Source: Phycisphaeraceae bacterium (GTDB lineage Bacteria > Planctomycetota > Phycisphaerae > Phycisphaerales > SM1A02). From it: a DNA stretch of 64,000 bases. A program made the position numbers and the translations under genes. The DNA lies in contig JAHBWZ010000013.1 in assembly GCA_019636755.1 (NCBI GenBank), positions 1-64,000 on the forward strand, in the 5' to 3' direction. Numbering within the stretch: position 1 is the first letter of the stretch; the number at the start of each line of letters is the position of its first letter. This document shows, in pieces, positions 1-64,000 of the stretch. The notes under the pieces are model-generated. The model was not told the origin of the DNA. It worked only from the letters and a program-made list of their open reading frames with translations, and did not search any database.

Positions 1-1
1 G

Positions 2-70
2 GTACTGCTGGTGGTCGCACTGGGTGCCCTGACGGCGCGCGGTTCGCGCCGTCGTCGCGCAGGGCCATGA
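2..70 (+). CDS. C-terminal end of a membrane protein (partial)
   Basis: Only the last 22 codons are inside the window, read in frame from base 2 to a TGA at 68-70. They encode a hydrophobic stretch (VLLVVALGALTA) followed by a basic tail (RGSRRRRAGP), the usual end of an integral membrane protein with a cytoplasmic C-terminus. Nothing more can be said about function. The next gene is on the opposite strand and converges on it. Confidence 0.5.
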   Translation, partial: VLLVVALGALTARGSRRRRAGP

Positions 71-436
71 TCGATCCTGTCTCCATCCCCCGGCGCCTGC
101 GCTCCGCGGCACGTCGTGCTGCGGACGCGCAGGCGCCGGGTGGCTGGCGCCGGAGGCGTTGGTCCGCTGGCGCCGACGCGAGGGAAGCCGCGCATCCGCC
201 AGGGGGGGTTCAAGGGGGGCGCACGCCCATGGGTGTGCGCCAGCCGTGCATCGCGCCCTGGAGGCGTCACTGCAGATGCCGTGCAGAAAGCACGAAGCAC
301 CAGTCCGCAGGAGCCGGTCTGCGCCCGTCGCTTCCGCAGCGTGTCGGACCGCCGGGTCGCGCATGGATTGATCGACAGGCTCGGGCCACCCGGAACCCGG
401 CCGGACCGGCCTGGTATCTGCCCCGGTGCGCAGGCA
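71..436. other. Convergent intergenic region, no gene seen
   Basis: This 366-bp stretch lies between the 3' ends of the partial membrane protein and lpdA. I see no convincing coding frame and no tRNA. A 13-bp GC palindrome at 399-411 (GGCCGG-A-CCGGCC), 26 bases beyond the lpdA stop, could form a small terminator hairpin for the minus-strand gene, but it lacks a T tract. Confidence 0.4.
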
Positions 437-1912
437 TCACCCGTGGATCAGTCGGCCCTCGGTTGCCAGCGCCGCCTCGTGGATGCCCTCGTGCATCGTC
501 GGATGCGCGTGGATGGTGGAGATGATGTCCTCGGCGGTGGCTTCCAGGCGCTTGGCGAGACAGAGTTCGCCGATCAGTTCCGAGGCATCCTCGCCGATGA
601 TGTGCGCGCCCAGGATCTCGCCGTACGGCTTGCTGGTGATCAGTTTGACCAGGCCGTCGGTGGCGCCGACGGCGATCGCCTTGCCGTGCGCCTTGAACTG
701 GTAGGTGCCGACGGTGTACTCCAGCCCCTTCTCCTTCGCGATCCGCTCGGTCATGCCGACCGAGGCGATCTGCGGGTTGCAGTAGGTGCATCCCGGAATG
801 CAGTCGTAGTCCAGTCCCAGCGTGTGGTGGCCCGCCATTCTTTCCACGGCGGTGACCGCTTCCTCGGAGGCGACATGGGCGAGCCAGGGCGGGCCGATCA
901 CGTCGCCGGCCGCGTAGATGCCGGGCACGCTGGTGCGGTAGGTGGGTTCCTTCGCCTCGCGGTAGTCCGTCCAGATGTGGTCCTTGTGCAGGCGGATGCC
1001 CAGCGACTCGTCGAAGAGGCCGTCGTACCGTCCCTTGACGCCGATGGCGACCAGCACCACCTCCGCCTCGACGACCTGCGACTTCTTCTCATCCTTGACG
1101 TCGACCAGCGTGACCTTCGCGCCGCCCTTGACCTTCTCGATGCCCTTGACCGTCGTTCCGACATGGAACGTGATGCCCTGCTTCTCGAAGGCGCGCTTCG
1201 CCACCTTGGAGACATCGTCGTCCTCCACGGGGAGGATGCGATCGACCATCTCCACGACGGTGACCCTGGTCCCGAACGCGTTGTAGAAGTACGCGAACTC
1301 CATGCCGATCGCGCCGGAGCCGACGACGACCATGCTCTTCGGCTGCTTCTTCAGCGACATCGCGTCGGCGGAGTTGATGATGACCTCATGGTCGCAGGGG
1401 GATCCGGGCAATTCCCTGGGCGCGCAGCCGGTGCAGATCAGCACCCGGTCGGCCGTCAGCGTGCTCTTCGCCGGGCCGCCGCCACCGTGGTAGTAGTCGC
1501 CGGACGGGTCGCCGACCTCGACACGGCACGGACCCGAGGCGGTCTTGCCGTTCAGGATCTTCGCGTGTCCCTCCACGTGGTCGATCCTGTTCTTCTTGAA
1601 GAGAAACTGGACGCCGCTGTTGAGCGTGCCGGTGATCGAGCGGCTGCGTCCGATCACCTTCTCCCAGTCCACCGTCGCCTTCTCGACCTTGATGCCCCAC
1701 GCCTCGCCGTGCACGATCGCGTGCTGGTAGAGCTCGGCGTTGTGCAGAAGCGCCTTGGTCGGGATGCAGCCCCAGTTGAGGCAGACGCCGCCGAGTTTCG
1801 ACCGCTCGATGCACGCCGTCTTCATGCCGAGTTGCGCCGCGCGGATGGCGCCGACATACCCGCCCGGGCCGCCGCCGATCACGATGAGGTCGTAGTGCCT
1901 GCTCTCTGCCAC
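437..1912 (-). CDS. lpdA: Dihydrolipoyl dehydrogenase (E3)
   Basis: FAD/NAD enzyme that reoxidises dihydrolipoamide in 2-oxo-acid dehydrogenase complexes or the glycine cleavage system; cytoplasmic. The 491-residue protein has the FAD-binding motif GGGPGG at residues 13-18, the redox-active disulfide pair C44 and C49 (GGVCLNWGC), a second nucleotide-binding region, and the C-terminal catalytic HPTMHE (H470, E475). All key residues are intact. The start is taken as a GTG at 1912, because the conserved N-terminus begins there and the upstream Met in the same frame adds 35 unconserved residues; a purine-rich GGCAGGGACAG precedes it. A short glycine-rich insertion lies in the NAD-side region. No E1 or E2 gene is nearby, so its complex is encoded elsewhere. 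A -10-like TACACT lies at 2053-2048. Confidence 0.95.
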   Translation of the reverse strand: MAESRHYDLIVIGGGPGGYVGAIRAAQLGMKTACIERSKLGGVCLNWGCIPTKALLHNAELYQHAIVHGEAWGIKVEKATVDWEKVIGRSRSITGTLNSGVQFLFKKNRIDHVEGHAKILNGKTASGPCRVEVGDPSGDYYHGGGGPAKSTLTADRVLICTGCAPRELPGSPCDHEVIINSADAMSLKKQPKSMVVVGSGAIGMEFAYFYNAFGTRVTVVEMVDRILPVEDDDVSKVAKRAFEKQGITFHVGTTVKGIEKVKGGAKVTLVDVKDEKKSQVVEAEVVLVAIGVKGRYDGLFDESLGIRLHKDHIWTDYREAKEPTYRTSVPGIYAAGDVIGPPWLAHVASEEAVTAVERMAGHHTLGLDYDCIPGCTYCNPQIASVGMTERIAKEKGLEYTVGTYQFKAHGKAIAVGATDGLVKLITSKPYGEILGAHIIGEDASELIGELCLAKRLEATAEDIISTIHAHPTMHEGIHEAALATEGRLIHG

Positions 1913-2089
1913 GATGTACTGTCCCTGCCTGTCGTGTCCTGGGTGCTGCCCGCCTCCCTCGCCGACGGTGTGCGCGGCCTGGAGCGGACGGGAGTGTCGA
2001 TGCGCCGCGGGCTGCATCCGGTCGATCGCCCGGGGCGGCGGATCGCCAGTGTACCGCTGCTGCGCCGGGCCGACGGACGGGCCCGCCCG

Positions 2090-4948
2090 TCAGGCGTCGA
2101 GATCGCCTCGTTCGTGGGCGACGAAGCGGGCGGATGCGGGACTCCGCCCCAGTTCGTCGAAGACAAGGAGGTCGTTGCCGTCACCCAGGTCGATCCGATC
2201 GATCGGCAGCAGGAGCCGCTTCTGCGGTCCGATCTCGCGCCCGTTCGCGTCCGCGGCCAGGTAGCGCGCGAGCGGGCGACCGTTCAGGAGTACCACCCCC
2301 CGGCTCAGCCCCTTCACGTCGAACCAGAGCGGAAGGGATGGATCCTCGACGCGGAAGGACGTGCGCCACCAGGCGGGCGTGCCCGCGGGTGCCGCATCCG
2401 CGCTGAAGCGCGTCGCCGCCGGCGGCTCCCATCGGGCGAAGCACCAGCCGTCGCCGATCTCGCCGGCGGATTCGTAGAGACGGACCTGCGCCGCGCTCTT
2501 CCTGGCATCGACGGTGTGGCCGGGATCGGGTGCGAAGCGCAGCACGTGCTTCGTTCCTCTGATCGCAGGATGGGTGGTCGGATCAAGGATGCACGAGAGC
2601 CGCCGGCCGATGCGCGGTCCGTCGTAGCGGGCGATCGTCACGCCGTTGAGCACGAACGTCCCCGGGCACTCGAGGTCGGTGACTTCGAGCAGGATCTTCG
2701 CCTTCCGGGCATACGTGAACGACCACGCGACCTGCACCGGTTCGCTCACCTGGCCGCGCGTGAGGCCCTCGATGAAACTGCGGGCGGTGAAGGGATCGAT
2801 CGGTGCCTCGGTCACCTTCTGCGACTTCAGGGCGATGGCCTTGACTTCGTGCAGCGGCTGCGTCAGCCCGATGATCTCCTGGACGCCGCCACCCTCGCCC
2901 GGGCGTCCCGGGTTGTCCACGAGCGCCGTCAGTCGATGCTCGCCGCGCCCGAGCCGCAGCGCGAGCGGCTCGCCGCCGGCATCGTCGCCCGTGCCGCCGA
3001 TGCCGACCGGCTGTCCGTTGAGATACCACCGCAGCCGGCCGCCGGAGACCGGCGCAAGGACCTCGCGTGTCCGGACGGCGCCGCTTCGGATCGTGGCGAG
3101 GTACCAGCCGTATCCCGTCGGAGCGCCGCACGCCGCAAGCGGCTGCGGCCCGGCGAGCGTCGCATACCGCGCGGAGGTGCCGTCGGCGTAGTCGGTGGCC
3201 GGCGCGCATGTCCATCCGCCGTGCTGGACGGGCGGAGCACTGCGCGCGGTGCGGCCGGCACCGCGGCGCGCCGCGGATCCTGGCGCGGCCGGTGATCCGG
3301 CGGTCTTCCGCGACCGACCGGTGGTCGAGCGCACGGTCTGCGGTTCGCCCTCGCCGCGGACGATCGTCGCGTGCTTCCAGCTCTCGGCCGGTTGCGGGGA
3401 CGCGTCGTCGTACCCGGCATCGACGCCGACGACCAGGTGATCGTCGCGCACGATGCAGGCATCGACCTGGGCCTCGTTGAGAATCACCAGGCGCACGCCC
3501 TTGTGGTCGAGGATGAGCGGTGTCTCGCCGGACGGAATCGCAGCATGGAGCGGCGTTCCGTTGAGCGAGACGATCGCTTCCATGCCCGCGGGGCCGTACA
3601 GCACCAGGATCCGCTGGTTGATGAGCGCGAAGGGGCAGAGATTGGCGTAGTCGAGCCGGCCGCGTCCCTGGAGGTCCGCGTCGACGAGATACCACCCCAC
3701 CGGCTGGTCGCCGAGCGCGACGGGCAGGTGGGTGCCGTCCTCGAGCAGCAGACGGGCGCCCGCCGGCGCCGGCGATCCGAAGAGAAACACGATCTGACCA
3801 CCGCGACCGCGCAGCGGAATCACGGTGGTCGCGGATGTCGGCGCATCGCCGGCCGGCTTCGCATTGGCGCGGCGACGCGTGCGGCCGGTCGAGGGCTCGG
3901 TCGCCGTCCGCGCGGATGCCGGCAGGGAGAGATCAAGCGCGGCGGGCTGGTACGCGGCATCCAGATCGGCGAATACCGGCGCGAAGCGACTGGCGAACAT
4001 GGCGAGTCGCCGGATGCGGCGCAGGGCGGGCGACCAGGCGCCCGCTTCGCCGACCGGCGCGAAGGCCGCCGCCGCCGCGGTCACCGGGCGCGGGGAGTGA
4101 GGCGACCGGCCCCCGATGAATCCGAAGTTGGAGCCGCCGTGGAACGGCCGGATGATCGGCTGTGCGCCCGCCGCGAGCGCTTCTGCGAACTGCACGAGAA
4201 GACGATCCGGGTCCGGCGGTTCGGGGGCATCGCCGGAGGCCGGCGCCGGCGCGGCGGGAATCGTGACGATCCGCGGCGCCTCCGGCTGCAGCGCGCGGAG
4301 CTGCCGGAGATTCGCCAGCAGGTCCGCCTGGCCAGACCACGTGTCCACGGTGTCGCCGCCCTCCACCCAGAGGTTGTTGGCGTTCAGGAGCGGTACCTGG
4401 ATGCCGGTCTCGCGGGCGATCCGCACCAGGGCCTCGAAGTAGCGGGCCGCTTCCGCCTCGTTGCCGCAGGACCATCCGTCCTCCAGTTGAACGAGGGTGA
4501 TCGGTCCTCCCTGCGTCGCCTGCATGGACCCGATCTGTGCCCAGAGGCGATGCAGGAACCGGCTGAACCGATCCAGGAACACGTCGTTCGTCACCCGGAA
4601 CTGCACGCCCTCTTCAATCGCAAGCCACGCCGGGATGCCGCCGCCGTCGTACGCCGAGCCGATGAACGGACCGACGCGCAGGATGACGCGCAGGCCGAGC
4701 GATCCCGCCAGCTCGATGAAGCGGGCGATGTGGGCGTCGCCTTCGAACTCGTAGCGATTGCGGCGCGGTTCATGCACCGACCATGGACACGCGGTCTCCA
4801 CCGTGTTGAAGCCGGCGTCGCGCAGGTCGCCGAGCCGGGCGAGCCAGGCGCCCGGACTGGTCCGGGCGGCATCGATGGAGCCGGCAACCAGCCAGAGTCG
4901 ACGGCCGTCAACGGCGAAGCTCTGGCCCGTATAGGAGAGACTTGGCAT
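2090..4948 (-). CDS. GH35-like (beta-galactosidase fold) protein lacking catalytic glutamates
   Basis: The 952-residue protein matches the GH35 beta-galactosidase barrel over residues 10-290: a GSID block at 23-26, a PWSVHEP block at 55-61, RVGPFIGSAYDGGGIPAWL at 91-109, GGPITLVQLEDGW at 147-159 and FHGGSNFGF at 269-277, followed by several beta-sandwich segments. In active GH35 enzymes the 147-159 block reads Q-x-E-N-E-Y, whose second Glu is the acid/base; here it is Q-L-E-D-G-W. The block carrying the nucleophile Glu (NSEFYTGW-like) is a Pro/Ala-rich stretch around 224-240. The CAEW block is also altered to GSAY. The fold is therefore recognisable but classical hydrolysis is unlikely; a carbohydrate-binding role is an inference. 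I see no signal peptide with the chosen ATG at 4948. An Ala/Pro/Arg-rich linker splits the C-terminal half. Confidence 0.8.
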   Translation of the reverse strand: MPSLSYTGQSFAVDGRRLWLVAGSIDAARTSPGAWLARLGDLRDAGFNTVETACPWSVHEPRRNRYEFEGDAHIARFIELAGSLGLRVILRVGPFIGSAYDGGGIPAWLAIEEGVQFRVTNDVFLDRFSRFLHRLWAQIGSMQATQGGPITLVQLEDGWSCGNEAEAARYFEALVRIARETGIQVPLLNANNLWVEGGDTVDTWSGQADLLANLRQLRALQPEAPRIVTIPAAPAPASGDAPEPPDPDRLLVQFAEALAAGAQPIIRPFHGGSNFGFIGGRSPHSPRPVTAAAAAFAPVGEAGAWSPALRRIRRLAMFASRFAPVFADLDAAYQPAALDLSLPASARTATEPSTGRTRRRANAKPAGDAPTSATTVIPLRGRGGQIVFLFGSPAPAGARLLLEDGTHLPVALGDQPVGWYLVDADLQGRGRLDYANLCPFALINQRILVLYGPAGMEAIVSLNGTPLHAAIPSGETPLILDHKGVRLVILNEAQVDACIVRDDHLVVGVDAGYDDASPQPAESWKHATIVRGEGEPQTVRSTTGRSRKTAGSPAAPGSAARRGAGRTARSAPPVQHGGWTCAPATDYADGTSARYATLAGPQPLAACGAPTGYGWYLATIRSGAVRTREVLAPVSGGRLRWYLNGQPVGIGGTGDDAGGEPLALRLGRGEHRLTALVDNPGRPGEGGGVQEIIGLTQPLHEVKAIALKSQKVTEAPIDPFTARSFIEGLTRGQVSEPVQVAWSFTYARKAKILLEVTDLECPGTFVLNGVTIARYDGPRIGRRLSCILDPTTHPAIRGTKHVLRFAPDPGHTVDARKSAAQVRLYESAGEIGDGWCFARWEPPAATRFSADAAPAGTPAWWRTSFRVEDPSLPLWFDVKGLSRGVVLLNGRPLARYLAADANGREIGPQKRLLLPIDRIDLGDGNDLLVFDELGRSPASARFVAHERGDLDA

Positions 4949-5242
4949 GGGTGGAACCGGGGAATGGTCTCGTCGTCGCGAGCCATTCCTGTCGGGGCGG
5001 GTACTATCCGCGACCTTGCCGGGCCGGTCCAGTTGGACGCCGGTCCGGATGATGTCGTCCCCGTCGGGCGAACGGATGCGGACCGGAGCATGCAACAGAC
5101 GGCGGTGTGTCGGGTATTGCCCGATCCGCCGCGTCGACGGGCACGACGGCATGCCGTGGCCGGCGGTCCGGGGGCGTCTCCATGCACTCGGTCCCGTTCC
5201 CCCGGCCGACCGCACCCGTCGGTCAGCGACATCGCCTCCTCC
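4949..5242. promoter_or_regulatory. Divergent promoter region
   Basis: This 294-bp stretch separates the minus-strand GH35-like gene from the plus-strand outer-membrane factor, so it must hold both promoters. A TACTAT hexamer at 5002-5007 is a possible -10 for the plus-strand genes; no convincing -35 was found. A short hairpin (TCGGG tattg CCCGA) lies near 5108-5122. Confidence 0.35.
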
Positions 5243-7180
5243 ATGCACCAGTCCGATCCGACTTCGAAGGCCGCCGCTGAGACGACATCCGGCCGGTCCG
5301 CGCCACCCCGCCGCCTTCTCGCCCGCCCACGGTGGATGGTCGCGGCCGCCGTCGGAAGCACGGTGCTGGCCGCCTCGTCGGCGCTGCCGGGATGCACCGA
5401 CGGCATGCAGCGGATCGACGATCGCGTGCAGCGTCGGCTGGCCGAGGCCTCCAGCGCTGTCTCGTCCGAAGGGACGCCGCTCCCGGTGAGCCAGCCGCCG
5501 GGCGCCCCGGCACCGGACAGCGGGGCGTGGACGCCGGAGACGCGCAATCCGCCGGCGTCGGCGCTGCGTTTCGATCCGATGACCTCGGAGGAAGCCGGCG
5601 ATGTCATCCGCCGACTGGAGGGGTATGCCGCCCGGAGCGCGGAAATCCGCCAGATGGACCTCGCCGCGGCGATCGCGCAGTCGCTGCGCGGCAGTCGGGA
5701 TGCCCGGTTCGCCGAGGAGGAGTATCTCCTGGCCGCCCTGGATCTCCTGGTGGAGGAACACCGCTGGGGTCCGCGCTTCTTCAACGCCACCTCGGCCACC
5801 GTGGCCGGGCGCGGCAACGACGGACTGTTCGACACCTCCCTGCGCCTCGTGAACGAGTTCGGCGTCCGACAGCGGCTTCCCTACGGCGGCGAGGTCTCCG
5901 CGCGCGCCCTGGCCCGCGCCACCGAGGACCTGCACCGGCGGGTCGCCGGCGAAGGCACGCAGTCGGCGGACCTGCTGCTCGCCGCCAGCATTCCGCTGCT
6001 CCGAGGCGCCGGCGATGTGGCGCAGGAGTCGCGACTGCAGTCCCATCGGAACATCATCTACGCCGCGCGGCGGTACGAGCGGTTCAGGCGGGAACTGCTC
6101 TTCGACATCACCAGGGAGTTCCTGGATCTCGTCGTCGCGCAGCGGAGGATCGAGAACGCGCGGCGCGGCGTCGAGTCATTCGTCGGGCTCGAGGCGCAGC
6201 AGGATGCGCTCTACCGCGCCGGACGACGGACACCGTTCGAAGCCGCGGAAGCGCAGAACAACCGGCTCGAGGCCGTCTCGCGCCTGAACCAGGTGCAGGA
6301 GTCGTATCGGCTGGCGCTGGACCGCTTCAAGGTCCGGATCGGGCTCCCCCCCGAGGAACCCGTGGAGATCGTGCCGGACGAATTCGGATTCGTCCCGCCG
6401 AGGATCGACCTCGACGAGGCGGTCCGCCTCGCGCTCTCCAACCGCCTGGATCTGCAGACCCGGCGGGACCAGGTCCGCGATGCGGAACGGTCCGTCGAGG
6501 TGGCGCGCAACGGCCTGCTCGGCGATCTCGGTCTCCGTGCCTCGCTCGGCGTTCCGACGGATCCGCGGCGGGAACGCAGCGGTGTGCGATTCGATCCCGG
6601 GTGGTCCGACTTCGAAATCGGCCTGAGTTACGACTGGCCGCTCGACCGCGACATCGAACGTGCGCAGGTCCGGCAGGCGGAGATCCGCGCGGCGCGATCA
6701 CAGCGCGAGTACGAACGGACCCGGGACACCGTGGCGATCGCGGCGCGGGCCGCGGTGCGGGAGATCGACGCGGCACTTTTCTCGCTGGACATCCAGGAGC
6801 GGAACCTCCAGATCGCGCTTCGGCGCGAGGAGTCGATCCGCGCGGACCCGGGACGGGCCACCATCCGGCAGCAGACGGACGCGATCGACCAGGTGCTCCG
6901 TTCGCGCGATGCGCTGGACGACGCCCGCAGGACGCTGGAACTGGCGGTTCTGCGCTACCTGCTGGAAACGGACCTGCTCAGGGTTGATCCCGAGGGTGGA
7001 CTCGCGCCGATCTCGGGCATGACGTTCTCGGACCGCACGCGCGGCGCGGCGACCGACGACGCCCGGGACGCGGTGCGCGAAGGCGATGCCGGTACCGGGA
7101 GTGAATCCGCCGGAGAGTCCGGGCCGGGCCCGCGCCCGGCGCTACCATCGACCGACGCGGGAGGATCAGACGCGCCATGA
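5243..7180 (+). CDS. TolC-family outer-membrane efflux lipoprotein
   Basis: Outer-membrane channel subunit of a tripartite export system. The 645-residue protein begins with a basic leader and hydrophobic segment ending in a lipobox (ALPGC, Cys 51), so it should be lipid-anchored. The rest is alpha-helical and charged with the duplicated TolC/OEP layout, including long coiled-coil helices (around residues 300-370 and 450-560). The ATG at 5243 is preferred because it keeps the arginine-rich n-region; an ATG at 5336 would leave a shorter signal. Its TGA overlaps the ATG of the adaptor gene (ATGA at 7177-7180), which shows translational coupling. No inner-membrane pump follows. Family assignment is firm, substrate unknown. 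Confidence 0.85.
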   Translation: MHQSDPTSKAAAETTSGRSAPPRRLLARPRWMVAAAVGSTVLAASSALPGCTDGMQRIDDRVQRRLAEASSAVSSEGTPLPVSQPPGAPAPDSGAWTPETRNPPASALRFDPMTSEEAGDVIRRLEGYAARSAEIRQMDLAAAIAQSLRGSRDARFAEEEYLLAALDLLVEEHRWGPRFFNATSATVAGRGNDGLFDTSLRLVNEFGVRQRLPYGGEVSARALARATEDLHRRVAGEGTQSADLLLAASIPLLRGAGDVAQESRLQSHRNIIYAARRYERFRRELLFDITREFLDLVVAQRRIENARRGVESFVGLEAQQDALYRAGRRTPFEAAEAQNNRLEAVSRLNQVQESYRLALDRFKVRIGLPPEEPVEIVPDEFGFVPPRIDLDEAVRLALSNRLDLQTRRDQVRDAERSVEVARNGLLGDLGLRASLGVPTDPRRERSGVRFDPGWSDFEIGLSYDWPLDRDIERAQVRQAEIRAARSQREYERTRDTVAIAARAAVREIDAALFSLDIQERNLQIALRREESIRADPGRATIRQQTDAIDQVLRSRDALDDARRTLELAVLRYLLETDLLRVDPEGGLAPISGMTFSDRTRGAATDDARDAVREGDAGTGSESAGESGPGPRPALPSTDAGGSDAP

Positions 7181-8973
7181 GAGACGCACACAGCCCGTTC
7201 ACACGCCTGCGAACCGCCGGGATCGGCATCCCGGCGCTGCTCGTCCTGGTCCTGCTCTTCGGATCGATCGTCACGATCATCCTGCTGGCACGCGACCGGG
7301 CGGGCGGCGACCAGCCCGATCAGCGGGATCTCTTCATCGCGCGGCAGGGCGGCTTCGACGTGACGGTCCCGGCGTCGGGTGAACTCAATGCGCTGCGGCA
7401 GGCTGACATCGCCAGCCAGCTCGAGGTCCGATCGGTCATCACCGAGATCGTCCCTGAGGGGACAAGCGTCCGGAAGGGTGACGTCCTCATCCGGCTGGAT
7501 GACGAGGACATCGTCAATCGCATCCGAGATCTCCTTCTCGACGTGGACAACGCCGAGGCGCGGCTGATCGCCGCGCGGTCGTCGCTGCGGATCCGGGAGG
7601 AGTCCAACCTCTCGGAACTCACGCTTCTGGACGTGGACATCCGGCTGGCCGGGCTCGCGCTCGATGCATGGAAGAGCGGTGAGGACGTGTCGCGCCGGCA
7701 CACGCTCGAACTCGACGTCGAAACGGCGGAGAAGGACTATCAGCGCCTGATCGAGCGCTACGAGGCGTCGCAGCGGCTGCTGGAGCAGGAGTTCATCTCC
7801 AAGGACGAGTTCGCGCGGGACGAGATCGAGATGATCCGCGCGCGGAGCCGGCGGGACCAGGCCCTCCTGTCGCAGCGCGTCTACCTGGAGTACGACTCGA
7901 TCAAGCGCCTGGCGGAACTGGAGTCCGCACTGCAGAAGGCGAAGGACCGTCGGTCAGAGGCGGCGGAGCGGAACGCCAACGAGATCCGGAACCTGGAGCG
8001 GGAGGTCTCCAACCGGGAGTTCGCCCTCAATACCGCCCGGGAGTCCCTCGCGCGCGTCGAGCGGCAGTACACGCTGACCACGATCACCGCGCCGCAGGAC
8101 GGGCTGGTCGTGTACGCATCGAGTCTCCAGTCGACGGGCTGGGGGCGCGGCACCGACAATCCGCCGCCGCAGGTGGGCACGGAACTCCGTCGCAACCGGA
8201 CCGTCCTCGTCATCCCGGACACGTCGCAGATGGTCGCGGAAGTCAAGGTGAACGAGGCGCTGAGCGGTCGGATCCGGCCCGGGCAGCGGTCGATCGTGTA
8301 CTCGGATGCCCTGCCGGACCAGGCACTGACCGGACAGGTGCTGAGCGTCGGGGTCCTCGCCGAACAGGGAAACTGGCGTGACCCGAACCGCCGGGAGTAC
8401 ACGGTCCGCATTCGACTGAGCGAAACGGAAGGTCTCGGGCTGCGGCCGTCGATGCGATGCCGTGCCGAGATCTTCGTGGAGTCGATCGAAGACACCGTGC
8501 ACATCCCCGTGCAGGCGGTCTTCCGGGCCGGCGGACAGTCGTTCGTGTATCGCCCCGAGGGCGCGGGCTATGCGCAGCATCCGGTGCGCGTCGGACGCGC
8601 GTCTGAGCTGTACATCGAGGTTCTGGAGGGGCTCGAGGCGGGACAGGCCGTCCTGCTGCGCGAGCCGACTCCGGATCGCATCGTGCGCCGGATCGAGGTC
8701 CGCGATTCGCCCGCCGCGGAGAACGGCGCGCCTGCGGCCATGGATCGTCCGATGCTGCCGCCGCCGGCGGACCGGGACGTCGTGCCGCAGGGTGACGCCG
8801 GAGGCGGAATGCCGGACGACGGCTCGCGTCAGGGCGGCGGGGCGGGCCCCGGACCCGGCGCGGGCGCGGACACCCCGGCAGGGCCGCGTCAGCCGCGGCG
8901 GCCGCGCGACGGCGCGGCACGACCGGAGGGCGCGCCCTCGGGGCAGCCCAGCGCGACGCCGCAGCGACGATGA
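7177..8973 (+). CDS. HlyD/MacA-type periplasmic adaptor
   Basis: Membrane-fusion protein linking an inner-membrane exporter to the outer-membrane factor encoded just upstream. The 598-residue protein has one N-terminal membrane helix (about residues 15-36), a lipoyl-like half motif (ITEIVPEGTSVRKGDVLIRLDD, about 88-109), a long alpha-helical hairpin rich in Glu/Arg (about 125-300), the second lipoyl half (TTITAPQDGLV) and a beta-barrel region. The last 75 residues are a Gly/Pro-rich tail typical of secreted extensions. It shares an ATGA junction with the preceding gene. The hairpin resembles adaptors of ABC (MacA-like) rather than RND systems, an inference from its length. No pump gene is adjacent: the next gene is convergent. 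Confidence 0.85.
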   Translation: MRDAHSPFTRLRTAGIGIPALLVLVLLFGSIVTIILLARDRAGGDQPDQRDLFIARQGGFDVTVPASGELNALRQADIASQLEVRSVITEIVPEGTSVRKGDVLIRLDDEDIVNRIRDLLLDVDNAEARLIAARSSLRIREESNLSELTLLDVDIRLAGLALDAWKSGEDVSRRHTLELDVETAEKDYQRLIERYEASQRLLEQEFISKDEFARDEIEMIRARSRRDQALLSQRVYLEYDSIKRLAELESALQKAKDRRSEAAERNANEIRNLEREVSNREFALNTARESLARVERQYTLTTITAPQDGLVVYASSLQSTGWGRGTDNPPPQVGTELRRNRTVLVIPDTSQMVAEVKVNEALSGRIRPGQRSIVYSDALPDQALTGQVLSVGVLAEQGNWRDPNRREYTVRIRLSETEGLGLRPSMRCRAEIFVESIEDTVHIPVQAVFRAGGQSFVYRPEGAGYAQHPVRVGRASELYIEVLEGLEAGQAVLLREPTPDRIVRRIEVRDSPAAENGAPAAMDRPMLPPPADRDVVPQGDAGGGMPDDGSRQGGGAGPGPGAGADTPAGPRQPRRPRDGAARPEGAPSGQPSATPQRR

Positions 8974-8993
8974 ATCATCGGGAATCTGCGCAT

Positions 8994-9017
8994 GGCACCG
9001 GTGCGCATGGCGGTGCC
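8994..9017 (+). terminator. Hairpin after the adaptor gene
   Basis: A 7-bp perfect stem (GGCACCG at 8994-9000, CGGTGCC at 9011-9017) with a 10-nt loop lies 20 bases beyond the adaptor stop, between convergent genes. There is no T tract, so it is only a candidate terminator. Confidence 0.4.
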
Positions 9018-9057
9018 GCGCCGTGACATGGTCGCGATTCGGGCACGCGATGCGCCG

Positions 9058-10530
9058 TCAGCCCGTGCAGTCGCCCCATGCCGACAGCAGCAGCAGCAGG
9101 TCGGTGAACTCGACAGAGCCGGACCCGTCCAGGTCCGCCGGGCACGCGTCGCATCGACCGAACTGCGCGAGCAGGAGAAGCGCATCGCCGAAGTCCACGG
9201 AGCCGGACCCGTCCAGATCCGCGTCGCAGGCGCTCGCGGCAGCCGGGACGATCGCGCTGACCAGGATCGACATCGTCACGCCCGGCGCGAAGAGCGCGAG
9301 CTCGATCTCACCGGCATCGGCGGGGGGCCGCGGACTGGTGAACCGGAAGTTCCCCAGCATGCCCCATCGCAGCGCGCCGGCCGACGGCGCCTGGTCGAAC
9401 GTCACGGTGGACCAGGAGAGCGCGTCCGTCTCGACGACGGCCGACCACGGCGAGTTCAGGATGAGATCGTTGGAGTGGTAGACAGGAAGGCGCTGGCCGA
9501 TCGCGGTCGGCGCCGCGTCGGGCGGCAACGGGATGGTGACCGACCGGATGGCGCGGTCAAGGTCCTGGTTGTAGATCGCGTATTCGTAGTCGAACGTTCC
9601 GTCACCGTTCTCATAGGCGCGGGAGGCGACGAGGACGCGGCCCTCCGCCGGAACGAGTGCCTCCGATACGAGCACGGCGGAATCGAGGGCGGACCAGCGC
9701 AGGATCGCGGGAACCGCGCTGGTCGAACCGCCCGGCGGAAAGGCGGCGGCGCCATCCGGTCCCATCGTGAGTTCGCGATGACTCGTGTTGTCGGCCGAGC
9801 GGGCCAGGTCGATCACGGGTGCATCCTCGAGATGCACCACGGTGGCCTCGACGAACCACGCGGCGCCGGGATTGAGCGAGGACGCCACGTCCCCGACCGC
9901 GGCGCGGAGACGCCGCGCCGTCGATCCGGAGAACGGCGGACTCTGGGGCGGGAAGGCGATGGCACCGCTCGTCGGATCCACTTCCAGTCGCGATCCCAGT
10001 CCGGGCTGGTAGGAGACCGCCGTGGCGCTGTGCGCGTCGGAGCAGCCTGGACCGAGTGCGGCGCAGCCGGACGGCGCGCACGGCGCGCACGCGTTCTGGT
10101 CAAGTGAGCAGGCGACATGGAAGCACCATGAGTGGCCGACCTGCTCGAACCTGAGATGCCCGTTGGCACCGGGCGCCAGTCGGTACAGCTGGAACGCCAT
10201 GACCGGATGGCGCGAATCAGCGCCCACCGTCAGCATCGGCTCATCGCCGACGTTGCACTGGGTCAGGCCGAAGCTGTAGGCGCGATGGTCCTCGTCCGGA
10301 CCGTAGTTCAGCACGCCGCTCCCGATGAGATGCACGCGCGCATCGGGCCCGATCCCGGAGGGGCCGCCGGGGGCGATCATGGGCGCGGCCATGGCCTGCG
10401 GCATTCCGCCGCCGACCGGGACAGCATGCATGAATCCCATGAGGGCCACGACAGGGAGGGTCGCGCCGCGCCGCGGCACGTGACCAGGCGGCCGACTCCG
10501 GTGACATGACAGCGATGAGTTCATGGACAT
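9058..10530 (-). CDS. Secreted protein with C-terminal dockerin-like repeats
   Basis: A 490-residue exported protein of unknown function. The N-terminus has a basic segment and hydrophobic stretch (LPVVALMGFMHAV) consistent with a signal peptide. The middle is beta-rich without a family I recognise. Residues about 434-490 hold two copies of a D-x-D-G-S-G-S-V-x-F repeat followed by a Leu-rich helix and a W-G-x-C or F-G-x-C end, i.e. paired calcium-binding dockerin-like/EF-hand loops as found at the ends of many Phycisphaerae secreted proteins. The ATG at 10530 is chosen because GGAGGA sits 8 bases upstream. A promoter with -10 TAGACT lies at 10555-10550. No cohesin is encoded nearby. Confidence 0.8.
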   Translation of the reverse strand: MSMNSSLSCHRSRPPGHVPRRGATLPVVALMGFMHAVPVGGGMPQAMAAPMIAPGGPSGIGPDARVHLIGSGVLNYGPDEDHRAYSFGLTQCNVGDEPMLTVGADSRHPVMAFQLYRLAPGANGHLRFEQVGHSWCFHVACSLDQNACAPCAPSGCAALGPGCSDAHSATAVSYQPGLGSRLEVDPTSGAIAFPPQSPPFSGSTARRLRAAVGDVASSLNPGAAWFVEATVVHLEDAPVIDLARSADNTSHRELTMGPDGAAAFPPGGSTSAVPAILRWSALDSAVLVSEALVPAEGRVLVASRAYENGDGTFDYEYAIYNQDLDRAIRSVTIPLPPDAAPTAIGQRLPVYHSNDLILNSPWSAVVETDALSWSTVTFDQAPSAGALRWGMLGNFRFTSPRPPADAGEIELALFAPGVTMSILVSAIVPAAASACDADLDGSGSVDFGDALLLLAQFGRCDACPADLDGSGSVEFTDLLLLLSAWGDCTG

Positions 10531-10549
10531 GGCACTGTCCTCCGGGGCC

Positions 10550-10577
10550 AGTCTACCGCGCCATGCCCCACCCGCAA
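10550..10577 (-). promoter_or_regulatory. Promoter of the dockerin-like protein gene
   Basis: On the minus strand TTGCGG (10577-10572) and TAGACT (10555-10550) are separated by 16 bp, followed by GGAGGA and the ATG at 10530. The -35 matches the consensus only in TTG. The same GCGGTAGACT string recurs in front of the universal stress gene. Confidence 0.5.
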
Positions 10578-10699
10578 GGTCGATGGCACCACGGGGCGCG
10601 TGGTACGCTCTCACGGGCGTTCTCCCGCGGTCCCCGGGCTGATCGTCGTGCTGGGGCGCGGCACCGGACGCGCGGAGCGGCGGTGCCGGTCGCCTCGCG

Positions 10700-11581
10700 T
10701 CAGTCGCGGTCTCCCGGATGCCCTGCCCGCAGGTTCCACTGCACGCCCGGCGTGTAGTCCAGCAGGTCGTAGAGCGCCGTGCGCGCCTGCATCTCCGGAA
10801 GCAGGGCGCGGACGGTGCCGTCCTGTCGCAGGGTCCGCAGGCCGCGTTCGATGTGACCCATGGCCAGCCGCATCATGCTCAGCGGATAGATCACCAGCGC
10901 GTAGCCCAGGTCGGCGAAGCGCTGCGCGGGAATGTCGGGCGTCTTCCCGAACTCGGTCATGTTTGCCAGGAGCGGACCGGGCGACTCCCGGGCGAAGCGT
11001 GCGAACTCCTCCTCGCTCTGCAGCCCCTCCGGGAAGATGACGTCGGCCCCCGCGCTGCGGTAGAGATTCGCGCGGACGATCGCGTCCTCCAGCGACGTGA
11101 CGGACCTGGCGTCGGTGCGCGCGATGATGACGAAATCGGGCGTGGTCCGGTGCGTCGCCATCGCGCGGAGCTTGTCCGCCATGTCCGCGGCGGGAATGAG
11201 CGCCTTGCCGTCCAGGTGCCCGCACCGCTTGGGAAACACCTGGTCCTCCAGGTGAAGCGCCGCGGCGCCGGCACGCTCGTATTCCACGACCGTGCGGACG
11301 CAGCATTCGACCTCGCCGTAGCCCGTGTCGGCATCCGCGATGACCGGCAGGCGTGAGGCATCGGCGATCTCGCGGATCGTCCGGCACATCTCCGTCAGCG
11401 TGATGAGCCCGATGTCCGGGTATCCGGCCACGTTCGCGGTCGCGCCGCCGGAGATGTAGACGGCCTCGAATCCGGCGCGGGCGACGGCCCGCGCGACGAG
11501 CGCGTTGAACGCGCCGGGACAGACGACGGTGCCGCGGGCCATGAGGTCACGAAGCCGGCGGCCCGGATGCGGTGGGGTCAT
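10700..11581 (-). CDS. prpB: Isocitrate lyase/PEP mutase family enzyme, probably 2-methylisocitrate lyase
   Basis: Cytoplasmic TIM-barrel lyase that would split 2-methylisocitrate to pyruvate and succinate. The 293-residue length fits PrpB. Family landmarks are present: YISGGA (42-47), the Mg-binding DADTGYG (83-89), the LEDQ block and KRCGH (118-122) with catalytic Cys 120, which separates lyases from PEP mutases and decarboxylases. No prpC or prpD is adjacent, so participation in the methylcitrate cycle is inferred only from the motif; a related 2,3-dimethylmalate- or oxaloacetate-directed activity is possible. The ATG at 11581 has AGGGAG about 11 bases upstream. It lies 57 bp behind the membrane fusion gene on the same strand and may be co-transcribed. 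Confidence 0.85.
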   Translation of the reverse strand: MTPPHPGRRLRDLMARGTVVCPGAFNALVARAVARAGFEAVYISGGATANVAGYPDIGLITLTEMCRTIREIADASRLPVIADADTGYGEVECCVRTVVEYERAGAAALHLEDQVFPKRCGHLDGKALIPAADMADKLRAMATHRTTPDFVIIARTDARSVTSLEDAIVRANLYRSAGADVIFPEGLQSEEEFARFARESPGPLLANMTEFGKTPDIPAQRFADLGYALVIYPLSMMRLAMGHIERGLRTLRQDGTVRALLPEMQARTALYDLLDYTPGVQWNLRAGHPGDRD

Positions 11582-11638
11582 GTGACGCGTGCTCCCTGAG
11601 GCGGCCCGTCGGGATCGGTGCCGGGCGCCGGACGCGGA

Positions 11639-13609
11639 TTATGGGGGATCGGAGGAGGGATCGGCCACTTCGACCGGCGCGAGGCGCGCACACCGACGGT
11701 CGGCGTCGGGGAAGTCGACGCTCATCGCGAACGCGAAGAGCCCGCCGACCGCGATCGCCCAGGGCAGCACCGACCAGCCGGAGGCACTGATGGCGGCCGC
11801 CGGCGGCGCGTGCAGCGTCGTGAGGACCGCGCCGGTGATCACGGAGAGCATGGCGGCCCAGTGGAAGATGTGCAGGCCGCCGAAGCGCGGCGCCTTCGGC
11901 TCACAGCGGTAGCTTTCCTCGGCGAAGCGTGTGACGCCGGCAAGGACCAGGGCCACGCCGCCGACCACGCTGCACGGCGCCCCTTCCATCCAGAGCCGGA
12001 GCAGGATCGGCATGGAGGCCACGTTCGCGAGCATCGAGTACACCTGCGTGGGGTAGATCGATCGTCCCCGCAGCCCGGCGAGCCAGCAGACGCGGCTCTG
12101 CGGCGCGACGACGATGATGCCGTGCGCCGCAGCGCCGGTCTCGCTGCCGTGGCAGCAGCCCTGCACGAGGCAGCGGAGCCGGCCGATCGCCTGGATGAGC
12201 GGCGCCGAGACGGCGAGCGCGGCGAAGAGCGGCCAGCCCGGTCCGCCGAGCGCGGCGATCAGCAGGATGGTCGAACCGGCACCGATCGCGAAGCCGTGGT
12301 AGCCGAACGGTCGGGAGAGCCCGCTTCCACGCAGGACGCACTGGAGCCAGAGACCGGCCCCGACGATGCCGCCGATCGCGGTGACCGTGACCGGCACGAC
12401 CGCCGCGCGGCCGAGCAGCAGACCGAGGAGCACGGCCCCGACGAAGCCCGCCGTGAACGACCACGCCGCGTGGCTGAGGATCCGCAGCGGCCCCAGGCGC
12501 CACGCGCGGAAACTGTTCGCCAGCCGCTCCGAGCCGCGGAGCAGGCCGTGCCACGCGCGGCCCGCATGCCAGGAGAGCAGTGCGATCGGGACCGCGGCAA
12601 GCACGTCGATCAGGGCATGCATGCCGGTCGTGATGCAGCCTGCACAGTTGAGCGCCGCCCACGTGGCGCCGACGGCGCCGACGATGCGGCCGCGGGTGAA
12701 GCATGCCAGCCCGCAGAGCAGTGCCCAGCCCGCGTGGAACGCGGGAAACGTGGCGCCACCGGGTCGGCCGAGTTCGTCATACGCACGGTCCATCGCGAGC
12801 AGTCTGCCGAGCGCGGTGGTCGGTTCGAACGGCCGGGGCGGCGCCGCGAGCGGGACGACGAGCTGCATGCCTCCGATGATGATGGTCAGCACGATTCCCG
12901 CGACGGCGAATCGCCGGACCGCGCGGCGTGTCGGCAGGAGGAAGGTCATCAGGAGGACGACCGGATAGGCGCTGGCATAGAGCGCCTCGGTCCACTCGAT
13001 GACCGGCCACGGCCGCTCGAACGGGAGGTACGCGTTCCAGGCGCCCGGCACCCGGCCACAGGCGATGATCGCGGTGTAGACGAGCAGCCATGGCGCCAGG
13101 ACGAGCAGCCACACGGAGAGATGATCGTGCCAGCGCGGCGGTGCATCCTCCGGCGGCGGCAGTGCGACCAGGACCGGCGGCAGCACACCGAAGCGGCGTC
13201 GCAGATCGAGGCGCTCGTAGCCGAGGACCAGTGCCGCGCATCCCGCGGCGAGCGTCGGCGAGATCAGCCACAGTCCGGCCGACGAGCCGACGGCGATGCT
13301 CACGCCCGCCGAAATCAGCACGGCGCCGATGTAGATCGGGTCGGCGAGCCAGCGGTAGACGCCGCGCGCGACATGATGGCGTGGCGGGAAGGCGTTCATC
13401 GGCAGGCCTCCGCCGAAGCGCCACAGCGCATGCCAGGCGCTGAGCAGCAGCCCGGCGCCGACCGCGACCAGGCCCCAGCCGGCCCCCGGGTGATGCAGGT
13501 GCGGCAGTGCGACGTTCGACTCCGCCGAGCGCGCCCACCAGGCGAGGAGCAGCGGAAGCAGCAGCAGGAAGACCGCGCCGTACAGCACACGGCCGGCGCG
13601 CCCGTTCAT
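11639..13609 (-). CDS. Three-part membrane fusion: ICMT-like + PAP2-like + Lgt-like
   Basis: A 656-residue polytopic membrane protein. Residues 1-140 resemble isoprenylcysteine/phospholipid methyltransferases (GVYRWLADPIYIG, 83-95), though the usual RHP triad is changed to ADP. Residues 165-345 resemble the PAP2 phosphatase family, with FPAFH (288-292) in place of PSGH and a TTGMHALIDV block (327-336; H331, D335). Residues 430-640 carry the landmarks of prolipoprotein diacylglyceryl transferase relatives: YHGFAIG (437-443), GRLRCLVQGCCHG (476-488), YPTQVY (519-524) and EESYRCEP (564-571). The ATG at 13609 is chosen because it overlaps the preceding gene's stop as ATGA; an ATG nine bases earlier is possible. 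Function unknown; the parts suggest handling of an isoprenoid or phospholipid head group. Confidence 0.8.
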   Translation of the reverse strand: MNGRAGRVLYGAVFLLLLPLLLAWWARSAESNVALPHLHHPGAGWGLVAVGAGLLLSAWHALWRFGGGLPMNAFPPRHHVARGVYRWLADPIYIGAVLISAGVSIAVGSSAGLWLISPTLAAGCAALVLGYERLDLRRRFGVLPPVLVALPPPEDAPPRWHDHLSVWLLVLAPWLLVYTAIIACGRVPGAWNAYLPFERPWPVIEWTEALYASAYPVVLLMTFLLPTRRAVRRFAVAGIVLTIIIGGMQLVVPLAAPPRPFEPTTALGRLLAMDRAYDELGRPGGATFPAFHAGWALLCGLACFTRGRIVGAVGATWAALNCAGCITTGMHALIDVLAAVPIALLSWHAGRAWHGLLRGSERLANSFRAWRLGPLRILSHAAWSFTAGFVGAVLLGLLLGRAAVVPVTVTAIGGIVGAGLWLQCVLRGSGLSRPFGYHGFAIGAGSTILLIAALGGPGWPLFAALAVSAPLIQAIGRLRCLVQGCCHGSETGAAAHGIIVVAPQSRVCWLAGLRGRSIYPTQVYSMLANVASMPILLRLWMEGAPCSVVGGVALVLAGVTRFAEESYRCEPKAPRFGGLHIFHWAAMLSVITGAVLTTLHAPPAAAISASGWSVLPWAIAVGGLFAFAMSVDFPDADRRCARLAPVEVADPSSDPP

Positions 13610-14385
13610 CGGGGCCACTCCACGCGCTCATGCAGCGCCCATCCGGAGACCTCGCCCATCGTGGCGCGACTGACCCACCTGGTCTCGTGGCCTGCGAGCA
13701 TGCGCGACAGAGGCAGCGCGCGGAGGCCCGGGATTCTTCCAGAAAGCATCGGGCCGAGCGTCGCGTCGCGGACCGTGGTCCGCCGGTCGAGTTCGAGGGG
13801 TCGCGCGCCCTCGAGCAGGATGCGGTCATCCGCGATCTCCGGCGCCTCGACCGGGTGTCCGTCGCGGAAACACCAGCGTGCGGGAACGGGTCCCTGCCAG
13901 TCGATCCAGACGAGCGTTTCGGAACCGAGATGGCATCGCCCCCAGCGCAGGACATCGATGGGAATGGTCCACGGCGCCATCGTCATCGTGAGGCGCTCGG
14001 CGTAGCCGATCCCGGTGAAGCGCCGGCCGCCGGCGGTCGCGTCGACCCGCGCGGCCGGGAGCAGGCATGCCCAGTCGATGCAGCCGTCGGCGGTTTCGAG
14101 CAGCCGCTGCGTGATCGGTGGCGCGAGCGCGCTCCACGTCCCGGTGAGACGCAGGCGCGGCTCATGCAGGTGCATCCGGGTGCCATCCCACCGCGGCGCG
14201 GGCGCCGGCGCAAGCGTGACCTGGTCGAACGGAGCGCCGTCGCGGGTGGTGCCGAGTACCTCCGCGAGGTGCAGGGCCGGCAGGGGTGGCAGCGCGAGCG
14301 CGGCGTGGTAGACGATCAGGACGCACCCGTCATCGGTGATGACATCGGCGTACCACTTCTCCAGGCGAGGTCGGTGACTCGTCAC
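13606..14385 (-). CDS. CrtC/AttH lipocalin-like protein
   Basis: A 259-residue beta-rich protein that opens with EKWYADVITDDG and continues with alternating beta segments and WIDW/WALHE-type motifs, resembling the hydroxyneurosporene synthase (CrtC)/AttH lipocalin-like group, which bind or modify hydrophobic molecules such as carotenoids. The match is by overall pattern, so the exact activity is not assigned. I see no signal peptide. The GTG start at 14385 is the first plausible start that leaves room for the divergent stress gene; no strong ribosome-binding site is visible. Its TGA overlaps the start of the ICMT-PAP2-Lgt fusion, so the two products probably work together. Confidence 0.55.
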   Translation of the reverse strand: MTSHRPRLEKWYADVITDDGCVLIVYHAALALPPLPALHLAEVLGTTRDGAPFDQVTLAPAPAPRWDGTRMHLHEPRLRLTGTWSALAPPITQRLLETADGCIDWACLLPAARVDATAGGRRFTGIGYAERLTMTMAPWTIPIDVLRWGRCHLGSETLVWIDWQGPVPARWCFRDGHPVEAPEIADDRILLEGARPLELDRRTTVRDATLGPMLSGRIPGLRALPLSRMLAGHETRWVSRATMGEVSGWALHERVEWPR

Positions 14386-14662
14386 GCGGGGGTCCCGGTC
14401 GGCGGCGGTCGAGGTGCTGCGCCCCGGCGCCGGGTCGACCCGCCCGCCCCGGGGAGGCCTGCCGCCGTCGCCGGCACCTTCCGGCCACTCTACCTGATCG
14501 CCCGGTGCCGGCGCGGACGCGGCGTGTTCCGATGGATCCTGCGGTGACCCGGGAACCCGGCGCGGGGATCGGGGCGGATTCCCCGGCCGGGCAGAATTCC
14601 CCGCTGCGGTAGACTCCGATCGTCCAGCCGCGCGCCCTGTCGCTGCTCCGGAGTGTCCGTCT

Positions 14663-15496
14663 ATGAAGCCTGCCCGCATCCTCGTCACGCTCACCGGCAC
14701 GGAATACGTCGATGCCGCCATCGACCACGCCCTCGAACTCGCGCTGCTGCACGGTGCGGAGATTGTGGGCGTGACCGACCTCGATCTTTCACGGATCGAG
14801 ATGGTGGGCATGGTTCCGATCGGCGCGGTCGCGGCCGCCGCGGACCTGGTGGAGCATCGGCGGATCGAGGCGGAGCAGAGGATCGACGCCGCCATCGCTC
14901 GACTGCAGAATGCGTGCCGCGATGCCTCGGTGCCCTGCATCATCCACCGCGAGACGGGCGAGCCGTTCGAGACGGTCGCGCGCTCATGGCGCTTCGCCGA
15001 CTTCACCATCGCCTCGCTCCAGGGCCTGTTCGACTACGGTGTCGTGCGGGAACCGGACAAGATGCTGATCCGCCTGATCCGGCGCGGTATCCGCCCCATG
15101 CTCGCCACCGCACGGGTGGCGAGGCCCATCCGCCGGGCGCTGATCGCGTACAACGGCTCCATGGAAGCGTCGAAGGCGCTCAAGCAGTTCTGCTGGATGA
15201 ACCTCTGGCCGAAGGTCGAGGTCGACCTCGTGTGCTTCCGCAAGGGTGTGGATGACGCGCCGGAACTGCTGGAGCAGGCCGCCGCGTTCTGCCGGCGGCA
15301 TCAATTCGAGAAGGTGCAGACGTTCGTCCAGGACGGGTCGCCCCGCGATCACCTGCATGACTTCGCGGTGGAGCGGCAGTGCGACCTCGTCGTCATGGGC
15401 GCGACGGCCCGCGCCCGCATCTTCAGCAACCTCCTTGGTGACACCGCCGAGCGCATGATCCGGGACTCCGTCCTGCCGCTCTTCCTGTCGCAGTGA
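14663..15496 (+). CDS. Two-domain universal stress protein (UspA family)
   Basis: A 277-residue cytoplasmic protein built of two Usp-like Rossmann domains (about 1-145 and 150-277). The first begins ARILVTLTGTEYVDAAIDHALELA; the second begins RRALIAYNGSMEASKAL and ends with CDLVVMGATARARIFSNLLGDTAERMI before PLFLSQ. In ATP-binding family members the corresponding loop is G-x-x-G followed by G-S/T; here it is G-A-T-A, with a later G-D-T, so nucleotide binding may be weakened. Such proteins modulate stress responses, but no partner is encoded next to it. GCGGTAGACT at 14606-14615 supplies a candidate -10 element. Start ATG is well placed but has a weak ribosome-binding site. Confidence 0.85.
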   Translation: MKPARILVTLTGTEYVDAAIDHALELALLHGAEIVGVTDLDLSRIEMVGMVPIGAVAAAADLVEHRRIEAEQRIDAAIARLQNACRDASVPCIIHRETGEPFETVARSWRFADFTIASLQGLFDYGVVREPDKMLIRLIRRGIRPMLATARVARPIRRALIAYNGSMEASKALKQFCWMNLWPKVEVDLVCFRKGVDDAPELLEQAAAFCRRHQFEKVQTFVQDGSPRDHLHDFAVERQCDLVVMGATARARIFSNLLGDTAERMIRDSVLPLFLSQ

Positions 15497-15692
15497 GTGC
15501 CGGGCAGGTCCGGGAATCACCGCGGATCGGGGCAGGGCGCGTGAACCGGGGTCGGATCGCACCGTCGCGCGGGGAGCCGCGGTCGAACTCCGCCGGGGAT
15601 CACGGCCGGTGTGGAGACTCGCCGCGCTCCGGTCGATCAGGTCTCAGGCGGCCCCGCCGTGCGGCCTGCGCCGCCGTCGTGCACGCCAGCCC

Positions 15693-16250
15693 ATGACCGG
15701 ACACATCCATGTCCATGCCGCCGCGAAGCCCTCCGGGGCGGGCCACGTGCTGCGCGTGGCGTGCGCCGCGCTGATTCTCTCGGCGGCGGTCGGGTGGTAC
15801 CTGGTGGACCGGATCCGTGCGGCCGGCGCCGCCGAGACGCCGCAGGAAGTCGCCCGCCGGATGCGGGAGATCCTGCTTGCCGGGGCGCACGATCCCTATC
15901 GGCCCGGCGCCGGCATGATCGGGTCGTGGGACGTCCAGGCGCAGCGCTACGACGAGGCCGCGGACCTCTTCCACGATTTCCGGCTGGAGGTCGACGGGTC
16001 GGTCGTCGTCGCGTCGACGGCGCGACTCGTCGTGGACCCGATCAGCACCAGCATGTTCTTCGAACTCACCGAGGTGACGGTACTGACCGGGACCATCGAT
16101 GGCGCGATCGGCACGATGCCGTCGTACCGACTCGGCCCGATCCCGCTGGCACGGCCTGTCGTCGGCACGACCGCGACGAATCCCGGGCGGCGCACGGGAT
16201 CGTCGCGTGCTGCCGGGTCGCGCGGCGGCGTGCTGGAACGGGCGGAGTGA
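15693..16250 (+). CDS. Membrane-anchored protein of unknown function
   Basis: A 185-residue protein I do not recognise. It has one N-terminal hydrophobic helix (about residues 20-41, VLRVACAALILSAAVGWYLV), then a soluble domain beginning with a charged helix (TPQEVARRMREIL) and followed by beta strands (FRLEVDGSVVVASTARLVVD, MFFELTEVTVLTGTI), and a disordered Arg/Ser/Gly-rich end. This layout suggests a periplasmic domain anchored in the inner membrane. The ATG at 15693 is the only one that begins just before the helix. It converges on the tricorn protease gene with only 12 bp between the stops. Confidence 0.55.
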   Translation: MTGHIHVHAAAKPSGAGHVLRVACAALILSAAVGWYLVDRIRAAGAAETPQEVARRMREILLAGAHDPYRPGAGMIGSWDVQAQRYDEAADLFHDFRLEVDGSVVVASTARLVVDPISTSMFFELTEVTVLTGTIDGAIGTMPSYRLGPIPLARPVVGTTATNPGRRTGSSRAAGSRGGVLERAE

Positions 16251-16262
16251 ACGCCCGTCCGC

Positions 16263-19200
16263 TCATTGACGCTGCGGAGGCCCGGGGCGGGCGCCCTCGC
16301 GCCTCGGTGCGTCGCGCAGGCGCTGCATCAGCAGTTCGACGGCCCGATCGAGCTGCGGGTCGACGCCGCGCCGACGATCGAGCGGCGTGATGTCCACGTC
16401 GATGTCCGGCGCGACGCCTTCGTTCTCGATGATCCAGCCGTGTTCCGGATCCCACAGGCCGTACTCCGGCTGGACGTAGAGCCCGGCATCGACGAGTGGC
16501 TTGTCGAACCGGATGCCGACCACGCCGCCCCAGGTGCGCGTCCCGATGAGGGGTCCCAGCCCGCGCCTGCGGAACATGTGGGGGAAGATGTCGCCGTCGG
16601 ACCCTGCGTGCGCGTCGATGAGCGCGGCCATGTGGGCATCCACCGCCAGGTGCGGATAGCGGTAGATCCGACCATGCCGCGCCGCCGCATACGCATGGAC
16701 GCGCTGCGCGAGCGTCTCGATGATCATCTCGCTCACGAAACCGCCGGCGTTGCCGCGGATGTCGATGATCAGCGCGGGCAGGTGTGACTGCGGCGGGAAC
16801 TGCCGGGAGAACAGCGAGAGCCCGAGCGCGGACATGTCGGGGAGGTGCAGGTATCCCACGCGGCCTTCCGTGGCGGCGGCCACGCGACGCCGGTTCTCCT
16901 CCACCCATGCCATGTACCGGAACGGCGACTCGTCCTCGACGGGCTCGACCTCGATGACGCGCTCTTCCGAGCCGTCCGCGCGGGCGACGGTCAGTCGGAC
17001 CGTGCGGCCGACGGCGCCCTGGAGCATGGCGAGCGGATCGGCCGCGCCCTGCAGCCGTTCCCCGTCGATCGACAGCAGGAGATCGCCGTCGCGCATCGCG
17101 AGATGCGGTGCCGAGAGCGGCGGGAACGTCGTTCCGTCCGGCGCCGCGGCGCGCAGGATGCGCCGGAGAACGACGCGCCCGCCGCGCCCCGGCTCCATGT
17201 CCGCGCCGAGGAGTCCCACCGGGACCGGCTCCGCCTGCTCCACGCGATGACGATCGCCGCCCGTCACGTAGACGTGGCTCGTGCGGAGTTCGTCCACCAT
17301 CTCGCGGATCAGGTCGCCCAGTTCCTCCCGCGTCCCGATGCGCTCGAGGAACGGCTCGTACCGCCGTCGCATGAGCGGCCAGTCGACGCCCGCCATGTCC
17401 GGTACGAAGAAGAAGTCACGCTGGAGTCGCCATGCCTCTGCGAAGACCTGCTTCCACTCCAGGGCGGGCTCCACCCGCACGGCGTGTCCCTCCAGCGGGA
17501 GGTCCTCCGCGGACTGCGGCTCATGCACCGGGACGATGCGGATCCCGTCGTCACGCAGCACGGCCACCCGCGAACCGTCCGGCGCCAGCGCGACGTGGTC
17601 GCCGATCTCCTCCGCGATGAGCGCCGGTGCCGGCTCCAGCGCATGCCAGCGATGCAGCTGCCCGGGCGGCTGCGATGCGGCGAGGTCGTCGGAGGCGAGC
17701 AGCCCGGTGAACGGACGCGTCACGAAGAGCACGCCGCCGGGGATCGCTTCCAGGTCGGTGATGTTGCCGGGCTGGACGGGAATCGCCCAGGCGCGACGGG
17801 CCGCGTCCTCCGGTTCGATGACGAGCGCCGGTGGCTCGGCACCCGGCGCCCCGGCCGCCGCGTCGTCGCGGTGCGGATCGTCGTGCCCGGAGCCGTCGGG
17901 GCCGGCATCCGGATGGCTCCAGCCCTCGATGTCGAAACCGGCGGCGAGCGCGATTCCCATCTCCGGAGGCGGCAGCGATTCGCGGAGCGGAATCGCGAGA
18001 ATCACCACGCCCGGCGCCGTGAGGTATCGCATCTCGGCGCCGCTGACCAGCGGGTCGAACGCCCGATGAGAGAGCAGGTAGAGATAGGCGCCGGCCGGAT
18101 CCCAGCGCGGCGCGAAGTCGATCGTGGTCCCGTCACCCAGGTCGAACGTCCGGCCCGACCGGATGGAGTGCAGTCGGACGACGCTCATGCCGGTGGCGAG
18201 CGGATGCGTCCACGCGATCCAGTTGCCGTCGGGGCTGAAGCGGTAGTCGGTGATCTCGCCGGCATCGGCCCGATCGATGACCCGGCGCTCTCCGGACGCG
18301 GTGATGATGAGATGCAGGCGCATGGACTTGTCGGCGAAGGCGACATGTCGGCCGTCACGGTCGGCGACCGGCGGGAACAGCCATTCCTCGCGATCGCGCG
18401 TGAGGACGCCATGCCGGCCGTCGGCCGCAAGGCTGTGTACGGTGATCTGCTGTTCGCCGGAGGCGTCGCTGATGAAGACCAGGCGGTCCCCGCCCATCGC
18501 ATGCACGCCGCGCTCCCGGGCGGACGGCGTCCGCGTGACCTGGCGGAACCGGTGTGTCCGCAGGTCGAACGCCCCGATCTCGCCGCGCGCCTCGACGAGG
18601 AGCGTGTCCGGATCGGCGCCGAACGTGACGGCGGTCACGGCGTCGGCGAGCGGTACGAATCGCGGACGTGCCGCCGCACGGTCCGTGACCAGGCGGATAT
18701 CGAGCCGCCGCAGCGTGTCGCCGGAGGACTCGAGCAGCACGACATCCCAGCCCTGCGCGAAGACGAGGCGCGATCCCCGGGCATCCGCGTCGGCCGACGC
18801 GCTGCGGATGTCGTACCCGGCGGGGTCGGTGGGCCGGGTCGGATCCACCGCGAACCGCGTGTGCTGTCGAAGGTCGCCGCCGTCCGGGCGATCCGACCAG
18901 ATGTTGGTCAGACCGCTGCGGTCGGAGACAAAGAAGACGCGGCCCGTGAGCCACATCGGGAAGAAGTCGGTACCAGGGTGATCGGTCAGGCGCGAGAAGA
19001 GATCGCCGCGCGGCTCGGCGGTCCAGATGTCGGGCGCCGTCCCGCCGCGGTAGCCCTTCCACGACGCCACGCGGGACCACCAGCGCACGAAGGCGAATCG
19101 CGTTCCGGTCGGCGAGAAGGACAGTTGCACGCCTTCGCCGAAGCCGAGCGGCTCCGCCGCACCGCCGGTGAGCGGAACCCGGAAGAGTTCATCCCGCTGC

Positions 19201-19634
19201 AGCGGATGGGCGCGCCGTGATCGGAAGATGATCGCCTGGCCGTCCGGCTGCCATGCGACCGGCACGTCGTCCGCGGGATGGAACGTGAGTCGACGCGCTT
19301 CACCGCCGTCGATCGGCATCACGTAGACGTCCGTGTTGCCCTCGTACTGCGATGCGAAGGCGAGCGTGGTTCCGGCCGGGTTGATCACCGGCGAGAACTC
19401 GACGCCGTCACCGCGGGTCAGCCGCGCGGCGCGGATGACCGGCTCGCTGCCGTCCGGGTCCGGCGGCGGAATCACCGCGCTCCAGAGGTCGCCTTCGCTC
19501 ACGAACACCAGGCGATCCCGGTGGAGCGCAGGCTCCGCATACAGGCCGCGGGTGGCATGCGCCGCCGCCGCGGACAGCAGCGGCAGGAGGATCAGGCCGA
19601 GGCAGGGGAGGCGGCGGATGGGTGGGCGAGGCAT
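16263..19634 (-). CDS. Tricorn-type S41 serine protease
   Basis: Large exported protease of the tricorn family, expected to degrade peptides downstream of larger proteases. The 1123-residue protein has a cleavable signal peptide (LGLILLPLLSAAAAHA), an N-terminal six-bladed beta-propeller (TolB-like; repeats such as LTRGDGVEFSPVINPAG), a second propeller (about 330-680), a helical C1 segment with H787 (RTSHVYV), a PDZ domain (about 800-900) and the catalytic C2 domain with nucleophile S968 in GGFVSEM and the IENEGVAPDIDV block near 1080 supplying the conserved Glu. The catalytic set therefore looks intact. Length fits the family (about 1050-1150). It is monocistronic between a convergent neighbour and the DUF368 gene. 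A CACAAT hexamer six bases before the ATG hints at leaderless initiation. Confidence 0.92.
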   Translation of the reverse strand: MPRPPIRRLPCLGLILLPLLSAAAAHATRGLYAEPALHRDRLVFVSEGDLWSAVIPPPDPDGSEPVIRAARLTRGDGVEFSPVINPAGTTLAFASQYEGNTDVYVMPIDGGEARRLTFHPADDVPVAWQPDGQAIIFRSRRAHPLQRDELFRVPLTGGAAEPLGFGEGVQLSFSPTGTRFAFVRWWSRVASWKGYRGGTAPDIWTAEPRGDLFSRLTDHPGTDFFPMWLTGRVFFVSDRSGLTNIWSDRPDGGDLRQHTRFAVDPTRPTDPAGYDIRSASADADARGSRLVFAQGWDVVLLESSGDTLRRLDIRLVTDRAAARPRFVPLADAVTAVTFGADPDTLLVEARGEIGAFDLRTHRFRQVTRTPSARERGVHAMGGDRLVFISDASGEQQITVHSLAADGRHGVLTRDREEWLFPPVADRDGRHVAFADKSMRLHLIITASGERRVIDRADAGEITDYRFSPDGNWIAWTHPLATGMSVVRLHSIRSGRTFDLGDGTTIDFAPRWDPAGAYLYLLSHRAFDPLVSGAEMRYLTAPGVVILAIPLRESLPPPEMGIALAAGFDIEGWSHPDAGPDGSGHDDPHRDDAAAGAPGAEPPALVIEPEDAARRAWAIPVQPGNITDLEAIPGGVLFVTRPFTGLLASDDLAASQPPGQLHRWHALEPAPALIAEEIGDHVALAPDGSRVAVLRDDGIRIVPVHEPQSAEDLPLEGHAVRVEPALEWKQVFAEAWRLQRDFFFVPDMAGVDWPLMRRRYEPFLERIGTREELGDLIREMVDELRTSHVYVTGGDRHRVEQAEPVPVGLLGADMEPGRGGRVVLRRILRAAAPDGTTFPPLSAPHLAMRDGDLLLSIDGERLQGAADPLAMLQGAVGRTVRLTVARADGSEERVIEVEPVEDESPFRYMAWVEENRRRVAAATEGRVGYLHLPDMSALGLSLFSRQFPPQSHLPALIIDIRGNAGGFVSEMIIETLAQRVHAYAAARHGRIYRYPHLAVDAHMAALIDAHAGSDGDIFPHMFRRRGLGPLIGTRTWGGVVGIRFDKPLVDAGLYVQPEYGLWDPEHGWIIENEGVAPDIDVDITPLDRRRGVDPQLDRAVELLMQRLRDAPRREGARPGPPQRQ

Positions 19635-19719
19635 GCGACCATTGTGGCGTGCTTTCGCCGCCCCGTGGCCCGGCCGTTCCGGCCCGAGGGGCGTGTGCCG
19701 GCGCGCAGCCGCGCGGCGC

Positions 19720-20760
19720 TCAGCGCGCCGGTGTCGTCGGCGCGTTCCGCCCGCCGGATCGATCGATGCCGAGCGAGAGCGCGAAGCCGCCCCCGGCGAT
19801 CAGCAGCGCGAGCGCGATTCCGCCGGCCGTCGGCGGGAACCGCTCGGTCCGCCAGTCCTTCGCGGGAACGGCGGCGGCGTCCGCGTCGGTCGCGAGCAGT
19901 CGCCCGCGGATGACGTCGCCCGCGGCGGGAGGGACCGGCGCGGCGAACGGCCAGAGACCCGCGACCGCGCCGATGAGCAGCCCGAGCAGCGCGCCCAGCG
20001 TGGCCTGTTCGAATCGGCGCAGCAGGAATCGCAGCACGTTGCTGACCAGCACGATGGACACGACGACACCCACGCCGACCGGCACGATGGTCCGGAGCGA
20101 GGCGAGGATGGGACCGCTCTCGCGAGCGGCGACGCCGTCGCGCAGCGCGCCGATGGCGTCGAGGATCGGCAGGTAGAGACCCAGCACGAGCAGCAGGTAG
20201 GAGCCGGAGACGCCCGGGAGGATCATCGCTGAGCCCGCGGCGATGCCGCCGAGCAGGAGTACGGTGACGCCCGGCGCGGCCTGGTGGCCGGCGGACTCGG
20301 CGCCCCCGGTGATCGCCAGCGTGATCATGAGGACCAGCCCCGCCGCGGCACCGATCCAGGCGGGCAGCCGCGCCGGCCGGAGCATCCGGAGCAGGATCGG
20401 CACGCCGCCAAGCGTCAGCCCGATGAAGAGGCTGAACATGATCCAGCGGTGGTGGACGACCAGGTGGTGCACCGGTCGTGCGAAGAGCACGATGGACGCC
20501 AGTGCCGCGGCGACCACGCAGCCCAGGAGGACGATGGAGCGCAGCCGGAACCGCAGGAGGGAGAGTTCGGCGACGGCCCCGATGAAGCGCGGATAGATCC
20601 CCGCGGCGAGCAGCATCGTGCCGCCGGAGATGCCGGGGACCAGATTCGCCAGTCCCATGAGCATGCCGCCGAACAGGGCGCGCGGGGCGTCGCCACGGAT
20701 GGTCGGCGGTGTTCCGATCCCGACGGCGCCGTGATTCCTGCCGCTGTCCTCGCCCTGCAT
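19720..20760 (-). CDS. popT: DUF368 family undecaprenyl-phosphate translocase
   Basis: A 346-residue polytopic membrane protein with the two diagnostic DUF368 repeats: LANLVPGISGGTM near residue 37 and ILPGVSGSYLLLVLGLY near residue 175. DUF368 (PopT) proteins have been shown in other bacteria to recycle the lipid carrier undecaprenyl phosphate across the cytoplasmic membrane for cell-envelope synthesis. An insertion rich in Ala/Asp (about 285-320) precedes the last helix. The ATG at 20760 follows a TACAAT hexamer (20772-20767) by only six bases, so the mRNA may start at the initiation codon. It is divergent from galE, which also makes envelope precursors, with 85 bp between the starts. Confidence 0.88.
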   Translation of the reverse strand: MQGEDSGRNHGAVGIGTPPTIRGDAPRALFGGMLMGLANLVPGISGGTMLLAAGIYPRFIGAVAELSLLRFRLRSIVLLGCVVAAALASIVLFARPVHHLVVHHRWIMFSLFIGLTLGGVPILLRMLRPARLPAWIGAAAGLVLMITLAITGGAESAGHQAAPGVTVLLLGGIAAGSAMILPGVSGSYLLLVLGLYLPILDAIGALRDGVAARESGPILASLRTIVPVGVGVVVSIVLVSNVLRFLLRRFEQATLGALLGLLIGAVAGLWPFAAPVPPAAGDVIRGRLLATDADAAAVPAKDWRTERFPPTAGGIALALLIAGGGFALSLGIDRSGGRNAPTTPAR

Positions 20761-20845
20761 GGCGCGATTGTACCGGCCGCTTTCAGCGCGGCGGGAGGGG
20801 CACGTGAGCGCGCGGGAAGACCGGTCCGTGTACGCTTGGCCCGCC

Positions 20846-21907
20846 ATGCGCGTGCTCGTCACCGGCGGAGCGGGGTACATCGGTTCACACGCCGTGCTCG
20901 CGCTGCTGTCGCGCGGTGACGCCGTCACCGTCGTGGACTCGTTCATCCGCAGCGATCCATCGATCGTGCACGGTCTCACGGTGCTCGGAGACCTGGTGGT
21001 CGTCGGTGCCGACGTCAATGATCGCTCGCGTCTCGTCGGGGTGCTTCATGAGCGGCGCATCGACGCGGTGCTGCACTTTGCGGCGCTCGCGTCGGTGCCG
21101 GAGTCCCTCGAGCGCCCGCTGGACTATGCCCGCGCGAATGTCGCCGGCACGGTGAGCGTGCTCGAGGCGATGCGTGACGCGGCGGTCCCGATCATGGTCT
21201 TCTCGTCGTCCTGCGCGACGTATGGGGAACCGGACCCCGGCCGGGTCCCGATCGACGAGTCATGCCCGCAGCACCCGGTCCACCCCTACGGCTTCTCCAA
21301 GCTGGCCGGTGAACGGATCCTGCTGGACCAGGTCCGCGCGCAGGCGGCCGCGGGCGGCCGATTCCAGGCGGCGATCCTGCGGTACTTCAACGTCGCCGGC
21401 GCGGATCCGCAGGGGCGCGTCGGCGAGCGCCACGAACCGGAGACCCATCTCATTCCATGCTGCCTCGAGGTGGCCCTCGGGGTGCGCGACGCACTGGCGA
21501 TCTACGGGACGGACTATCCGACACCCGACGGCACATGCATCCGGGACTACGTCCACGTGTGCGACCTGGTGGATGCACACCTGGCGGCGCTCGATCGGAT
21601 GGCGGCGGAGTCGCCGAAGACGGCAGGCGCCGACGAGGCCGGGACCCGGGGCGGTCCATCGGCGGGGGCGGTGGTGTTCAACGTGGGCCTCGGCCGTGGA
21701 TTTTCCGTGCGCGAGGTCCTGGAGACCTGCCGGCGCGTGACCGGCCGGCCGATCCGGTCCGCGGTTCATCCGAGGCGTCCCGGCGATCCGCCCACGCTGG
21801 TCGCCCGTGCCGACCGGGTCCGAAGCGAACTCGGCTGGTCGCCGCGATACGACGGACTGGAGGAGATCGTCCGGACCGCGTGGCGGTGGATGCAGCGCGG
21901 TGGCTGA
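20846..21907 (+). CDS. galE: UDP-glucose 4-epimerase
   Basis: Interconverts UDP-glucose and UDP-galactose (or the N-acetyl forms) for polysaccharide synthesis; cytoplasmic short-chain dehydrogenase fold. The 353-residue protein begins MRVLVTGGAGYIGSH with the NAD-binding G-x-x-G-x-x-G, followed by SSSCATYGEP and the catalytic Y148-x-x-x-K152 (YGFSK), then the RYFNVAGADP and CIRDYVHVCDL blocks of GalE. A roughly 15-residue Ala/Gly-rich insertion lies around 255-270. The ATG at 20846 is fixed by the conserved N-terminus. GTGTACGCT upstream (20829-20836) puts a -10-like element about ten bases before the ATG, so the leader is very short or absent. No other sugar gene is adjacent. Confidence 0.95.
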   Translation: MRVLVTGGAGYIGSHAVLALLSRGDAVTVVDSFIRSDPSIVHGLTVLGDLVVVGADVNDRSRLVGVLHERRIDAVLHFAALASVPESLERPLDYARANVAGTVSVLEAMRDAAVPIMVFSSSCATYGEPDPGRVPIDESCPQHPVHPYGFSKLAGERILLDQVRAQAAAGGRFQAAILRYFNVAGADPQGRVGERHEPETHLIPCCLEVALGVRDALAIYGTDYPTPDGTCIRDYVHVCDLVDAHLAALDRMAAESPKTAGADEAGTRGGPSAGAVVFNVGLGRGFSVREVLETCRRVTGRPIRSAVHPRRPGDPPTLVARADRVRSELGWSPRYDGLEEIVRTAWRWMQRGG

Positions 21908-22066
21908 GATGCCTCGTCGACCGTCGCGCACCGCGCGGGTGGGGGTCTCCGCCCGCTGAAGGCGTCCGCAGAAGTCGGGATTTTCGTGTGCGCGCAGGCG
22001 GGGGCGTCGTGTACGCTGGCCGCTGTGCTTCGCCATCCGTGGCCATGGTGTCTGAGACGAAGACTC

Positions 22067-22085
22067 GCCTCGCCGTCTGCGAGGC
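22067..22085 (+). promoter_or_regulatory. Hairpin in the leader of the 804-residue secreted protein gene
   Basis: A perfect 7-bp stem (GCCTCGC, loop CGTCT, GCGAGGC) lies 21 bases before the ATG at 22107. A GTGTACGCT element at 22009-22017 would put the transcription start near 22025, so the hairpin would be inside the 5' leader. It could equally be the terminator of galE. Confidence 0.35.
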
Positions 22086-22106
22086 ACGCAATCCGGGTAG
22101 ATTCGG

Positions 22107-24521
22107 ATGGCGCAGGCGAGTAAAGCAATGCGCAGCTCAATACTTCTCGGCGTGATCGCGGTCGTCCTGCACCTGACGGCACCCGCAGTCTGGTCACTGG
22201 ATCGCTCGGTCTCGGAACTCCGGGTCCCGCTGGACGACTGGACGCTGATCCCGACGCTCCACGGTTCGCAGGTGGAGACCATCGTCGGTCTTCGAGACCC
22301 GGCCACCGTGGTCGGCAGCAACATCACGGCGCTCTGGTTCGTCCGGACCGGCTCCCGCGCGTGGAAGGCGCTGGCGTGGTACGAACAGGACGTGATCGCC
22401 GCGCTCGCCCACGTGAAGACGACGCTCGGACTCGGTGACGGGAGCGACGCTGCATGGATGGTGCCCGGCATGCAGGGGGGGCTCGACGGTGCGCTCGGGA
22501 CCGAGCCGGACCCGTTCGCCACCGGCGTCTTCGAGACGGACCCGTTTCTCCCAGTCATCGAGTCCGCGCCGGACTCGGGCGGGCTTATCGACCTGCTCAC
22601 GAGTTCGGGCTGGGCGGCGGCGAAGATCGCGATCCAGACCGGCGGCCCGTTCTGTACGCAGGAGGACATCCTCTCCACCATCGCCGCGATGGTGGAGGCC
22701 GACCTCGCGACTGGCGCGGGCGGCGCGCTGCTGGCGCAGTTCACGCCTTCGTCCGCCACCTGCCGGACGTGGTTCAGCGTGCGTGTGCCGATGCGCCCCG
22801 ACGGGACGTGGACGGTTCCGGAGATCCTGCCCGATCTTCCGCCGTCCATCGCCTGTGCCGCGCCCGGCCAGATGTGGCAGAGCATGGCACCGGGCACGGT
22901 GCTGTCCGGTGTGCAGTCCGTCGTGATCGATGTCGGCCGGTTGGACGGCGCGGGACAGCCGGAGACCTGCGGACATTTCGTGATCGCGCTGGTGGATCGT
23001 CGCTGCCCCGACGTGGAGGTGACACTGCTGCCATCGGTCCCGTTCAGCGTCCACGACGGCGGCGTCCCATCGGTGACCGCACCGGCGTCCGTCACCGTCC
23101 AGGTTTCGGCCGAGGATGAGGGCGACCCGTCGCCGGACGTCGTCATCTCCCACAACGGAACGCCGATCGAGTCCGGCGCGGTGATCACCGCGGTGGGCGT
23201 GCACGTCCTTCGGGTCATCGCCACCGATGCATCCGGCAATGCCTGCGAGGAGACCGCGGTCTTCCAGATCCGCGCCCGCGATCTTCACGGCGCCGTGGCG
23301 ATCGTGGAGTCGATCGATCCCGTCTGGAACGACGGCATGCTGGCGCGGCTGGACACCGTCATCCTCGTCGCGTCGCACGCATTCGATGCGTGGGGAATCC
23401 ACCTCGGTTCGACGCACCTGCTGGTCATGGACCACGAGGGCCGGACCATCGCCGGGCCGACGCCGGTCACCGGGACCGATCCGTGCGGCGGAGGCGGCGG
23501 TGATCCGGAGATTCACTGGACGTACCAGGGCGCCGCGATCGGTGCGGCCTTCCAGCACGGATACTGGCGCCTCTCATGGTCGGTCGATCTCTCCGGCGCC
23601 GGGCTCTCGGCGCTTCCGGCTGCCTTCATGGTGTCCGGCAGGTCGGCATCGACGCGCGCGGCGGCGTCGTTCGATTTCATCGCGAGAACGTCCGCGCAGG
23701 CGCCGCCGGATGCCGTCGCGGCGCTGGCGGCGCTGGGCCTTGTCGACATCGAGATCGATCCGAAGCCCACGCCCGACCCGGATGATCCCGAGGGCGATCC
23801 CCCGCTGGCGTGCGAGTGGAAGTACGAACTGGAGCCGTGGACCGCGGCATCCTGTCACCTGACCGACCAGGCCGCGTCGGACTGCGGATTCCTGCTGTCA
23901 TTCCGCCAGTACGCCTACGTGCGGATCCGTGACACGGTCGGCAAGCCGCGGGGCATCAGCGAGGCGCGCGACGAGGGCTGTCCCGGTGCCGCGTCCGTGA
24001 GCTGCTCGCTCGCAGCCTCCGGCCGGTTGCGCATGTGGCTGGAGCCGGCGCCGCCGTGTACGGAGTGCGAGATGCGCGTGCGCGCCTGGCCCAGGTTCGA
24101 CCTGCTGGTCGAGGTCAACACGCCCGCGACCGCCGTCGCCGGCGCCGGCATCTCGGTGGTCGGCGGCGGACTGGATGTCTCGGCCGCCGGGGCGATCGCC
24201 GTCGGCGATGCACCGCCGGCGTCCGTGACGCTCGGGTCCGACTGGACGATCCCGGTGGTCGTCGGCGCGAACGACCGGTACATGCGGACCTTCAGCAGCC
24301 TGTACGCACAGGAGGCGATCTCCGATGGCTGCGCGGTCGACGTCGAGATCCGCAGCGGCGGTGCGCTGAGCGTGCATGCCGACGGATGGAACTTCCCGAT
24401 CGGCGATCCGTTCGGTCTCGCCACCGCGACGATCCAGCGATCGACACCCGATATCCGGATCATCGGCGTGGTGACGGAAGGGCCGTGCGAGGGACTTTCG
24501 AGGACGGAGCGATACGAGTAG
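22107..24521 (+). CDS. Large secreted protein with a HYR/Ig-like domain
   Basis: An 804-residue protein with an N-terminal hydrophobic segment (SSILLGVIAVVLHLTAPAVWS), so probably exported. Residues about 300-390 look like a HYR/Ig-like domain: a Cys-Pro-D start, repeated V-T-V strands, and a GVHVLRVIATDASGNACEETAVF end. The rest, with many Cys and Trp residues and a Pro/Asp-rich linker near 550-570, is not recognisable. The ATG at 22107 and one at 22128 are both possible; neither has a strong ribosome-binding site. The next gene starts 35 bp downstream and may be in the same transcript. No catalytic motif was found, so a structural or binding role in the envelope is only a guess. Confidence 0.65.
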   Translation: MAQASKAMRSSILLGVIAVVLHLTAPAVWSLDRSVSELRVPLDDWTLIPTLHGSQVETIVGLRDPATVVGSNITALWFVRTGSRAWKALAWYEQDVIAALAHVKTTLGLGDGSDAAWMVPGMQGGLDGALGTEPDPFATGVFETDPFLPVIESAPDSGGLIDLLTSSGWAAAKIAIQTGGPFCTQEDILSTIAAMVEADLATGAGGALLAQFTPSSATCRTWFSVRVPMRPDGTWTVPEILPDLPPSIACAAPGQMWQSMAPGTVLSGVQSVVIDVGRLDGAGQPETCGHFVIALVDRRCPDVEVTLLPSVPFSVHDGGVPSVTAPASVTVQVSAEDEGDPSPDVVISHNGTPIESGAVITAVGVHVLRVIATDASGNACEETAVFQIRARDLHGAVAIVESIDPVWNDGMLARLDTVILVASHAFDAWGIHLGSTHLLVMDHEGRTIAGPTPVTGTDPCGGGGGDPEIHWTYQGAAIGAAFQHGYWRLSWSVDLSGAGLSALPAAFMVSGRSASTRAAASFDFIARTSAQAPPDAVAALAALGLVDIEIDPKPTPDPDDPEGDPPLACEWKYELEPWTAASCHLTDQAASDCGFLLSFRQYAYVRIRDTVGKPRGISEARDEGCPGAASVSCSLAASGRLRMWLEPAPPCTECEMRVRAWPRFDLLVEVNTPATAVAGAGISVVGGGLDVSAAGAIAVGDAPPASVTLGSDWTIPVVVGANDRYMRTFSSLYAQEAISDGCAVDVEIRSGGALSVHADGWNFPIGDPFGLATATIQRSTPDIRIIGVVTEGPCEGLSRTERYE

Positions 24522-24556
24522 GCGCGCAGGCACACCGCGCCCGGGGAGTCCATGTG

Positions 24557-25285
24557 ATGCCAGGTCCTCTCGACTACGCCCTGATCGCCCTGATCGGTGT
24601 CGTCATCATCCCGGCAGGTCTCGTCGCCTGGCTCCGGCGCCGGCGGGGCGGCACCGCCGCACCGGGTGCCGGCGGAACGCCGTCGCCCGCGCGATGCGAG
24701 CGGGTCGCGGTCCGCCTGGTCCTGGTCATCGGCGGCGCCTTCGCGCTGCACAGTGGCCTGCAGCAGGCGGAACTGTGCGTGCCGACACTCGAGCGCGGTG
24801 CCTGGGAGGGCCTGATCGCGCCGGGGGACGTGGCGATCCGCGCCTCCGGGTCGGCATGGCTTTCCGCGGCACGATGGCGGTCATCGAGCCCGACGGCGTG
24901 GCCGGCGCCGGATCGGATCACGTTCCGCAGGGGCGATCGATCGGTCACCGCGGTCCGCGCGGCGGAGGGGCGCGGATGGATCATCGAGGGATCGCGCGTC
25001 GCCGCGTCCGGCACTTCGATCGCGACGGCGCTCGACGCCGAGGCGTGCGCGGAGGCGATGGACGCCATGCTCACCCTGGGATGGAGCGATGGCACGCTCG
25101 CCGACGTCGCCGATCGCCTGCGCGCACGCGGCGATGCCGCCGTTCCGCAGGTCACGCACTACGAAGGCGACGACCGCTCAGGGCCCGTGGTCGGCGCGGC
25201 GGTCCACGTGATCATCATCCCGGTGGTGCTCGGTGCCGTCTGGCTGTGGGTGCTTCGCCCGGGGCGACCGCCCTCGAGCGCGTGA
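24557..25285 (+). CDS. Membrane protein of unknown function
   Basis: A 242-residue protein with two N-terminal membrane helices (about residues 6-25 and 50-66, the second LVLVIGGAFALHSGL), a soluble middle domain of about 140 residues with beta strands and an alpha-helical Ala/Glu-rich part, and a C-terminal helix (VIIIPVVLGAVWLWVLRP). No family is recognised. The ATG at 24557 directly follows an in-frame GTG. Placement 35 bp behind the HYR-like secreted protein gene suggests co-expression. Confidence 0.55.
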   Translation: MPGPLDYALIALIGVVIIPAGLVAWLRRRRGGTAAPGAGGTPSPARCERVAVRLVLVIGGAFALHSGLQQAELCVPTLERGAWEGLIAPGDVAIRASGSAWLSAARWRSSSPTAWPAPDRITFRRGDRSVTAVRAAEGRGWIIEGSRVAASGTSIATALDAEACAEAMDAMLTLGWSDGTLADVADRLRARGDAAVPQVTHYEGDDRSGPVVGAAVHVIIIPVVLGAVWLWVLRPGRPPSSA

Positions 25286-25310
25286 CCGGTGCCGCGCCCG
25301 TGCCCGCGTG

Positions 25311-27113
25311 TCAGGGGCACGCCTGGTCCAGGGCGTGCAGGATCCGCGCCAGCAGCGCGTCCAGCAGCGACTCTTCGTCTGTGCGGGTCGTATCAAGCGT
25401 GATGACCGCGCCTTCGAACGTCGGATCCGGCGTCTCGAATCGTGCGGCGGCAGCCAGGTAGACCCGCCAGTCGGCATCCGACGGCTCCGCCGGATCACGT
25501 GAGCGCCGCTCGAGGCGACGCCGCGTCTCCTGCGGATCGGCCACGAGGTGCACGACGATCGATGGTGCACCCGCCTGCGCCGCGGAGTCGCGCAGGATCG
25601 ATCGCAGCGCCTTCGTCGGACTGGTCGCGTCGTACACCACGACGCCGCCCGCCGAACACGCTTCCGCGCCGCGCCGCGCCAGTTCCTGGTACACGCGCCG
25701 GGTGACGTCCTCCGTGTAGAGGGCGCCCCGGGCGCCGTGCCCGGATCGATCGGAGACCGCGACGCCCATCAGGGCCTTTCGAACGACATCACTGGCAAGG
25801 ACGGTGACCGGGCAGTCCCGCTCGATCAGGCGCGTCACGCCGCTCTTCCCGGAGCCGGGAAGCCCGCACAGGACCAGCGCCGCTGGCGCCATCGCCTCGC
25901 CGACGGCCCGCCGCGCGAACCGCCGCGCGGACCGGAATGCGTCCGTCCCTGTGCCGACGTCGGACGCGGCCGTGGCGCGGAGGCCCTCCACCTTCGCGCG
26001 GACGATCGCGTAGTACATCCGGTAGAAGGGAAGCAGTCGCGGCAGTCCGGCATCGCCGGTCGCGGCGGCATAGCGCGTCTCGACGAAGGCCGCCAGGTCC
26101 GGCCGTCCGCGATGGGCGAGGTCCATGGAGAGGAACGCGATCTCCGCCGCCACATCCCGGCAGCGGAGGGCGCGCGAGAACTCGATGCAGTCGAAGAGCA
26201 CGGGACCGTCGTCGGACAGGCAGATGTTGCGGGCGTGGAGATCGCCGTGCAGATCGCGGACGCGACCGTCGTCGATGCGGCGCCGGAGCAGCGCCGCGTG
26301 CTGATCCAGGAAGCGATGCGCGCGGGCCCGGAGGAACCGGACCCACGCCGGCGGACAGACCGCCGATCCCGGCGCGACGCCGGCAAGTCCGGCCAGGTTC
26401 TCCTCGACCGCCGCGGCGAGGGCCGCCGGTGTGCTGTACCGGACGGCGTCCGGCCCCGACGCGGCGCCCGCATGGAACTGCACCAGCCGGTCGACGACCG
26501 GCGCCAGGTCCTCGGGGCGCACCGGCGATCCGGGGGGCGCATGGTCGAGCAGGACGTCGAGCATGCGCGCCTCGGGCAGGCGTCGCATGACGACCGCGGC
26601 GTCGATCTGCTCGGTACCCGGCGGTACCTCGGCGTCGGGGGCGAGCATGCGGATCCGGCCCGATGGCTCGCGGACGATCGGGGCCACGCCGAGGTAGATC
26701 CCGGGCGCCAGGCGCCGGTTCAGCCGGACTTCCTCCCGGCACGCGTCGAGGCGCTTCCCGAGCGTCGAGTAGTCGAGGAATCCAAGGTCCACCGGTCGCT
26801 TCAGTTTCCAGGCATGCTGCGGGGTGAGCAGGACCACCGATGCGTGCGTGTGTCGTTCGTCCTCGATGGGCGCGGGCGGCGCGTCGGACCAGTCGATCGA
26901 TGGCGGCGTGATCGGACCCTGACTGGTTTCCGGCAGTCCCGGACCCGCGACCGGCGTTCCGGATGACACGCCCGACGCCTCCGGCGACCGCGGTGCGTGG
27001 ATGGCGCCGGGCGCGCGAAGCGCGGCAAGGCGGGCATCGAGGGAGAGTGCGGGATCGGGCACGGGCGGAGGGCGGCGATGGCGGAGATCGCGGGAGGGGC
27101 TTCCGTTCGCCAC
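25311..27113 (-). CDS. APH-fold/P-loop kinase fusion protein
   Basis: A fusion known from many bacteria: an aminoglycoside-phosphotransferase-fold kinase domain followed by a gluconate-kinase-like P-loop domain; the physiological substrate is unknown. The N-terminal half holds VVLLTPQHAWKLKRPVDLGFLDYST and the catalytic HGDLHARN near residue 290 with LFDCIEFS (the DFD-equivalent). The C-terminal half has a Walker A GLPGSGKSG near 415 and an ATSPTKALR block. The coding frame is open upstream to 27170, but the divergent gene starts at 27131; the GTG at 27113 is a compromise giving 600 residues, and the first 85 residues are Pro/Ala-rich and unconserved, so the true start is uncertain. No ribosome-binding site decides it. 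Confidence 0.8.
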   Translation of the reverse strand: MANGSPSRDLRHRRPPPVPDPALSLDARLAALRAPGAIHAPRSPEASGVSSGTPVAGPGLPETSQGPITPPSIDWSDAPPAPIEDERHTHASVVLLTPQHAWKLKRPVDLGFLDYSTLGKRLDACREEVRLNRRLAPGIYLGVAPIVREPSGRIRMLAPDAEVPPGTEQIDAAVVMRRLPEARMLDVLLDHAPPGSPVRPEDLAPVVDRLVQFHAGAASGPDAVRYSTPAALAAAVEENLAGLAGVAPGSAVCPPAWVRFLRARAHRFLDQHAALLRRRIDDGRVRDLHGDLHARNICLSDDGPVLFDCIEFSRALRCRDVAAEIAFLSMDLAHRGRPDLAAFVETRYAAATGDAGLPRLLPFYRMYYAIVRAKVEGLRATAASDVGTGTDAFRSARRFARRAVGEAMAPAALVLCGLPGSGKSGVTRLIERDCPVTVLASDVVRKALMGVAVSDRSGHGARGALYTEDVTRRVYQELARRGAEACSAGGVVVYDATSPTKALRSILRDSAAQAGAPSIVVHLVADPQETRRRLERRSRDPAEPSDADWRVYLAAAARFETPDPTFEGAVITLDTTRTDEESLLDALLARILHALDQACP

Positions 27114-27130
27114 CGACGCAGGGTAGAAGG

Positions 27131-29761
27131 ATGGACGTGCGCACGCGAGCGGATCACCATCGCGATCCATCGACGGCCGCCCGCCGCCGGGACGGCGTCG
27201 CTCGCCGTGCCGGTGGCACCGCCGTGGCCGCAGCCCTCCTCCTGGCGACGACCGCGGCTGCGGGCGTTCTCCGCGTGCGGAGCGTGGACGCGTCGCTGCG
27301 CTGCCGGGAGGCGGACCGCCCGCAGGCGCTCGCGGAGATCGACGCGCCCTTCACGCTGCTCGCGTGGATCGGGCTCGGTCCCGCGCGCGACGCACCCGAG
27401 TTGCTCGCGGTGATCGGGCTCGGCGACGCGATCTCGGTGGACGTCGACCCGCGGCACGGACAGTGGCGATTCCACTCTGCGGCACTGGCGCCGACGGACG
27501 CGATCGAACTTCCGTGCGCGCTCCCCGACCACCCGGCGGGAAGTCCGCCGCCGGAGACGCCGGGGATCGCATGGAGTCTTCTCGCGATCGCCGTCCACCC
27601 GGGCGAAGCGCGCCTCGAGATCGCGATCCGACATGCCGGCACGACCGTGCAGGCGACCGCCGCGCTGGACGGATCGCGTCTGCGCGCCGGGGCGTGGCCG
27701 GTCCGACTCGGCGCCGATGCGGGGCGCGCCGCGTCCGGCGGCGCGATCGGACTCACGGTGATCGAGCGCGGCGCACGGGCCGCGGGCACGCTCGCGCCGC
27801 TGGTCGAGTCCCTCTGGCCGTCGGGCGAACCGTCGTACAGCGTCCTCGCGCCGCCCGCCGGATCGCCCGCCTGGAGCGACGTCGCGTGGATGATCGGACA
27901 CGGTGTCTTCACCTACCCGTCGGCGCAGGCGAATCCCGCGGCGACCGGTGCGGAGGTCGGCGCGCCGATCGCGATCAACAACCTCCCGATCTACAACCCG
28001 ACCGCCGGCGCGGACTTCTTCTCGGTCGGCGCGCCCGCGTCGATCGCCGGCGCCTGGACCTTCGAGACGCCGTTCCGGTCGTGGGACGGGAACGGGTGGA
28101 GTTTCCGCCGGTCGCCGCCGGACATCGGTCTCGGGGGGACGCGCTGGACGCCGCGCCCCGGCGCGCTCGTGCGCGAGGTCGCCGCCGGTGAGCCGACGGC
28201 CATCCGCCGAGTCGTCATCACCGCCAACAGCCGCGCTGCGCGGATGAACGCCGCGTACTACGGCGGACTGCCGGAGTCGTGGGCCTTCGGCGGCCTGTAT
28301 CCCGCGCGGCGCAGCGCGGTGAGCGGCGTGATCATTCCCGCGTGGCCGGCGATGACGCCGTGGCCGTTCTTCCGGTCGACCGCGCGCGTGGAGGGCGAGG
28401 TCCGTTTCGCCGGGTGGACGAATCATCCGACGGCCACGTTCGGCTCCTTCGGCAGTCACGGACAGGACTTCCCGGCGCTGCCGGGATATCCGCTCGCCGG
28501 CACGGCCGCGGTCATCACGCCGGGCGCCGCGTACGTGCCGAAGGCCCGGCCGGAGTCGGGAACGCGTCTCGACAGCGTGACGCAGCCGGTCCTCGTGCGG
28601 GCATGCATGCTGCGTGCGCCGGGCGCGGGGCGGGTGCGCTTCCGCGGCGAGAAGGCGACCGCGCAGGGGAGCGCGGGGACCGCCGATGGGGAGTGGCAGA
28701 CGATCGACCTGGACACGACGACCGTCATCCATCCGCTCGTTGCCGGCGACGGACTCGACCAGCCGGCGCGCACGATCCGACTCGCGGGACATGTTCCGGG
28801 CATCGCCGCGGGCGACGGCTGCTTCATCGCCGACGGCTTCAGCACGGGCGGTATCTCGCTTGTGTCCGCGGTTGACTTCGAGGACGGAACGGACGGTCCG
28901 AGGACGGTCGTGGTACTCGAGCGCTGGTTCTCGCTCACGCCGGTCGTCGGCGGCTCCGTGCTGCACTTCGGCCCGGTGGAGCCGCACTGGGTCGCGCACG
29001 CCTGGCCGGGACTGCCCGCGGGCGATGCGTCGATCTATCGCGGCATCCGCATCGAGGCGGAGAACGCGCCGGTCGTCCTGCTCTTCACGGAGTGCCTCCG
29101 GCCGGACCAGCCGGGGCTGGTGATCGGCGCCGTCGGTCGAGCCGGATGGGGCTACGGGCTTCAACTCCAGCGCAGCCTGACTGCGGCCGGCGGCCTGATG
29201 TGGGCCCGCGCGATCCAGCCGGATGTCGTCCTCCAGTTCTTCGCGCATCAGCAGGCGCAGGTCACCGACATGGCGGCGTACACCACGCAGGTCCGGCGCG
29301 CGGCGCCCGGCGCGGAACTCTGGTGGTGCGGCGACCCGGACCTGGACGGAACGCAGGCAGACACGGAGGGAACCGACGCCTGGCATGCATGGATCCTGGA
29401 CCACGCCGATGCATTCGACGTCGGCGCGGTCAGCGCCCACGAGTCACCGCAGGTCGGATGCGGACTGGATCGCGCCGCGAACGGTGACGTGGCCAACGGC
29501 TCCCATCCCTCCGCCCGCGGCTGCCAGCGCTTCGTGGAGGCCACGCTGGCGCTGCTGATCGACGCGACGGCGCCGTCACCGGCCTGCCCGGCGGATCTCA
29601 CCGGTGACGGGACGGTGGACTTCGCCGATCTTCTGGCGCTCATCGCCGCCTGGGGCGCCTGTCCGGGACCGCCGGACCGCTGCCCGGCGGATCTGACCGG
29701 CAATGCCGCCGTCGGGCTGGCCGACCTCCTCGCGCTGCTCGCCGCGTGGGGCGGGTGCTGA
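27131..29761 (+). CDS. Secreted protein with C-terminal dockerin-like repeats, possible SGNH-like domain
   Basis: An 876-residue exported protein. The N-terminus has arginines and then a hydrophobic stretch (GGTAVAAALLLATTAAAG), a signal peptide. Residues about 650-815 loosely follow an SGNH-hydrolase plan: VGRAGWGYGLQLQ, QPDVVLQFFAHQQ and a NGSHPSARG block resembling the C-terminal D-x-x-H-P motif, with N in place of D, so activity is uncertain. The last 58 residues are two dockerin-like repeats (CPADLTGDGTVDFADLLALIAAWG and a copy whose calcium loop is altered to TGNAAVGLAD). The start ATG at 27131 has AGGGTAGAAGG upstream, and its promoter would lie in the beginning of the divergent kinase gene. 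Confidence 0.7.
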   Translation: MDVRTRADHHRDPSTAARRRDGVARRAGGTAVAAALLLATTAAAGVLRVRSVDASLRCREADRPQALAEIDAPFTLLAWIGLGPARDAPELLAVIGLGDAISVDVDPRHGQWRFHSAALAPTDAIELPCALPDHPAGSPPPETPGIAWSLLAIAVHPGEARLEIAIRHAGTTVQATAALDGSRLRAGAWPVRLGADAGRAASGGAIGLTVIERGARAAGTLAPLVESLWPSGEPSYSVLAPPAGSPAWSDVAWMIGHGVFTYPSAQANPAATGAEVGAPIAINNLPIYNPTAGADFFSVGAPASIAGAWTFETPFRSWDGNGWSFRRSPPDIGLGGTRWTPRPGALVREVAAGEPTAIRRVVITANSRAARMNAAYYGGLPESWAFGGLYPARRSAVSGVIIPAWPAMTPWPFFRSTARVEGEVRFAGWTNHPTATFGSFGSHGQDFPALPGYPLAGTAAVITPGAAYVPKARPESGTRLDSVTQPVLVRACMLRAPGAGRVRFRGEKATAQGSAGTADGEWQTIDLDTTTVIHPLVAGDGLDQPARTIRLAGHVPGIAAGDGCFIADGFSTGGISLVSAVDFEDGTDGPRTVVVLERWFSLTPVVGGSVLHFGPVEPHWVAHAWPGLPAGDASIYRGIRIEAENAPVVLLFTECLRPDQPGLVIGAVGRAGWGYGLQLQRSLTAAGGLMWARAIQPDVVLQFFAHQQAQVTDMAAYTTQVRRAAPGAELWWCGDPDLDGTQADTEGTDAWHAWILDHADAFDVGAVSAHESPQVGCGLDRAANGDVANGSHPSARGCQRFVEATLALLIDATAPSPACPADLTGDGTVDFADLLALIAAWGACPGPPDRCPADLTGNAAVGLADLLALLAAWGGC

Positions 29762-29822
29762 CGCCTCCGGGGTGGTGCATGCACCGACCCGGGACCTCCG
29801 CGCGGATCCGGGCGGGTCTGCC

Positions 29823-29851
29823 TTGACAGCAGATGTAGCCGAGGCTACATT
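29823..29851 (+). promoter_or_regulatory. mntR promoter with overlapping MntR-type operator
   Basis: TTGACA (29823-29828) and TACATT (29846-29851) are exactly 17 bp apart. The spacer and -10 are occupied by an inverted repeat ATGTAGCC-GA-GGCTACAT (29833-29850) with perfect 8-bp arms. Binding there would block RNA polymerase, the arrangement expected for Mn-dependent autorepression of the mntR-mntABCD operon. The GTG start of mntR is 45 bases downstream. Confidence 0.85.
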
Positions 29852-29895
29852 TCTCGCCGTCGGAGCGATCGACCGCGGATCCCCGGAGGCTCGAC

Positions 29896-30348
29896 GTGAC
29901 AGGCAGGAAGCGTTCCAGGGTCGCCGTGCGGTTCGTCAAGACGCGCGACGACCATCGCAGCGAGACCGCCGAGGACTACGTGGAGGCGGTGGCCGACCTG
30001 GTCCGGTTACACGGCGAGTGCCGGGTGCGCGACCTTGCCGCGGTCATGGGCGTGTCCCACGTGACGGTGATCCGCATCATCGCGCGGCTGCAGGAAGCCG
30101 CACTCGTCGAGACGGCGCCGTATCGACCGATCACGCTGACGCCGCGCGGCGAGCGGCTGGCGGCGCGGGCGCGCCATCGACACGAGATCGTCCTCGCGTT
30201 CCTGGCGGCGATCGGTGTGCCGGAAGAGGCCGCCCGCCGCGACGCGGAGGGCATGGAACATCACGTCGGTGACCGGACGCTGGCCTGCATGGAGACGTTC
30301 CTGGCGGGTGTGCGGGACCGCGTTCCGGCGAAGGAGCGAGACGTATGA
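29896..30348 (+). CDS. mntR: Manganese-responsive repressor MntR
   Basis: DtxR-family repressor that binds Mn(II) and shuts off manganese uptake. The 150-residue protein has a winged helix (LAAVMGVSHVTVIRIIARLQE, about 47-67) and the complete ligand set of Bacillus MntR at a constant offset: D27, E30, H96, E118, E121 and H122 (in RRDAEGMEHHV), matching D8, E11, H77, E99, E102, H103. It lacks the SH3-like third domain of DtxR/IdeR, as expected for MntR. The GTG start at 29896 has GGAGG (29885-29889) upstream. Its stop overlaps the start of mntA (ATGA at 30345-30348), so regulator and transporter are made from one transcript. Confidence 0.95.
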   Translation: MTGRKRSRVAVRFVKTRDDHRSETAEDYVEAVADLVRLHGECRVRDLAAVMGVSHVTVIRIIARLQEAALVETAPYRPITLTPRGERLAARARHRHEIVLAFLAAIGVPEEAARRDAEGMEHHVGDRTLACMETFLAGVRDRVPAKERDV

Positions 30349-31340
30349 ACGGGATGGGATGCCGCATGCGGTGGCTGGTGGCGGCGCTGCTGTCGATTCC
30401 GGTGACCATCCCGGGATGCCGGGACGCGTCGGGTGGCGACGGGCCGGATGACCGGCCGCTCGTCGTTGCGACCACCGGCATGATCGCGGACACCATCCGC
30501 CAGGTCGCCGGCGACCGGGTGCGCGTGGTGTCGCTCATGGGGCCCGGCGTCGATCCGCACCTGCACAAGCCGACGCGCGGTGACGTGCAGCGGCTGGAGT
30601 CCGCGGCGCTCGTCGTCTTCAACGGCCTTCACCTGGAGGGTCGGATGGCGGACACGCTGACGCGGCTTGCCGCGCGCGGGCGTCCGGTCGTGGCGATCGC
30701 GGACCTGATCGCGGAGGCCGGCACCTTCGATCCCCTCCGGGATGCGGCGGATTTCGATCCCCACCTCTGGATGGACGTCTCCCTCTGGAGCCGTGCCGTC
30801 CCCGCGATCGCCGAACGGCTCTCCGCGATCGATCCCCAGGATGCGGCGCAGTATCGCGCCCGCGCCGACGCGCATCTGCAGTCGCTGGCGGACCTCGATG
30901 CCTATGTCCGGACCGTCATCGCCTCCATCCCGGGGGAGCAGCGCGTGCTCATCACCGCGCACGATGCGTTCGGGTACTTCGGTCGGGCGTACGACATCGA
31001 TGTCCGCGGCATCCAGGGGCTCTCGACGGAGTCGGAGGCGGGGATCCGGGACCTTCGTGACCTGGCGGCGTTCGTCGTGGAGCGCCGCATCGGGGCGATC
31101 TTCGTCGAATCGAGCGTGCCCGATCGCGCCGTGCGGGCGCTCATCGAGCAGGCACGGGCGCGGGGACATGTCGTCCGCATCGGCGGCGAACTGTTCTCCG
31201 ACGCCATGGGTCACGAAGGCACGTACGAGGGGACGTACATCGGCATGATGGATCACAACGCGACGGTGATCGCGCGTGCGCTCGGAGGCACCGCGCCGGC
31301 CACCGGCATGAACGGAAGGCTGGGCGATGTCGGTCGCTGA
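30345..31340 (+). CDS. mntA: Manganese/zinc ABC transporter substrate-binding lipoprotein
   Basis: Cluster A-I (TroA/MntA) metal-binding protein delivering Mn(II) to the permease. The 331-residue precursor has a signal ending in the lipobox IPGC (Cys 25). The four-ligand set is visible: His in DPHLHKPT (about residue 74), His in FDPHLW, Glu in IFVESSVP and Asp in GMMDHN. A Glu at the third position is typical of Mn-type rather than Zn-type proteins, which fits the MntR gene in front. The His-rich loop of zinc-specific ZnuA is absent. Starts at ATG 30345 inside the mntR stop. Confidence 0.92.
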   Translation: MNGMGCRMRWLVAALLSIPVTIPGCRDASGGDGPDDRPLVVATTGMIADTIRQVAGDRVRVVSLMGPGVDPHLHKPTRGDVQRLESAALVVFNGLHLEGRMADTLTRLAARGRPVVAIADLIAEAGTFDPLRDAADFDPHLWMDVSLWSRAVPAIAERLSAIDPQDAAQYRARADAHLQSLADLDAYVRTVIASIPGEQRVLITAHDAFGYFGRAYDIDVRGIQGLSTESEAGIRDLRDLAAFVVERRIGAIFVESSVPDRAVRALIEQARARGHVVRIGGELFSDAMGHEGTYEGTYIGMMDHNATVIARALGGTAPATGMNGRLGDVGR

Positions 31341-32205
31341 TCGAGGAACCGGGACCGTGGATCGGAACTCGCCGGGCGACCGGGTACCGGTCGATCCCGC
31401 GTCCATCGTCCACGGCATGCCGCCCGGACATGAGCACGCGCGCGATGCGGCGCTCATGGTCCACGATGTCACGGTGGCGTATGACCGGCGCCCGGTGCTC
31501 TTTGCGATCGACCTGGATGTCCCGGCCGGCTGTCTCTGCGCGGTCGTCGGCCCGAACGGATCGGGAAAGACGACGCTGCTGCGCGGCTGCCTCGGACTGG
31601 TTCCGCTGGCCGCGGGCCACGTGCGCATGCTGGGGGGACAGCGCCTGGACCAGGTCCGTGCCGACGTGGCCTACGTTCCGCAGCGCGAGTCCGTCGACTG
31701 GGACTTCCCGGTCAGCGTGCGCGACGTCGTCCGGATGGGCCGGCTTCCGCACCGACGATGGTTCGGACGGATGACCGCGGAGGATCATCGCCGGGTGGAC
31801 GAGGCGATGGCACGCGTGGAGATCGGCGATCTTGCCGACCGGCAGATCGGCCGTCTCTCCGGGGGACAGCAGCAGCGCGTCTTCCTGGCCCGCGCCCTGG
31901 CGCAGGACGCGCGGCTGTACTTCATGGACGAGCCCTTCGCCGCGGTCGATGCGACGACCGAGCGCGCGATCCTGGACGTCCTGCGGGACCTGCGCCGCCA
32001 GGGCCGCACCGTCATCGCCGTGCATCACGATCTGCCGACGGTGGCCGCGTTCTTCGATCGGGCGATCCTGCTGAACCAGCGGCTGGTGGCCTACGGGCCG
32101 GTGGACGAGGTCCTGACGCCCGTCCACCTGGAGCGCGCCTACGGCGGACGGCTCGTCCCGCTGGCCGCGGCGGCGGATGCGCTGCGCACGCAGGCGGGCG
32201 GGTGA
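31327..32205 (+). CDS. mntB: Manganese ABC transporter ATP-binding protein
   Basis: ATPase subunit energising manganese import. The 292-residue protein contains Walker A GPNGSGKTT (about 75-83), Q-loop VPQRESVDWDFP, the signature LSGGQQQR (about 178-185), Walker B LYFMDEPF and the switch His in VIAVHHD. It carries an unusual 43-residue N-terminal extension with several His residues (HGMPPGHEHA) ahead of the normal start MVHDVTVAYD (31456). The long form is preferred because GGAAGG stands seven bases before the ATG at 31327, which overlaps the mntA stop by 14 bases; a metal-binding role for the extension is speculative. Confidence 0.92.
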   Translation: MSVADRGTGTVDRNSPGDRVPVDPASIVHGMPPGHEHARDAALMVHDVTVAYDRRPVLFAIDLDVPAGCLCAVVGPNGSGKTTLLRGCLGLVPLAAGHVRMLGGQRLDQVRADVAYVPQRESVDWDFPVSVRDVVRMGRLPHRRWFGRMTAEDHRRVDEAMARVEIGDLADRQIGRLSGGQQQRVFLARALAQDARLYFMDEPFAAVDATTERAILDVLRDLRRQGRTVIAVHHDLPTVAAFFDRAILLNQRLVAYGPVDEVLTPVHLERAYGGRLVPLAAAADALRTQAGG

Positions 32206-32230
32206 GTCCGGGAGTGGCGCGGAGCGATCC

Positions 32231-33145
32231 ATGACAGGCATGCCGGCAGCCATCCTTCACGGTGCAACACTGGTGGCCGTCGGGACCGCGATGCTCGGCG
32301 CGGTCGCGGGACTGGTGGGTGTGTTCCTGCTGCTGCGCCGGCGGGCGCTGCTCGGCGATGCGCTGGGGCATGCCACGCTGCCGGGAATCGCCCTCGCCTT
32401 CCTGGTCATGGTGGGCCTGGGCGGAAGCGGGCGCTGGCTCCCGGGCCTGCTGCTCGGCGCCGCGGCAACGGGCCTGCTGGGCGTCGCGTGCATCTCGCTG
32501 CTGACCCGAACGGGCCGCATCCGGGATGACACGGCCATGGCGGTCGTGCTCGGCGTCTTCTTCGGCCTGGGCGTGGCGCTTCTGGGCATCGTGCAGCGCG
32601 TGCCGCAGGCCGGTCCGGCGGGGCTGGAGTCGCTGATCTACGGGCGCGCCGCATCGATGCTGCGCGAGGACCTGCTCTGGATCGCGGCGCTCGCGACGGT
32701 GGTGGGACTGTTCGTCGTCGCGCTCCGTCGTGACCTCACGGTGCTCTGCTTCGACGAGTCCTTCGCGCGGACCGCGGGCCGGCGGACAATCCGTCTGGAT
32801 CTCGTGCTCCTGGCGCTCGTCACCGTTGCCACGGTGATCGGGCTCCAGGTGGTCGGCCTGATCCTGGTCGTGGCGCTGCTGGTCATCCCGGCCGCCGCCG
32901 CGCGCTTCTGGACGGATCATCTCGGCCGCATGCTCATCACGTCCGCAGCGATCGGATCCGCAGGTGCCGTCACGGGCGCGCTGCTGAGCGCGTCGTACGC
33001 CGACCTGCCCACGGGTGCCGTCATCGTGCTGGTCCTGGCGTGCGGGTACGGAATCAGCGCGGTCGCCGGTCCGGCGCGCGGCCTGCTGGCCCGCCGGCGA
33101 AGCGGACGACTGGCGGCACGGGCGATGGGGAGTCCGATGCCATGA
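32231..33145 (+). CDS. mntC: Manganese ABC transporter permease 1
   Basis: Membrane subunit of the metal-type (ABC-3 family) importer, 304 residues with about eight to nine helices. The family block FLLLRRRALLGDALGHATLPG near residue 30, and the late GLQVVGLILVVALLVIPAAAARFW block (the coupling helix and following segment) identify it. The ATG at 32231 lies 25 bases after mntB. Its stop overlaps the start of mntD (ATGA at 33142-33145). Two different permeases in one operon, as in Bacillus mntABCD, suggest a heterodimeric channel. Confidence 0.92.
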   Translation: MTGMPAAILHGATLVAVGTAMLGAVAGLVGVFLLLRRRALLGDALGHATLPGIALAFLVMVGLGGSGRWLPGLLLGAAATGLLGVACISLLTRTGRIRDDTAMAVVLGVFFGLGVALLGIVQRVPQAGPAGLESLIYGRAASMLREDLLWIAALATVVGLFVVALRRDLTVLCFDESFARTAGRRTIRLDLVLLALVTVATVIGLQVVGLILVVALLVIPAAAARFWTDHLGRMLITSAAIGSAGAVTGALLSASYADLPTGAVIVLVLACGYGISAVAGPARGLLARRRSGRLAARAMGSPMP

Positions 33146-34512
33146 CCTGGGCGCATCCGGGCGACACGTGGATCGCCGTGATCGGCGCCCTGGCCGCGGT
33201 GGCCTGTGCGCTTCCGGGCTGTTTCCTCGTCCTGCGGCGTCTTGCGATGATGGGCGACGCGATCTCGCACGCCGTGCTTCCCGGGCTGGCCGGTGGATTC
33301 CTGCTCATGCTGTGGGCGTCCGATGCGGGATCGATCCGGACCGTGCTGCCCTGGATCGCCGGCGCCGATCCGCGCCATCCGCTGGTCATGCTGACCGGCG
33401 CGATCGTCGTCGGAATCCTGACCGCGGTGTTCACGGAACTCCTTCACGAGCGCCTGCGCACCGATCGCGGCGCGGCGATGGGGATCGTGTTCACGTCGCT
33501 CTTCGCGCTCGGGCTCATCATGATCCGCCGCGCCGCCGACGACGTCCGCGTGGACCTGGATCCGGCGTGCGTGCTGTACGGATCGCTGGAACTGGCCCGG
33601 CTGGACACGCTGCACATCGCCGGCCGCGAGGTGCCGCGCGCCCTGGTGACGCTGGGCGGCGTGGCGCTGCTCAACGGCACCGGCACGCTGATCCTGCTCC
33701 GGGTGCTGCGCGCGACTTCCTTCGATCCGGCGTTCTCGCAGGTCGCCGGCCTTCGTCCGCGCGTGGCGCATCTGCTCCTCATGACGATGACGGCGGTGAC
33801 GGCGGTGGCGGCCTTCGAGGCGGTGGGCACCATCCTGGTGGTGGCCATGATCGTCACGCCGGCGGCCACGGCGCAACTCCTCACCCGCCGGCTGGGCGCC
33901 ATGCTGATCGTCGCCGCGGCGATCGGGATCGCCTCTGCCATCGGCGGTCACTGGGCGGCGATCACGCTGCCGGGCGTGTTCGGGTTCGAGGACACGGTGA
34001 CCTCCGGCATGATCGCGGTCGCCGGCGGCGTGCTCTTTGCGCTCGCGATCTTCCTGGCGCCGCGCGACGGCATCCTTCCGGCCCGGCGGCGGACGCATGC
34101 GCTGGGCATGCGGATCCTTGCCGAGGACCTGCTCGGCATGCTCTACCGCGCCGAGGAAGCCGGCGAGCGGCTGTCGATCGAGATCGTGCGTGCCCGCGCG
34201 TCCGCCGGCCTGGATGTCGGGCCGCGTCGCGTGGCGAGCGCCTGCGCCCGCCTGCGCCGCCGCGGGCACATCGAGACCGCCGACGGGATGTTCACGCTCA
34301 CGGCGTCGGGCCGCGCCCTGGCGCGATCGCTGGTGCGCGCGCATCGGCTGTGGGAGTCGTTCCTCGTCCGTCACGCCGAGGTGCCACCGGACCATGTCCA
34401 CCGCACCGCGATGGAACTGGAACACGTGACCGACGCGGCCACGGCCCGGGCGCTCGAAGATCGTCTCGGCGCCGAGGCGCTGGACCCCCACGGGCGCGAG
34501 ATCCCGGGGTAG
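33142..34512 (+). CDS. mntD: Manganese ABC permease fused to a DtxR-type metal-sensing domain
   Basis: A 456-residue fusion. Residues 1-310 form a second ABC-3 permease: FLVLRRLAMMGDAISHAVLPG near 25, and FEAVGTILVVAMIVTPAATAQLLT near 225. Residues about 325-456 form a winged helix followed by a DtxR-like dimerisation/metal-binding helix: ILAEDLLGMLYRAEEAGERLS, a recognition-like region, TLTASGRALARSLVRAHRLWESFLVRH and HRTAMELEHVTDAA (the ExxH region, with E and H retained). The same architecture occurs in some planctomycetes and Bacteroidetes. A cytoplasmic sensor on the channel could gate uptake by Mn level; whether it still binds DNA is unknown. The operon ends here, about 100 bases before a perfect 11-bp hairpin. 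Confidence 0.9.
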   Translation: MTWAHPGDTWIAVIGALAAVACALPGCFLVLRRLAMMGDAISHAVLPGLAGGFLLMLWASDAGSIRTVLPWIAGADPRHPLVMLTGAIVVGILTAVFTELLHERLRTDRGAAMGIVFTSLFALGLIMIRRAADDVRVDLDPACVLYGSLELARLDTLHIAGREVPRALVTLGGVALLNGTGTLILLRVLRATSFDPAFSQVAGLRPRVAHLLLMTMTAVTAVAAFEAVGTILVVAMIVTPAATAQLLTRRLGAMLIVAAAIGIASAIGGHWAAITLPGVFGFEDTVTSGMIAVAGGVLFALAIFLAPRDGILPARRRTHALGMRILAEDLLGMLYRAEEAGERLSIEIVRARASAGLDVGPRRVASACARLRRRGHIETADGMFTLTASGRALARSLVRAHRLWESFLVRHAEVPPDHVHRTAMELEHVTDAATARALEDRLGAEALDPHGREIPG

Positions 34513-34603
34513 GTGTGCGGTGATGCGTGCGCGCTTGCTCGATGTCGTTCAAGCACCGCGATGAACGTCAGGTCTCGATGATCATGTGGTCTTCCGCTGG
34601 TGT

Positions 34604-34645
34604 GCGCGAGCGCAGGGGGGGCTGAGGCCCCCCCTGCAACCCCCT
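34604..34645 (+). repeat. Inverted repeat arm 1
   Basis: The 42 bases here match the reverse complement of 34831-34872 at roughly 85-90 % by eye (shared core: CGCGAGCGCAGGGGGG, then CCCTGCAACCCC). Each arm is itself a hairpin, so the pair could form a large cruciform. Such palindromic units resemble REP-type or MITE-like elements; identity with a named family is not claimed. Confidence 0.7.
34612..34637 (+). terminator. Perfect 11-bp hairpin after mntD
   Basis: Positions 34612-34622 pair perfectly with 34627-34637 around a TGAG loop, giving a seven-G:C-run stem. It lies 100 bp beyond the mntD stop and could end the mnt transcript, although no T tract follows. Confidence 0.5.
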
Positions 34646-34742
34646 TGCGCGCAGGAGGGTGGTGGTGGTCAGCCGGTGCGCGAGTGGTGGGGTCTTCGCA
34701 CATGGGGGCCACGGTCGCGCGCGGAGGATCTCTGGCGACGAC

Positions 34743-34784
34743 GGCGCGTCCGACCTGGCGCGTCCGACGCGGCGCGTCCGCGAC
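34743..34784 (+). repeat. Three tandem 14-bp units
   Basis: The unit GGCGCGTCCGAC plus two variable bases occurs at 34743-34756, 34757-34770 and, with one change (CGTCCGCGAC), at 34771-34784. It lies between the two inverted-repeat arms. Confidence 0.75.
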
Positions 34785-34830
34785 TGATGATTCGCGCGCG
34801 AAGGCGCACCCGGGATCATCCATCCGCGAG

Positions 34831-34872
34831 AGGGGTTGCAGGGCGGCGCTTCAGCCCCCCTGCGCTCGCGCG
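34831..34872 (-). repeat. Inverted repeat arm 2
   Basis: Reverse-complement partner of 34604-34645. The internal hairpin is imperfect here because of base changes in the G run, while the outer AGGGGTTGCAGGG and CCTGCGCTCGCGCG parts are kept. Confidence 0.7.
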
Positions 34873-35116
34873 TCCAGTGAGCGCGAACGTTCACGGCGCA
34901 AAGCCCCGGTGTATCGTGAAGGTCGATGACGCGTGCATAGTCGTGGGCGCGCGCTCGAGCGCTCGAGATCTTCCAGGGACTCGGGTTGACCTCGGGTCTC
35001 CCTTGTCACGAGATTCAACGTGCGAATGCGTGAGCGCGGGGTGGACCGCGGCCGCGGTCGCCGGATGCCGAGGACACCGGCGCCGGCGGACGGCCGCAGG
35101 TCTTCGCCCGGGATCG

Positions 35117-35329
35117 TCAGGATCGGCGACCCGTCGGCGGATCCTGTCCGGCCGGCGCATCCGGTTCCGTCGGCGCATGCCGGCGACCCGGTTCGTCATC
35201 GAACAGCACGCGGACCTGCGGCGTTTCCATGTCGTCGAACTGGCCGGAGCGTGCGGCCCAGATGAAGGCGAGCACGGCGGCGGTCGCGATCAGCAGTCCG
35301 AGGGGCAGAACGACGAAGATCATGGACAC
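35117..35329 (-). CDS. ccoS: cbb3 oxidase maturation protein CcoS
   Basis: Small inner-membrane protein needed to insert cofactors into cbb3 oxidase. The 70 residues begin MSMIFVVLPLGLLIATAAVLAFIWAARSGQFDDMETP: one membrane helix followed by the diagnostic W-x-x-R-S-G-Q-F-D-D-x-E-x-P motif of CcoS. The rest is a short Pro/Asp-rich tail. The start overlaps the ccoI stop by 10 bases, and it is the last gene of the operon. Confidence 0.95.
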   Translation of the reverse strand: MSMIFVVLPLGLLIATAAVLAFIWAARSGQFDDMETPQVRVLFDDEPGRRHAPTEPDAPAGQDPPTGRRS

Positions 35330-37869
35330 GGTGGCGTGGCCTCCGGCGCGGGGCCGTTCGCGGATGTTCGCGGCGGATCGAACGTCCGCGAACGGAACGA
35401 CAGGGTCACCACCGTCAGGGACGAGACAGGCATGAGGATCGCCGCGACGATCGGGTTGATGAGACCGGTCATGGCCAGAGTCACGCCGACCACGTTGTAG
35501 CCCAGCGACACGACGATGTTCCTGCGGATGACGTGGAGCGTGCGCCGGGCGCCGTCCACCAGGTGCGCGATCGGTGTGAGTCCGCTGACGGCGATATGCA
35601 CGTCCGCGGCGGCGAGGCTGGCCTCCGCGCCGCCGTGGACCGCGATGCCCACCGTCGCCGCGGCCAGCGCCGCGGCGTCGTTGACGCCGTCGCCCGCCAT
35701 GACCACCGGGCCGTGCGCCAGCCGCGTCTGCACGATCTCCAGTTTGCGCTCGGGCGAGACGCCGCCGAAGACGGCGTCGTCCCGGATGCCCACTGCGGAC
35801 GCCACGCGCGCCACCACGTCCGGGTGGTCTCCCGAGAGGACGCCGACCCGCCAGCCGCGCTGCGTGAGGGTCCGGATGGTCGACGCCGCGTCGGGCTTGA
35901 TCGGATCACCGATGCCCGCGACGGCGGCGACGGTGCCGTCGACGGCGACGAGCACGGGCGTCAGTCCATCCGCGGCCAGCCCTGCCATCGCCCGCTGCAT
36001 CGCCGCGGGGATGCGCGATCCGGACGCGGCATGGAACGCGCCATCACCCACCGCGACGCGCCGGGCATCGATCGTGCCGGAGGCGCCGTTGCGGGTGATC
36101 GAGATCCCGTCGATCATCGGCGCGTCCGGCGCGGTCTCCAGGGCCGGGAGCATCGCGGCAAGCGCGCGGGCGACGGGGTGGCTCGACTGCGCTTCCAGCG
36201 CGGCGACCGGAGCGCGGAGCGAGGGATCGCCCTCCCAGCGCACGACCGTCATGCGGCCCTCGGTGATCGTGCCGGTCTTGTCCAGCAGGATCGTGCCGGG
36301 GGTGGCGAGTCGCTCGATGACGTCGCCGCCCTTGATGAGCAGACCGTTCCGTGCCGCGCGCCCGATGCCGGCGACGATCGCCAGCGGCGTCGCGAGGCCC
36401 AGGGCGCACGGACACGTGATGATGAGCAGGGCGATCGTGTTCGGCAGTGCGGCCCCGGGCTCCAGCACCAGCCAGAGGCATGCGCACAGGAGTGCGAGGA
36501 CCAGGACCGCGATGACGAAGCGCCCGGCGATCCGGTCGGCGAGCATGACGATGCCGGAGCGCTCCGAGGCGCAGGACTCGACCAGGCGCATCAGCGCGCC
36601 GACCCGCGTCGCCTCGCCCGCGGCGCGGACGCGCACGACGATGGCCGCGGTCTGGTTCACGGTGCCGGCATGCACCTCGTCGCCCGGACCGACGGCGACC
36701 GGGAGCGGCTCGCCGGTCAGGAGCGACTGGTCCAGGTCGCTCTCGCCTTCCACGACCGCGCCATCGACCGGCACGGAGTCACCCGCGCGGACCAGGACAT
36801 GGTCGCCGGGGACGATCGCGTCGATCGGGACCGCCTGCGTGCGGTGTTCACCCGGCGGCGACGCGGGATCCAGGCGCTGCGCGGTCACTGGCGTCAGCGC
36901 GAAGAGCGACTCGATCGCCTCCTGCGCGGCGCGCTGCCGGGTCGTCTGCACGAAGCGGCCGACCAGCAGCAGGAAGACCAGGATGGAGAGCGAGTCGAAG
37001 TAGATCGCGTCACCGCCCCGGATCGTCTCGATCGCGGATCCGACGAAGCCGGCGACCAGGCCGATCGAGACCGGCACGTCCATGTGCATCCGCCGCGTGC
37101 GCACCGCGGCGATGAAGCCGCGCAGGAAGACCTGTCCCGGACCGGCCAGCGACACGCATGTCAGCGCGAGGCTGATCCAGTGAAACGCCCGGGCGTACGA
37201 GGCCTCGATGCCGTGCATCATGCCGCCGTAGAGCGCGAACGCCATCACCATGACATTGCCGGCGATGGCGCCGGCGACGGCGATCCGGATGAGGCCGCGC
37301 CGGTTCTCCGCGCGGCGCATGGCCGCGACGTCGCGGCCCCGCGCCGGATGCGGCCTGTATCCCAGCGATGCGATGGTCCGCGCGATGCGCCCCGGCGTGA
37401 GCGCCGCCCTGTCCCAGAGAATGCGGACGGTCCGGCGACCAAGGTCCACGCGTGCCTCGCGCACGCCGGGCAGGACGATCGGGAGGCGCTCGATCAGCCA
37501 GACGCACGCGCCGCAGTGCATGCCCTCCAGCAGGAGGTCGATCTGCGCCAGACCGTCCGGGCGCTCGGCGATGAGCATCGCGGCGAGGTCCGGATCGTCG
37601 AACTCCTCGTACCGGCGCGCGGCAGCGGCCGCCGGAGACGCCGCCGCGCCCGTGCGCTCGCGCAGCCGGTAGTACTCGGTGAGTCCGAGTTCCGAGATGA
37701 CCTCGTACACGGCTCGGCAGCCGTCGCAGCAGAAGGACTGCGAGCCGGCGGGCTGCACAAGCGCGCGGGGGACCGTGGCGCCGCAGTGCGCGCAGGGCAC
37801 GGCGCCGCGCGCGACCGATGCGGCGGAGCGCGGCGGGAGGATGCCGGCAGCGGGGGACGCCTGGCTCAT
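35320..37869 (-). CDS. ccoI: Copper-exporting P1B-type ATPase CcoI/FixI
   Basis: Pumps Cu(I) out of the cytoplasm for delivery to the CuB centre of cbb3 oxidase. The 849-residue protein starts with a treble-clef-like region (CAHCG ... CCDGC, about 26-54) that marks the FixI group, then an HMA domain with GMHCGAC (about 115), eight membrane helices with the copper-site CPC (IITCPCALG), the phosphorylation motif DKTGTIT, an HP motif (SSHPVARA) and the hinge GDGVNDA. All catalytic motifs are intact. Its ATG overlaps the stop of the preceding SafE-like gene (ATGA). Length is usual for the family. Confidence 0.95.
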   Translation of the reverse strand: MSQASPAAGILPPRSAASVARGAVPCAHCGATVPRALVQPAGSQSFCCDGCRAVYEVISELGLTEYYRLRERTGAAASPAAAAARRYEEFDDPDLAAMLIAERPDGLAQIDLLLEGMHCGACVWLIERLPIVLPGVREARVDLGRRTVRILWDRAALTPGRIARTIASLGYRPHPARGRDVAAMRRAENRRGLIRIAVAGAIAGNVMVMAFALYGGMMHGIEASYARAFHWISLALTCVSLAGPGQVFLRGFIAAVRTRRMHMDVPVSIGLVAGFVGSAIETIRGGDAIYFDSLSILVFLLLVGRFVQTTRQRAAQEAIESLFALTPVTAQRLDPASPPGEHRTQAVPIDAIVPGDHVLVRAGDSVPVDGAVVEGESDLDQSLLTGEPLPVAVGPGDEVHAGTVNQTAAIVVRVRAAGEATRVGALMRLVESCASERSGIVMLADRIAGRFVIAVLVLALLCACLWLVLEPGAALPNTIALLIITCPCALGLATPLAIVAGIGRAARNGLLIKGGDVIERLATPGTILLDKTGTITEGRMTVVRWEGDPSLRAPVAALEAQSSHPVARALAAMLPALETAPDAPMIDGISITRNGASGTIDARRVAVGDGAFHAASGSRIPAAMQRAMAGLAADGLTPVLVAVDGTVAAVAGIGDPIKPDAASTIRTLTQRGWRVGVLSGDHPDVVARVASAVGIRDDAVFGGVSPERKLEIVQTRLAHGPVVMAGDGVNDAAALAAATVGIAVHGGAEASLAAADVHIAVSGLTPIAHLVDGARRTLHVIRRNIVVSLGYNVVGVTLAMTGLINPIVAAILMPVSSLTVVTLSFRSRTFDPPRTSANGPAPEATPPCP

Positions 37870-38696
37870 GGCGGCTCCGGCGCCGCGGCGGGCAGGGGTC
37901 CGGGTTCCGTGTCGCGGCAGCAGGGCGGCACCTCGTCGGCCAGCCCGCGCACCTGCTCGACGAGCGCCGCCGGATCATCGACCGGGATGACGGGGCCGGG
38001 AACGGCGGCGGCGATGCGGTCGGCGACACCGATGCGCCCGAAGGCGGTCATCAGTCCCACGATGATGAGGATGCCCGCCGTCGCGAAGGGCAGGTGCGCG
38101 CGAAGCGGGCCGAGCAGCGCGCGGGCGCCGGAGGCAACGGCCAGGAGGATCGGGACGGTCCCGACCCAGAACGTCGCCATCGTGAGCGCGCCGAGCAGCG
38201 CGGACCCGCTGCCCGCCGCGACCAGCAGGAACGCGTAGAGCCAGCCGCAGGGGAGGAACCCGGTGAGGACACCGATGGTGAGTGCCCGGCGCCGCGGCGC
38301 GCGGGTCGATGCGACCTGGAACCCCCGGTTGACCAGCGGCTGCAGGAACCGCGCCGGTCCACGGCCGCAGCCCACGCGGACGCCGAGCGCGCGAAGCAGC
38401 GCGACGACGCCGACGAGGACGAGACCGGTCCCGGCGATGGCGAGCATGATGCGCTCGGCGCCCAGCAGGGCGCCGCCGAAGTCGAACGCCGCGCCGATCA
38501 TGCCCGCGGCGGTGCCGAGCACCGCGTACGTGGCCAGTCGCCCGAGGTTGTAGAGGACGGGCACGATCCATGCGCGACGGACCGGCCCGCCGTCCATCCC
38601 GGCGCAGAGCGTCACGATGCCGCCGCACATGCCCGCGCAGTGCGGCGAGCCGGCAAGGCTGGCGACGAACACCGCACCCAGGAGCGTCCCGGTCAT
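37866..38696 (-). CDS. SafE/UreH-like membrane protein of the cbb3 cluster
   Basis: A 276-residue membrane protein of the TauE/SafE/UreH-like group that commonly accompanies cco genes. It starts MTGTLLGAVFVASLAGSPHCAGMCGG: a helix followed by an H-C-x-x-x-C-G-G motif that could carry copper or a thiol relay, then an inverted second half with GFLPCGWLYAF. About six helices are visible. The soluble end contains CC (PPCCRD). It is coupled at both ends (ATGA at 38693-38696 and 37866-37869), between ccoH and ccoI, which supports a role in copper handling for oxidase assembly rather than sulfite export; that is inference. Confidence 0.8.
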   Translation of the reverse strand: MTGTLLGAVFVASLAGSPHCAGMCGGIVTLCAGMDGGPVRRAWIVPVLYNLGRLATYAVLGTAAGMIGAAFDFGGALLGAERIMLAIAGTGLVLVGVVALLRALGVRVGCGRGPARFLQPLVNRGFQVASTRAPRRRALTIGVLTGFLPCGWLYAFLLVAAGSGSALLGALTMATFWVGTVPILLAVASGARALLGPLRAHLPFATAGILIIVGLMTAFGRIGVADRIAAAVPGPVIPVDDPAALVEQVRGLADEVPPCCRDTEPGPLPAAAPEPP

Positions 38697-39244
38697 CGCG
38701 CCTCCGTACCCGATCCGTCGGTGATCGCGGCCGGGATCCCGATCGGCAGGTCGATGGTCTCCGTGGCGAGGTGTCCGTCGACCGACAGGTGGGCGCTGAT
38801 CCGGTACCACCCCGGTCGTGCGGCATCGATCACGCCGATGAAGCCGTCCGCAGCGCCCGGCCGGAAGTCGACCGGCCGGACGACGTGCGGCGTCGCCAGG
38901 TGATGCGCGGTGGCATCGATCCGGATCGGAACCCCGCGCCCCTCCGCGTCACGGACGGTCAGGCGGATCGTCGCCGGCACGACGGCGGAGAGGTGGACGC
39001 GCGGCGCACCCGGCGCGGGCTCGGCCAGGGGCGCGTCGAGCACGCTCCACTGCACCGTCCATCCATGGTCGCCCGCCCTCGGCACGCGCGTGCCGCCGTC
39101 GGCGGTGCGCCGCGCCTGCGCGGTCGTCCGCATGTCCAGCGTGAGGTCCGGACGACCGGAGACCACCGCGAGCATGATGACGTGCAGGGTCACGCTGGCG
39201 CCCAGGATGATGAAGATGATGCCGGGCCAGAGGAGTCGCTTCAT
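38693..39244 (-). CDS. ccoH: FixH/CcoH family oxidase assembly protein
   Basis: A 183-residue membrane-anchored periplasmic protein needed for assembly or stability of cbb3 oxidase. One N-terminal helix (LLWPGIIFIILGASVTLHVIMLAVV) is followed by a beta-sandwich ending in a DAARPGWYRISAHLSVDGHLATETIDLPIG stretch typical of FixH. The helix starts immediately after MKR. The ATG at 39244 overlaps the stop of ccoG. Confidence 0.88.
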   Translation of the reverse strand: MKRLLWPGIIFIILGASVTLHVIMLAVVSGRPDLTLDMRTTAQARRTADGGTRVPRAGDHGWTVQWSVLDAPLAEPAPGAPRVHLSAVVPATIRLTVRDAEGRGVPIRIDATAHHLATPHVVRPVDFRPGAADGFIGVIDAARPGWYRISAHLSVDGHLATETIDLPIGIPAAITDGSGTEAR

Positions 39245-40767
39245 GGGTGTTCTCCCGGGGAGGGCGAGGGGGGCGCCTCTGCGGCCCGCCGTGGCGACGA
39301 CGGGGCCGCGGCACCGCGGGTGGTTCCGTCCCCCCACGGTCCCTGCAGCCGCGTGCGCAGGTCGCGCGCAAACCCGGCGTGGTCCACGACGGTGAGGATC
39401 ACCTCGGTCCGGCCGCGGACGAAGAGTCCGCGCGGCGCGATGACGGTCGCGGCGAGTTCGCCTGCGGCGCCTGCAGCAAGGGTCAGTCCGGAGGATCCGC
39501 CGATGACCTCCAGGTCCGCCGGCGTCGTCGCCAGGACGCTGTACGTTCGATCGTCCTGCGTCCGGTTGATGATGCGGACCCGGATCGGACACGCGACCCG
39601 CCCGTCCTCCCGGACCATGTAGGGATGCGCGGACGCGCGCAGCAGCGTGACGTTCGCGGCGGGCCGGTTGATGAGGAGCGTCAGGAAGAACGCCGTGATC
39701 AGCAGCAGGATCGCCGGGTAGACGATGATCCGCGGGCGGACGAGGCGCCGGCGGCGTCCCTCCATGGCCTCCTGGGTGGAGTACCGGATGAGTCCCCGCG
39801 GCCGATGGACGCGCTCCATCACGTCGTCGCAGGCGTCGATGCACTGCGCGCAGCCGATGCACTCCATCTGGAGCCCGTCGCGGATGTCGATGCCGGTCGG
39901 ACAGGTGACGACGCACTTGCCGCAGTCGATGCAGTCCCCCTGCTGCGGCAGCGCGATGTCGCCGTCGCTGCGCCGGCGGATCGGGCCGCGCGGCTCGCCG
40001 CGCCGGCGGTCGTAGGAGATGATGAGCGACCGGCGATCGAGCAGGACCGACTGGAACCGCCCGTACGGGCACGCGACCACGCAGGTCTGTTCCCGGAAGA
40101 AGCCGAAGTCGAAGAGCATGAGCCCGGTGACGGCAAGGACCAGCAGAAACGCGAAGGGATGCTCCGCCGGCGATCCGAACGACCACGCGATGACCGTCCG
40201 GGGGCCGACGAAGTACGCGAGGAACGTGTGCGCAAGATGGAACGAGACGAGCGCGAACACGGCGTACTTGAGCACCGTGCGGAGTGACGTCCGCCGGGAT
40301 CCGCGACGGCCGCGCGCGTCGGGCGGGCCGTCGAAGAGCCGCTCGATCGGCCGGTAGACGAACTCCATGTACACGGTCTGGGGACACGCCCAGCCGCACC
40401 AGACGCGCCCGAGCAGGGCGGTGAGCAGGAAGATCGTCATGAAGACACCGGCGATGAACAGCATCATCAGCAGCGTGTCCGTCGGGAGGAACGTCGTGCC
40501 GAAGAACGTGAACTCGCGCGCAGCGAGGTCGAGCAGGATCGCCGGCTTCCCTCCGATGGAGATCCAGGGAAGCGCGTTGTAGAGGATCAGCAGGAACCAC
40601 GCGACGACGCGCCGGCGCCGCAGGAACCGGCCCGGCGAGAGGACGGGGAAGAGCCAGCGGCGCGAGCCGTCCCGGTTGAGCGTGGGGAGGACCCGTTCCA
40701 CCGGCTCGGGGACAGGCGTCGGCTGGGGGCGAGGAATCATCGTCGGCGCGGTCAGTTGCGTCCTCAC
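39241..40767 (-). CDS. ccoG: cbb3 oxidase accessory protein CcoG (copper reductase, FixG/RdxA)
   Basis: Membrane-bound iron-sulfur protein that reduces Cu(II) for cbb3 assembly. The 508-residue protein has a hydrophobic N-terminal part with WCGWACPQTVYMEFVYRPIERLFDG, the FixG hallmark, and two 4Fe-4S ferredoxin clusters: CIDCGKCVVTCPTGI (with QQGD before it) and CIGCAQCIDACDDVM. A C-terminal Ig-like domain (about 380-490) follows, ending in a Ser/Pro-rich tail. It overlaps the ccoP stop by an ATGA at 40764-40767 and the ccoH start at the other end. Confidence 0.95.
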   Translation of the reverse strand: MRTQLTAPTMIPRPQPTPVPEPVERVLPTLNRDGSRRWLFPVLSPGRFLRRRRVVAWFLLILYNALPWISIGGKPAILLDLAAREFTFFGTTFLPTDTLLMMLFIAGVFMTIFLLTALLGRVWCGWACPQTVYMEFVYRPIERLFDGPPDARGRRGSRRTSLRTVLKYAVFALVSFHLAHTFLAYFVGPRTVIAWSFGSPAEHPFAFLLVLAVTGLMLFDFGFFREQTCVVACPYGRFQSVLLDRRSLIISYDRRRGEPRGPIRRRSDGDIALPQQGDCIDCGKCVVTCPTGIDIRDGLQMECIGCAQCIDACDDVMERVHRPRGLIRYSTQEAMEGRRRRLVRPRIIVYPAILLLITAFFLTLLINRPAANVTLLRASAHPYMVREDGRVACPIRVRIINRTQDDRTYSVLATTPADLEVIGGSSGLTLAAGAAGELAATVIAPRGLFVRGRTEVILTVVDHAGFARDLRTRLQGPWGDGTTRGAAAPSSPRRAAEAPPSPSPGEHP

Positions 40768-41375
40768 TCACGCCAGTTCGACCACGGCGGGATGCGGTCG
40801 CCTTCCGCGGCCTTCGGTGCGGCGGGCGTGGTGTTCCGCAGCGAGGCGACGTACGCGGCGAGGAGGATGATCTGGGGATCGCGGAATCGATCGCCGAACG
40901 CGGGCATGGAGGTGCCCGGGATACCGCTGCGGATGATGCCGACGATGTCGCTCGGCTGGCGCACCCAGCGGTAGTGGTCGTCGGTCATGTTCGGGCCGAT
41001 GCTGCCGCCGCCGTCCGCGGCGTGGCACTGGGCGCAGGTGCCGCGGAAGATGCCGCCCATCGCCTGCATCCAGTCGTCGCGCTCCACGAAGTCGAGGATC
41101 GTGGCGTTGTCGGGCTGGATGTCGCCGAGCTGCGCGAGCTGCTTCTCCACGTGGGCGGCCACCTGGGCCTCATAGCGATCGTGGATCGACGGGCCGAGAC
41201 CGATGTGGTACCACGCGACGTAGGCGAGCGAGAAGGCGATCGATCCGACGAACAGCCAGGTCCACCATCCGGGGAGCGGATTGTCGAACTCCTGGATGCC
41301 GTCGTAGTCGTGATCGGTGAGGCGCTCGGGATCGGGCGATCCGAGACCCGGTGAGTTGTGCATGGGGTGCGACAT
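40764..41375 (-). CDS. ccoP: cbb3 oxidase subunit CcoP, single-haem form
   Basis: Membrane-bound cytochrome c subunit passing electrons to CcoO. The 203-residue protein carries the CcoP start signature DHDYDGIQEFDNPLPGWW followed by one membrane helix and one cytochrome c domain with CAQCH and the axial Met in TSMPAFGDRF. Standard CcoP has two CxxCH domains and about 300 residues; here there is only one, so the chain is short. The ATG at 41375 is chosen because it begins 10 bases after the ccoQ stop and gives the normal N-terminus. Confidence 0.93.
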   Translation of the reverse strand: MSHPMHNSPGLGSPDPERLTDHDYDGIQEFDNPLPGWWTWLFVGSIAFSLAYVAWYHIGLGPSIHDRYEAQVAAHVEKQLAQLGDIQPDNATILDFVERDDWMQAMGGIFRGTCAQCHAADGGGSIGPNMTDDHYRWVRQPSDIVGIIRSGIPGTSMPAFGDRFRDPQIILLAAYVASLRNTTPAAPKAAEGDRIPPWSNWRE

Positions 41376-41385
41376 GGCGGAAGGC

Positions 41386-41622
41386 TCAGGCTCTGGAGGA
41401 TGGCGGGGTGTCGGTCGGTGCGCCGGAGTCATCCGGATCGAGCGGGATGCGGGACTGCCGGTCGAAGGCGTGGCGCCCGGCCAGCACCACGCGCAGCACG
41501 ATCAGGACGAAGACCGCGAAGAAGATGAGCAGCGCGACCTCGATCCACGCCAGCCCGGCGGGCGGTGCCGTCTGCGCGACGGTGCCGTACGGGATCGCGA
41601 CGTGGAGGTCATGGACGGTCAT
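41386..41622 (-). CDS. ccoQ: Small membrane subunit of cbb3 oxidase (CcoQ-like)
   Basis: A 78-residue protein with one helix (IEVALLIFFAVFVLIVLRVVLAGR) and a polar tail containing FDRQSRIPLDPD, which matches the placement and topology of CcoQ. Sequence identity to the family is weak, as is usual for CcoQ; identification rests on position between ccoNO and ccoP. The ATG at 41622 lies inside the end of ccoNO (14-base overlap). Confidence 0.85.
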   Translation of the reverse strand: MTVHDLHVAIPYGTVAQTAPPAGLAWIEVALLIFFAVFVLIVLRVVLAGRHAFDRQSRIPLDPDDSGAPTDTPPSSRA

Positions 41623-43933
41623 CGGTGACCTCCCGGGTGGCGGCCCCGTCCGCATTCCGCACGAGCGCGGTGGCGGACGATGCCGCATCCTCCGGCGACC
41701 GGTACCGGTCGGTGCCGAGTCGCTGGAGATACGCCACGAGGGCGATCATGCGCGATGTCTCGAACGCCGGAGGCAGCGCGTCGGGACCGTCCTGATCGAC
41801 GACCTCCTGCATGATGCGGGCGGCCTGCTCGCGGGCGAGATCCGGTGCCCACTCGAGTTCCTCGGGCGTGTACGGGACGCCGAGGCGGCTCATCGCGCGG
41901 ACCTTCGCGGCGATGCCGTCGAAGTCCAGCGGCCGATCCAGCAGGTGCGGGTAGTTCGGCATCAGTGAGCCCCGGACCAGCGATCGCGGTTCGACCAGGT
42001 GGCGGACATGCCAGAGGTGCGAGAAACGCCCGCCGACGCGCTGGAGGTCCGGGCCGATCCGGCGCGAGCCCCAGAGGAACGGGTGGTCGTACACGAACTC
42101 CCCGCCGAGCGAGAAGTCGCCGTAGCGCTCGGTTTCCGCGTGGATCGGACGGATCATCTGCGAGTGGCACTGGTTGCAGCCCTCGCTGATGTAGATGTCA
42201 CGCCCCGCGAGTTCCAGCGGTGTGTACGGCATCACTGTGGCGATGGTCGGGACGTTCGACCGGATGACGAACGTCGGGATGATCTCGAAGAGAGACGCCA
42301 CCACGACCGCGATGATCGTCCAGACCGTGAACCGGACCGGGAGACGTTCCCACGTCCGGTGCCAGTTCATCTGCGCGAAGCGGTCGATCAGGTGCGCGCT
42401 CTTCGTGACCGGGGCGCCGGCCAGCCGTGAGGGCGTCGGCGGCTCCGCGGGGTAGTCGCGGGCCAGTGCCGGCGCCGTGTGGACGGGCTCCTCGTACCGG
42501 GCGGGACGGGCCCGCCAGGTCATGATGAGGTTCACCGCCAGCATGATCGTGCCGGAGAGATAGATGGTGCCGCCGATCACGCGCGCCCAGTAGTACGGCA
42601 TGAGTCGCGTGACGGTCTCGATGAATTCGGGGAAGGCCAGCATGCCCTTGTCGTCGAACGCCAGCCACATGAGCCCCTGGGTGACGCCCGCGAAGTAGAT
42701 CGGGATGATGTACAGCAGGATGCCGATCGTCCCGGTCCAGAAGTGGGTGGCCATGAGCTTCGGGGACCAGAGCGACGTCTGGAAGATCCGCGGCGCCAGC
42801 CAGTAGATCATGCCGAAGACCATGAATCCCACCCAGCCGAGCGCGCCGCCGTGGACGTGGGCGATCGTCCAGTCCGTGTAGTGGGAGAGGGCGTTGACGC
42901 TCTTGATCGAGAGCATCGGGCCCTCGAAGGTGGACATCCCGTAGAACGTGATGGCCACGACGTAGAACTTGAGGATCGGGTCCGCGGCGACGCGGTGCCA
43001 CGCGCCGCGGAGCGTGAGCAGTCCGTTGATCATCCCGCCCCACGACGGCATCCAGAGCATCAGCGAGAAGAGCATGCCGAGCGTGGATGCCCATGCCGGA
43101 AGCGACGTGTAGTGCAGGTGGTGGGGGCCCGCCCAGATGTAGATGAAGACGAGTGACCAGAAGTGCACGATCGACAGCCGGTACGAGAAGACCGGCCGCT
43201 CCGCCGCCTTCGGCAGGAAGTAGTACATGAGTCCCAGGAACGGCGTGGTCAGGAAGAAGGCCACGGCGTTGTGGCCGTACCACCACTGCATGAAGGCATC
43301 CTGAACGCCCGCGTAGATCGAGTAGGAGTTCGTGACGCTGGACGGGACCGAGAGATTGTTGAAGACGTGCAGGACGGTGATCGCCACGATGGTGGCGATG
43401 TAGAACCAGAGCGCGACGTAGAGATGCCGCTCGCGGCGCCGGAGCAGCGTGCCGAAGAAGTTGATCGCGAAGACGATCCAGACGAGCGCGATCGCGATGT
43501 CGATCGGCCATTCCAGTTCGGCGTACTCCTTGCTCTGCGTGATTCCCAGCGGCAGCGTGATCGCCGCGGCGACAATGATCAGCTGCCAGCCCCAGAAGTG
43601 GACGTTGCTCAGGAGGTCGGAGAACATCCGCGCCTTGCAGAGTCGCTGTGTCGAGTAGTAGACCGCGGCGAAGATCGCGTTGCCTGCGAAGGCGAAGATC
43701 ACCGCGTTGGTATGCAGCGGTCGCAGCCGGCCGAAGGAGAACCACTCCCGGTCGAGCAGCAGGAGCGACCCGGCGGGCAGGTCGACCGTCGCGGGCAGGG
43801 CAAGCTGGATCGCGATGATGAGCCCGACCAGCATCCCGACGACGCCCCAGAGGACGGTCGCGGCGGTGAACTTGCGGACGATGGCGTCGTCGTAGACGAA
43901 CGACTCGGGCGCGGTACTCGTGTGTGTGCTCAT
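41609..43933 (-). CDS. ccoNO: Fused cbb3 cytochrome oxidase subunits CcoN and CcoO
   Basis: Catalytic core of the high-affinity oxidase that reduces oxygen at low tension and pumps protons. The 774-residue fusion has CcoN in residues 1-470 (LRPLHTNAVIFAFAGN with a haem His, WYGHNAVAFFLTTPFLG with a CuB ligand, GPHHLHYTSLP with two CuB His, HVHGGALGWVGF with haem ligands). A linker (PALARDYPAEPPTPSRLAG) leads to CcoO (about 500-774): a membrane helix, EGCNQCHSQM (haem c), and GPDLQRVGGRFS. All ligands are visible, so the enzyme should be active. Separate ccoN and ccoO are usual in proteobacteria; the fusion is known in Planctomycetes and Bacteroidetes. Confidence 0.96.
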   Translation of the reverse strand: MSTHTSTAPESFVYDDAIVRKFTAATVLWGVVGMLVGLIIAIQLALPATVDLPAGSLLLLDREWFSFGRLRPLHTNAVIFAFAGNAIFAAVYYSTQRLCKARMFSDLLSNVHFWGWQLIIVAAAITLPLGITQSKEYAELEWPIDIAIALVWIVFAINFFGTLLRRRERHLYVALWFYIATIVAITVLHVFNNLSVPSSVTNSYSIYAGVQDAFMQWWYGHNAVAFFLTTPFLGLMYYFLPKAAERPVFSYRLSIVHFWSLVFIYIWAGPHHLHYTSLPAWASTLGMLFSLMLWMPSWGGMINGLLTLRGAWHRVAADPILKFYVVAITFYGMSTFEGPMLSIKSVNALSHYTDWTIAHVHGGALGWVGFMVFGMIYWLAPRIFQTSLWSPKLMATHFWTGTIGILLYIIPIYFAGVTQGLMWLAFDDKGMLAFPEFIETVTRLMPYYWARVIGGTIYLSGTIMLAVNLIMTWRARPARYEEPVHTAPALARDYPAEPPTPSRLAGAPVTKSAHLIDRFAQMNWHRTWERLPVRFTVWTIIAVVVASLFEIIPTFVIRSNVPTIATVMPYTPLELAGRDIYISEGCNQCHSQMIRPIHAETERYGDFSLGGEFVYDHPFLWGSRRIGPDLQRVGGRFSHLWHVRHLVEPRSLVRGSLMPNYPHLLDRPLDFDGIAAKVRAMSRLGVPYTPEELEWAPDLAREQAARIMQEVVDQDGPDALPPAFETSRMIALVAYLQRLGTDRYRSPEDAASSATALVRNADGAATREVTDDRP

Positions 43934-44016
43934 GAGTGGATCGGGGCGAGGGACATGCGGACCGGAGGAGTCCCGGGTGAAGCGGGGATCGTCGCAGGTT
44001 GATCGGCCGTCGGTGT

Positions 44017-44051
44017 CCGGCGCGCGCCGGTGTGGCGTCGGCGCGCGCCGA
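44017..44051. promoter_or_regulatory. Two tandem 14-bp palindromes upstream of ccoNO
   Basis: CCGGCGCGCGCCGG (44017-44030) and TCGGCGCGCGCCGA (44038-44051) are both perfect palindromes sharing a 12-bp core. Their centres are 21 bp apart, two helical turns, as expected for cooperative binding of dimers to one DNA face. They lie 84-118 bp before the ccoNO start. An operator is inferred; no FNR/Anr-type TTGAT-N4-ATCAA box was seen. Confidence 0.5.
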
Positions 44052-44203
44052 GGGGCTCCGTGAGAGTCTGGTCCGACGGCGATGGCACAGCCGGCAATGT
44101 CAGCCGATCGAGGCAGAATCGTCGACGGGGAATCCGCCCCGATCCCGCCGGCACGGCGCCGATCGCCGTGGCGGGGCGGTGTCCGCGCCCCGTGCGCGTC
44201 GTG

Positions 44204-47200
44204 CTACGCCGCCGGGTCCTGCGCCGGAACACCCGCGGCGCGGGCGGGTACGGCCGCGGGTGCCCGGCGGAGCCATGCACCCAGGTCCTCGAGCAGGGAG
44301 TAGACGACCGGCGTGACCAGCAGCGTCAGCACCAGGCACAGCGCCTGTCCGCCGATGACGACCACCGCCACCGCCTGGCGTTCCTCCGCGCCGGGTCCGG
44401 TGCCGAGGGCCAGCGGCATCATGCCGCCGATGAGCGAGAGCGTGGTCATGAGGATCGGACGCAGGCGGTCGCGGTTGCCCTGGATGACCGCGTCGAGCCG
44501 CGGCATGCCGGCACGCCTGAGCTGGTTCATGTGATCGATCTGGAGGATCGCGTTCTTCTTGACGACGCCGAAGAGGACCAGCATGCCCAGCAGGCTGAAG
44601 ATATTCAGCGTGCCCCCGGTCAGCCAGAGCGAGAACAGCGCGAACGGCACCGAGATCGGCACGGAGAGCAGGATGGTGAAGGGATGGCTGATGCTCTCGA
44701 ACTGCGACGCGAGGATCAGGTACATGAACACCATCGAGAGCGCGAATGCCAGTATGAATTCGTTGAACGTCCGCTCCAGTTCGCGGCTCCGGCCGGACAC
44801 CGACGTGCTGTAGCCGGGCGGCAGGTCCATCTCCCGGACGTTCCTGCGCAGCACATCGAGCCGGTCCGCCAGGGCGTATCCCGGCGCGACACCGCCGCGG
44901 ACGGACACGATCCGCTGCCGATCCACGCGATCGATGCGCGAGGCGGCCAGGATGGGCTCGACGTGGGCCACGCTGCTCAGTTCGACCAGACCTCCGGTGC
45001 CGGCCAGCCTGAGCCGGTCGATGATGTCCGGCCGGTTGCGTGACTCCTCCGTGAGGCGCAGGCGGACCTGGTACTGCTCATTGGTCTGCGGGTCACGGAA
45101 GCGGGAGACTTCCTCGGCGCCGCCGACCATGAGGCGCAGGGCCACGCCGATGTCGCGCGCCCGGAGCCCGAGGTCGGCAGCGCGATCGCGGTCGATATCG
45201 ATCTGGAGTTCCGGCTTGTTGAGGCGAAGCGAGGTGTCGAGGCCACGGAAGCCGCCTTCCGCGATGGCGCGCGTGCGGAGTTCCTCGCCGAAGGCGCTCA
45301 GTCGCTCGAGTTCCGGCCCGCGGAGATTGAAGTTGACCTCGAACGGGCCGCCGCCGATGTTGAACGAGGGGAAGTTGCGGACCTGGCAGCGCAGCTCCGT
45401 GAACTGCCGCAGGCGGCGGTCCAGCGCGGTCATGACGTCCGCCTGGGAGTAGTTGCCGCGGAACGCATCCAGCGGTGCTCCGCGCAGCGTGTCGCGCCAG
45501 AGCCGGCCGATCGAGAAGACGCGCTCTTCATGCGGTGCGATGCGGACATACGCGCTGGCGGTGTTCACGCGCGCCCACGCACCGCCGCCCGAACCGGCGG
45601 TGGTGAGAACATCGCGCACGCCGCGCGTGGACCGGATCACCGACTCCACCGCGATCATCGCCTCGTTCATCGCGGGCATGCTGGTGCCCTCCGGCGCCGT
45701 GATCGAGACGTTGAACTCCGCCTCATCGACGTTCCCCGGCACCAGTTCCCGGCCGACGGCCTGGAATGCCGGGTACGTGAGCAGGATGACGCCGACGGCG
45801 GCGCCGCACACGAGCAGGCGATGCCGCATCGCCAGGCGGACCAGCGCAACGTACGCGCGGTCGACCCCCGCGTAGAGGCCGCCCCGCGAGCGCGGTGCCT
45901 CCTTCCCGCCCGGCGCCGCCGGCCGGAGCATCCGGGACGCCATCATCGGTGTCAGGCTGAAGGAGACGAAGAGACTGACGAGGATCGCCACGGCGGCGGT
46001 GATCCCGAACTGGTACAGGAACCGGCCGGCGACGCTGGACATGAACGACACGGGCACGAAGATGACGGCCAGACTCAGCGTGGTCGCGAGGACCGCCAGG
46101 CCGATCTCGCGCGTCGCCTCGCGAGCCGCCTGCAGCGGATGCATGCCCTTTTCCTCGATGAACCGGAAGATGTTCTCCAGCACCACGATCGCATCGTCGA
46201 TCACGATGCCGACCATGAGCACGAGCGCGAGCATCGTGATCGTGTTGAGCGTGAACCCGAGCGCCTCCATCATGCCGAACGTGGCGATCAGCGACGTCGG
46301 GATCGCCACCGCCGCGATGATCGTCGAGCGCCAGTTGCGCATGAAGAGCAGGACAACGCCGCAGGCGCAGATGCTCCCGAGAACCAGGTGAACGCGGATC
46401 TCGTGCAATGAGGCCCGGATGAACCGGGACTGGTCCTGGATGATGACGGTCCTGACGTCCTCGGGGAGTTCGCCCGCCAGTCCGGCAAGCGTGGCACGGA
46501 CGCCCTCGATGACCTCGATCGAGTTGGCACCGGACTGGCGGATGATCTCCAGCACGACCGTCGGCGTGCCGTTGAGCCGGGATGTCGTCCGCTGTTCCGC
46601 GGTCCCGTCCTCGGCGCGCCCGAGATCCCGGATGCGGATCGGGACGCCGTTGCGCGTCGCCACGATGAGGTCGCTGAACGACGACTCCTCGAAGAGCCGA
46701 CCCGCCGTGCGCAGCGAGAACTCCCGGTCGGCGCCCGTGACATTCCCGCCGGGAACATTCGCATTCTGCGCCTGGATGGCGTCCCGCACCGCCGTGATCG
46801 GGATGCCGAGCGCGTCGAGGCGATCGGCGTCGATCCAGATGTTCATCGTCCGTGCCAGCCCGCCCTGGACGCGGATCTCGCCCACGCCCGTCGACCGTTC
46901 CAGCCGTACGCGGACCAGGCGGTCGGCGATCTCGGTGAGTTCCCGGAGGTCGCGCGGTCCGGTCACGGCGATCGTGATGACGGGATCGGAGTCGTTGTCC
47001 ACCTTGCCGACGGTCGGCGGCTCCGCGTCGTCCGGCAGGTCGCGCAGCACGGACTGCACGCGGTCGCGGACATCCTGGGCCGCGGCGTCGATGTTGCGGT
47101 GGAGCCCGAACGTCGCGATGACGATGGAGCGGTCGGCATTCGAGATCGAGCGCAGTTCCTCGATGCCTTCGACCGTGTTGACCGCCTCCTCGATGATGTC

Positions 47201-47395
47201 CGTGACCTCGGACTCGATCTCCTCGGGAGACGCGCCCGGCAGGGCCGTGATGACGCGGACCGTCGGAAGGTCCACGGAGGGCAGGCGGTCCACGCCCAGT
47301 CGTGTCACGCTGACAAGGCCGATGATGACCAGGGTCAGGTTCATCATCGTGGCGAACACGGGCCGTCGGATGCAGACTTCAGCGAGCTTCTGCAT
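44204..47395 (-). CDS. RND multidrug/solute efflux pump (HAE1/AcrB-like)
   Basis: Inner-membrane proton antiporter, 1063 residues with the duplicated RND plan: helix 1 at IRRPVFATMMNLTLVIIGL, a first porter domain, GIVIDDAIVVLENI with the two proton-relay Asp residues, a second porter domain, and a C-terminal half with SQFESISHPFTILLSVPISVPFALF and KKNAILQIDHMNQL (relay Lys). The relay residues D-D and K are present, so transport should be functional. It is the third gene of a minus-strand operon behind an adaptor and a TolC-like factor, overlapping the latter's stop by 17 bases. Confidence 0.95.
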   Translation of the reverse strand: MQKLAEVCIRRPVFATMMNLTLVIIGLVSVTRLGVDRLPSVDLPTVRVITALPGASPEEIESEVTDIIEEAVNTVEGIEELRSISNADRSIVIATFGLHRNIDAAAQDVRDRVQSVLRDLPDDAEPPTVGKVDNDSDPVITIAVTGPRDLRELTEIADRLVRVRLERSTGVGEIRVQGGLARTMNIWIDADRLDALGIPITAVRDAIQAQNANVPGGNVTGADREFSLRTAGRLFEESSFSDLIVATRNGVPIRIRDLGRAEDGTAEQRTTSRLNGTPTVVLEIIRQSGANSIEVIEGVRATLAGLAGELPEDVRTVIIQDQSRFIRASLHEIRVHLVLGSICACGVVLLFMRNWRSTIIAAVAIPTSLIATFGMMEALGFTLNTITMLALVLMVGIVIDDAIVVLENIFRFIEEKGMHPLQAAREATREIGLAVLATTLSLAVIFVPVSFMSSVAGRFLYQFGITAAVAILVSLFVSFSLTPMMASRMLRPAAPGGKEAPRSRGGLYAGVDRAYVALVRLAMRHRLLVCGAAVGVILLTYPAFQAVGRELVPGNVDEAEFNVSITAPEGTSMPAMNEAMIAVESVIRSTRGVRDVLTTAGSGGGAWARVNTASAYVRIAPHEERVFSIGRLWRDTLRGAPLDAFRGNYSQADVMTALDRRLRQFTELRCQVRNFPSFNIGGGPFEVNFNLRGPELERLSAFGEELRTRAIAEGGFRGLDTSLRLNKPELQIDIDRDRAADLGLRARDIGVALRLMVGGAEEVSRFRDPQTNEQYQVRLRLTEESRNRPDIIDRLRLAGTGGLVELSSVAHVEPILAASRIDRVDRQRIVSVRGGVAPGYALADRLDVLRRNVREMDLPPGYSTSVSGRSRELERTFNEFILAFALSMVFMYLILASQFESISHPFTILLSVPISVPFALFSLWLTGGTLNIFSLLGMLVLFGVVKKNAILQIDHMNQLRRAGMPRLDAVIQGNRDRLRPILMTTLSLIGGMMPLALGTGPGAEERQAVAVVVIGGQALCLVLTLLVTPVVYSLLEDLGAWLRRAPAAVPARAAGVPAQDPAA

Positions 47396-48818
47396 GCAGG
47401 TTGCTCCGATCCTCCGGCCGCGCGTCCGGCGCGAACCAGTGTTCCCGATCGAGTCCCAGGCGCCGGTGGAGGATGCCCGCGGCGCGCTCGAGATCGAAGG
47501 TGAAGACGCGCTGGTCCAGCGCGGCGTTGACGAGCGCGAGTTCCGCGGCGAGGAGACGGTCCTCCGCGTCCAGGCGCTCGAGATTCGTGGCGAGGCCGGT
47601 CTGGTAGAGGGCCTCGGCGAGTTCCAGCGCCTGGCGGGCGGAGGCGACCTGGACTTCGATCCGGCCGGCGCGCACGCGCGATGACCGCAGGTTCTCGATG
47701 GCGACCTCGATGTCGCGCGACACCTCGCGCCGGGCGAGTGACCGTTCGAGCACGCTCGTCCGGAGAAGCGAGAGTGACTCGCGGACGTCCGCCTCGATCA
47801 GGCCCGCGGTGAAGATCGGGAGCGTGACCGAGAGGAACGCGGTCCAGTCGCGATCGGTCGGATCGCTCTCCCGGGAGAGAAACGCGCTGAGATTCACCGA
47901 GAGCCTTGGGTGGTACTGCGCGAATGCGGCGGTCACACCCTCGGCGGCTGCGGCGACGGCCCAGTCGGCCGCGAGCAGTTCAGGCCGGCGATCGCCGGCG
48001 ATCCCGGTCAGGACCTCGAGCGCGTCCGCCGAATCGGGCGCCACCGGGAAGAGCGGGGCGTCCTCGCCCGCATGCAGCGGGCGGGCGTCGATCCGCGCGC
48101 CGGTCAGGAATGCCAGGAGCGACCTCGTGGTGCGGACGCGGTTCTGCGCCTCGGTCAGGTCAACCGCAGTCCGGGCCGCCTGTGCCTCGCTCAGGGCGAC
48201 GTCCAGCAGCCGGATGAGGCCGACCTCGTGCCTGGCCCGTGCATCATCGATGCGGGCATGCTGCACCACCAGTGACCGCTCCAGGACCGCGACGGCACGC
48301 TCATGGCGAAGCACCTCCAGGTGAACGCGGGCGACATCGATCAGCAGGGCATCCTGCGCGGCAAGGAGCAGGGCCCGGGCCTCCGCGGCGAGCGCCCCGG
48401 CCCGGTCGATGCGCCGCGCATCGCGGATCGGACTGAAGGCCAGTCCGAGGGTCAGAGGCACATCGAGCGTGCCTGAGCGTCCGTCGAAGCGCTCGTATCC
48501 GGGCGCGAGCGTGATCGTCGGCAGCAGTGCCGCCGCGGCCCGTCGCCGATCGATGAGCGTGCGCAGGTACCGCTCGCCCTCGATGGAGAGGCGCTCGTTG
48601 CCGCGCGCCGCGAGCAGCATGGCGCCGACCTCGTCGAGCGGGGCGCCGTCATCGATGGCGATGATCGGGAGGCCGTCGTCGAGGACCGACCGGTACGCCG
48701 CCACCTCCTGCGCCTCGTCGACCGCGCAGCCCGCCGCCGCGGCGCCGATCAGCCAGCACCCTGCGAACAGGCGACCCGGTCGCGGTGCGCGCCGCGCGGT
48801 CCCGGCGATGCGCGTCAC
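47379..48818 (-). CDS. TolC-family outer-membrane lipoprotein of the RND operon
   Basis: Outer-membrane channel of the efflux system encoded with it. The 479-residue precursor has an arginine-rich leader and a lipobox (AAAGC, about residues 27-31). The rest is alpha-helical with two long coiled-coil regions (about 85-225 and 325-450), typical of TolC/OprM. The ATG at 48818 overlaps the adaptor stop (ATGA); its own stop runs into the pump start. Length is at the short end of the family. Confidence 0.9.
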   Translation of the reverse strand: MTRIAGTARRAPRPGRLFAGCWLIGAAAAGCAVDEAQEVAAYRSVLDDGLPIIAIDDGAPLDEVGAMLLAARGNERLSIEGERYLRTLIDRRRAAAALLPTITLAPGYERFDGRSGTLDVPLTLGLAFSPIRDARRIDRAGALAAEARALLLAAQDALLIDVARVHLEVLRHERAVAVLERSLVVQHARIDDARARHEVGLIRLLDVALSEAQAARTAVDLTEAQNRVRTTRSLLAFLTGARIDARPLHAGEDAPLFPVAPDSADALEVLTGIAGDRRPELLAADWAVAAAAEGVTAAFAQYHPRLSVNLSAFLSRESDPTDRDWTAFLSVTLPIFTAGLIEADVRESLSLLRTSVLERSLARREVSRDIEVAIENLRSSRVRAGRIEVQVASARQALELAEALYQTGLATNLERLDAEDRLLAAELALVNAALDQRVFTFDLERAAGILHRRLGLDREHWFAPDARPEDRSNLHAEAR

Positions 48819-50179
48819 CGGCCATCCCCGGCTTCGGTGTCGGCGACGCGCACGGGTGTGCCGGTGACGACCGACGCCGGGGCGGCGAGCATGATCGCCT
48901 CGCCGGGCGCGGCGCCATCGCGGATCTCGATCCAGTCCGGGCCGCGTTCGCCGATCTGCACGCGGCGCTCCGCGGCAGCGCCGTCCCGGACGACCAGGAT
49001 CTTGTGGATGCCCGCGAACGTCCGGACGGCGCGATCGGGGACGACGACGGCATGGCGCGTGCCGATGTCGATGTCCGCGGTCGCGAACGACCCCGGCTTC
49101 AGCACGCGATCGGGGTTCTCGACGCGTACCTCCACGAGGAAGGTCCGCGTGGCCTCGTCCACGGAGGGACTGATGCGTGCGACCACGCCTGCGTGCAGTT
49201 CCCTGCCGGCCTCGACCCGCAGCGCCACGGCGCTTCCGGTGAGCACGCGGCCGGCCAGGTGCTCGGGGAGGCGCGCCCGCAGTCGCAGCGGATCGCTGAC
49301 GATGAGTCGGAAGAGCGGTGTGCCGACGGTGACGAAGTCTCCCTCGGTGACGAACCGCGCGGCGACGGCGAATGCCGCGGCCCCGCCCGCGACTCCCTCG
49401 CGGGGGGGCGCGGTATGGCGGGTCTCGCGCAGCTGCCGCGCGGCGATCCGGATCTGCGCCTCCAGCGTCGCGGCCTCCGCGAGGAGCGCGGTGCTCGCCA
49501 GGCGCTGCACGCGCACCTCGCTCTCCGCGACTTCCCAGGCGGTCCGGAGATCGAAGAACTCCTGCTCGCTGATCATCGGCGGGGTCCGCTCGGCGAGCGC
49601 ACGTCCGCGCTCGTAGCGGGCGCGGGCATTGGCGGCTTCCAGGCGGGCACGCTCGATCCCGGGCAGCGCGTCCAGGTCGAAGTCGGGCGACGGCATCGCC
49701 GAGAGTCCGAGCCGTGCCAGTGCCTGCTGGAACGCACGCTCCCGTTCGTCGCGCACCAGCCGGTAGCTCTCCGGATCGATTTCCGCGAGCGGTGCGCCGG
49801 GACTGACGAGATCACCGAGGTCATGGTGAACGGCGACCACCTGGCCGGCGACCTCGGCGGAGATCGTCGTCTCGATCTCCGGGAAGAGCGTTCCCGTGAT
49901 GCGCACACGGTCCGGAAGTTCACGGGACTCCACCGGTACCAGCGTGACCACGACGGGCTCCGGCGCGGCACCGGCGGCCGGATCCGGCGCGCGCGTGCAC
50001 GCGGGACCGCCTGCGGTGGCTGCCATCATGGAGAGCAGCAGGGCGAACCGCCGGCGGCTTCGCCCGCCCGTTCCGCGGGCGACCGGCGGGGCGCTCTCCG
50101 CAGGCTGCCGTGCGCTGATCGGCGGCACGCCGCCGCCCTGGTCGTGTGTGCGGGAGAGAACGATGCTGACGACGGTCAT
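48815..50179 (-). CDS. RND efflux adaptor (membrane fusion protein)
   Basis: Periplasmic adaptor of the RND operon, first gene of three. The 454-residue protein has a signal with a lipobox-like end (AATAGGPAC), a biotinyl-lipoyl-type motif (TTISAEVAGQVVAVHHDLGDLV, about 105-126), an alpha-hairpin, the second lipoyl half with APPREGVAGG, and beta-barrel plus membrane-proximal domains. The ATG at 50179 is the best of three in-frame choices: it leaves a 38-base leader from a TACCAT -10 candidate (50230-50225) and has GGAG 11 bases upstream; an ATG at 50209 is possible. Confidence 0.9.
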   Translation of the reverse strand: MTVVSIVLSRTHDQGGGVPPISARQPAESAPPVARGTGGRSRRRFALLLSMMAATAGGPACTRAPDPAAGAAPEPVVVTLVPVESRELPDRVRITGTLFPEIETTISAEVAGQVVAVHHDLGDLVSPGAPLAEIDPESYRLVRDERERAFQQALARLGLSAMPSPDFDLDALPGIERARLEAANARARYERGRALAERTPPMISEQEFFDLRTAWEVAESEVRVQRLASTALLAEAATLEAQIRIAARQLRETRHTAPPREGVAGGAAAFAVAARFVTEGDFVTVGTPLFRLIVSDPLRLRARLPEHLAGRVLTGSAVALRVEAGRELHAGVVARISPSVDEATRTFLVEVRVENPDRVLKPGSFATADIDIGTRHAVVVPDRAVRTFAGIHKILVVRDGAAAERRVQIGERGPDWIEIRDGAAPGEAIMLAAPASVVTGTPVRVADTEAGDGR

Positions 50180-50564
50180 CGGGCGGTCGGCTCCGTGGCG
50201 GCGGGTCATCCGGCGACGATCCGTATGGTAGGGATGCGCCGAAGTGGTCACACCGGCCCGGCATGGTGGCCGCGAGGATTCGATCGATCGGACGAGCCTG
50301 CATCAGCGGTGATGCGCGGGCGTCGCGGGCCCGGGTGGAGCGTGTTGAACAGGCGACCCGCGCCGCGGATGCACGCAGCCGGTCGGCCACATGCCGGCGC
50401 CGTGCGCGGGCGCGGCTGGTCGACCGCGTCCGGAGAGGTCAGGTCTCGCGGACGATGCGGCTGCCCCGTGCCTCGTGCAGCGCGACCTCGCGCGGCGGCC
50501 CGGTGACGATGCAGCCCCCTGCGCACGGGACCGTGCTACCGTGGAGGCGCGGAGGTCCTGCGCC
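50180..50564. promoter_or_regulatory. Divergent promoter region
   Basis: About 385 bp between the start of the RND adaptor gene and the start of the endonuclease/phosphatase-like gene. On the minus strand TACCAT (50230-50225) and on the plus strand TACCGT (50537-50542) are possible -10 elements; neither has a clear -35. No gene, repeat or RNA was recognised in between. Confidence 0.35.
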
Positions 50565-51650
50565 ATGAACGCACTGTCCGGTTCGATCCTGCTTCTTCTC
50601 GCATCGTCGATCCTCGGCTGCGGGATGCCTGCTCCCGGCGATCCGCCGGCGCCGGCACGCGTGCCGGCCTCCGGGACCGCACCACCATCGGGTCCCGCCC
50701 CGGCGCCGGCGCCGGAACCCGTTGCCGCGCCCGCGCCGATGCCGGAACGCGTGCCCGCGCCCGCACCGGCGCCGGAACGCGCGTCGACGGCCGCGCCCGC
50801 GCCCGTCCCGGTGCCCATCCCGACCCCGGAGGCGTCGCCTTCCGCGGACATCCGGGTCATCTCGTTCAACATCCGCTATGCGAATGAGCGCGATGGCGAT
50901 CATCGCTGGGAGCGTCGGCGGGACCATGTGATCGACCTGCTCCGCGCCGGCGCGTACGACTTCATCGGCCTTCAGGAGGCGCTCTCGGCACAGGTCCGTG
51001 AGATCGCCGACGCGCTGCCGGAGTACGGCATGATCGTGCGTGCGCGCAGCGTCTCACCGACCGGCGGCGAGGCGTGTCCGCTGCTCTATCGGCGCAGCCG
51101 GTGGACGCCGGACCCGGCGGACCAGGGAACATTCTGGCTGAGCGACACGCCGGAGACGGCCGGGTCGAGGCACTGGGGCAACACGATGCCCAGGATTGCC
51201 ACGTTCGCGCGATTCATGGAACGCGGCGGGGCGCGATCCGTCGTCGTCATGAACACCCACTTCGATCATGAGAGCGACAACGCGCGGCGCCGGTCCGCCG
51301 TCCTGATCGCCGAGCGGCTGAAGGCGTGGCCGGCGCTGCCGCGGATCGTGATGGGCGACTTCAACGTCCACCTGGACGGTCCGGTGCTGGAGCCCGTCCG
51401 CCGGATCGGACTCGTCGACAGCTTCCGGACCCGTCACCCCACGCGCACGGGCGAGGTCAGCACCTATCACGGGTTCAAGGGAGTCCGCATCGGCGCGCGC
51501 ATCGACGGGATCTTCGTATCCTCCGATGCAGAGGTGCTGGACGCGGAGATCGTGTACGAGAGTCGGGACGGCATCTGGCCTTCGGATCACTACCCGGTGA
51601 CGGCGGTCATCCGGCTTCCTGCCGCGGGGCGTCCGGCGACGGCGCCCTGA
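50565..51650 (+). CDS. Endonuclease/exonuclease/phosphatase family lipoprotein
   Basis: A 361-residue exported protein of the DNase I/EEP superfamily; such proteins act on phosphodiesters. It has a signal with lipobox LGC (Cys 19), a 70-residue Ala/Pro-rich linker with pairs of repeated PERVPAPAPAPE-type units (about 25-93), then the EEP domain with FNIRYANE, LQEAL, MNTHFDHES, MGDFNVH and SDHYPVTA, covering the metal- and phosphate-binding residues (E, H, D-x-N, D-H). The substrate is unknown; nucleic acid, phosphoinositide-like or sphingolipid substrates all occur in the family. The ATG is supported by GGAGG nine bases upstream. Confidence 0.9.
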   Translation: MNALSGSILLLLASSILGCGMPAPGDPPAPARVPASGTAPPSGPAPAPAPEPVAAPAPMPERVPAPAPAPERASTAAPAPVPVPIPTPEASPSADIRVISFNIRYANERDGDHRWERRRDHVIDLLRAGAYDFIGLQEALSAQVREIADALPEYGMIVRARSVSPTGGEACPLLYRRSRWTPDPADQGTFWLSDTPETAGSRHWGNTMPRIATFARFMERGGARSVVVMNTHFDHESDNARRRSAVLIAERLKAWPALPRIVMGDFNVHLDGPVLEPVRRIGLVDSFRTRHPTRTGEVSTYHGFKGVRIGARIDGIFVSSDAEVLDAEIVYESRDGIWPSDHYPVTAVIRLPAAGRPATAP

Positions 51651-51725
51651 TATGCTCCGAAGACCGTGCACGTGCGTCCGCCGTCCATGCACGGGGTCAC
51701 CCGATCGATGAGGAGATTCACAGCC

Positions 51726-52565
51726 ATGCGTCCCGTTCCGTCACCGCGCCTCTCCGTGCCCCGGATCCCCGTTCTGCTTCTGATCGCGGCGCTCGGTGCG
51801 GCGGTCGACGCGCCTGCATCCGCGAAGGTCGTGACCAGGACGATCGAGTACGCGCATGACGGCGTGGCGCTTGAAGGCTTCCTGGCATACGACGAGGCCC
51901 GCGTGTCCGCGGCGCCGGGCGGGCGCCTCCCGGGCGTGCTGGTGGTCCACGAGTGGTGGGGCCTCAACGATTTCGCCCGGGAGAAGGCGCGGGAACTGGC
52001 CGCCGAGGGGTACGTGGCATTCGCGCTGGACATGTACGGCAAGGGCGTCCGGACCGATGACCCCGCAGAGGCCGGGCGACTGGCGGGCCCGCACTATGCC
52101 GGCGACTTCGCGCTCATGCGCGCCCGCGCGCGCGCCGGGCTCGACGTGCTGGCAGGCCAGTCGATCGTGGACAGGGAGCGTCTCGGTGCCATCGGCTTCT
52201 GCTTCGGCGGCACGACGGTCCTGCAACTGGCCTTCTCCGGCGCCCCGCTCCGCGCGGTCGTGAGTCTCCACGGATCGCTTCCGCCGCCCGCCGAGTCCGA
52301 CGACAGCGCGATCCGTGCATCGATCCTGGTGCTGCACGGCGCGGATGATCCGATGGTCCCGCCGGAGATGGTGCATACCTTCGAACAGGCGATGAAGCGC
52401 ACCGGGGCGGACTGGACGCTCGTGAGTTACGGCGGCGCCGTGCACAGCTTCACGAACCCGGAGGTCGACCGGCGCGGGATCCCCGGCGCCCGGTACCACG
52501 CGCGGACCCACCGGCGCGCCTGGGCGCTCATGCAGGGGTTCCTCGTGGAGATGCTGGGACGGTGA
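51726..52565 (+). CDS. Dienelactone hydrolase family protein, secreted
   Basis: A 279-residue alpha/beta-hydrolase with a signal peptide (VPRIPVLLLIAALGAAVDAPASA). The DLH triad is present: nucleophile Cys in GFCFGG, Asp in GADDPMVP and His in GAVHSFTNPE. VHEWWGLNDFAREKARELA and ALDMYGKGVR match the family strongly. The natural substrate in secreted members is unknown; classical dienelactone hydrolysis in chloroaromatic breakdown is not implied because no related genes are nearby. The start ATG has GAGGAG eleven bases upstream, and TGATATGCT at 51648-51656 is an extended -10 candidate. Confidence 0.93.
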   Translation: MRPVPSPRLSVPRIPVLLLIAALGAAVDAPASAKVVTRTIEYAHDGVALEGFLAYDEARVSAAPGGRLPGVLVVHEWWGLNDFAREKARELAAEGYVAFALDMYGKGVRTDDPAEAGRLAGPHYAGDFALMRARARAGLDVLAGQSIVDRERLGAIGFCFGGTTVLQLAFSGAPLRAVVSLHGSLPPPAESDDSAIRASILVLHGADDPMVPPEMVHTFEQAMKRTGADWTLVSYGGAVHSFTNPEVDRRGIPGARYHARTHRRAWALMQGFLVEMLGR

Positions 52566-52589
52566 GGCGGGACCGGCGATGACCCGCCT
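52565..52589. terminator. Convergent hairpin after the dienelactone hydrolase gene
   Basis: AGGCGGG (52565-52571) pairs with CCCGCCT (52583-52589) across an 11-nt loop, between the stops of two convergent genes. It could serve both as a terminator; no T tract is seen. Confidence 0.5.
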
Positions 52590-52604
52590 GGACGGCTGAC
52601 GCCC

Positions 52605-53960
52605 TCATTCGATACGCATGGCCAGGATCGTCTGGTCGTCGTCGCGCATGCCCGGCGGCTCGTGGTCGCGCAGCGCCACGCCGATGGATGCGAGGACGCA
52701 GTCCGGATCGCCGGTACACATGTGCAGCGCTCGTTCCAGGCCGGCGACACCGAAGGGATCGCCCTGGTCATTGCGCGCATCCACCACGCCGTCGGTGTAG
52801 AGCACGATGGTCTGCTCGGGTTGGAGCGTGACGGTGTGCTCCGTGTAGGCCACGTCCTCGAAGATGCCGAACGGAATCTCGCCGACCTGGTCGAGTCTCC
52901 GGACCGGCGCCTCCGGGCCCGGGTCCTTGACGAGCGCGGGTGGATGCCCGGCGCGGATGAACCGGAAGGACCGGTCCGCCGGATCGAGCTGCCCGATGAC
53001 GGCGGTGATGAATGATCCCTCGATGCCCTTGCGGGCAAGGTGACGATTGACATGGCCCGCGATGTCCGCGGGCCCGTGTCCCTCGACGGCGTACGCGTGA
53101 AGCAGCGTCTGCAGCATCGCCATGAGCACGGCGGCGGCGGGGCCGTGTCCCGATGCATCGGCGATGACGATCGTCCATCGGCCGTCGGCGAGCGGGATGA
53201 AGTCGTAGTAGTCCCCGCCCGCCTGGTCATGTACCTGGTAACTGGTCGCCAGTCGGACGCCGTGGATCGATGGAAGCCCGCGCGGCAGGAGCGCGCGCTG
53301 GATGCTGGCGATGCGTTCGACCTCGCTGGTGATGCGGTCATTGGCCTTGCGCAGTTCGGCGGCGGTCCGGACGCTGCGCACGGCGGTCCCGACAAGATTC
53401 GAACGAAGGATCGTCTCCTCGATCTCGGCTTCACCGAAGGCGTCCGACTCGCTCCGCAGCATGATGGCCCAGTTGAGCGGACGCCCCTCGTCGTACAGCG
53501 GGATCGCGAGGAGCGAGCGATAGCCGTGCAGCGCGTTGCCGATGGCCGGGTCGTCCGGGAGGTCGAGGTCCCGGATGATCGCCGGGACCCCGCCGCGGAC
53601 GATGTCTCCCAGAACGCCGCCGTCGAAGACGGGCAGGTCCTGGAGATTCGCCCACGGATTCGCATCGGCCATGCCCTGCCAGACGTCGCCGAGCAGCAGT
53701 CGCGTGATCCGGTAGCATCCGGCCGGCAGACTGCGTGTCGAGAGCGACGCGTAGCCGCTGACGCCGCGGAGGCGGGCCATCCCCTCGGCGAATGAGCGCA
53801 GCACCTGCCGTGGCTCGTGCGCCTCGCTGAGCGACCGCACAAGGTCCAGCATCACCGAGACGCGCGGGTTGCCGCCGCCATCGATCGGTTCGATGACGGC
53901 GCGGGGTGTGCCGTCGTCGCGGGTCGGACGGTGGCCGTGCGAAGAAGCGGAGATCGACAT
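52605..53960 (-). CDS. GAF domain plus SpoIIE/PP2C-type serine phosphatase
   Basis: A 451-residue cytoplasmic signalling phosphatase (RsbU-like), likely acting on a phosphorylated anti-anti-sigma protein. Residues about 35-195 form a GAF sensor domain, followed by a short coiled coil (ELRKANDRITSEVERIASIQRALLP). The PP2C domain (about 225-451) has HDQAGGDYYDF, ADASGHGPAAA, TVLYTDGVVDARN-like TIVLYTDGVVDAR and DDDQTILAMR, so the Mg-binding Asp residues are kept. The ATG at 53960 shares a CATG with the start of the divergent deaminase gene and has no clear ribosome-binding site, so an internal start is possible. No RsbV/RsbW genes are adjacent. Confidence 0.92.
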   Translation of the reverse strand: MSISASSHGHRPTRDDGTPRAVIEPIDGGGNPRVSVMLDLVRSLSEAHEPRQVLRSFAEGMARLRGVSGYASLSTRSLPAGCYRITRLLLGDVWQGMADANPWANLQDLPVFDGGVLGDIVRGGVPAIIRDLDLPDDPAIGNALHGYRSLLAIPLYDEGRPLNWAIMLRSESDAFGEAEIEETILRSNLVGTAVRSVRTAAELRKANDRITSEVERIASIQRALLPRGLPSIHGVRLATSYQVHDQAGGDYYDFIPLADGRWTIVIADASGHGPAAAVLMAMLQTLLHAYAVEGHGPADIAGHVNRHLARKGIEGSFITAVIGQLDPADRSFRFIRAGHPPALVKDPGPEAPVRRLDQVGEIPFGIFEDVAYTEHTVTLQPEQTIVLYTDGVVDARNDQGDPFGVAGLERALHMCTGDPDCVLASIGVALRDHEPPGMRDDDQTILAMRIE

Positions 53961-54456
53961 GGGCGGTCCAGTCAGAGAAGGTGGCGACACGTCGTTCGGG
54001 CGCGGCGGGCCGGCTGCGCCGTACGCCGCGTGGCTGGAGGCGGCGATTGCCCAGGCGGAGGCCTCCTGGGAACAGGGAGGGATCCCGATCGGGGCGGTCC
54101 TCGTCGATGCGGACGGGCGGATCGTAGCCGCCGGCCACAATCGCCGCGTGCAGGACGGCGATCCGACGGCACACGCCGAAGTGACATGCATACGCCGGGC
54201 GGGCCGGCGCCGGGACTGGTCACGGCTGACCCTCGTCTCCACGCTCAGCCCGTGCATCATGTGCGCCGGGACCGCGATCCTGCTGCGCATCGGGCGCGTG
54301 ATCGCCGGGGAACACCGCACGTTCGTCGGCGCGGAGGACCTGCTTCGCGCGCGCGGCGTGGATCTCGTGGTCCTGGATGACCGTCGCTGCATCGATCTCA
54401 TGCAGCGCCTGCAGCGGGAGAAGCCCGACCTGTGGGCGGAGGACATCGGTGGATAG
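53959..54456 (+). CDS. Cytosine-deaminase-like nucleoside deaminase (yeast FCY1 type)
   Basis: Zinc enzyme, 165 residues, of the cytidine-deaminase fold. It carries GGIPIGAVLVDADG, the zinc motif THAEVT-like T-A-HAE (the Glu being the proton shuttle) and SPCIMCAG. Beyond the family core it resembles yeast cytosine deaminase through its length and C-terminus (RCIDLM...KPDLWAEDIGG, compare W-F-E-D-I-G-E of FCY1), so cytosine or a related base is the likely substrate rather than tRNA or guanine. The ATG is supported by GGAG six bases upstream, and lies in the same CATG as the start of the divergent phosphatase gene. Confidence 0.9.
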   Translation: MGGPVREGGDTSFGRGGPAAPYAAWLEAAIAQAEASWEQGGIPIGAVLVDADGRIVAAGHNRRVQDGDPTAHAEVTCIRRAGRRRDWSRLTLVSTLSPCIMCAGTAILLRIGRVIAGEHRTFVGAEDLLRARGVDLVVLDDRRCIDLMQRLQREKPDLWAEDIGG

Positions 54457-54545
54457 GACGGGGCGCGTCCGCGGCCTCCGCTCAACGGTGGACCGGCGTT
54501 CCCGGACGTCTCCCGGCGCTGCGGCGCGGCGCCTGCGCACCATGC

Positions 54546-54574
54546 TTGCAGCGTGCGAGCCGGAGTTGTATGGT
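54546..54574 (+). promoter_or_regulatory. Promoter of the 207-residue lipoprotein gene
   Basis: TTGCAG (54546-54551) and TATGGT (54569-54574) are exactly 17 bp apart. The transcription start would fall near 54582, about 73 bases before the ATG at 54655. Confidence 0.6.
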
Positions 54575-54654
54575 CCGCCGGCCGTCGATGACGGTGCGGA
54601 TTCCTCAGCCGGTCGGCGCAGGCTCCTGGACAGCGCCGCGTGAAAGGGAAGCGG

Positions 54655-55278
54655 ATGCCGATGCGGTGGATCGTGTCAACGGCCGGGGCCCCGGCTCTCC
54701 TGGCGATGCTCCTGACGGCCTGCATCGGCTGCGCAAGCACGCGATCGAACGACGGGGATGCTCCGGCGACGCATACGGACGCGCAGCGGCGGTTCTGGTC
54801 GGCGCTGGAGTCGCTCTGCGGCCAGGCCTTCGAGGGCCGCGTGGTCGAGGACTCCACGTCGAACCCGGACTTCGCGCGGAGGCCGCTGGTGATGCACGTT
54901 CGGACCTGCGAGCCCGGGCGGATCCTCGTTCCGTTTCACGTGGCCGACGATCGCTCGCGGACGTGGGTCATCACGCAGACCGCGGCAGGCCTTCGCCTCA
55001 AGCACGATCATCGACACGAGGACGGAACGGAAGACGATCTCACGCAGTACGGCGGCGACACCCGTTCATCGGGGACGGCGGTTCGACAGGAGTTCCACGC
55101 CGATGCGCACACCGCGGCGCTGCTCCCGCCGGCCGCGACCAACGTCTGGACGATCGAGATCGAACCCGGGCGGATGTTTGCCTACGCGCTCCGGCGCGAG
55201 GGAACCGACCGGCGCTTCCGCGTGGAGTTCGACCTGGCCCGACCGGTCACGCCGCCGCCGGGGCCGTGGGGACACTGA
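54655..55278 (+). CDS. Lipoprotein of unknown function
   Basis: A 207-residue lipoprotein: hydrophobic signal (GAPALLAMLLTACIGC) with lipobox near CIGC. The mature part includes SLCGQAFEGRVVEDSTSNPDF, a charged segment with HDHRHEDGTEDD and a strand-rich end with EFDLARPVTPPPGPWG. I recognise the overall type, a conserved secreted protein of bacteria, but not a function. The ATG at 54655 has AAGGGAAG just upstream and is preferred to a GTG at 54640. Confidence 0.7.
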   Translation: MPMRWIVSTAGAPALLAMLLTACIGCASTRSNDGDAPATHTDAQRRFWSALESLCGQAFEGRVVEDSTSNPDFARRPLVMHVRTCEPGRILVPFHVADDRSRTWVITQTAAGLRLKHDHRHEDGTEDDLTQYGGDTRSSGTAVRQEFHADAHTAALLPPAATNVWTIEIEPGRMFAYALRREGTDRRFRVEFDLARPVTPPPGPWGH

Positions 55279-55337
55279 GTCGATCGGACGGCCGGCACGG
55301 CGCATCCGCGCCGCGCGTCGCGGCGGAGGGAACCGAC

Positions 55338-55790
55338 GTGTCTGCGATCCGCATGGCTGGCGAGGATGACATCCGGGCGATCGAGCCGCTCATGGCGGCC
55401 TTCAACCGCGCCGAGGGGATCGCGTGGCATCCGCCCACGATGGTTCCCGCCCTGCGCCGACTGCTCCGCGAACCTGACCTCGGGCTGGTTCTCCTGGCGC
55501 ACGATGCACGCGCCGAGGCCGCGATCGGCTATGCGCTGGCCACGTTCGGCTTCGACCTCGAGTTCGCCGGCGTGGACGCGTTCCTGACCGAACTCTACGT
55601 CACACCCGATCAGCGCGGGCACGGGGTCGGATCGCGACTCCTCCTCGCCATGATGGACGCCCTGCGCACGCGCGGCGCGGGCGCCGTCCATCTCATGGTG
55701 CGGCCGGAGAATGAGACAGCCCGCGCGCTCTACGGGCGCGCGGGCTTCGAGACGGTACCGCGCGTCATGATGACGCGCCTGCTGACCTGA
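55338..55790 (+). CDS. GNAT family acetyltransferase
   Basis: A 150-residue acyl-CoA-dependent N-acetyltransferase. Motif A is ELYVTPDQRGHGVGSRLLLAMM, containing the acetyl-CoA-binding Q/R-G-x-G-x-G loop, and the C-terminal motif is ENETARALYGRAGFE. The GTG start at 55338 has GGAGGG (55325-55330) eight bases upstream. The acceptor is unknown. It follows the lipoprotein gene after 59 bp and converges on the SRPBCC gene. Confidence 0.9.
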   Translation: MSAIRMAGEDDIRAIEPLMAAFNRAEGIAWHPPTMVPALRRLLREPDLGLVLLAHDARAEAAIGYALATFGFDLEFAGVDAFLTELYVTPDQRGHGVGSRLLLAMMDALRTRGAGAVHLMVRPENETARALYGRAGFETVPRVMMTRLLT

Positions 55791-55840
55791 GCCGGCGTGC
55801 GCGGGACCGGTCGCCGTGCGGCCGGACCCGCGCCGCCGGC
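55791..55840. terminator. Strong convergent hairpin
   Basis: A 14-bp stem with one bulged T: positions 55791-55805 pair with 55827-55840 (GCCGGCG and GCGCGGG against CCCGCGC and CGCCGGC). It lies immediately after the GNAT stop and just beyond the stop of the opposing SRPBCC gene, so it is a likely bidirectional terminator. Confidence 0.65.
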
Positions 55841-55842
55841 CG

Positions 55843-56895
55843 TCAGGGCCGTTCTGCCCACGCCTTCTGGAACGCCTCCGGCACGGTGGCGACACGCCGG
55901 AACGCCCCGTTGACCATCGGCGCCCATGCACCGTCCGGGCCGGCGCGCCGCAGGTCCATGCGATACAGGTCATCCGACTCGAGGGTCATGTCGATCCGGA
56001 AGTTGCCCACGGTGCCGGCGCGACTCGTCACCTTCCAGGCCCAGCGGAGCGTGCGCTCACCGAGACGCCGGATCAGTCCCGCGGCCACGCCACCGCCTTC
56101 GTTCACGCTGACGAAGTGGACCTCGCCACCCTCCGTGGCGGGCGCCTGCCAGATGAGGGTGGCGCCGTGCGGCTGCAGGGCGCCGTCGACGCCCAGGACG
56201 TTCGTGCTGATGACGCAGCGTCCGTCCGGTCCGGGCTCCATGTGGCTCCATGACTGCAGCCGTGCGCCGCGCGGCAGGACCTCGTCCATGATCCAGTCGC
56301 CGTGCATGGCGTTCAGCAGTTCGATGACGGGGTCGCCCGCAGTCTCCTGCGGATCCGCGAAGAGACTCGCGAGCCCCTGGAGCACCTGCGGGTTTGCCTG
56401 CTCGAAGAAGCCGCGCATGGCCTGACTCTCGGCATCGTCGCCGTAGCCGAGGCCGGTGATGATGAACCGCGTGCGTTCGCGGTCGACCGGTTCCAGGCGG
56501 ATGACCGACCACGTGTTCCGGATCGCTTCGGGAAAGGGGAAGCCCTCGGGCGCGCGGACGGTGCGGATGGCGAGCATGCGGCCGGGCTCGAACGCCAGGA
56601 TCCGATGCTCGATCGTGTCCGGTCCGCCGAGTTCGGCCGTCGGGTCGTAGCAGGCCCGGATGCGTCCGTCCACGCGGAAGTCCACGTCCAGGTTCGGCGC
56701 CATCCATCGGCGCATGTACTCCGCCTGCGAGACATAGGGCCAGAGCACCTCGGGCGTCGCGTCGATGATGACGCTCTGCACCAGCGGGGGCTGATCCGCG
56801 GCGGCAGGGAGCGACGCGGCCCCCGCGATCACGATGGCCAGGGCGCCGATCGTCCGGCGGCGCGGGCGCATGGACGGATGTGTGCGACGGGACAT
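55843..56895 (-). CDS. SRPBCC (AHSA1-like) secreted protein
   Basis: A 350-residue protein with a signal peptide (RRRTIGALAIVIAGAASLPAAA). Residues about 35-185 follow the START/AHSA1 plan: VIIDATPEVLWPYVSQAEYMRRWMAP, ILAFEPGRMLAIRT, NTWSVIRLEPV. Residues about 200-350 form a second beta-rich domain (WSHMEPGPDGRCVIST) that may be lipocalin-like. Such proteins bind hydrophobic ligands. The ATG at 56895 is preceded by GTGAGGA. It is the last gene of the TetR-led operon, 8 bases after the VOC gene. Confidence 0.8.
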   Translation of the reverse strand: MSRRTHPSMRPRRRTIGALAIVIAGAASLPAAADQPPLVQSVIIDATPEVLWPYVSQAEYMRRWMAPNLDVDFRVDGRIRACYDPTAELGGPDTIEHRILAFEPGRMLAIRTVRAPEGFPFPEAIRNTWSVIRLEPVDRERTRFIITGLGYGDDAESQAMRGFFEQANPQVLQGLASLFADPQETAGDPVIELLNAMHGDWIMDEVLPRGARLQSWSHMEPGPDGRCVISTNVLGVDGALQPHGATLIWQAPATEGGEVHFVSVNEGGGVAAGLIRRLGERTLRWAWKVTSRAGTVGNFRIDMTLESDDLYRMDLRRAGPDGAWAPMVNGAFRRVATVPEAFQKAWAERP

Positions 56896-56903
56896 GATGT
56901 TCC

Positions 56904-57248
56904 TCACTTCTGCATCGGCTTCCAGAGGCCGACTGCGTTGCCTTCGGGGTCGTGGAACCATGCGAACCAGCCCATGCCGGGCACTTCCGTCGGGGGGACG
57001 ATGCGTGATCCGCCCAGGGACTCGATCATGGCCAGGTGCGCTTCGAGATCGGGCACCATGATGTACACGGTGACGTAGTTGTGCGGCTCATGGCCGAGGC
57101 AGTTGATGTGACCGCCGACGGTGCCTTCGCCGGAGGCCATGACGAACGGCATCTTCGGCGTGATGTCCCAGCCGAAGGCCCTGGCGTAGAACTCGCACAG
57201 GCGCGCGTGGTCCTTGGCGCCGATCTCGAAGTGGACGACGGGATGCAT
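56904..57248 (-). CDS. VOC (glyoxalase/bleomycin-resistance) family protein
   Basis: A 114-residue single-module VOC protein: HFEIGAKDHARLCEFYARAFGWDI, GGHINCLG, YIMVPDLEAHLAMIESLGGSRI and FAWFHDPEGNAVGLWKP. These small metal-binding folds act as isomerases, lyases or binding proteins; the role here is unknown. The ATG at 57248 has AGGAG eight bases upstream. The gene is transcribed with the YHS-like and SRPBCC genes. Confidence 0.9.
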   Translation of the reverse strand: MHPVVHFEIGAKDHARLCEFYARAFGWDITPKMPFVMASGEGTVGGHINCLGHEPHNYVTVYIMVPDLEAHLAMIESLGGSRIVPPTEVPGMGWFAWFHDPEGNAVGLWKPMQK

Positions 57249-57294
57249 GCTGGATTCTCCTGCGCCCGGATCTGACGCCGGTCGCTCAGGGGTG

Positions 57295-58488
57295 TCATGG
57301 CTGCCGGATGCGGGACTCCATTGAGTTGCCCGGCGATTCATCGATCACGATGGCAAGTCCGCCGCTCTGCGCGGCGACGACCGTTCCCGAGACGCGGGTG
57401 ATGACGCGATCCGGCAGAATGATGCCGGATGTTTCCGTGGCGCCCGCGTACAGTCGCTCGACCTCGGCGAGCCGGTGATCCGGTCCCCGGTCGCGCGATC
57501 GGGTGGCGATGATCCGCCCGCTCGCACGGTCGAACGCGACCCGGACCGTGCTGCCGCGCCAGTGACATCGGCAGAAGTCGGCGGCGATCGGTGTGCCGTG
57601 CTCATCGGCGATCGGCCAGCCCGCATCGGGGCCGGGAATCAGCCCGGCGCCGATGCGGTCGACCGCGGCCCGCAGGAGCCAGAGCAGGTCACGGTGAAGG
57701 ACGCGCTCCGCGGCCCGGACCTGCTGCGGGTGCATCGCACGATCCGGTCCGCTGCCGGATGCGAATCGACCGCCGCCCGCCTCCAGGTGGGTGGACCAGC
57801 CGGAGTCGTCCCACGACTCCTCCATCGTGCAGTCATCGGGATACAGGACGAGGAGTGAACGGCGGACCTTCCACGTGCGATCGCCGGATGAGACGTCACG
57901 CGACTGGATCCACCGTGCAGAGCGCAGCGCGCCGATCCGCTCCGGGCCGCCGTGCGCTTCGATCGCGCGGGCAAGGAGACGCTGTGCAGCCGCCGCGTCT
58001 CTGTCGGTCGTCGCGAAGCAGGTGTCATCGCGCTCCAGGAACTTCTCCGGGTCCGCGATGAATGTCGCGCGGCACGCCTCCGACGCGAAGATGTAGATGG
58101 CACCGTCGTACACGGTGAAGATCGTGGCCGAGCCTTCACCGCTCAGCGGACCCATGCGGGCGCAGGCGCCGCCGAGCCGGATCTCGAAGCGCGTCGGATC
58201 CGCCTCGAACTGCGCCCGCGTCGCCGCATCGCGAAAGAGATAGCGGTAGCCTCGATGCACGAGCGGGATCGACTCGAGGCCCTCGACCGCTTCTCCCCGG
58301 ACCAGACAGACCGGATCCATGCGCAGCGTATGCCGCGCATCCGGCGTCTCCACGGGACATGCGCTGTCATCGCCGGCGGCGCGTGACACCGGGTCGGCGT
58401 GTGCGGTGATCGGCGTGCCGGCCATGCAGGCGCTGAGCAGGAGGAATACCGCGGTTCGTCGGCCCGGCGCCGTCGTTCGGTCCGTCAT
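57295..58488 (-). CDS. Secreted YHS-domain protein
   Basis: A 397-residue exported protein (signal TAVFLLLSACMAGTPITAHA). Residues 55-100 hold a YHS-like module (DPVCLVRGEAVEGL ... HRGYRYLFRDAATRAQFEADPTRF) and a second, more diverged module follows (TIFTVYDGAIYIFASEACRATFIADPEKFL). YHS domains are Cys-containing metal-associated folds; here each copy keeps one Cys. The rest (about 165-397) is beta-rich and resembles the outer-membrane lipoprotein-sorting plan (HGGPERIGALRSARWIQS), an inference. Its ATG at 58488 overlaps the tetR stop (ATGA). Confidence 0.75.
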   Translation of the reverse strand: MTDRTTAPGRRTAVFLLLSACMAGTPITAHADPVSRAAGDDSACPVETPDARHTLRMDPVCLVRGEAVEGLESIPLVHRGYRYLFRDAATRAQFEADPTRFEIRLGGACARMGPLSGEGSATIFTVYDGAIYIFASEACRATFIADPEKFLERDDTCFATTDRDAAAAQRLLARAIEAHGGPERIGALRSARWIQSRDVSSGDRTWKVRRSLLVLYPDDCTMEESWDDSGWSTHLEAGGGRFASGSGPDRAMHPQQVRAAERVLHRDLLWLLRAAVDRIGAGLIPGPDAGWPIADEHGTPIAADFCRCHWRGSTVRVAFDRASGRIIATRSRDRGPDHRLAEVERLYAGATETSGIILPDRVITRVSGTVVAAQSGGLAIVIDESPGNSMESRIRQP

Positions 58489-59228
58489 CGTGAGTTTCCC
58501 GGGAATGGACAGGGGGATTCGTTCCCGAGCCGCGCCGGCGGCTCGGGGCGCGGCGGTGCGGCCGGCCATGCGGCGGCGGCGGCAAGCAGCCGATCGAAGT
58601 GATCCCGCAGCATGCTGACGGCCTCCTCGAACGGCGCCGGCGAGGCGTAGGCGCGCGCCTGCATGACGCCGCCTTCCATGACCGAGAGCACGAACGACGC
58701 CAGCGCCGATCGATCGACATCGTCGGGCAGGCGGTCCGCGGCGGCGTCCAGGCACTCCAGGATCGCGGTGCGCCAGCCGGTGAAGTTCGCGGCGATGAGC
58801 GAACGGACGGCCGGATGATCGTCGCTCAGTTCCAGCGCGAGGTTGCCGATCGGGCAGCCCTGGCGGCACCCGGTGATCTCGAGCATCCGGCGATAGCCGT
58901 CGAGGACGCCGAAGATGCGCTCGACGGGATCGGCGATGCGCGAGAAGACGGGGTCGATGACCAGCGGGCGCAGGAGGTCCCGATAGCGATCCAGCACGGC
59001 GAGGAGGAGATCCTCCTTCGTCGGGAAGTAGTGATACAGGCTTCCGCTGTTCGCGCCGGCCGCGGCGAGGATCTGCTTGACGCCCGTGGCGCCGTAGCCC
59101 TGCTGCAGGAAGAGCACGCGCGCGGTCTCGACCAGCCGGGAGCGCGTGTCGAGGGCGTCCGCGGCGCCGTCATCCGATGTGCGGTCGGCGAGGGTGTCTG
59201 CGGGAAGTCGGGACCGGCGGTCGGGCAT
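58485..59228 (-). CDS. TetR/AcrR family transcriptional regulator
   Basis: A 247-residue repressor with the HTH in residues about 30-75 (TRSRLVETARVLFLQQGYGATGVKQILAAAGANSGSLYHYFPTKEDLL) and a ligand-binding C-terminal domain containing CRQGCPIGNLALE, the TetR_C pattern of regulators related to AcuR and YxaF. The reading frame is open to a TTG at 59345, but the Pro-rich first 39 codons lie across the promoter, so the ATG at 59228 is preferred; no strong ribosome-binding site supports it. It overlaps the YHS gene start by four bases and heads the operon, as expected for self-regulation. Confidence 0.9.
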   Translation of the reverse strand: MPDRRSRLPADTLADRTSDDGAADALDTRSRLVETARVLFLQQGYGATGVKQILAAAGANSGSLYHYFPTKEDLLLAVLDRYRDLLRPLVIDPVFSRIADPVERIFGVLDGYRRMLEITGCRQGCPIGNLALELSDDHPAVRSLIAANFTGWRTAILECLDAAADRLPDDVDRSALASFVLSVMEGGVMQARAYASPAPFEEAVSMLRDHFDRLLAAAAAWPAAPPRPEPPARLGNESPCPFPGNSR

Positions 59229-59268
59229 GTGGGCTCTGGCGGGGACGCCTCGGCGGGGGCCGTGCCCC

Positions 59269-59296
59269 GGGGGCGGGGGCGGGGGCCGAGCCGGGG
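59269..59296 (+). other. G-quadruplex-forming motif
   Basis: Four G-runs (59269-59273, 59275-59279, 59281-59285, 59293-59296) with loops of 1, 1 and 7 bases form an ideal G4 on the plus strand, inside the predicted 5' leader of the tetR transcript (C-rich in the mRNA). Confidence 0.6.
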
Positions 59297-59334
59297 CGGA
59301 AGCGGCGGGCGAGGGGTCGGCCGGGCGGCCAAGT

Positions 59335-59380
59335 TGATCGTTCAATCAAGATGTGTACCAGAGGGCAGGGCCGTGGTCAA
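59335..59380 (-). promoter_or_regulatory. tetR promoter and operator
   Basis: On the minus strand TTGACC (59380-59375), a 17-bp spacer and TACACA (59357-59352) are followed at once by the imperfect palindrome TTGATTGAACGATCAA (59350-59335; 6 of 7 arm bases pair). A regulator bound there would sit over the transcription start. Confidence 0.7.
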
Positions 59381-59524
59381 GGGGACCTGGGCGGCGGGAC
59401 GGACCGCCGAGGTGCCGCCATGAGGGGCACCGGCCGAGGGGTGGCGGCGGAATGCGCCGAGTGGCACGGTGCGCGTTGGTACAGTCCCCGTGCGATCCGG
59501 CGCTGCCGGACCCAGGGAGGCCGC

Positions 59525-60757
59525 ATGGACCGGTGCTTGCCCACAGGATTCTCGTTCCGCGGCGGCTCCGCGGCCGCATGCCTCGGGATCGTCTGCGCCG
59601 TAGTCGGCTCTGCGGGCGCCTTCGCCGCAGGCGACGGAGGCGACGCCGCGGCATCCGCGCACTCGAGAGGGCACTCGATCGAGCGCGTCCGCCGTGACGG
59701 CGCCTTCGGGTTCCCGCAGCGCGAGGCCGTCGTGCTGGCCGAGCAGGAGACGTTCCGGTTCTCCGTGTTCACCGACGCGCGGCATCTCTACGCCCAGGCG
59801 GTGTTCTGGACGGATGACAGCGATGCGCTCGGGCAGACCGACGATGGTCGTCCGATCGGAGACCAGTCGTCCATCGTCATCGACGTTGACGGCAACGGGT
59901 CGGTCACGGCGCAGGTGGATCGGACCTGCTCGCTGAATCCCTGGCCGTCCATGCCCGGTCTGCGTCATCAGATTCACCTGGGCGGCGGCGCTTCGACCGG
60001 TCTGCGGACCGACTCCACCAGTCGAGGCGCCATCCGCCTGCTGGAGGTCGACGGCGGGCGCCGGATCCGCGTCGACAGTTTCCTCATTCCGCTCGCGGAC
60101 ATCGGCCGGCAGACGGGCGACGTGATCCGCATCGCCTTCTGGGGATCATCGACGGTGCCGCCCATGGTGGTGAACTCCGTCGGCCATACGTCGACGGGCC
60201 GCATCTGGGCGCATCACCTGCCGATCGACCGGTATCACGAACTCACGCTCTCCGCCGGCGACACGATGGTCATCCCCGAGGCCGTGCCGGACGGCCGACA
60301 GGACGAGACGCCGGAGGCGGCACGCCCGGCGCCGCTGGGACGCGTGCCGGAGGTCGGGACGGTGCCGCCGGAACTGGTCGCGGAGGCGTGGATCAATGTC
60401 GATGGCCCGCTCACGCTGGCCGATCTCCGCGGCCACGTCGTGGTGATCGAGTTCTGGGCGACCTGGTGTGCCCCGTGCGTCGCGGGCATTCCCCACCTCA
60501 ATGCGCTGCACGACGCGCACCACGCGTCGGGCCTTCGCATCCTCTCGTTCACCGATCAGTCGCGCGAGCACGTGGAGGCGTTCATGCAGAAGACGCCGAT
60601 GCGATACGGGCTGGGGGTCGGCAGCCGGCTGAGCCGGACGTACGGGGTGACCGGTATTCCGCATGCGTTCATCGTCGGTCGCGACGGGCTACTGCGCTGG
60701 CATGGACATCCGGGATCCGATGCCTTCAGGGATCAGCTCGCCGCGGCACTGGAGTGA
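59525..60757 (+). CDS. Secreted fusion of a CBM9/DOMON-like domain and a TlpA-type thioredoxin
   Basis: A 410-residue exported protein. After a signal peptide (AAACLGIVCAVVGSAGAFA), residues about 45-230 follow a carbohydrate/haem-binding CBM9-like plan: FSVFTDARHLYAQAVFWTDDSD, GDQSSIVIDVDGNG. Residues about 280-410 form a thioredoxin-like domain with FWATWCAPCVAGIPHLN (catalytic W-C-A-P-C) and the cis-Pro in TGIPHAFI. It should reduce disulfides in the periplasm or outside; the N-terminal domain could place it on a ligand. The ATG is supported by AGGGAGG. The stop is followed by the sigma factor gene after four bases, so co-transcription is likely. Confidence 0.85.
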   Translation: MDRCLPTGFSFRGGSAAACLGIVCAVVGSAGAFAAGDGGDAAASAHSRGHSIERVRRDGAFGFPQREAVVLAEQETFRFSVFTDARHLYAQAVFWTDDSDALGQTDDGRPIGDQSSIVIDVDGNGSVTAQVDRTCSLNPWPSMPGLRHQIHLGGGASTGLRTDSTSRGAIRLLEVDGGRRIRVDSFLIPLADIGRQTGDVIRIAFWGSSTVPPMVVNSVGHTSTGRIWAHHLPIDRYHELTLSAGDTMVIPEAVPDGRQDETPEAARPAPLGRVPEVGTVPPELVAEAWINVDGPLTLADLRGHVVVIEFWATWCAPCVAGIPHLNALHDAHHASGLRILSFTDQSREHVEAFMQKTPMRYGLGVGSRLSRTYGVTGIPHAFIVGRDGLLRWHGHPGSDAFRDQLAAALE

Positions 60758-60761
60758 TGCC

Positions 60762-61403
60762 TTGAGCGACACGGGCGAGCCGGCCCCGGCCGAGGTCACC
60801 ATGCTCCTGGACAGGATGGGGCGCGGCGACGCCGATGCGGTCCGCATGCTCACGCCGCTGATCTACAGCGAACTGCACGCGATCGCGCGGCGGATGTTCG
60901 CGCGGGAGTCGCCGGGGCACACGCTCCAGGCCACCGCGGTTGCGCACGAGGCGTGGCTGCGCATGGCCGATCAGACGCAGGCCACGTGGTCGAACCGCGC
61001 CCACTTCCTCGCGATCGCAGCGGAGATGATCCGCCGCATCCTGGTCGATCACGCGCGCGCGCGCGGTGCGGTCAAGCGGGGCGGAGGCGTCGAGCGGGTG
61101 ACGCTGATCGGTGATGACCCCGGCGCCGCGTCGGCGGGCGAGGCCGACGCCGGCCGCGCTGCCGGTTCCGACCTCGCGGTCGACCTGCTGGACCTCGATG
61201 CGGCGATGGAGCGGCTGCGGGCGCTCGATGAACGGCAGGCCCGCGTGGTCGAACTGCGCTTCTTCGGCGGCCTGAGCGTTGAAGAATCTGCCCGCATCCT
61301 GGGGGTTTCTCCGCGTACGGTGAAGGACGACTGGCGATTCGCCCGGGCGTGGCTGCGGCGGCAGCTTGCCGATGCAGCGTCCGGCGATCCGGACGGGCCC
61401 TGA
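60762..61403 (+). CDS. ECF-type RNA polymerase sigma factor
   Basis: A 213-residue sigma-70 family protein of the planctomycete ECF-TPR/kinase group (about 190-220 residues). Region 2 is near residues 35-110 (YSELHAIARRMFARESPGHTLQATAVAHEAWLRM), region 4 near 150-205 (RQARVVELRFFGGLSVEESARILGVSPRTVKDDWRFARAWL). The TTG start at 60762 has GGAG seven bases upstream; an ATG at 60801 would lose the first 13 residues. It is directly followed by the Ser/Thr kinase gene, the standard arrangement for this class. No anti-sigma factor is encoded. Confidence 0.92.
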   Translation: MSDTGEPAPAEVTMLLDRMGRGDADAVRMLTPLIYSELHAIARRMFARESPGHTLQATAVAHEAWLRMADQTQATWSNRAHFLAIAAEMIRRILVDHARARGAVKRGGGVERVTLIGDDPGAASAGEADAGRAAGSDLAVDLLDLDAAMERLRALDERQARVVELRFFGGLSVEESARILGVSPRTVKDDWRFARAWLRRQLADAASGDPDGP

Positions 61404-61409
61404 GGGACC

Positions 61410-64000
61410 ATGGCCGACGACCCGAGAGACCTGCATCAACGTGCCGCCGCCCTCTTCGCCGGGGCCGTCGAGCGCCACGGGGAGTCCCGGAGGCGGTATC
61501 TCGACGACGCGTGCGGCGATGACGCGCGCCTGCGCGCGGAGGTCGAGGCGCTGCTGGCGCACGACGGAACCGCCGGGCGCTTCCTGGAGTCGCCCCCACT
61601 GGGCGAGCACGTGGCGGACGCACTCCGATCCGCCGAGGCGTCCGCGGCGATCGGTGGCCCCGCGTCGCTGCCCGCGACGATCGGGCGCTACCGGATCCTG
61701 GGCGTGCTCGGCGAAGGCGGCATGGGTGTGGTCTACCGCGCCGAGCAGGATCAGCCGCGCCGTCCGGTCGCGCTGAAGGTGCTCCGGCCGGGCGTCGTGT
61801 CACCGTCCGTCCTGCGACGGTTCGCCCAGGAGGCGCAGACGCTCGGACGCCTGCACCACCATGGCATCGCGCAGGTCTACGACGCCGGCACGTTCGAGTC
61901 CGGATCCGGCGTGCAGCCCTACTTCGCCATGGAACTGGTGGAGGGGCCGTCGCTCCTCCAGTACGCCGGGGAACGCAGGCTGGGGATGCGTGAGCGGCTG
62001 GGCCTCATCATCCGTATCTGTGAAGCGGTCGACCATGCGCATCGACGCGGCGTGATCCATCGCGACCTCAAGCCGGGCAACATCCTCGTCGTCGATGAGG
62101 CGCTGCGCAGCGGAGACTGGACGATGGCGGGCGGCGCCGAGGTCAGCGCGGGCCAGCCGAAGATCCTGGATTTCGGTGTCGCCCGCGTGACCGACGCCGA
62201 CGTGCAGCTGACCACGATCCGGACGGACATCGGTCAACTGATCGGGACGCTGCCCTACATGAGCCCGGAGCAGGTCTCCGGCGATCCGGCCTCGCTGGAC
62301 ACGCGCTCGGACGTCTATGCGATCGGGGTGATCGCGTACGAACTCCTCTCGGGACACCCGCCGCTGGACCTGGCCGGCAAACTCATCCACGAGGCGGTCC
62401 GGCTCATCCGGGAGGAGGACCCGAGACCGCTCAGTTCGATCGATCGCGTGTTCCGTGGCGATCTCGACACGATCCTCGGCAAGGCGCTGGAGAAGGAGAA
62501 GACACGCCGGTACGCGTCGGTGGCGGCGCTTTCGGAGGACCTGCGCCGGTACGTGCACGATGAGCCGATCGCCGCGCGCCCGCCGAGCGCGATGTACCAG
62601 CTCCGCAAGTTCGCCCGGCGGAACCGCGCGTTCGTCCTCGGGGCGGCGGCGGTCTTCGTCGTCCTGACCGCAGGCATCGTGGGAACGGGCGTCGGACTCC
62701 GCCGCGCGCTGCGGTCAGGCGAACTGGCGCGGGACCGGGAGCAGCAGGCGATCGCAGCGCGCAACGCGGAGCGCGACCAGCGGGAGCGGGTGGAACGGCG
62801 CGAGCGCGACCTCCAGCGGATCGGCGCGTTCCAGTCCCGCCTCCTGTACGACCTGGATCCGGCATTCATCGGCCAGGAGATCGTGCGGGAACTGCGGGTG
62901 CAGGCGGCGTCGGCGCCGTTCACGGACGGCGGAACGGGAAGCGAGGTTCCGGCGGCATCCGACGCGATGGACGCGCTGCTGGCGCGGGTGAACGCGACGA
63001 ACCTGGGTCGCCACCTGATCGACCGGACGATGCTGGAGCGCGCGGCGGCCACGATCGACCGGGAGTACATGGACGATCCCGCCCTGGAGGCCGGGCTCCG
63101 GCAGACGCTGGCCGGAAGCTACATCGGGCTCGGACTGTTCGGGAAGGCGGAGCCGCATCTGCGCCGCGCCCACGACCTCTTCCGCGGCCAGTACGGAGAC
63201 GACGATCCGCGGTCGCTGTACGTGCAGCGATTCATCAGCGTGGTGCTCGAGAAGACCGGCCGGCTGGAGGAGGCGGAGGCGGTGGCGCGCGACCTACTCG
63301 ACCGGCTGGGCCCGATGCCGGAGGAGGATCCCGCGGCGTGGCTGGAAGCGATCAATCAACTCGCGCTGACGCTGGACCACCAGGGGCGGCTGGAGGACGC
63401 CGCGCCGTTCTACCGCCGCGCGGTCGAGGGACGGATGCGCGCGCTGGGCGCGGACCATCCCGACACGCTCTCCTCGCTCCACAACTTCGCCGGCATCCTG
63501 GGCGACCTTGGACAGATCGAGGAGGCGGAGGCCACGTTCGATCGTGTCCTGGAGGGTCGGCGCCGCGTCCTTGGCGCGGATCATCGCGACACGCTCACGA
63601 CCCTCACGCAGTACGCCCTGCTGCTCCATCGCCAGCGGCGATACGAGGACGCGGAGCGGTGGTACCGGGAGGCGTACGAGGGACGGCGCCGGGCGCTGGG
63701 AGACGCGCATCCGGACACCGCCTCTGCGTTGAATGCGCTCGGGACCACGCTGCTTGCGCTCGGTCGCCTGGAGGACGCGGAGTCGATGATCCGCCGGGCG
63801 CTGGAGCAGCGGCGCGCGGTCCTGGGGACCGATCATCCGGAGACGCTGAATTCCATGCACAACCTGGCCAGCGCGCTGCGCCAGTCGGCGCGACTGGAGG
63901 ACCTGGAGGCCATCCTGCTGGAAGCGACGGCCGTCGCCCGGCGCGTGCTGCCGCCCGCGCATCCCGGCACGCGGCTCCTGTACCGTCAACTCGCGATGGC
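61410..64000 (+). CDS. Ser/Thr protein kinase with TPR repeats (partial)
   Basis: Starts at ATG 61410 (GAGGGA just upstream) and runs off the right edge after 863 codons. Residues about 91-360 are a Pkn-type kinase: LGEGGMGVVY, ALKVL (Lys), HRDLKPGN (217-224), DFG (254-256), GTLPYMSPEQV. A membrane helix follows (about 407-430), then a basic linker and at least six tetratricopeptide units of the kinesin-light-chain type (each with an A-L-G-x-x-H-P-D-T-like start), from about 560 on. The kinase would be cytoplasmic and the repeats outside. It is paired with the ECF sigma factor, so the kinase probably controls that sigma factor; this is inference from known pairs. Confidence 0.95.
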   Translation, partial: MADDPRDLHQRAAALFAGAVERHGESRRRYLDDACGDDARLRAEVEALLAHDGTAGRFLESPPLGEHVADALRSAEASAAIGGPASLPATIGRYRILGVLGEGGMGVVYRAEQDQPRRPVALKVLRPGVVSPSVLRRFAQEAQTLGRLHHHGIAQVYDAGTFESGSGVQPYFAMELVEGPSLLQYAGERRLGMRERLGLIIRICEAVDHAHRRGVIHRDLKPGNILVVDEALRSGDWTMAGGAEVSAGQPKILDFGVARVTDADVQLTTIRTDIGQLIGTLPYMSPEQVSGDPASLDTRSDVYAIGVIAYELLSGHPPLDLAGKLIHEAVRLIREEDPRPLSSIDRVFRGDLDTILGKALEKEKTRRYASVAALSEDLRRYVHDEPIAARPPSAMYQLRKFARRNRAFVLGAAAVFVVLTAGIVGTGVGLRRALRSGELARDREQQAIAARNAERDQRERVERRERDLQRIGAFQSRLLYDLDPAFIGQEIVRELRVQAASAPFTDGGTGSEVPAASDAMDALLARVNATNLGRHLIDRTMLERAAATIDREYMDDPALEAGLRQTLAGSYIGLGLFGKAEPHLRRAHDLFRGQYGDDDPRSLYVQRFISVVLEKTGRLEEAEAVARDLLDRLGPMPEEDPAAWLEAINQLALTLDHQGRLEDAAPFYRRAVEGRMRALGADHPDTLSSLHNFAGILGDLGQIEEAEATFDRVLEGRRRVLGADHRDTLTTLTQYALLLHRQRRYEDAERWYREAYEGRRRALGDAHPDTASALNALGTTLLALGRLEDAESMIRRALEQRRAVLGTDHPETLNSMHNLASALRQSARLEDLEAILLEATAVARRVLPPAHPGTRLLYRQLAM

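Follow-up and report, generated by a model that had tools for sequence, protein, structure and literature searches.

A membrane protein combining PEMT/ICMT-like, PAP2_3 and Lgt-fold domains, and its double-lipocalin partner: a candidate lipid-tailoring module

Introduction

What does a single bacterial membrane protein do with three unrelated enzyme domains, and why does its gene adjoin one for a lipocalin-like protein? The question is raised by a locus in a 64,000-nucleotide stretch of Phycisphaeraceae bacterium DNA (positions 1 to 64,000 of contig JAHBWZ010000013.1; hereafter the window). The original prediction was that ICMT-like, PAP2-like and Lgt-like segments share one 656-residue chain, that its gene is tightly coupled to one for a CrtC-like protein, and that the pair serves a channelled pathway on one lipid or isoprenoid, perhaps with activities partly lost. 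In the open-licence literature we recognise no description of the fusion or of the gene pair, and zero papers bring all three family names together, an absence that carries little weight; those sections of the lipocone paper that name Lgt and PAP2 do so in passing only (PMC12419801). Lgt has one known reaction, on the periplasmic side, and is a proposed antibiotic target (PMC13251419).

Three enzyme domains in one chain

The fusion gene (11639–13609, minus strand) encodes 656 residues and a stop in a frame free of internal stops, and its ATG, as had been noted, overlaps the stop of the upstream partner ORF, which ends at 13606; the overlap is 4 nt. AlphaFold gives a confident model of the fusion protein (mean pLDDT 93.0, pTM 0.92) in which the Lgt and PAP2 folds are recovered, and a Foldseek search with this model returns Lgt as the only match below E 0.001. 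PEMT, PAP2_3 and LGT all exceed their Pfam cut-offs in the window copy; in a recount over 76 other members (window copy, L082 and L110 left out), LGT and PEMT are each found at E ≤ 0.01 in 76/76 and PAP2_3 in 73/76. The presence of three unrelated membrane enzyme domains within one chain is thus supported: structure prediction does not assign the whole to a single family, and the segments carry sequence matches to Lgt, PAP2 and PEMT/ICMT. Of the predicted segment limits, the start of the Lgt part at residue 430 has to be moved, the structure alignment placing the beginning of the Lgt unit near 354. Sequence profiles of the fusion and partner families matched no solved structure.

The N-terminal third (residues 1–150; 13160–13609, minus strand) is a PEMT/ICMT-like methyltransferase domain with four TM helices. 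Pfam PEMT matches residues 44–127 (28.8 bits vs a cut-off of 25), and 36 of 76 other members also match ICMT. The structure search barely reaches this region, and the methyltransferase assignment rests on sequence. Its HPxYxG and E132...FG pattern and its four helices are those of PEMT/ICMT methyltransferases (PF04191, PF04140), with Y93 and E132 invariant (79/79). Unlike these enzymes, the fusion lacks a conserved arginine before His-Pro, this position being variable across the 79 sequences, and the RHP(x)Y motif of these methyltransferases is not reproduced in full. The window copy departs further, its HPxY reading D90-P91-I-Y93, with Asp at a position that is His in 71/79.

The middle domain (residues 151–353, six TM helices; 12551–13159, minus strand) belongs to the Aur1/IPC-synthase-like PAP2_3 family (PF14378; residues 204–347, 54.3 bits vs a cut-off of 27). 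Residues ~146–353 match the structures of IPC synthase (Z 12.8), LpxE (12.6), Aur1 (12.4) and PgpB (11.5). With these enzymes and sphingomyelin-synthase-related protein the fusion shares the fold, PSFH and the SC-x5-H-x3-D triad: H292 of motif 2 (12734–12736, minus strand) is found in 77/79, and H331 and D335 of motif 3 (12605–12619, minus strand) in 78/79 each. It differs from them in lying between two other enzymes and in having Cys (75/79) for the Arg usual in PAP2 motif 3.

The Lgt-fold domain (residues 354–602; 11804–12550, minus strand) is followed by an extra C-terminal TM helix (609–630) and a conserved DFP tail (residues 603–656 in all; 11642–11803, minus strand). Pfam LGT (PF01790) matches residues 435–597 (46.6 bits vs 24.9), and the likeness to Lgt extends over the whole domain, with E. 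coli Lgt (5azb) aligning to model residues 354–601 at Z 15.9 (231 residues, rmsd 3.7) and hhalign pairing the family with class Lgts at 99.0% (E 7e-18, 156 columns). The signature GRLRCLVQGCCHG (residues 476–488; 12146–12184, minus strand) holds R477 and G488, equivalent to E. coli R143 and G154, and the stretch R561-F-A-E-E565-S-Y-R568-C-E570 (11900–11929, minus strand) supplies the equivalents of R239, E243 and R246, these and N146 being known reference positions of the E. coli enzyme (PMC4728403, PMC13251419). R477, C480, G488, R561, E565 and R568 are invariant in 79/79. C480 occupies the N146 position, and Cys is also found there in 14/14 class Lgts, a control set (A5) picked from 30 loci by motif pattern; the signature GRxxC..(N/Q)GCCxG is common to these Lgts and the fusion.

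These conservation counts refer to a 79-row set from which L002, the window's own locus L003, L006, L028 (G135), L007 (G127), the split or truncated frames L074, L094 and L096, and L103 (a duplicate of L102) were left out; the fusion alignment A1 has 78 rows, L082 being omitted as well.

Divergence of the window copy

The altered ADP and PAFH motifs of the original prediction are real in the window copy, and mostly they are no feature of the family: position 90 is His in most members, as given above, and the usual PAP2 motif is PSFH (S 62/79, H 77/79). Could the window copy then be a decaying or repurposed member, of reduced activity, in a family that is otherwise active? It has the most changes of any of 79 sequences at conserved positions (14/109; median 3), among them H90D and S290A, although A290 is common to 16 other fusion sequences, and its terminal branch is 0.64 against a median of 0.32; its genus is represented by one genome. 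On the other hand, its frame is intact and the 4-nt overlap is retained, as are the triad of PAP2 and the arginines of Lgt. We regard decay as unlikely, if worth serious thought. Partial loss of activity, as a general feature, is not supported for the family, in which the triad and these arginines are conserved; the window copy is drifting. The exception to family conservation is the arginine of the methyltransferase motif, variable family-wide too.

Distinction from housekeeping Lgt

The fusion is distinct from housekeeping Lgt. At several positions on which E. coli Lgt depends, the residue differs: Y26 corresponds, by a hand alignment, to H380 (His 76/79, Tyr 3/79), G145 to R479 (Arg in 79/79), the H103 position holds Tyr or Phe in 78/79, and the Y235 position is variable. 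Because of these differences, the chemistry of the domain may be changed or lost. The head loop is 29–34 residues long in the fusion family (alignment-based, 79 sequences) as opposed to 62–107 in the 8 of 14 housekeeping class Lgts for which it is measurable; a pattern-based measurement covered 77 of 78 family rows, one value of 4 being probably a false pattern match.

The two proteins also differ in loop charge. In the fusion's Lgt domain the catalytic face carries a net +9.0 and the opposite face −0.7, a pattern seen in 79/79, whereas in the housekeeping class Lgts the catalytic face is at −4.5 vs +9.0 opposite, reversed in 14/14. In the PAP2 domain the catalytic face is at −2.0 vs +4.0 (78/79), the basic loop 351–380 being counted twice, once on the Lgt catalytic face and once on the PAP2 non-catalytic face. 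The PAP2 and Lgt active sites must lie on opposite sides of the membrane, a point that is new here. From loop charge, the helix ends of one model and TM boundaries that we set ourselves, we infer a protein of 18 helices (4+6+8) with both ends predicted to be cytosolic. The Lgt-like site would then face the cytosol, the reverse of all 14 housekeeping Lgts, together with the methyltransferase-like site and the soluble partner, and the PAP2 site would be periplasmic.

Might the protein nonetheless act as a lipoprotein diacylglyceryl transferase, its two other domains being accessory, and perform the Lgt reaction for a subset of lipoproteins? The LGT Pfam and fold matches and the conserved R143, R239, E243 and R246 positions are what such an enzyme would have, but G145 and Y26 are replaced, the head loop is under half the usual length and the charge pattern places the site in the cytosol. 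Moreover, the window's genome encodes a separate full-length Lgt, as do 9/10 other genomes with the fusion or, in G135, with a PAP2-less form. Given the shortened head and the separate Lgt, the fusion is probably not a lipoprotein-modifying enzyme, and we consider the accessory-domain explanation improbable.

A constant double-lipocalin partner

The partner gene (13606–14385, minus strand; GTG start at 14385) encodes a soluble protein of 259 residues whose AlphaFold model (pLDDT 95.7) has the double-lipocalin (CrtC/AttH) fold, with Z 17–22 to Diels-Alderases, 25-phosphosteroid lyase, AttH and kievitone hydratase (Z 18.5 over 234 residues to AttH, 2ich). The CrtC-like label is thus borne out for fold and not for sequence membership. 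A Pfam search of 70 partners (set A2, which leaves aside nine loci that fall outside the cluster and the short L045, L051 and L089) finds no meaningful family, five families having one chance-level member each (best E 0.007); PF07143 has 0 matches at E ≤ 0.1 among them and 0 in the window's own genome, and hhalign against 5 PF07143-type class proteins (set A7, 5 of 6 loci, L151 left out) gives a probability of 1.2%. The partner differs from CrtC/AttH enzymes in length as well (~260 residues vs 320–380) and in constantly adjoining a membrane fusion. Its invariant W105, Y128 and E130 are not alignable by sequence to the CrtC/AttH catalytic His/Trp/Tyr/Asp. A strongly hydrophobic N-terminal 12-mer is absent from 68/70 partners, the N-termini having been trimmed to the window protein, which weakens this test for a signal peptide.

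The fusion is found in at least ten phyla (114 confirmed relatives, 34 of these outside the set examined), and a partner lies upstream at 82/82 fusion loci (73 identified by clustering, 5 by strong tblastn matches, 3 truncated at a contig end and 1 weak), in keeping with the predicted tight coupling. Among 397 class genomes, scanned with up to 6 and up to 3 candidates scored per genome, the partner is present in 3, the very same 3 that have the full fusion, and in 10/10 genomes examined it occurs only beside the fusion. Fusion and partner are a real two-gene module. In G135 there is a form of the fusion that lacks both PAP2 and partner; either the parts can come apart, or the G135 copy is decaying. 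The fusion and partner trees correlate (mirror-tree r = 0.87, N = 67; nearest neighbours agree in 34/67), which fits inheritance of the two together but is also what shared ancestry would produce. At L102 the nearest row of the fusion is a Neisseria and that of the partner differs; a plasmid search gave no match.

The isoprenoid question

The partner's fold, common to kievitone hydratase and AttH, invites the thought of a carotenoid or squalene-derived isoprenoid pathway, with a CrtC-like hydratase whose product the membrane protein tailors. Two further observations lend themselves to it: phytoene/squalene synthase occurs in 9/10 fusion genomes, and UbiA, in 8/76 upstream neighbours, is the only frequent family among the 25 commonest listed for each neighbour scan (the others reach 2–3), the count being not blind, one L075 ORF having been swapped for a UbiA ORF known from clustering. 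The exception among the ten genomes, however, is the window's own, which is 99.4% complete and has 0 matches to PF00494, and the class background is 68/150. The eight UbiA neighbours appear to be seven from clustering plus that of L004; the seven belong to one Acidobacteria clade, L004's is nearer MqnP-type prenyltransferases, and UbiA was rejected as strong pathway evidence. A hopanoid link was likewise rejected, the squalene-hopene cyclase family matching in 5/10 fusion genomes and strongly in only 3. Beyond the pair itself, the 139 same-strand neighbours scanned (76 upstream, 63 downstream; <900 residues, crude longest-ORF calls; calls on the opposite strand, 61 upstream and 71 downstream, were left out) point to no pathway. 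With no such synthase in its nearly complete genome, a carotenoid substrate is unlikely in the window host, and with the partner no CrtC by sequence, the predicted carotenoid link is not supported. We give the isoprenoid pathway little credence; polyprenyl substrates other than carotenoid or squalene may be used.

Proposed function and significance

The part of the original prediction that survives is a joint pathway on a single lipid, the simplest reading of a pair kept at every locus. Our preferred interpretation, held tentatively and with slightly less than even confidence, is a two-gene lipid-tailoring module acting as a relay on a small lipid acceptor. The individual steps are less certain. 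The partner would hold or shape a hydrophobic acceptor, perhaps through the C=C or C–O step typical of the double-lipocalin fold; the Lgt-like domain would take a diacylglyceryl group off a phospholipid of the inner leaflet and attach it to this acceptor; the N-terminal domain would methylate it; and, once the acceptor had been flipped, the PAP2_3 domain would act at the outer face, cleaving or exchanging a phosphate head group. The product would be an envelope glycerolipid not yet described. A quality-control or salvage enzyme that repairs or recycles damaged phospholipid, with the partner as lipid chaperone and no new lipid made, would suit the patchy occurrence of the fusion (a full copy in 3 of 397 class genomes), the lack of a fixed wider operon in the neighbour scans and the presence of general lipid enzymes only, but the joint conservation of three catalytic sites better suits a fixed reaction sequence, and we think salvage quite doubtful.

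Fusion members risk being misnamed, since the closest NCBIfam model for the three scanned is prolipoprotein diacylglyceryl transferase, far under its cut-off (the window fusion scores 39.7 bits with NF000778, below 334). The lipid-tailoring relay has a more specific form, which is possible though we would expect it to fail more often than hold: an inverted Lgt-fold diacylglyceryl transferase at the cytosolic leaflet, acting with the methyltransferase, an outward PAP2 phosphotransferase and the partner, would make a novel class of membrane lipid in many phyla. If this inverted reading is true, the Lgt fold serves a second function at the opposite membrane face, and a novel lipid would be present in Acidobacteriota, Bacteroidota, Planctomycetota, Gemmatimonadota, Verrucomicrobiota and others.

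Domain architecture and the partner protein

The open reading frame at 13609–11639 (minus strand) encodes 656 residues, along which PEMT, PAP2_3 and LGT follow in this order, all over the curated Pfam cut-offs. Its AlphaFold model (pLDDT 93.0, pTM 0.92; 78 aligned family members as input) was compared with solved structures: residues 354–601 match residues 3 to 282 of E. coli Lgt (Z 15.9), and residues ~146–353 match PAP2 enzymes, the best being IPC synthase, LpxE and Aur1 (Z 12.4–12.8). Only the Lgt match passed E 0.001 in Foldseek. Together, the Pfam and fold matches confirm the original prediction of three membrane enzyme families in one protein. Because the structure search barely reached residues 1–150, the methyltransferase-like assignment of this part is based on sequence, with matches at E ≤ 0.01 to PEMT in 76 of 76 relatives, to ICMT in 36 and to DUF1295 in 10. 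Directly downstream (10700–11581, minus strand) lies what by eye is a PEP mutase/isocitrate-lyase-like gene; one of 63 downstream neighbours scanned matched PEP_mutase, a match not attributed to the window gene.

The gene of the partner, a soluble protein, lies upstream (14385–13606, minus strand) and overlaps the fusion gene by 4 nt, bearing out the predicted tight coupling to a lipocalin-like gene. The partner is modelled as a double lipocalin (pLDDT 95.7), closest in structure to the Diels-Alderases Fsa2, CghA and Phm7 (Z 21–22), then to 25-phosphosteroid lyase (19), AttH (18.5) and kievitone hydratase (17), before scores drop to 8. Across 70 members, the family falls under no Pfam model (five models each matched a single member weakly), and profile comparison found no relation to five PF07143-type proteins of the Phycisphaerae. 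The CrtC-like description therefore holds for structure but not for sequence: the partner is a structural relative of CrtC/AttH-type proteins, not a sequence member. A strongly hydrophobic N-terminus is absent in 68 of 70 partners, with starts as we trimmed them.

Distribution

One scan of GTDB contigs with short peptides of the fusion protein gave 114 confirmed relatives, of which the best 80 were kept; 79 of these, four loci from other genomes examined and the window make up the 84 places analysed. The predicted fusion, whether intact, split or truncated, occurs at 82 of them, and the partner lies upstream in all 82 (73 by clustering, five by strong tblastn, three cut by contig ends, one weak at E 3e-4). 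With fusion starts as we chose them, the genes overlap in 52 of 67 measured gaps, by exactly 4 nt in 23, and lie within 30 nt in 60. The 79-row tree spans ten named phyla, all of them two-membrane phyla: Acidobacteriota (26), Bacteroidota (16), Planctomycetota (8), Pseudomonadota (6), Gemmatimonadota (5), Verrucomicrobiota (4), Myxococcota (4), Ignavibacteriota (3), Zixiibacteriota (2) and Calditrichota (1), plus four rows without group. Two Neisseria fusions adjoin a flavobacterial one inside Bacteroidota (support 100), a placement that suggests transfer.

Within the Phycisphaerae the full fusion is rare (3 of 397 genomes, which also hold one PAP2-less and one PAP2-only copy), and the partner, scored over up to six candidates per genome, is found in exactly those three. 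In all ten fusion genomes checked, it occurs solely beside the fusion. The pair is a widespread module, of which our literature searches found no description.

The two places holding parts only are in genomes G135 and G127. The G135 copy (L145, 3286–4788) is a 500-residue form without PAP2 domain or partner, with an apparent transposase ORF, recognised by eye, just upstream. G127 (L146, ~4169–3480) carries the PAP2 part alone (~230 residues, 42% identity), with neither partner nor Lgt part detected within 6 kb. At another locus, L088, two partner copies of equal length and with the same opening sequence (1124–1912 and 3104–3892) flank a broken fusion piece, reflecting either recent duplication or an assembly artefact.

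Catalytic residues

R477, C480, G488, R561, E565 and R568 of the Lgt domain (E. coli R143, N146, G154, R239, E243 and R246) are each present in 79 of 79 fusions. PAP2 residues H331 and D335 are each kept in 78 and H292 in 77; in the methyltransferase domain, Y93 and E132 are kept in all 79 and H90 in 71. According to PMC4728403, E. coli R143 and R239 are essential and E243 and R246 mutants non-complementing; PMC13251419 counts Y26, H103, R143, N146, G154 and R239 among the essential residues, gives the same status by citation to G145, Y235 and R246, but finds E243A functional in its strain. Leptospira Lgt has Cys for N146 (PMC13251419), as do the Lgts analysed from the Phycisphaerae, a class many of whose housekeeping copies (e.g. 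L111, L118, L132, L138) replace the E. coli signature with a GRIGCF(L)NGCCYG-like one (N146 and E151 both to Cys).

Other positions differ. The Y26 equivalent, placed by hand alignment to the E. coli sequence, is His in 76 of 79 fusions, that of G145 is Arg in all 79, and that of Y235 varies. At the H103 equivalent, 78 fusions have Tyr or Phe and the window copy has His; Tyr at H103 also occurs in Firmicutes Lgts (PMC13251419). These changes count against canonical Lgt activity. The altered motifs once read as possible loss of activity are partly drift of the window copy, which departs furthest from the family (changes at 14 of 109 conserved positions, against a median of 3); PSFH is the usual PAP2 motif of the family.

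Topology

We grouped the helices that DSSP gives for the model as 4+6+8 membrane spans, with limits that we set from DSSP and hydropathy. The last PAP2 helix, whose catalytic-face end carries H331/D335 and is where it starts, is separated from the first Lgt helix by just a polar, arm-like segment (351–380). Since the chain of canonical Lgt first enters the membrane on the catalytic side, the two catalytic faces, of PAP2 and of Lgt, must, on this model, lie on opposite sides of the membrane. Net loop charge of the Lgt domain is +9.0 on the catalytic face vs −0.7 on the other (catalytic higher in 79 of 79), or +6.1 vs −0.7 without near-invariant charged columns (78 of 79); for the PAP2 domain it is −2.0 on the catalytic face vs +4.0 (catalytic lower in 78 of 79), loop 351–380 being counted in both domains. 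In 14 housekeeping Phycisphaerae Lgts as control, the catalytic face carries −4.5 vs +9.0 (catalytic lower in 14 of 14). The positive-inside rule thus predicts a cytosolic Lgt-like site and a periplasmic PAP2 site. With the six PAP2 spans missing, an even number, the PAP2-less copy of G135 would keep this arrangement.

Proposed function

Lipoprotein modification by the Lgt-like domain is unlikely, because the head loop is short (29–34 residues vs 62–107 in the 8 of 14 Phycisphaerae Lgts measured), the predicted site is cytosolic and a separate Lgt is present in the window's genome and 9 of 10 others examined (including G135, with its PAP2-less form; G402 shows the fusion only).

A carotenoid or squalene route, one form of the isoprenoid option in the original prediction, is also unlikely in the window organism: PF00494 (phytoene/squalene synthase) matches in 9 of 10 genomes of the fusion set, vs 68 of 150 in the class, but has no match in the window's own 99.4% complete genome. 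Squalene-hopene cyclase matches in five of ten fusion genomes, strongly in three. Other polyprenyl lipids are possible; UbiA, among 8 of 76 neighbours scanned, is a weak hint in their direction. At L004, from a genome of the same family as the window, the partner gene directly follows a gene for a UbiA prenyltransferase (4209–4910; closest to MqnP/ubiA_other models), unlike in the window.

The broader prediction of a pathway on one lipid survives in part, as a proposed relay. The partner and the methyltransferase-like and Lgt-like sites would share one compartment and the PAP2 domain would act last, outside, an arrangement from which we propose that a small-molecule glycerolipid may first be built and then finished. 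We infer its donor, acceptor and order, and hold this best explanation tentatively, at somewhat less than an even chance, our confidence being lowered by the G145 change and by the loop shared between both charge tests. The main new point of the analysis is the topology predicted for the module, which is both surprising and testable.
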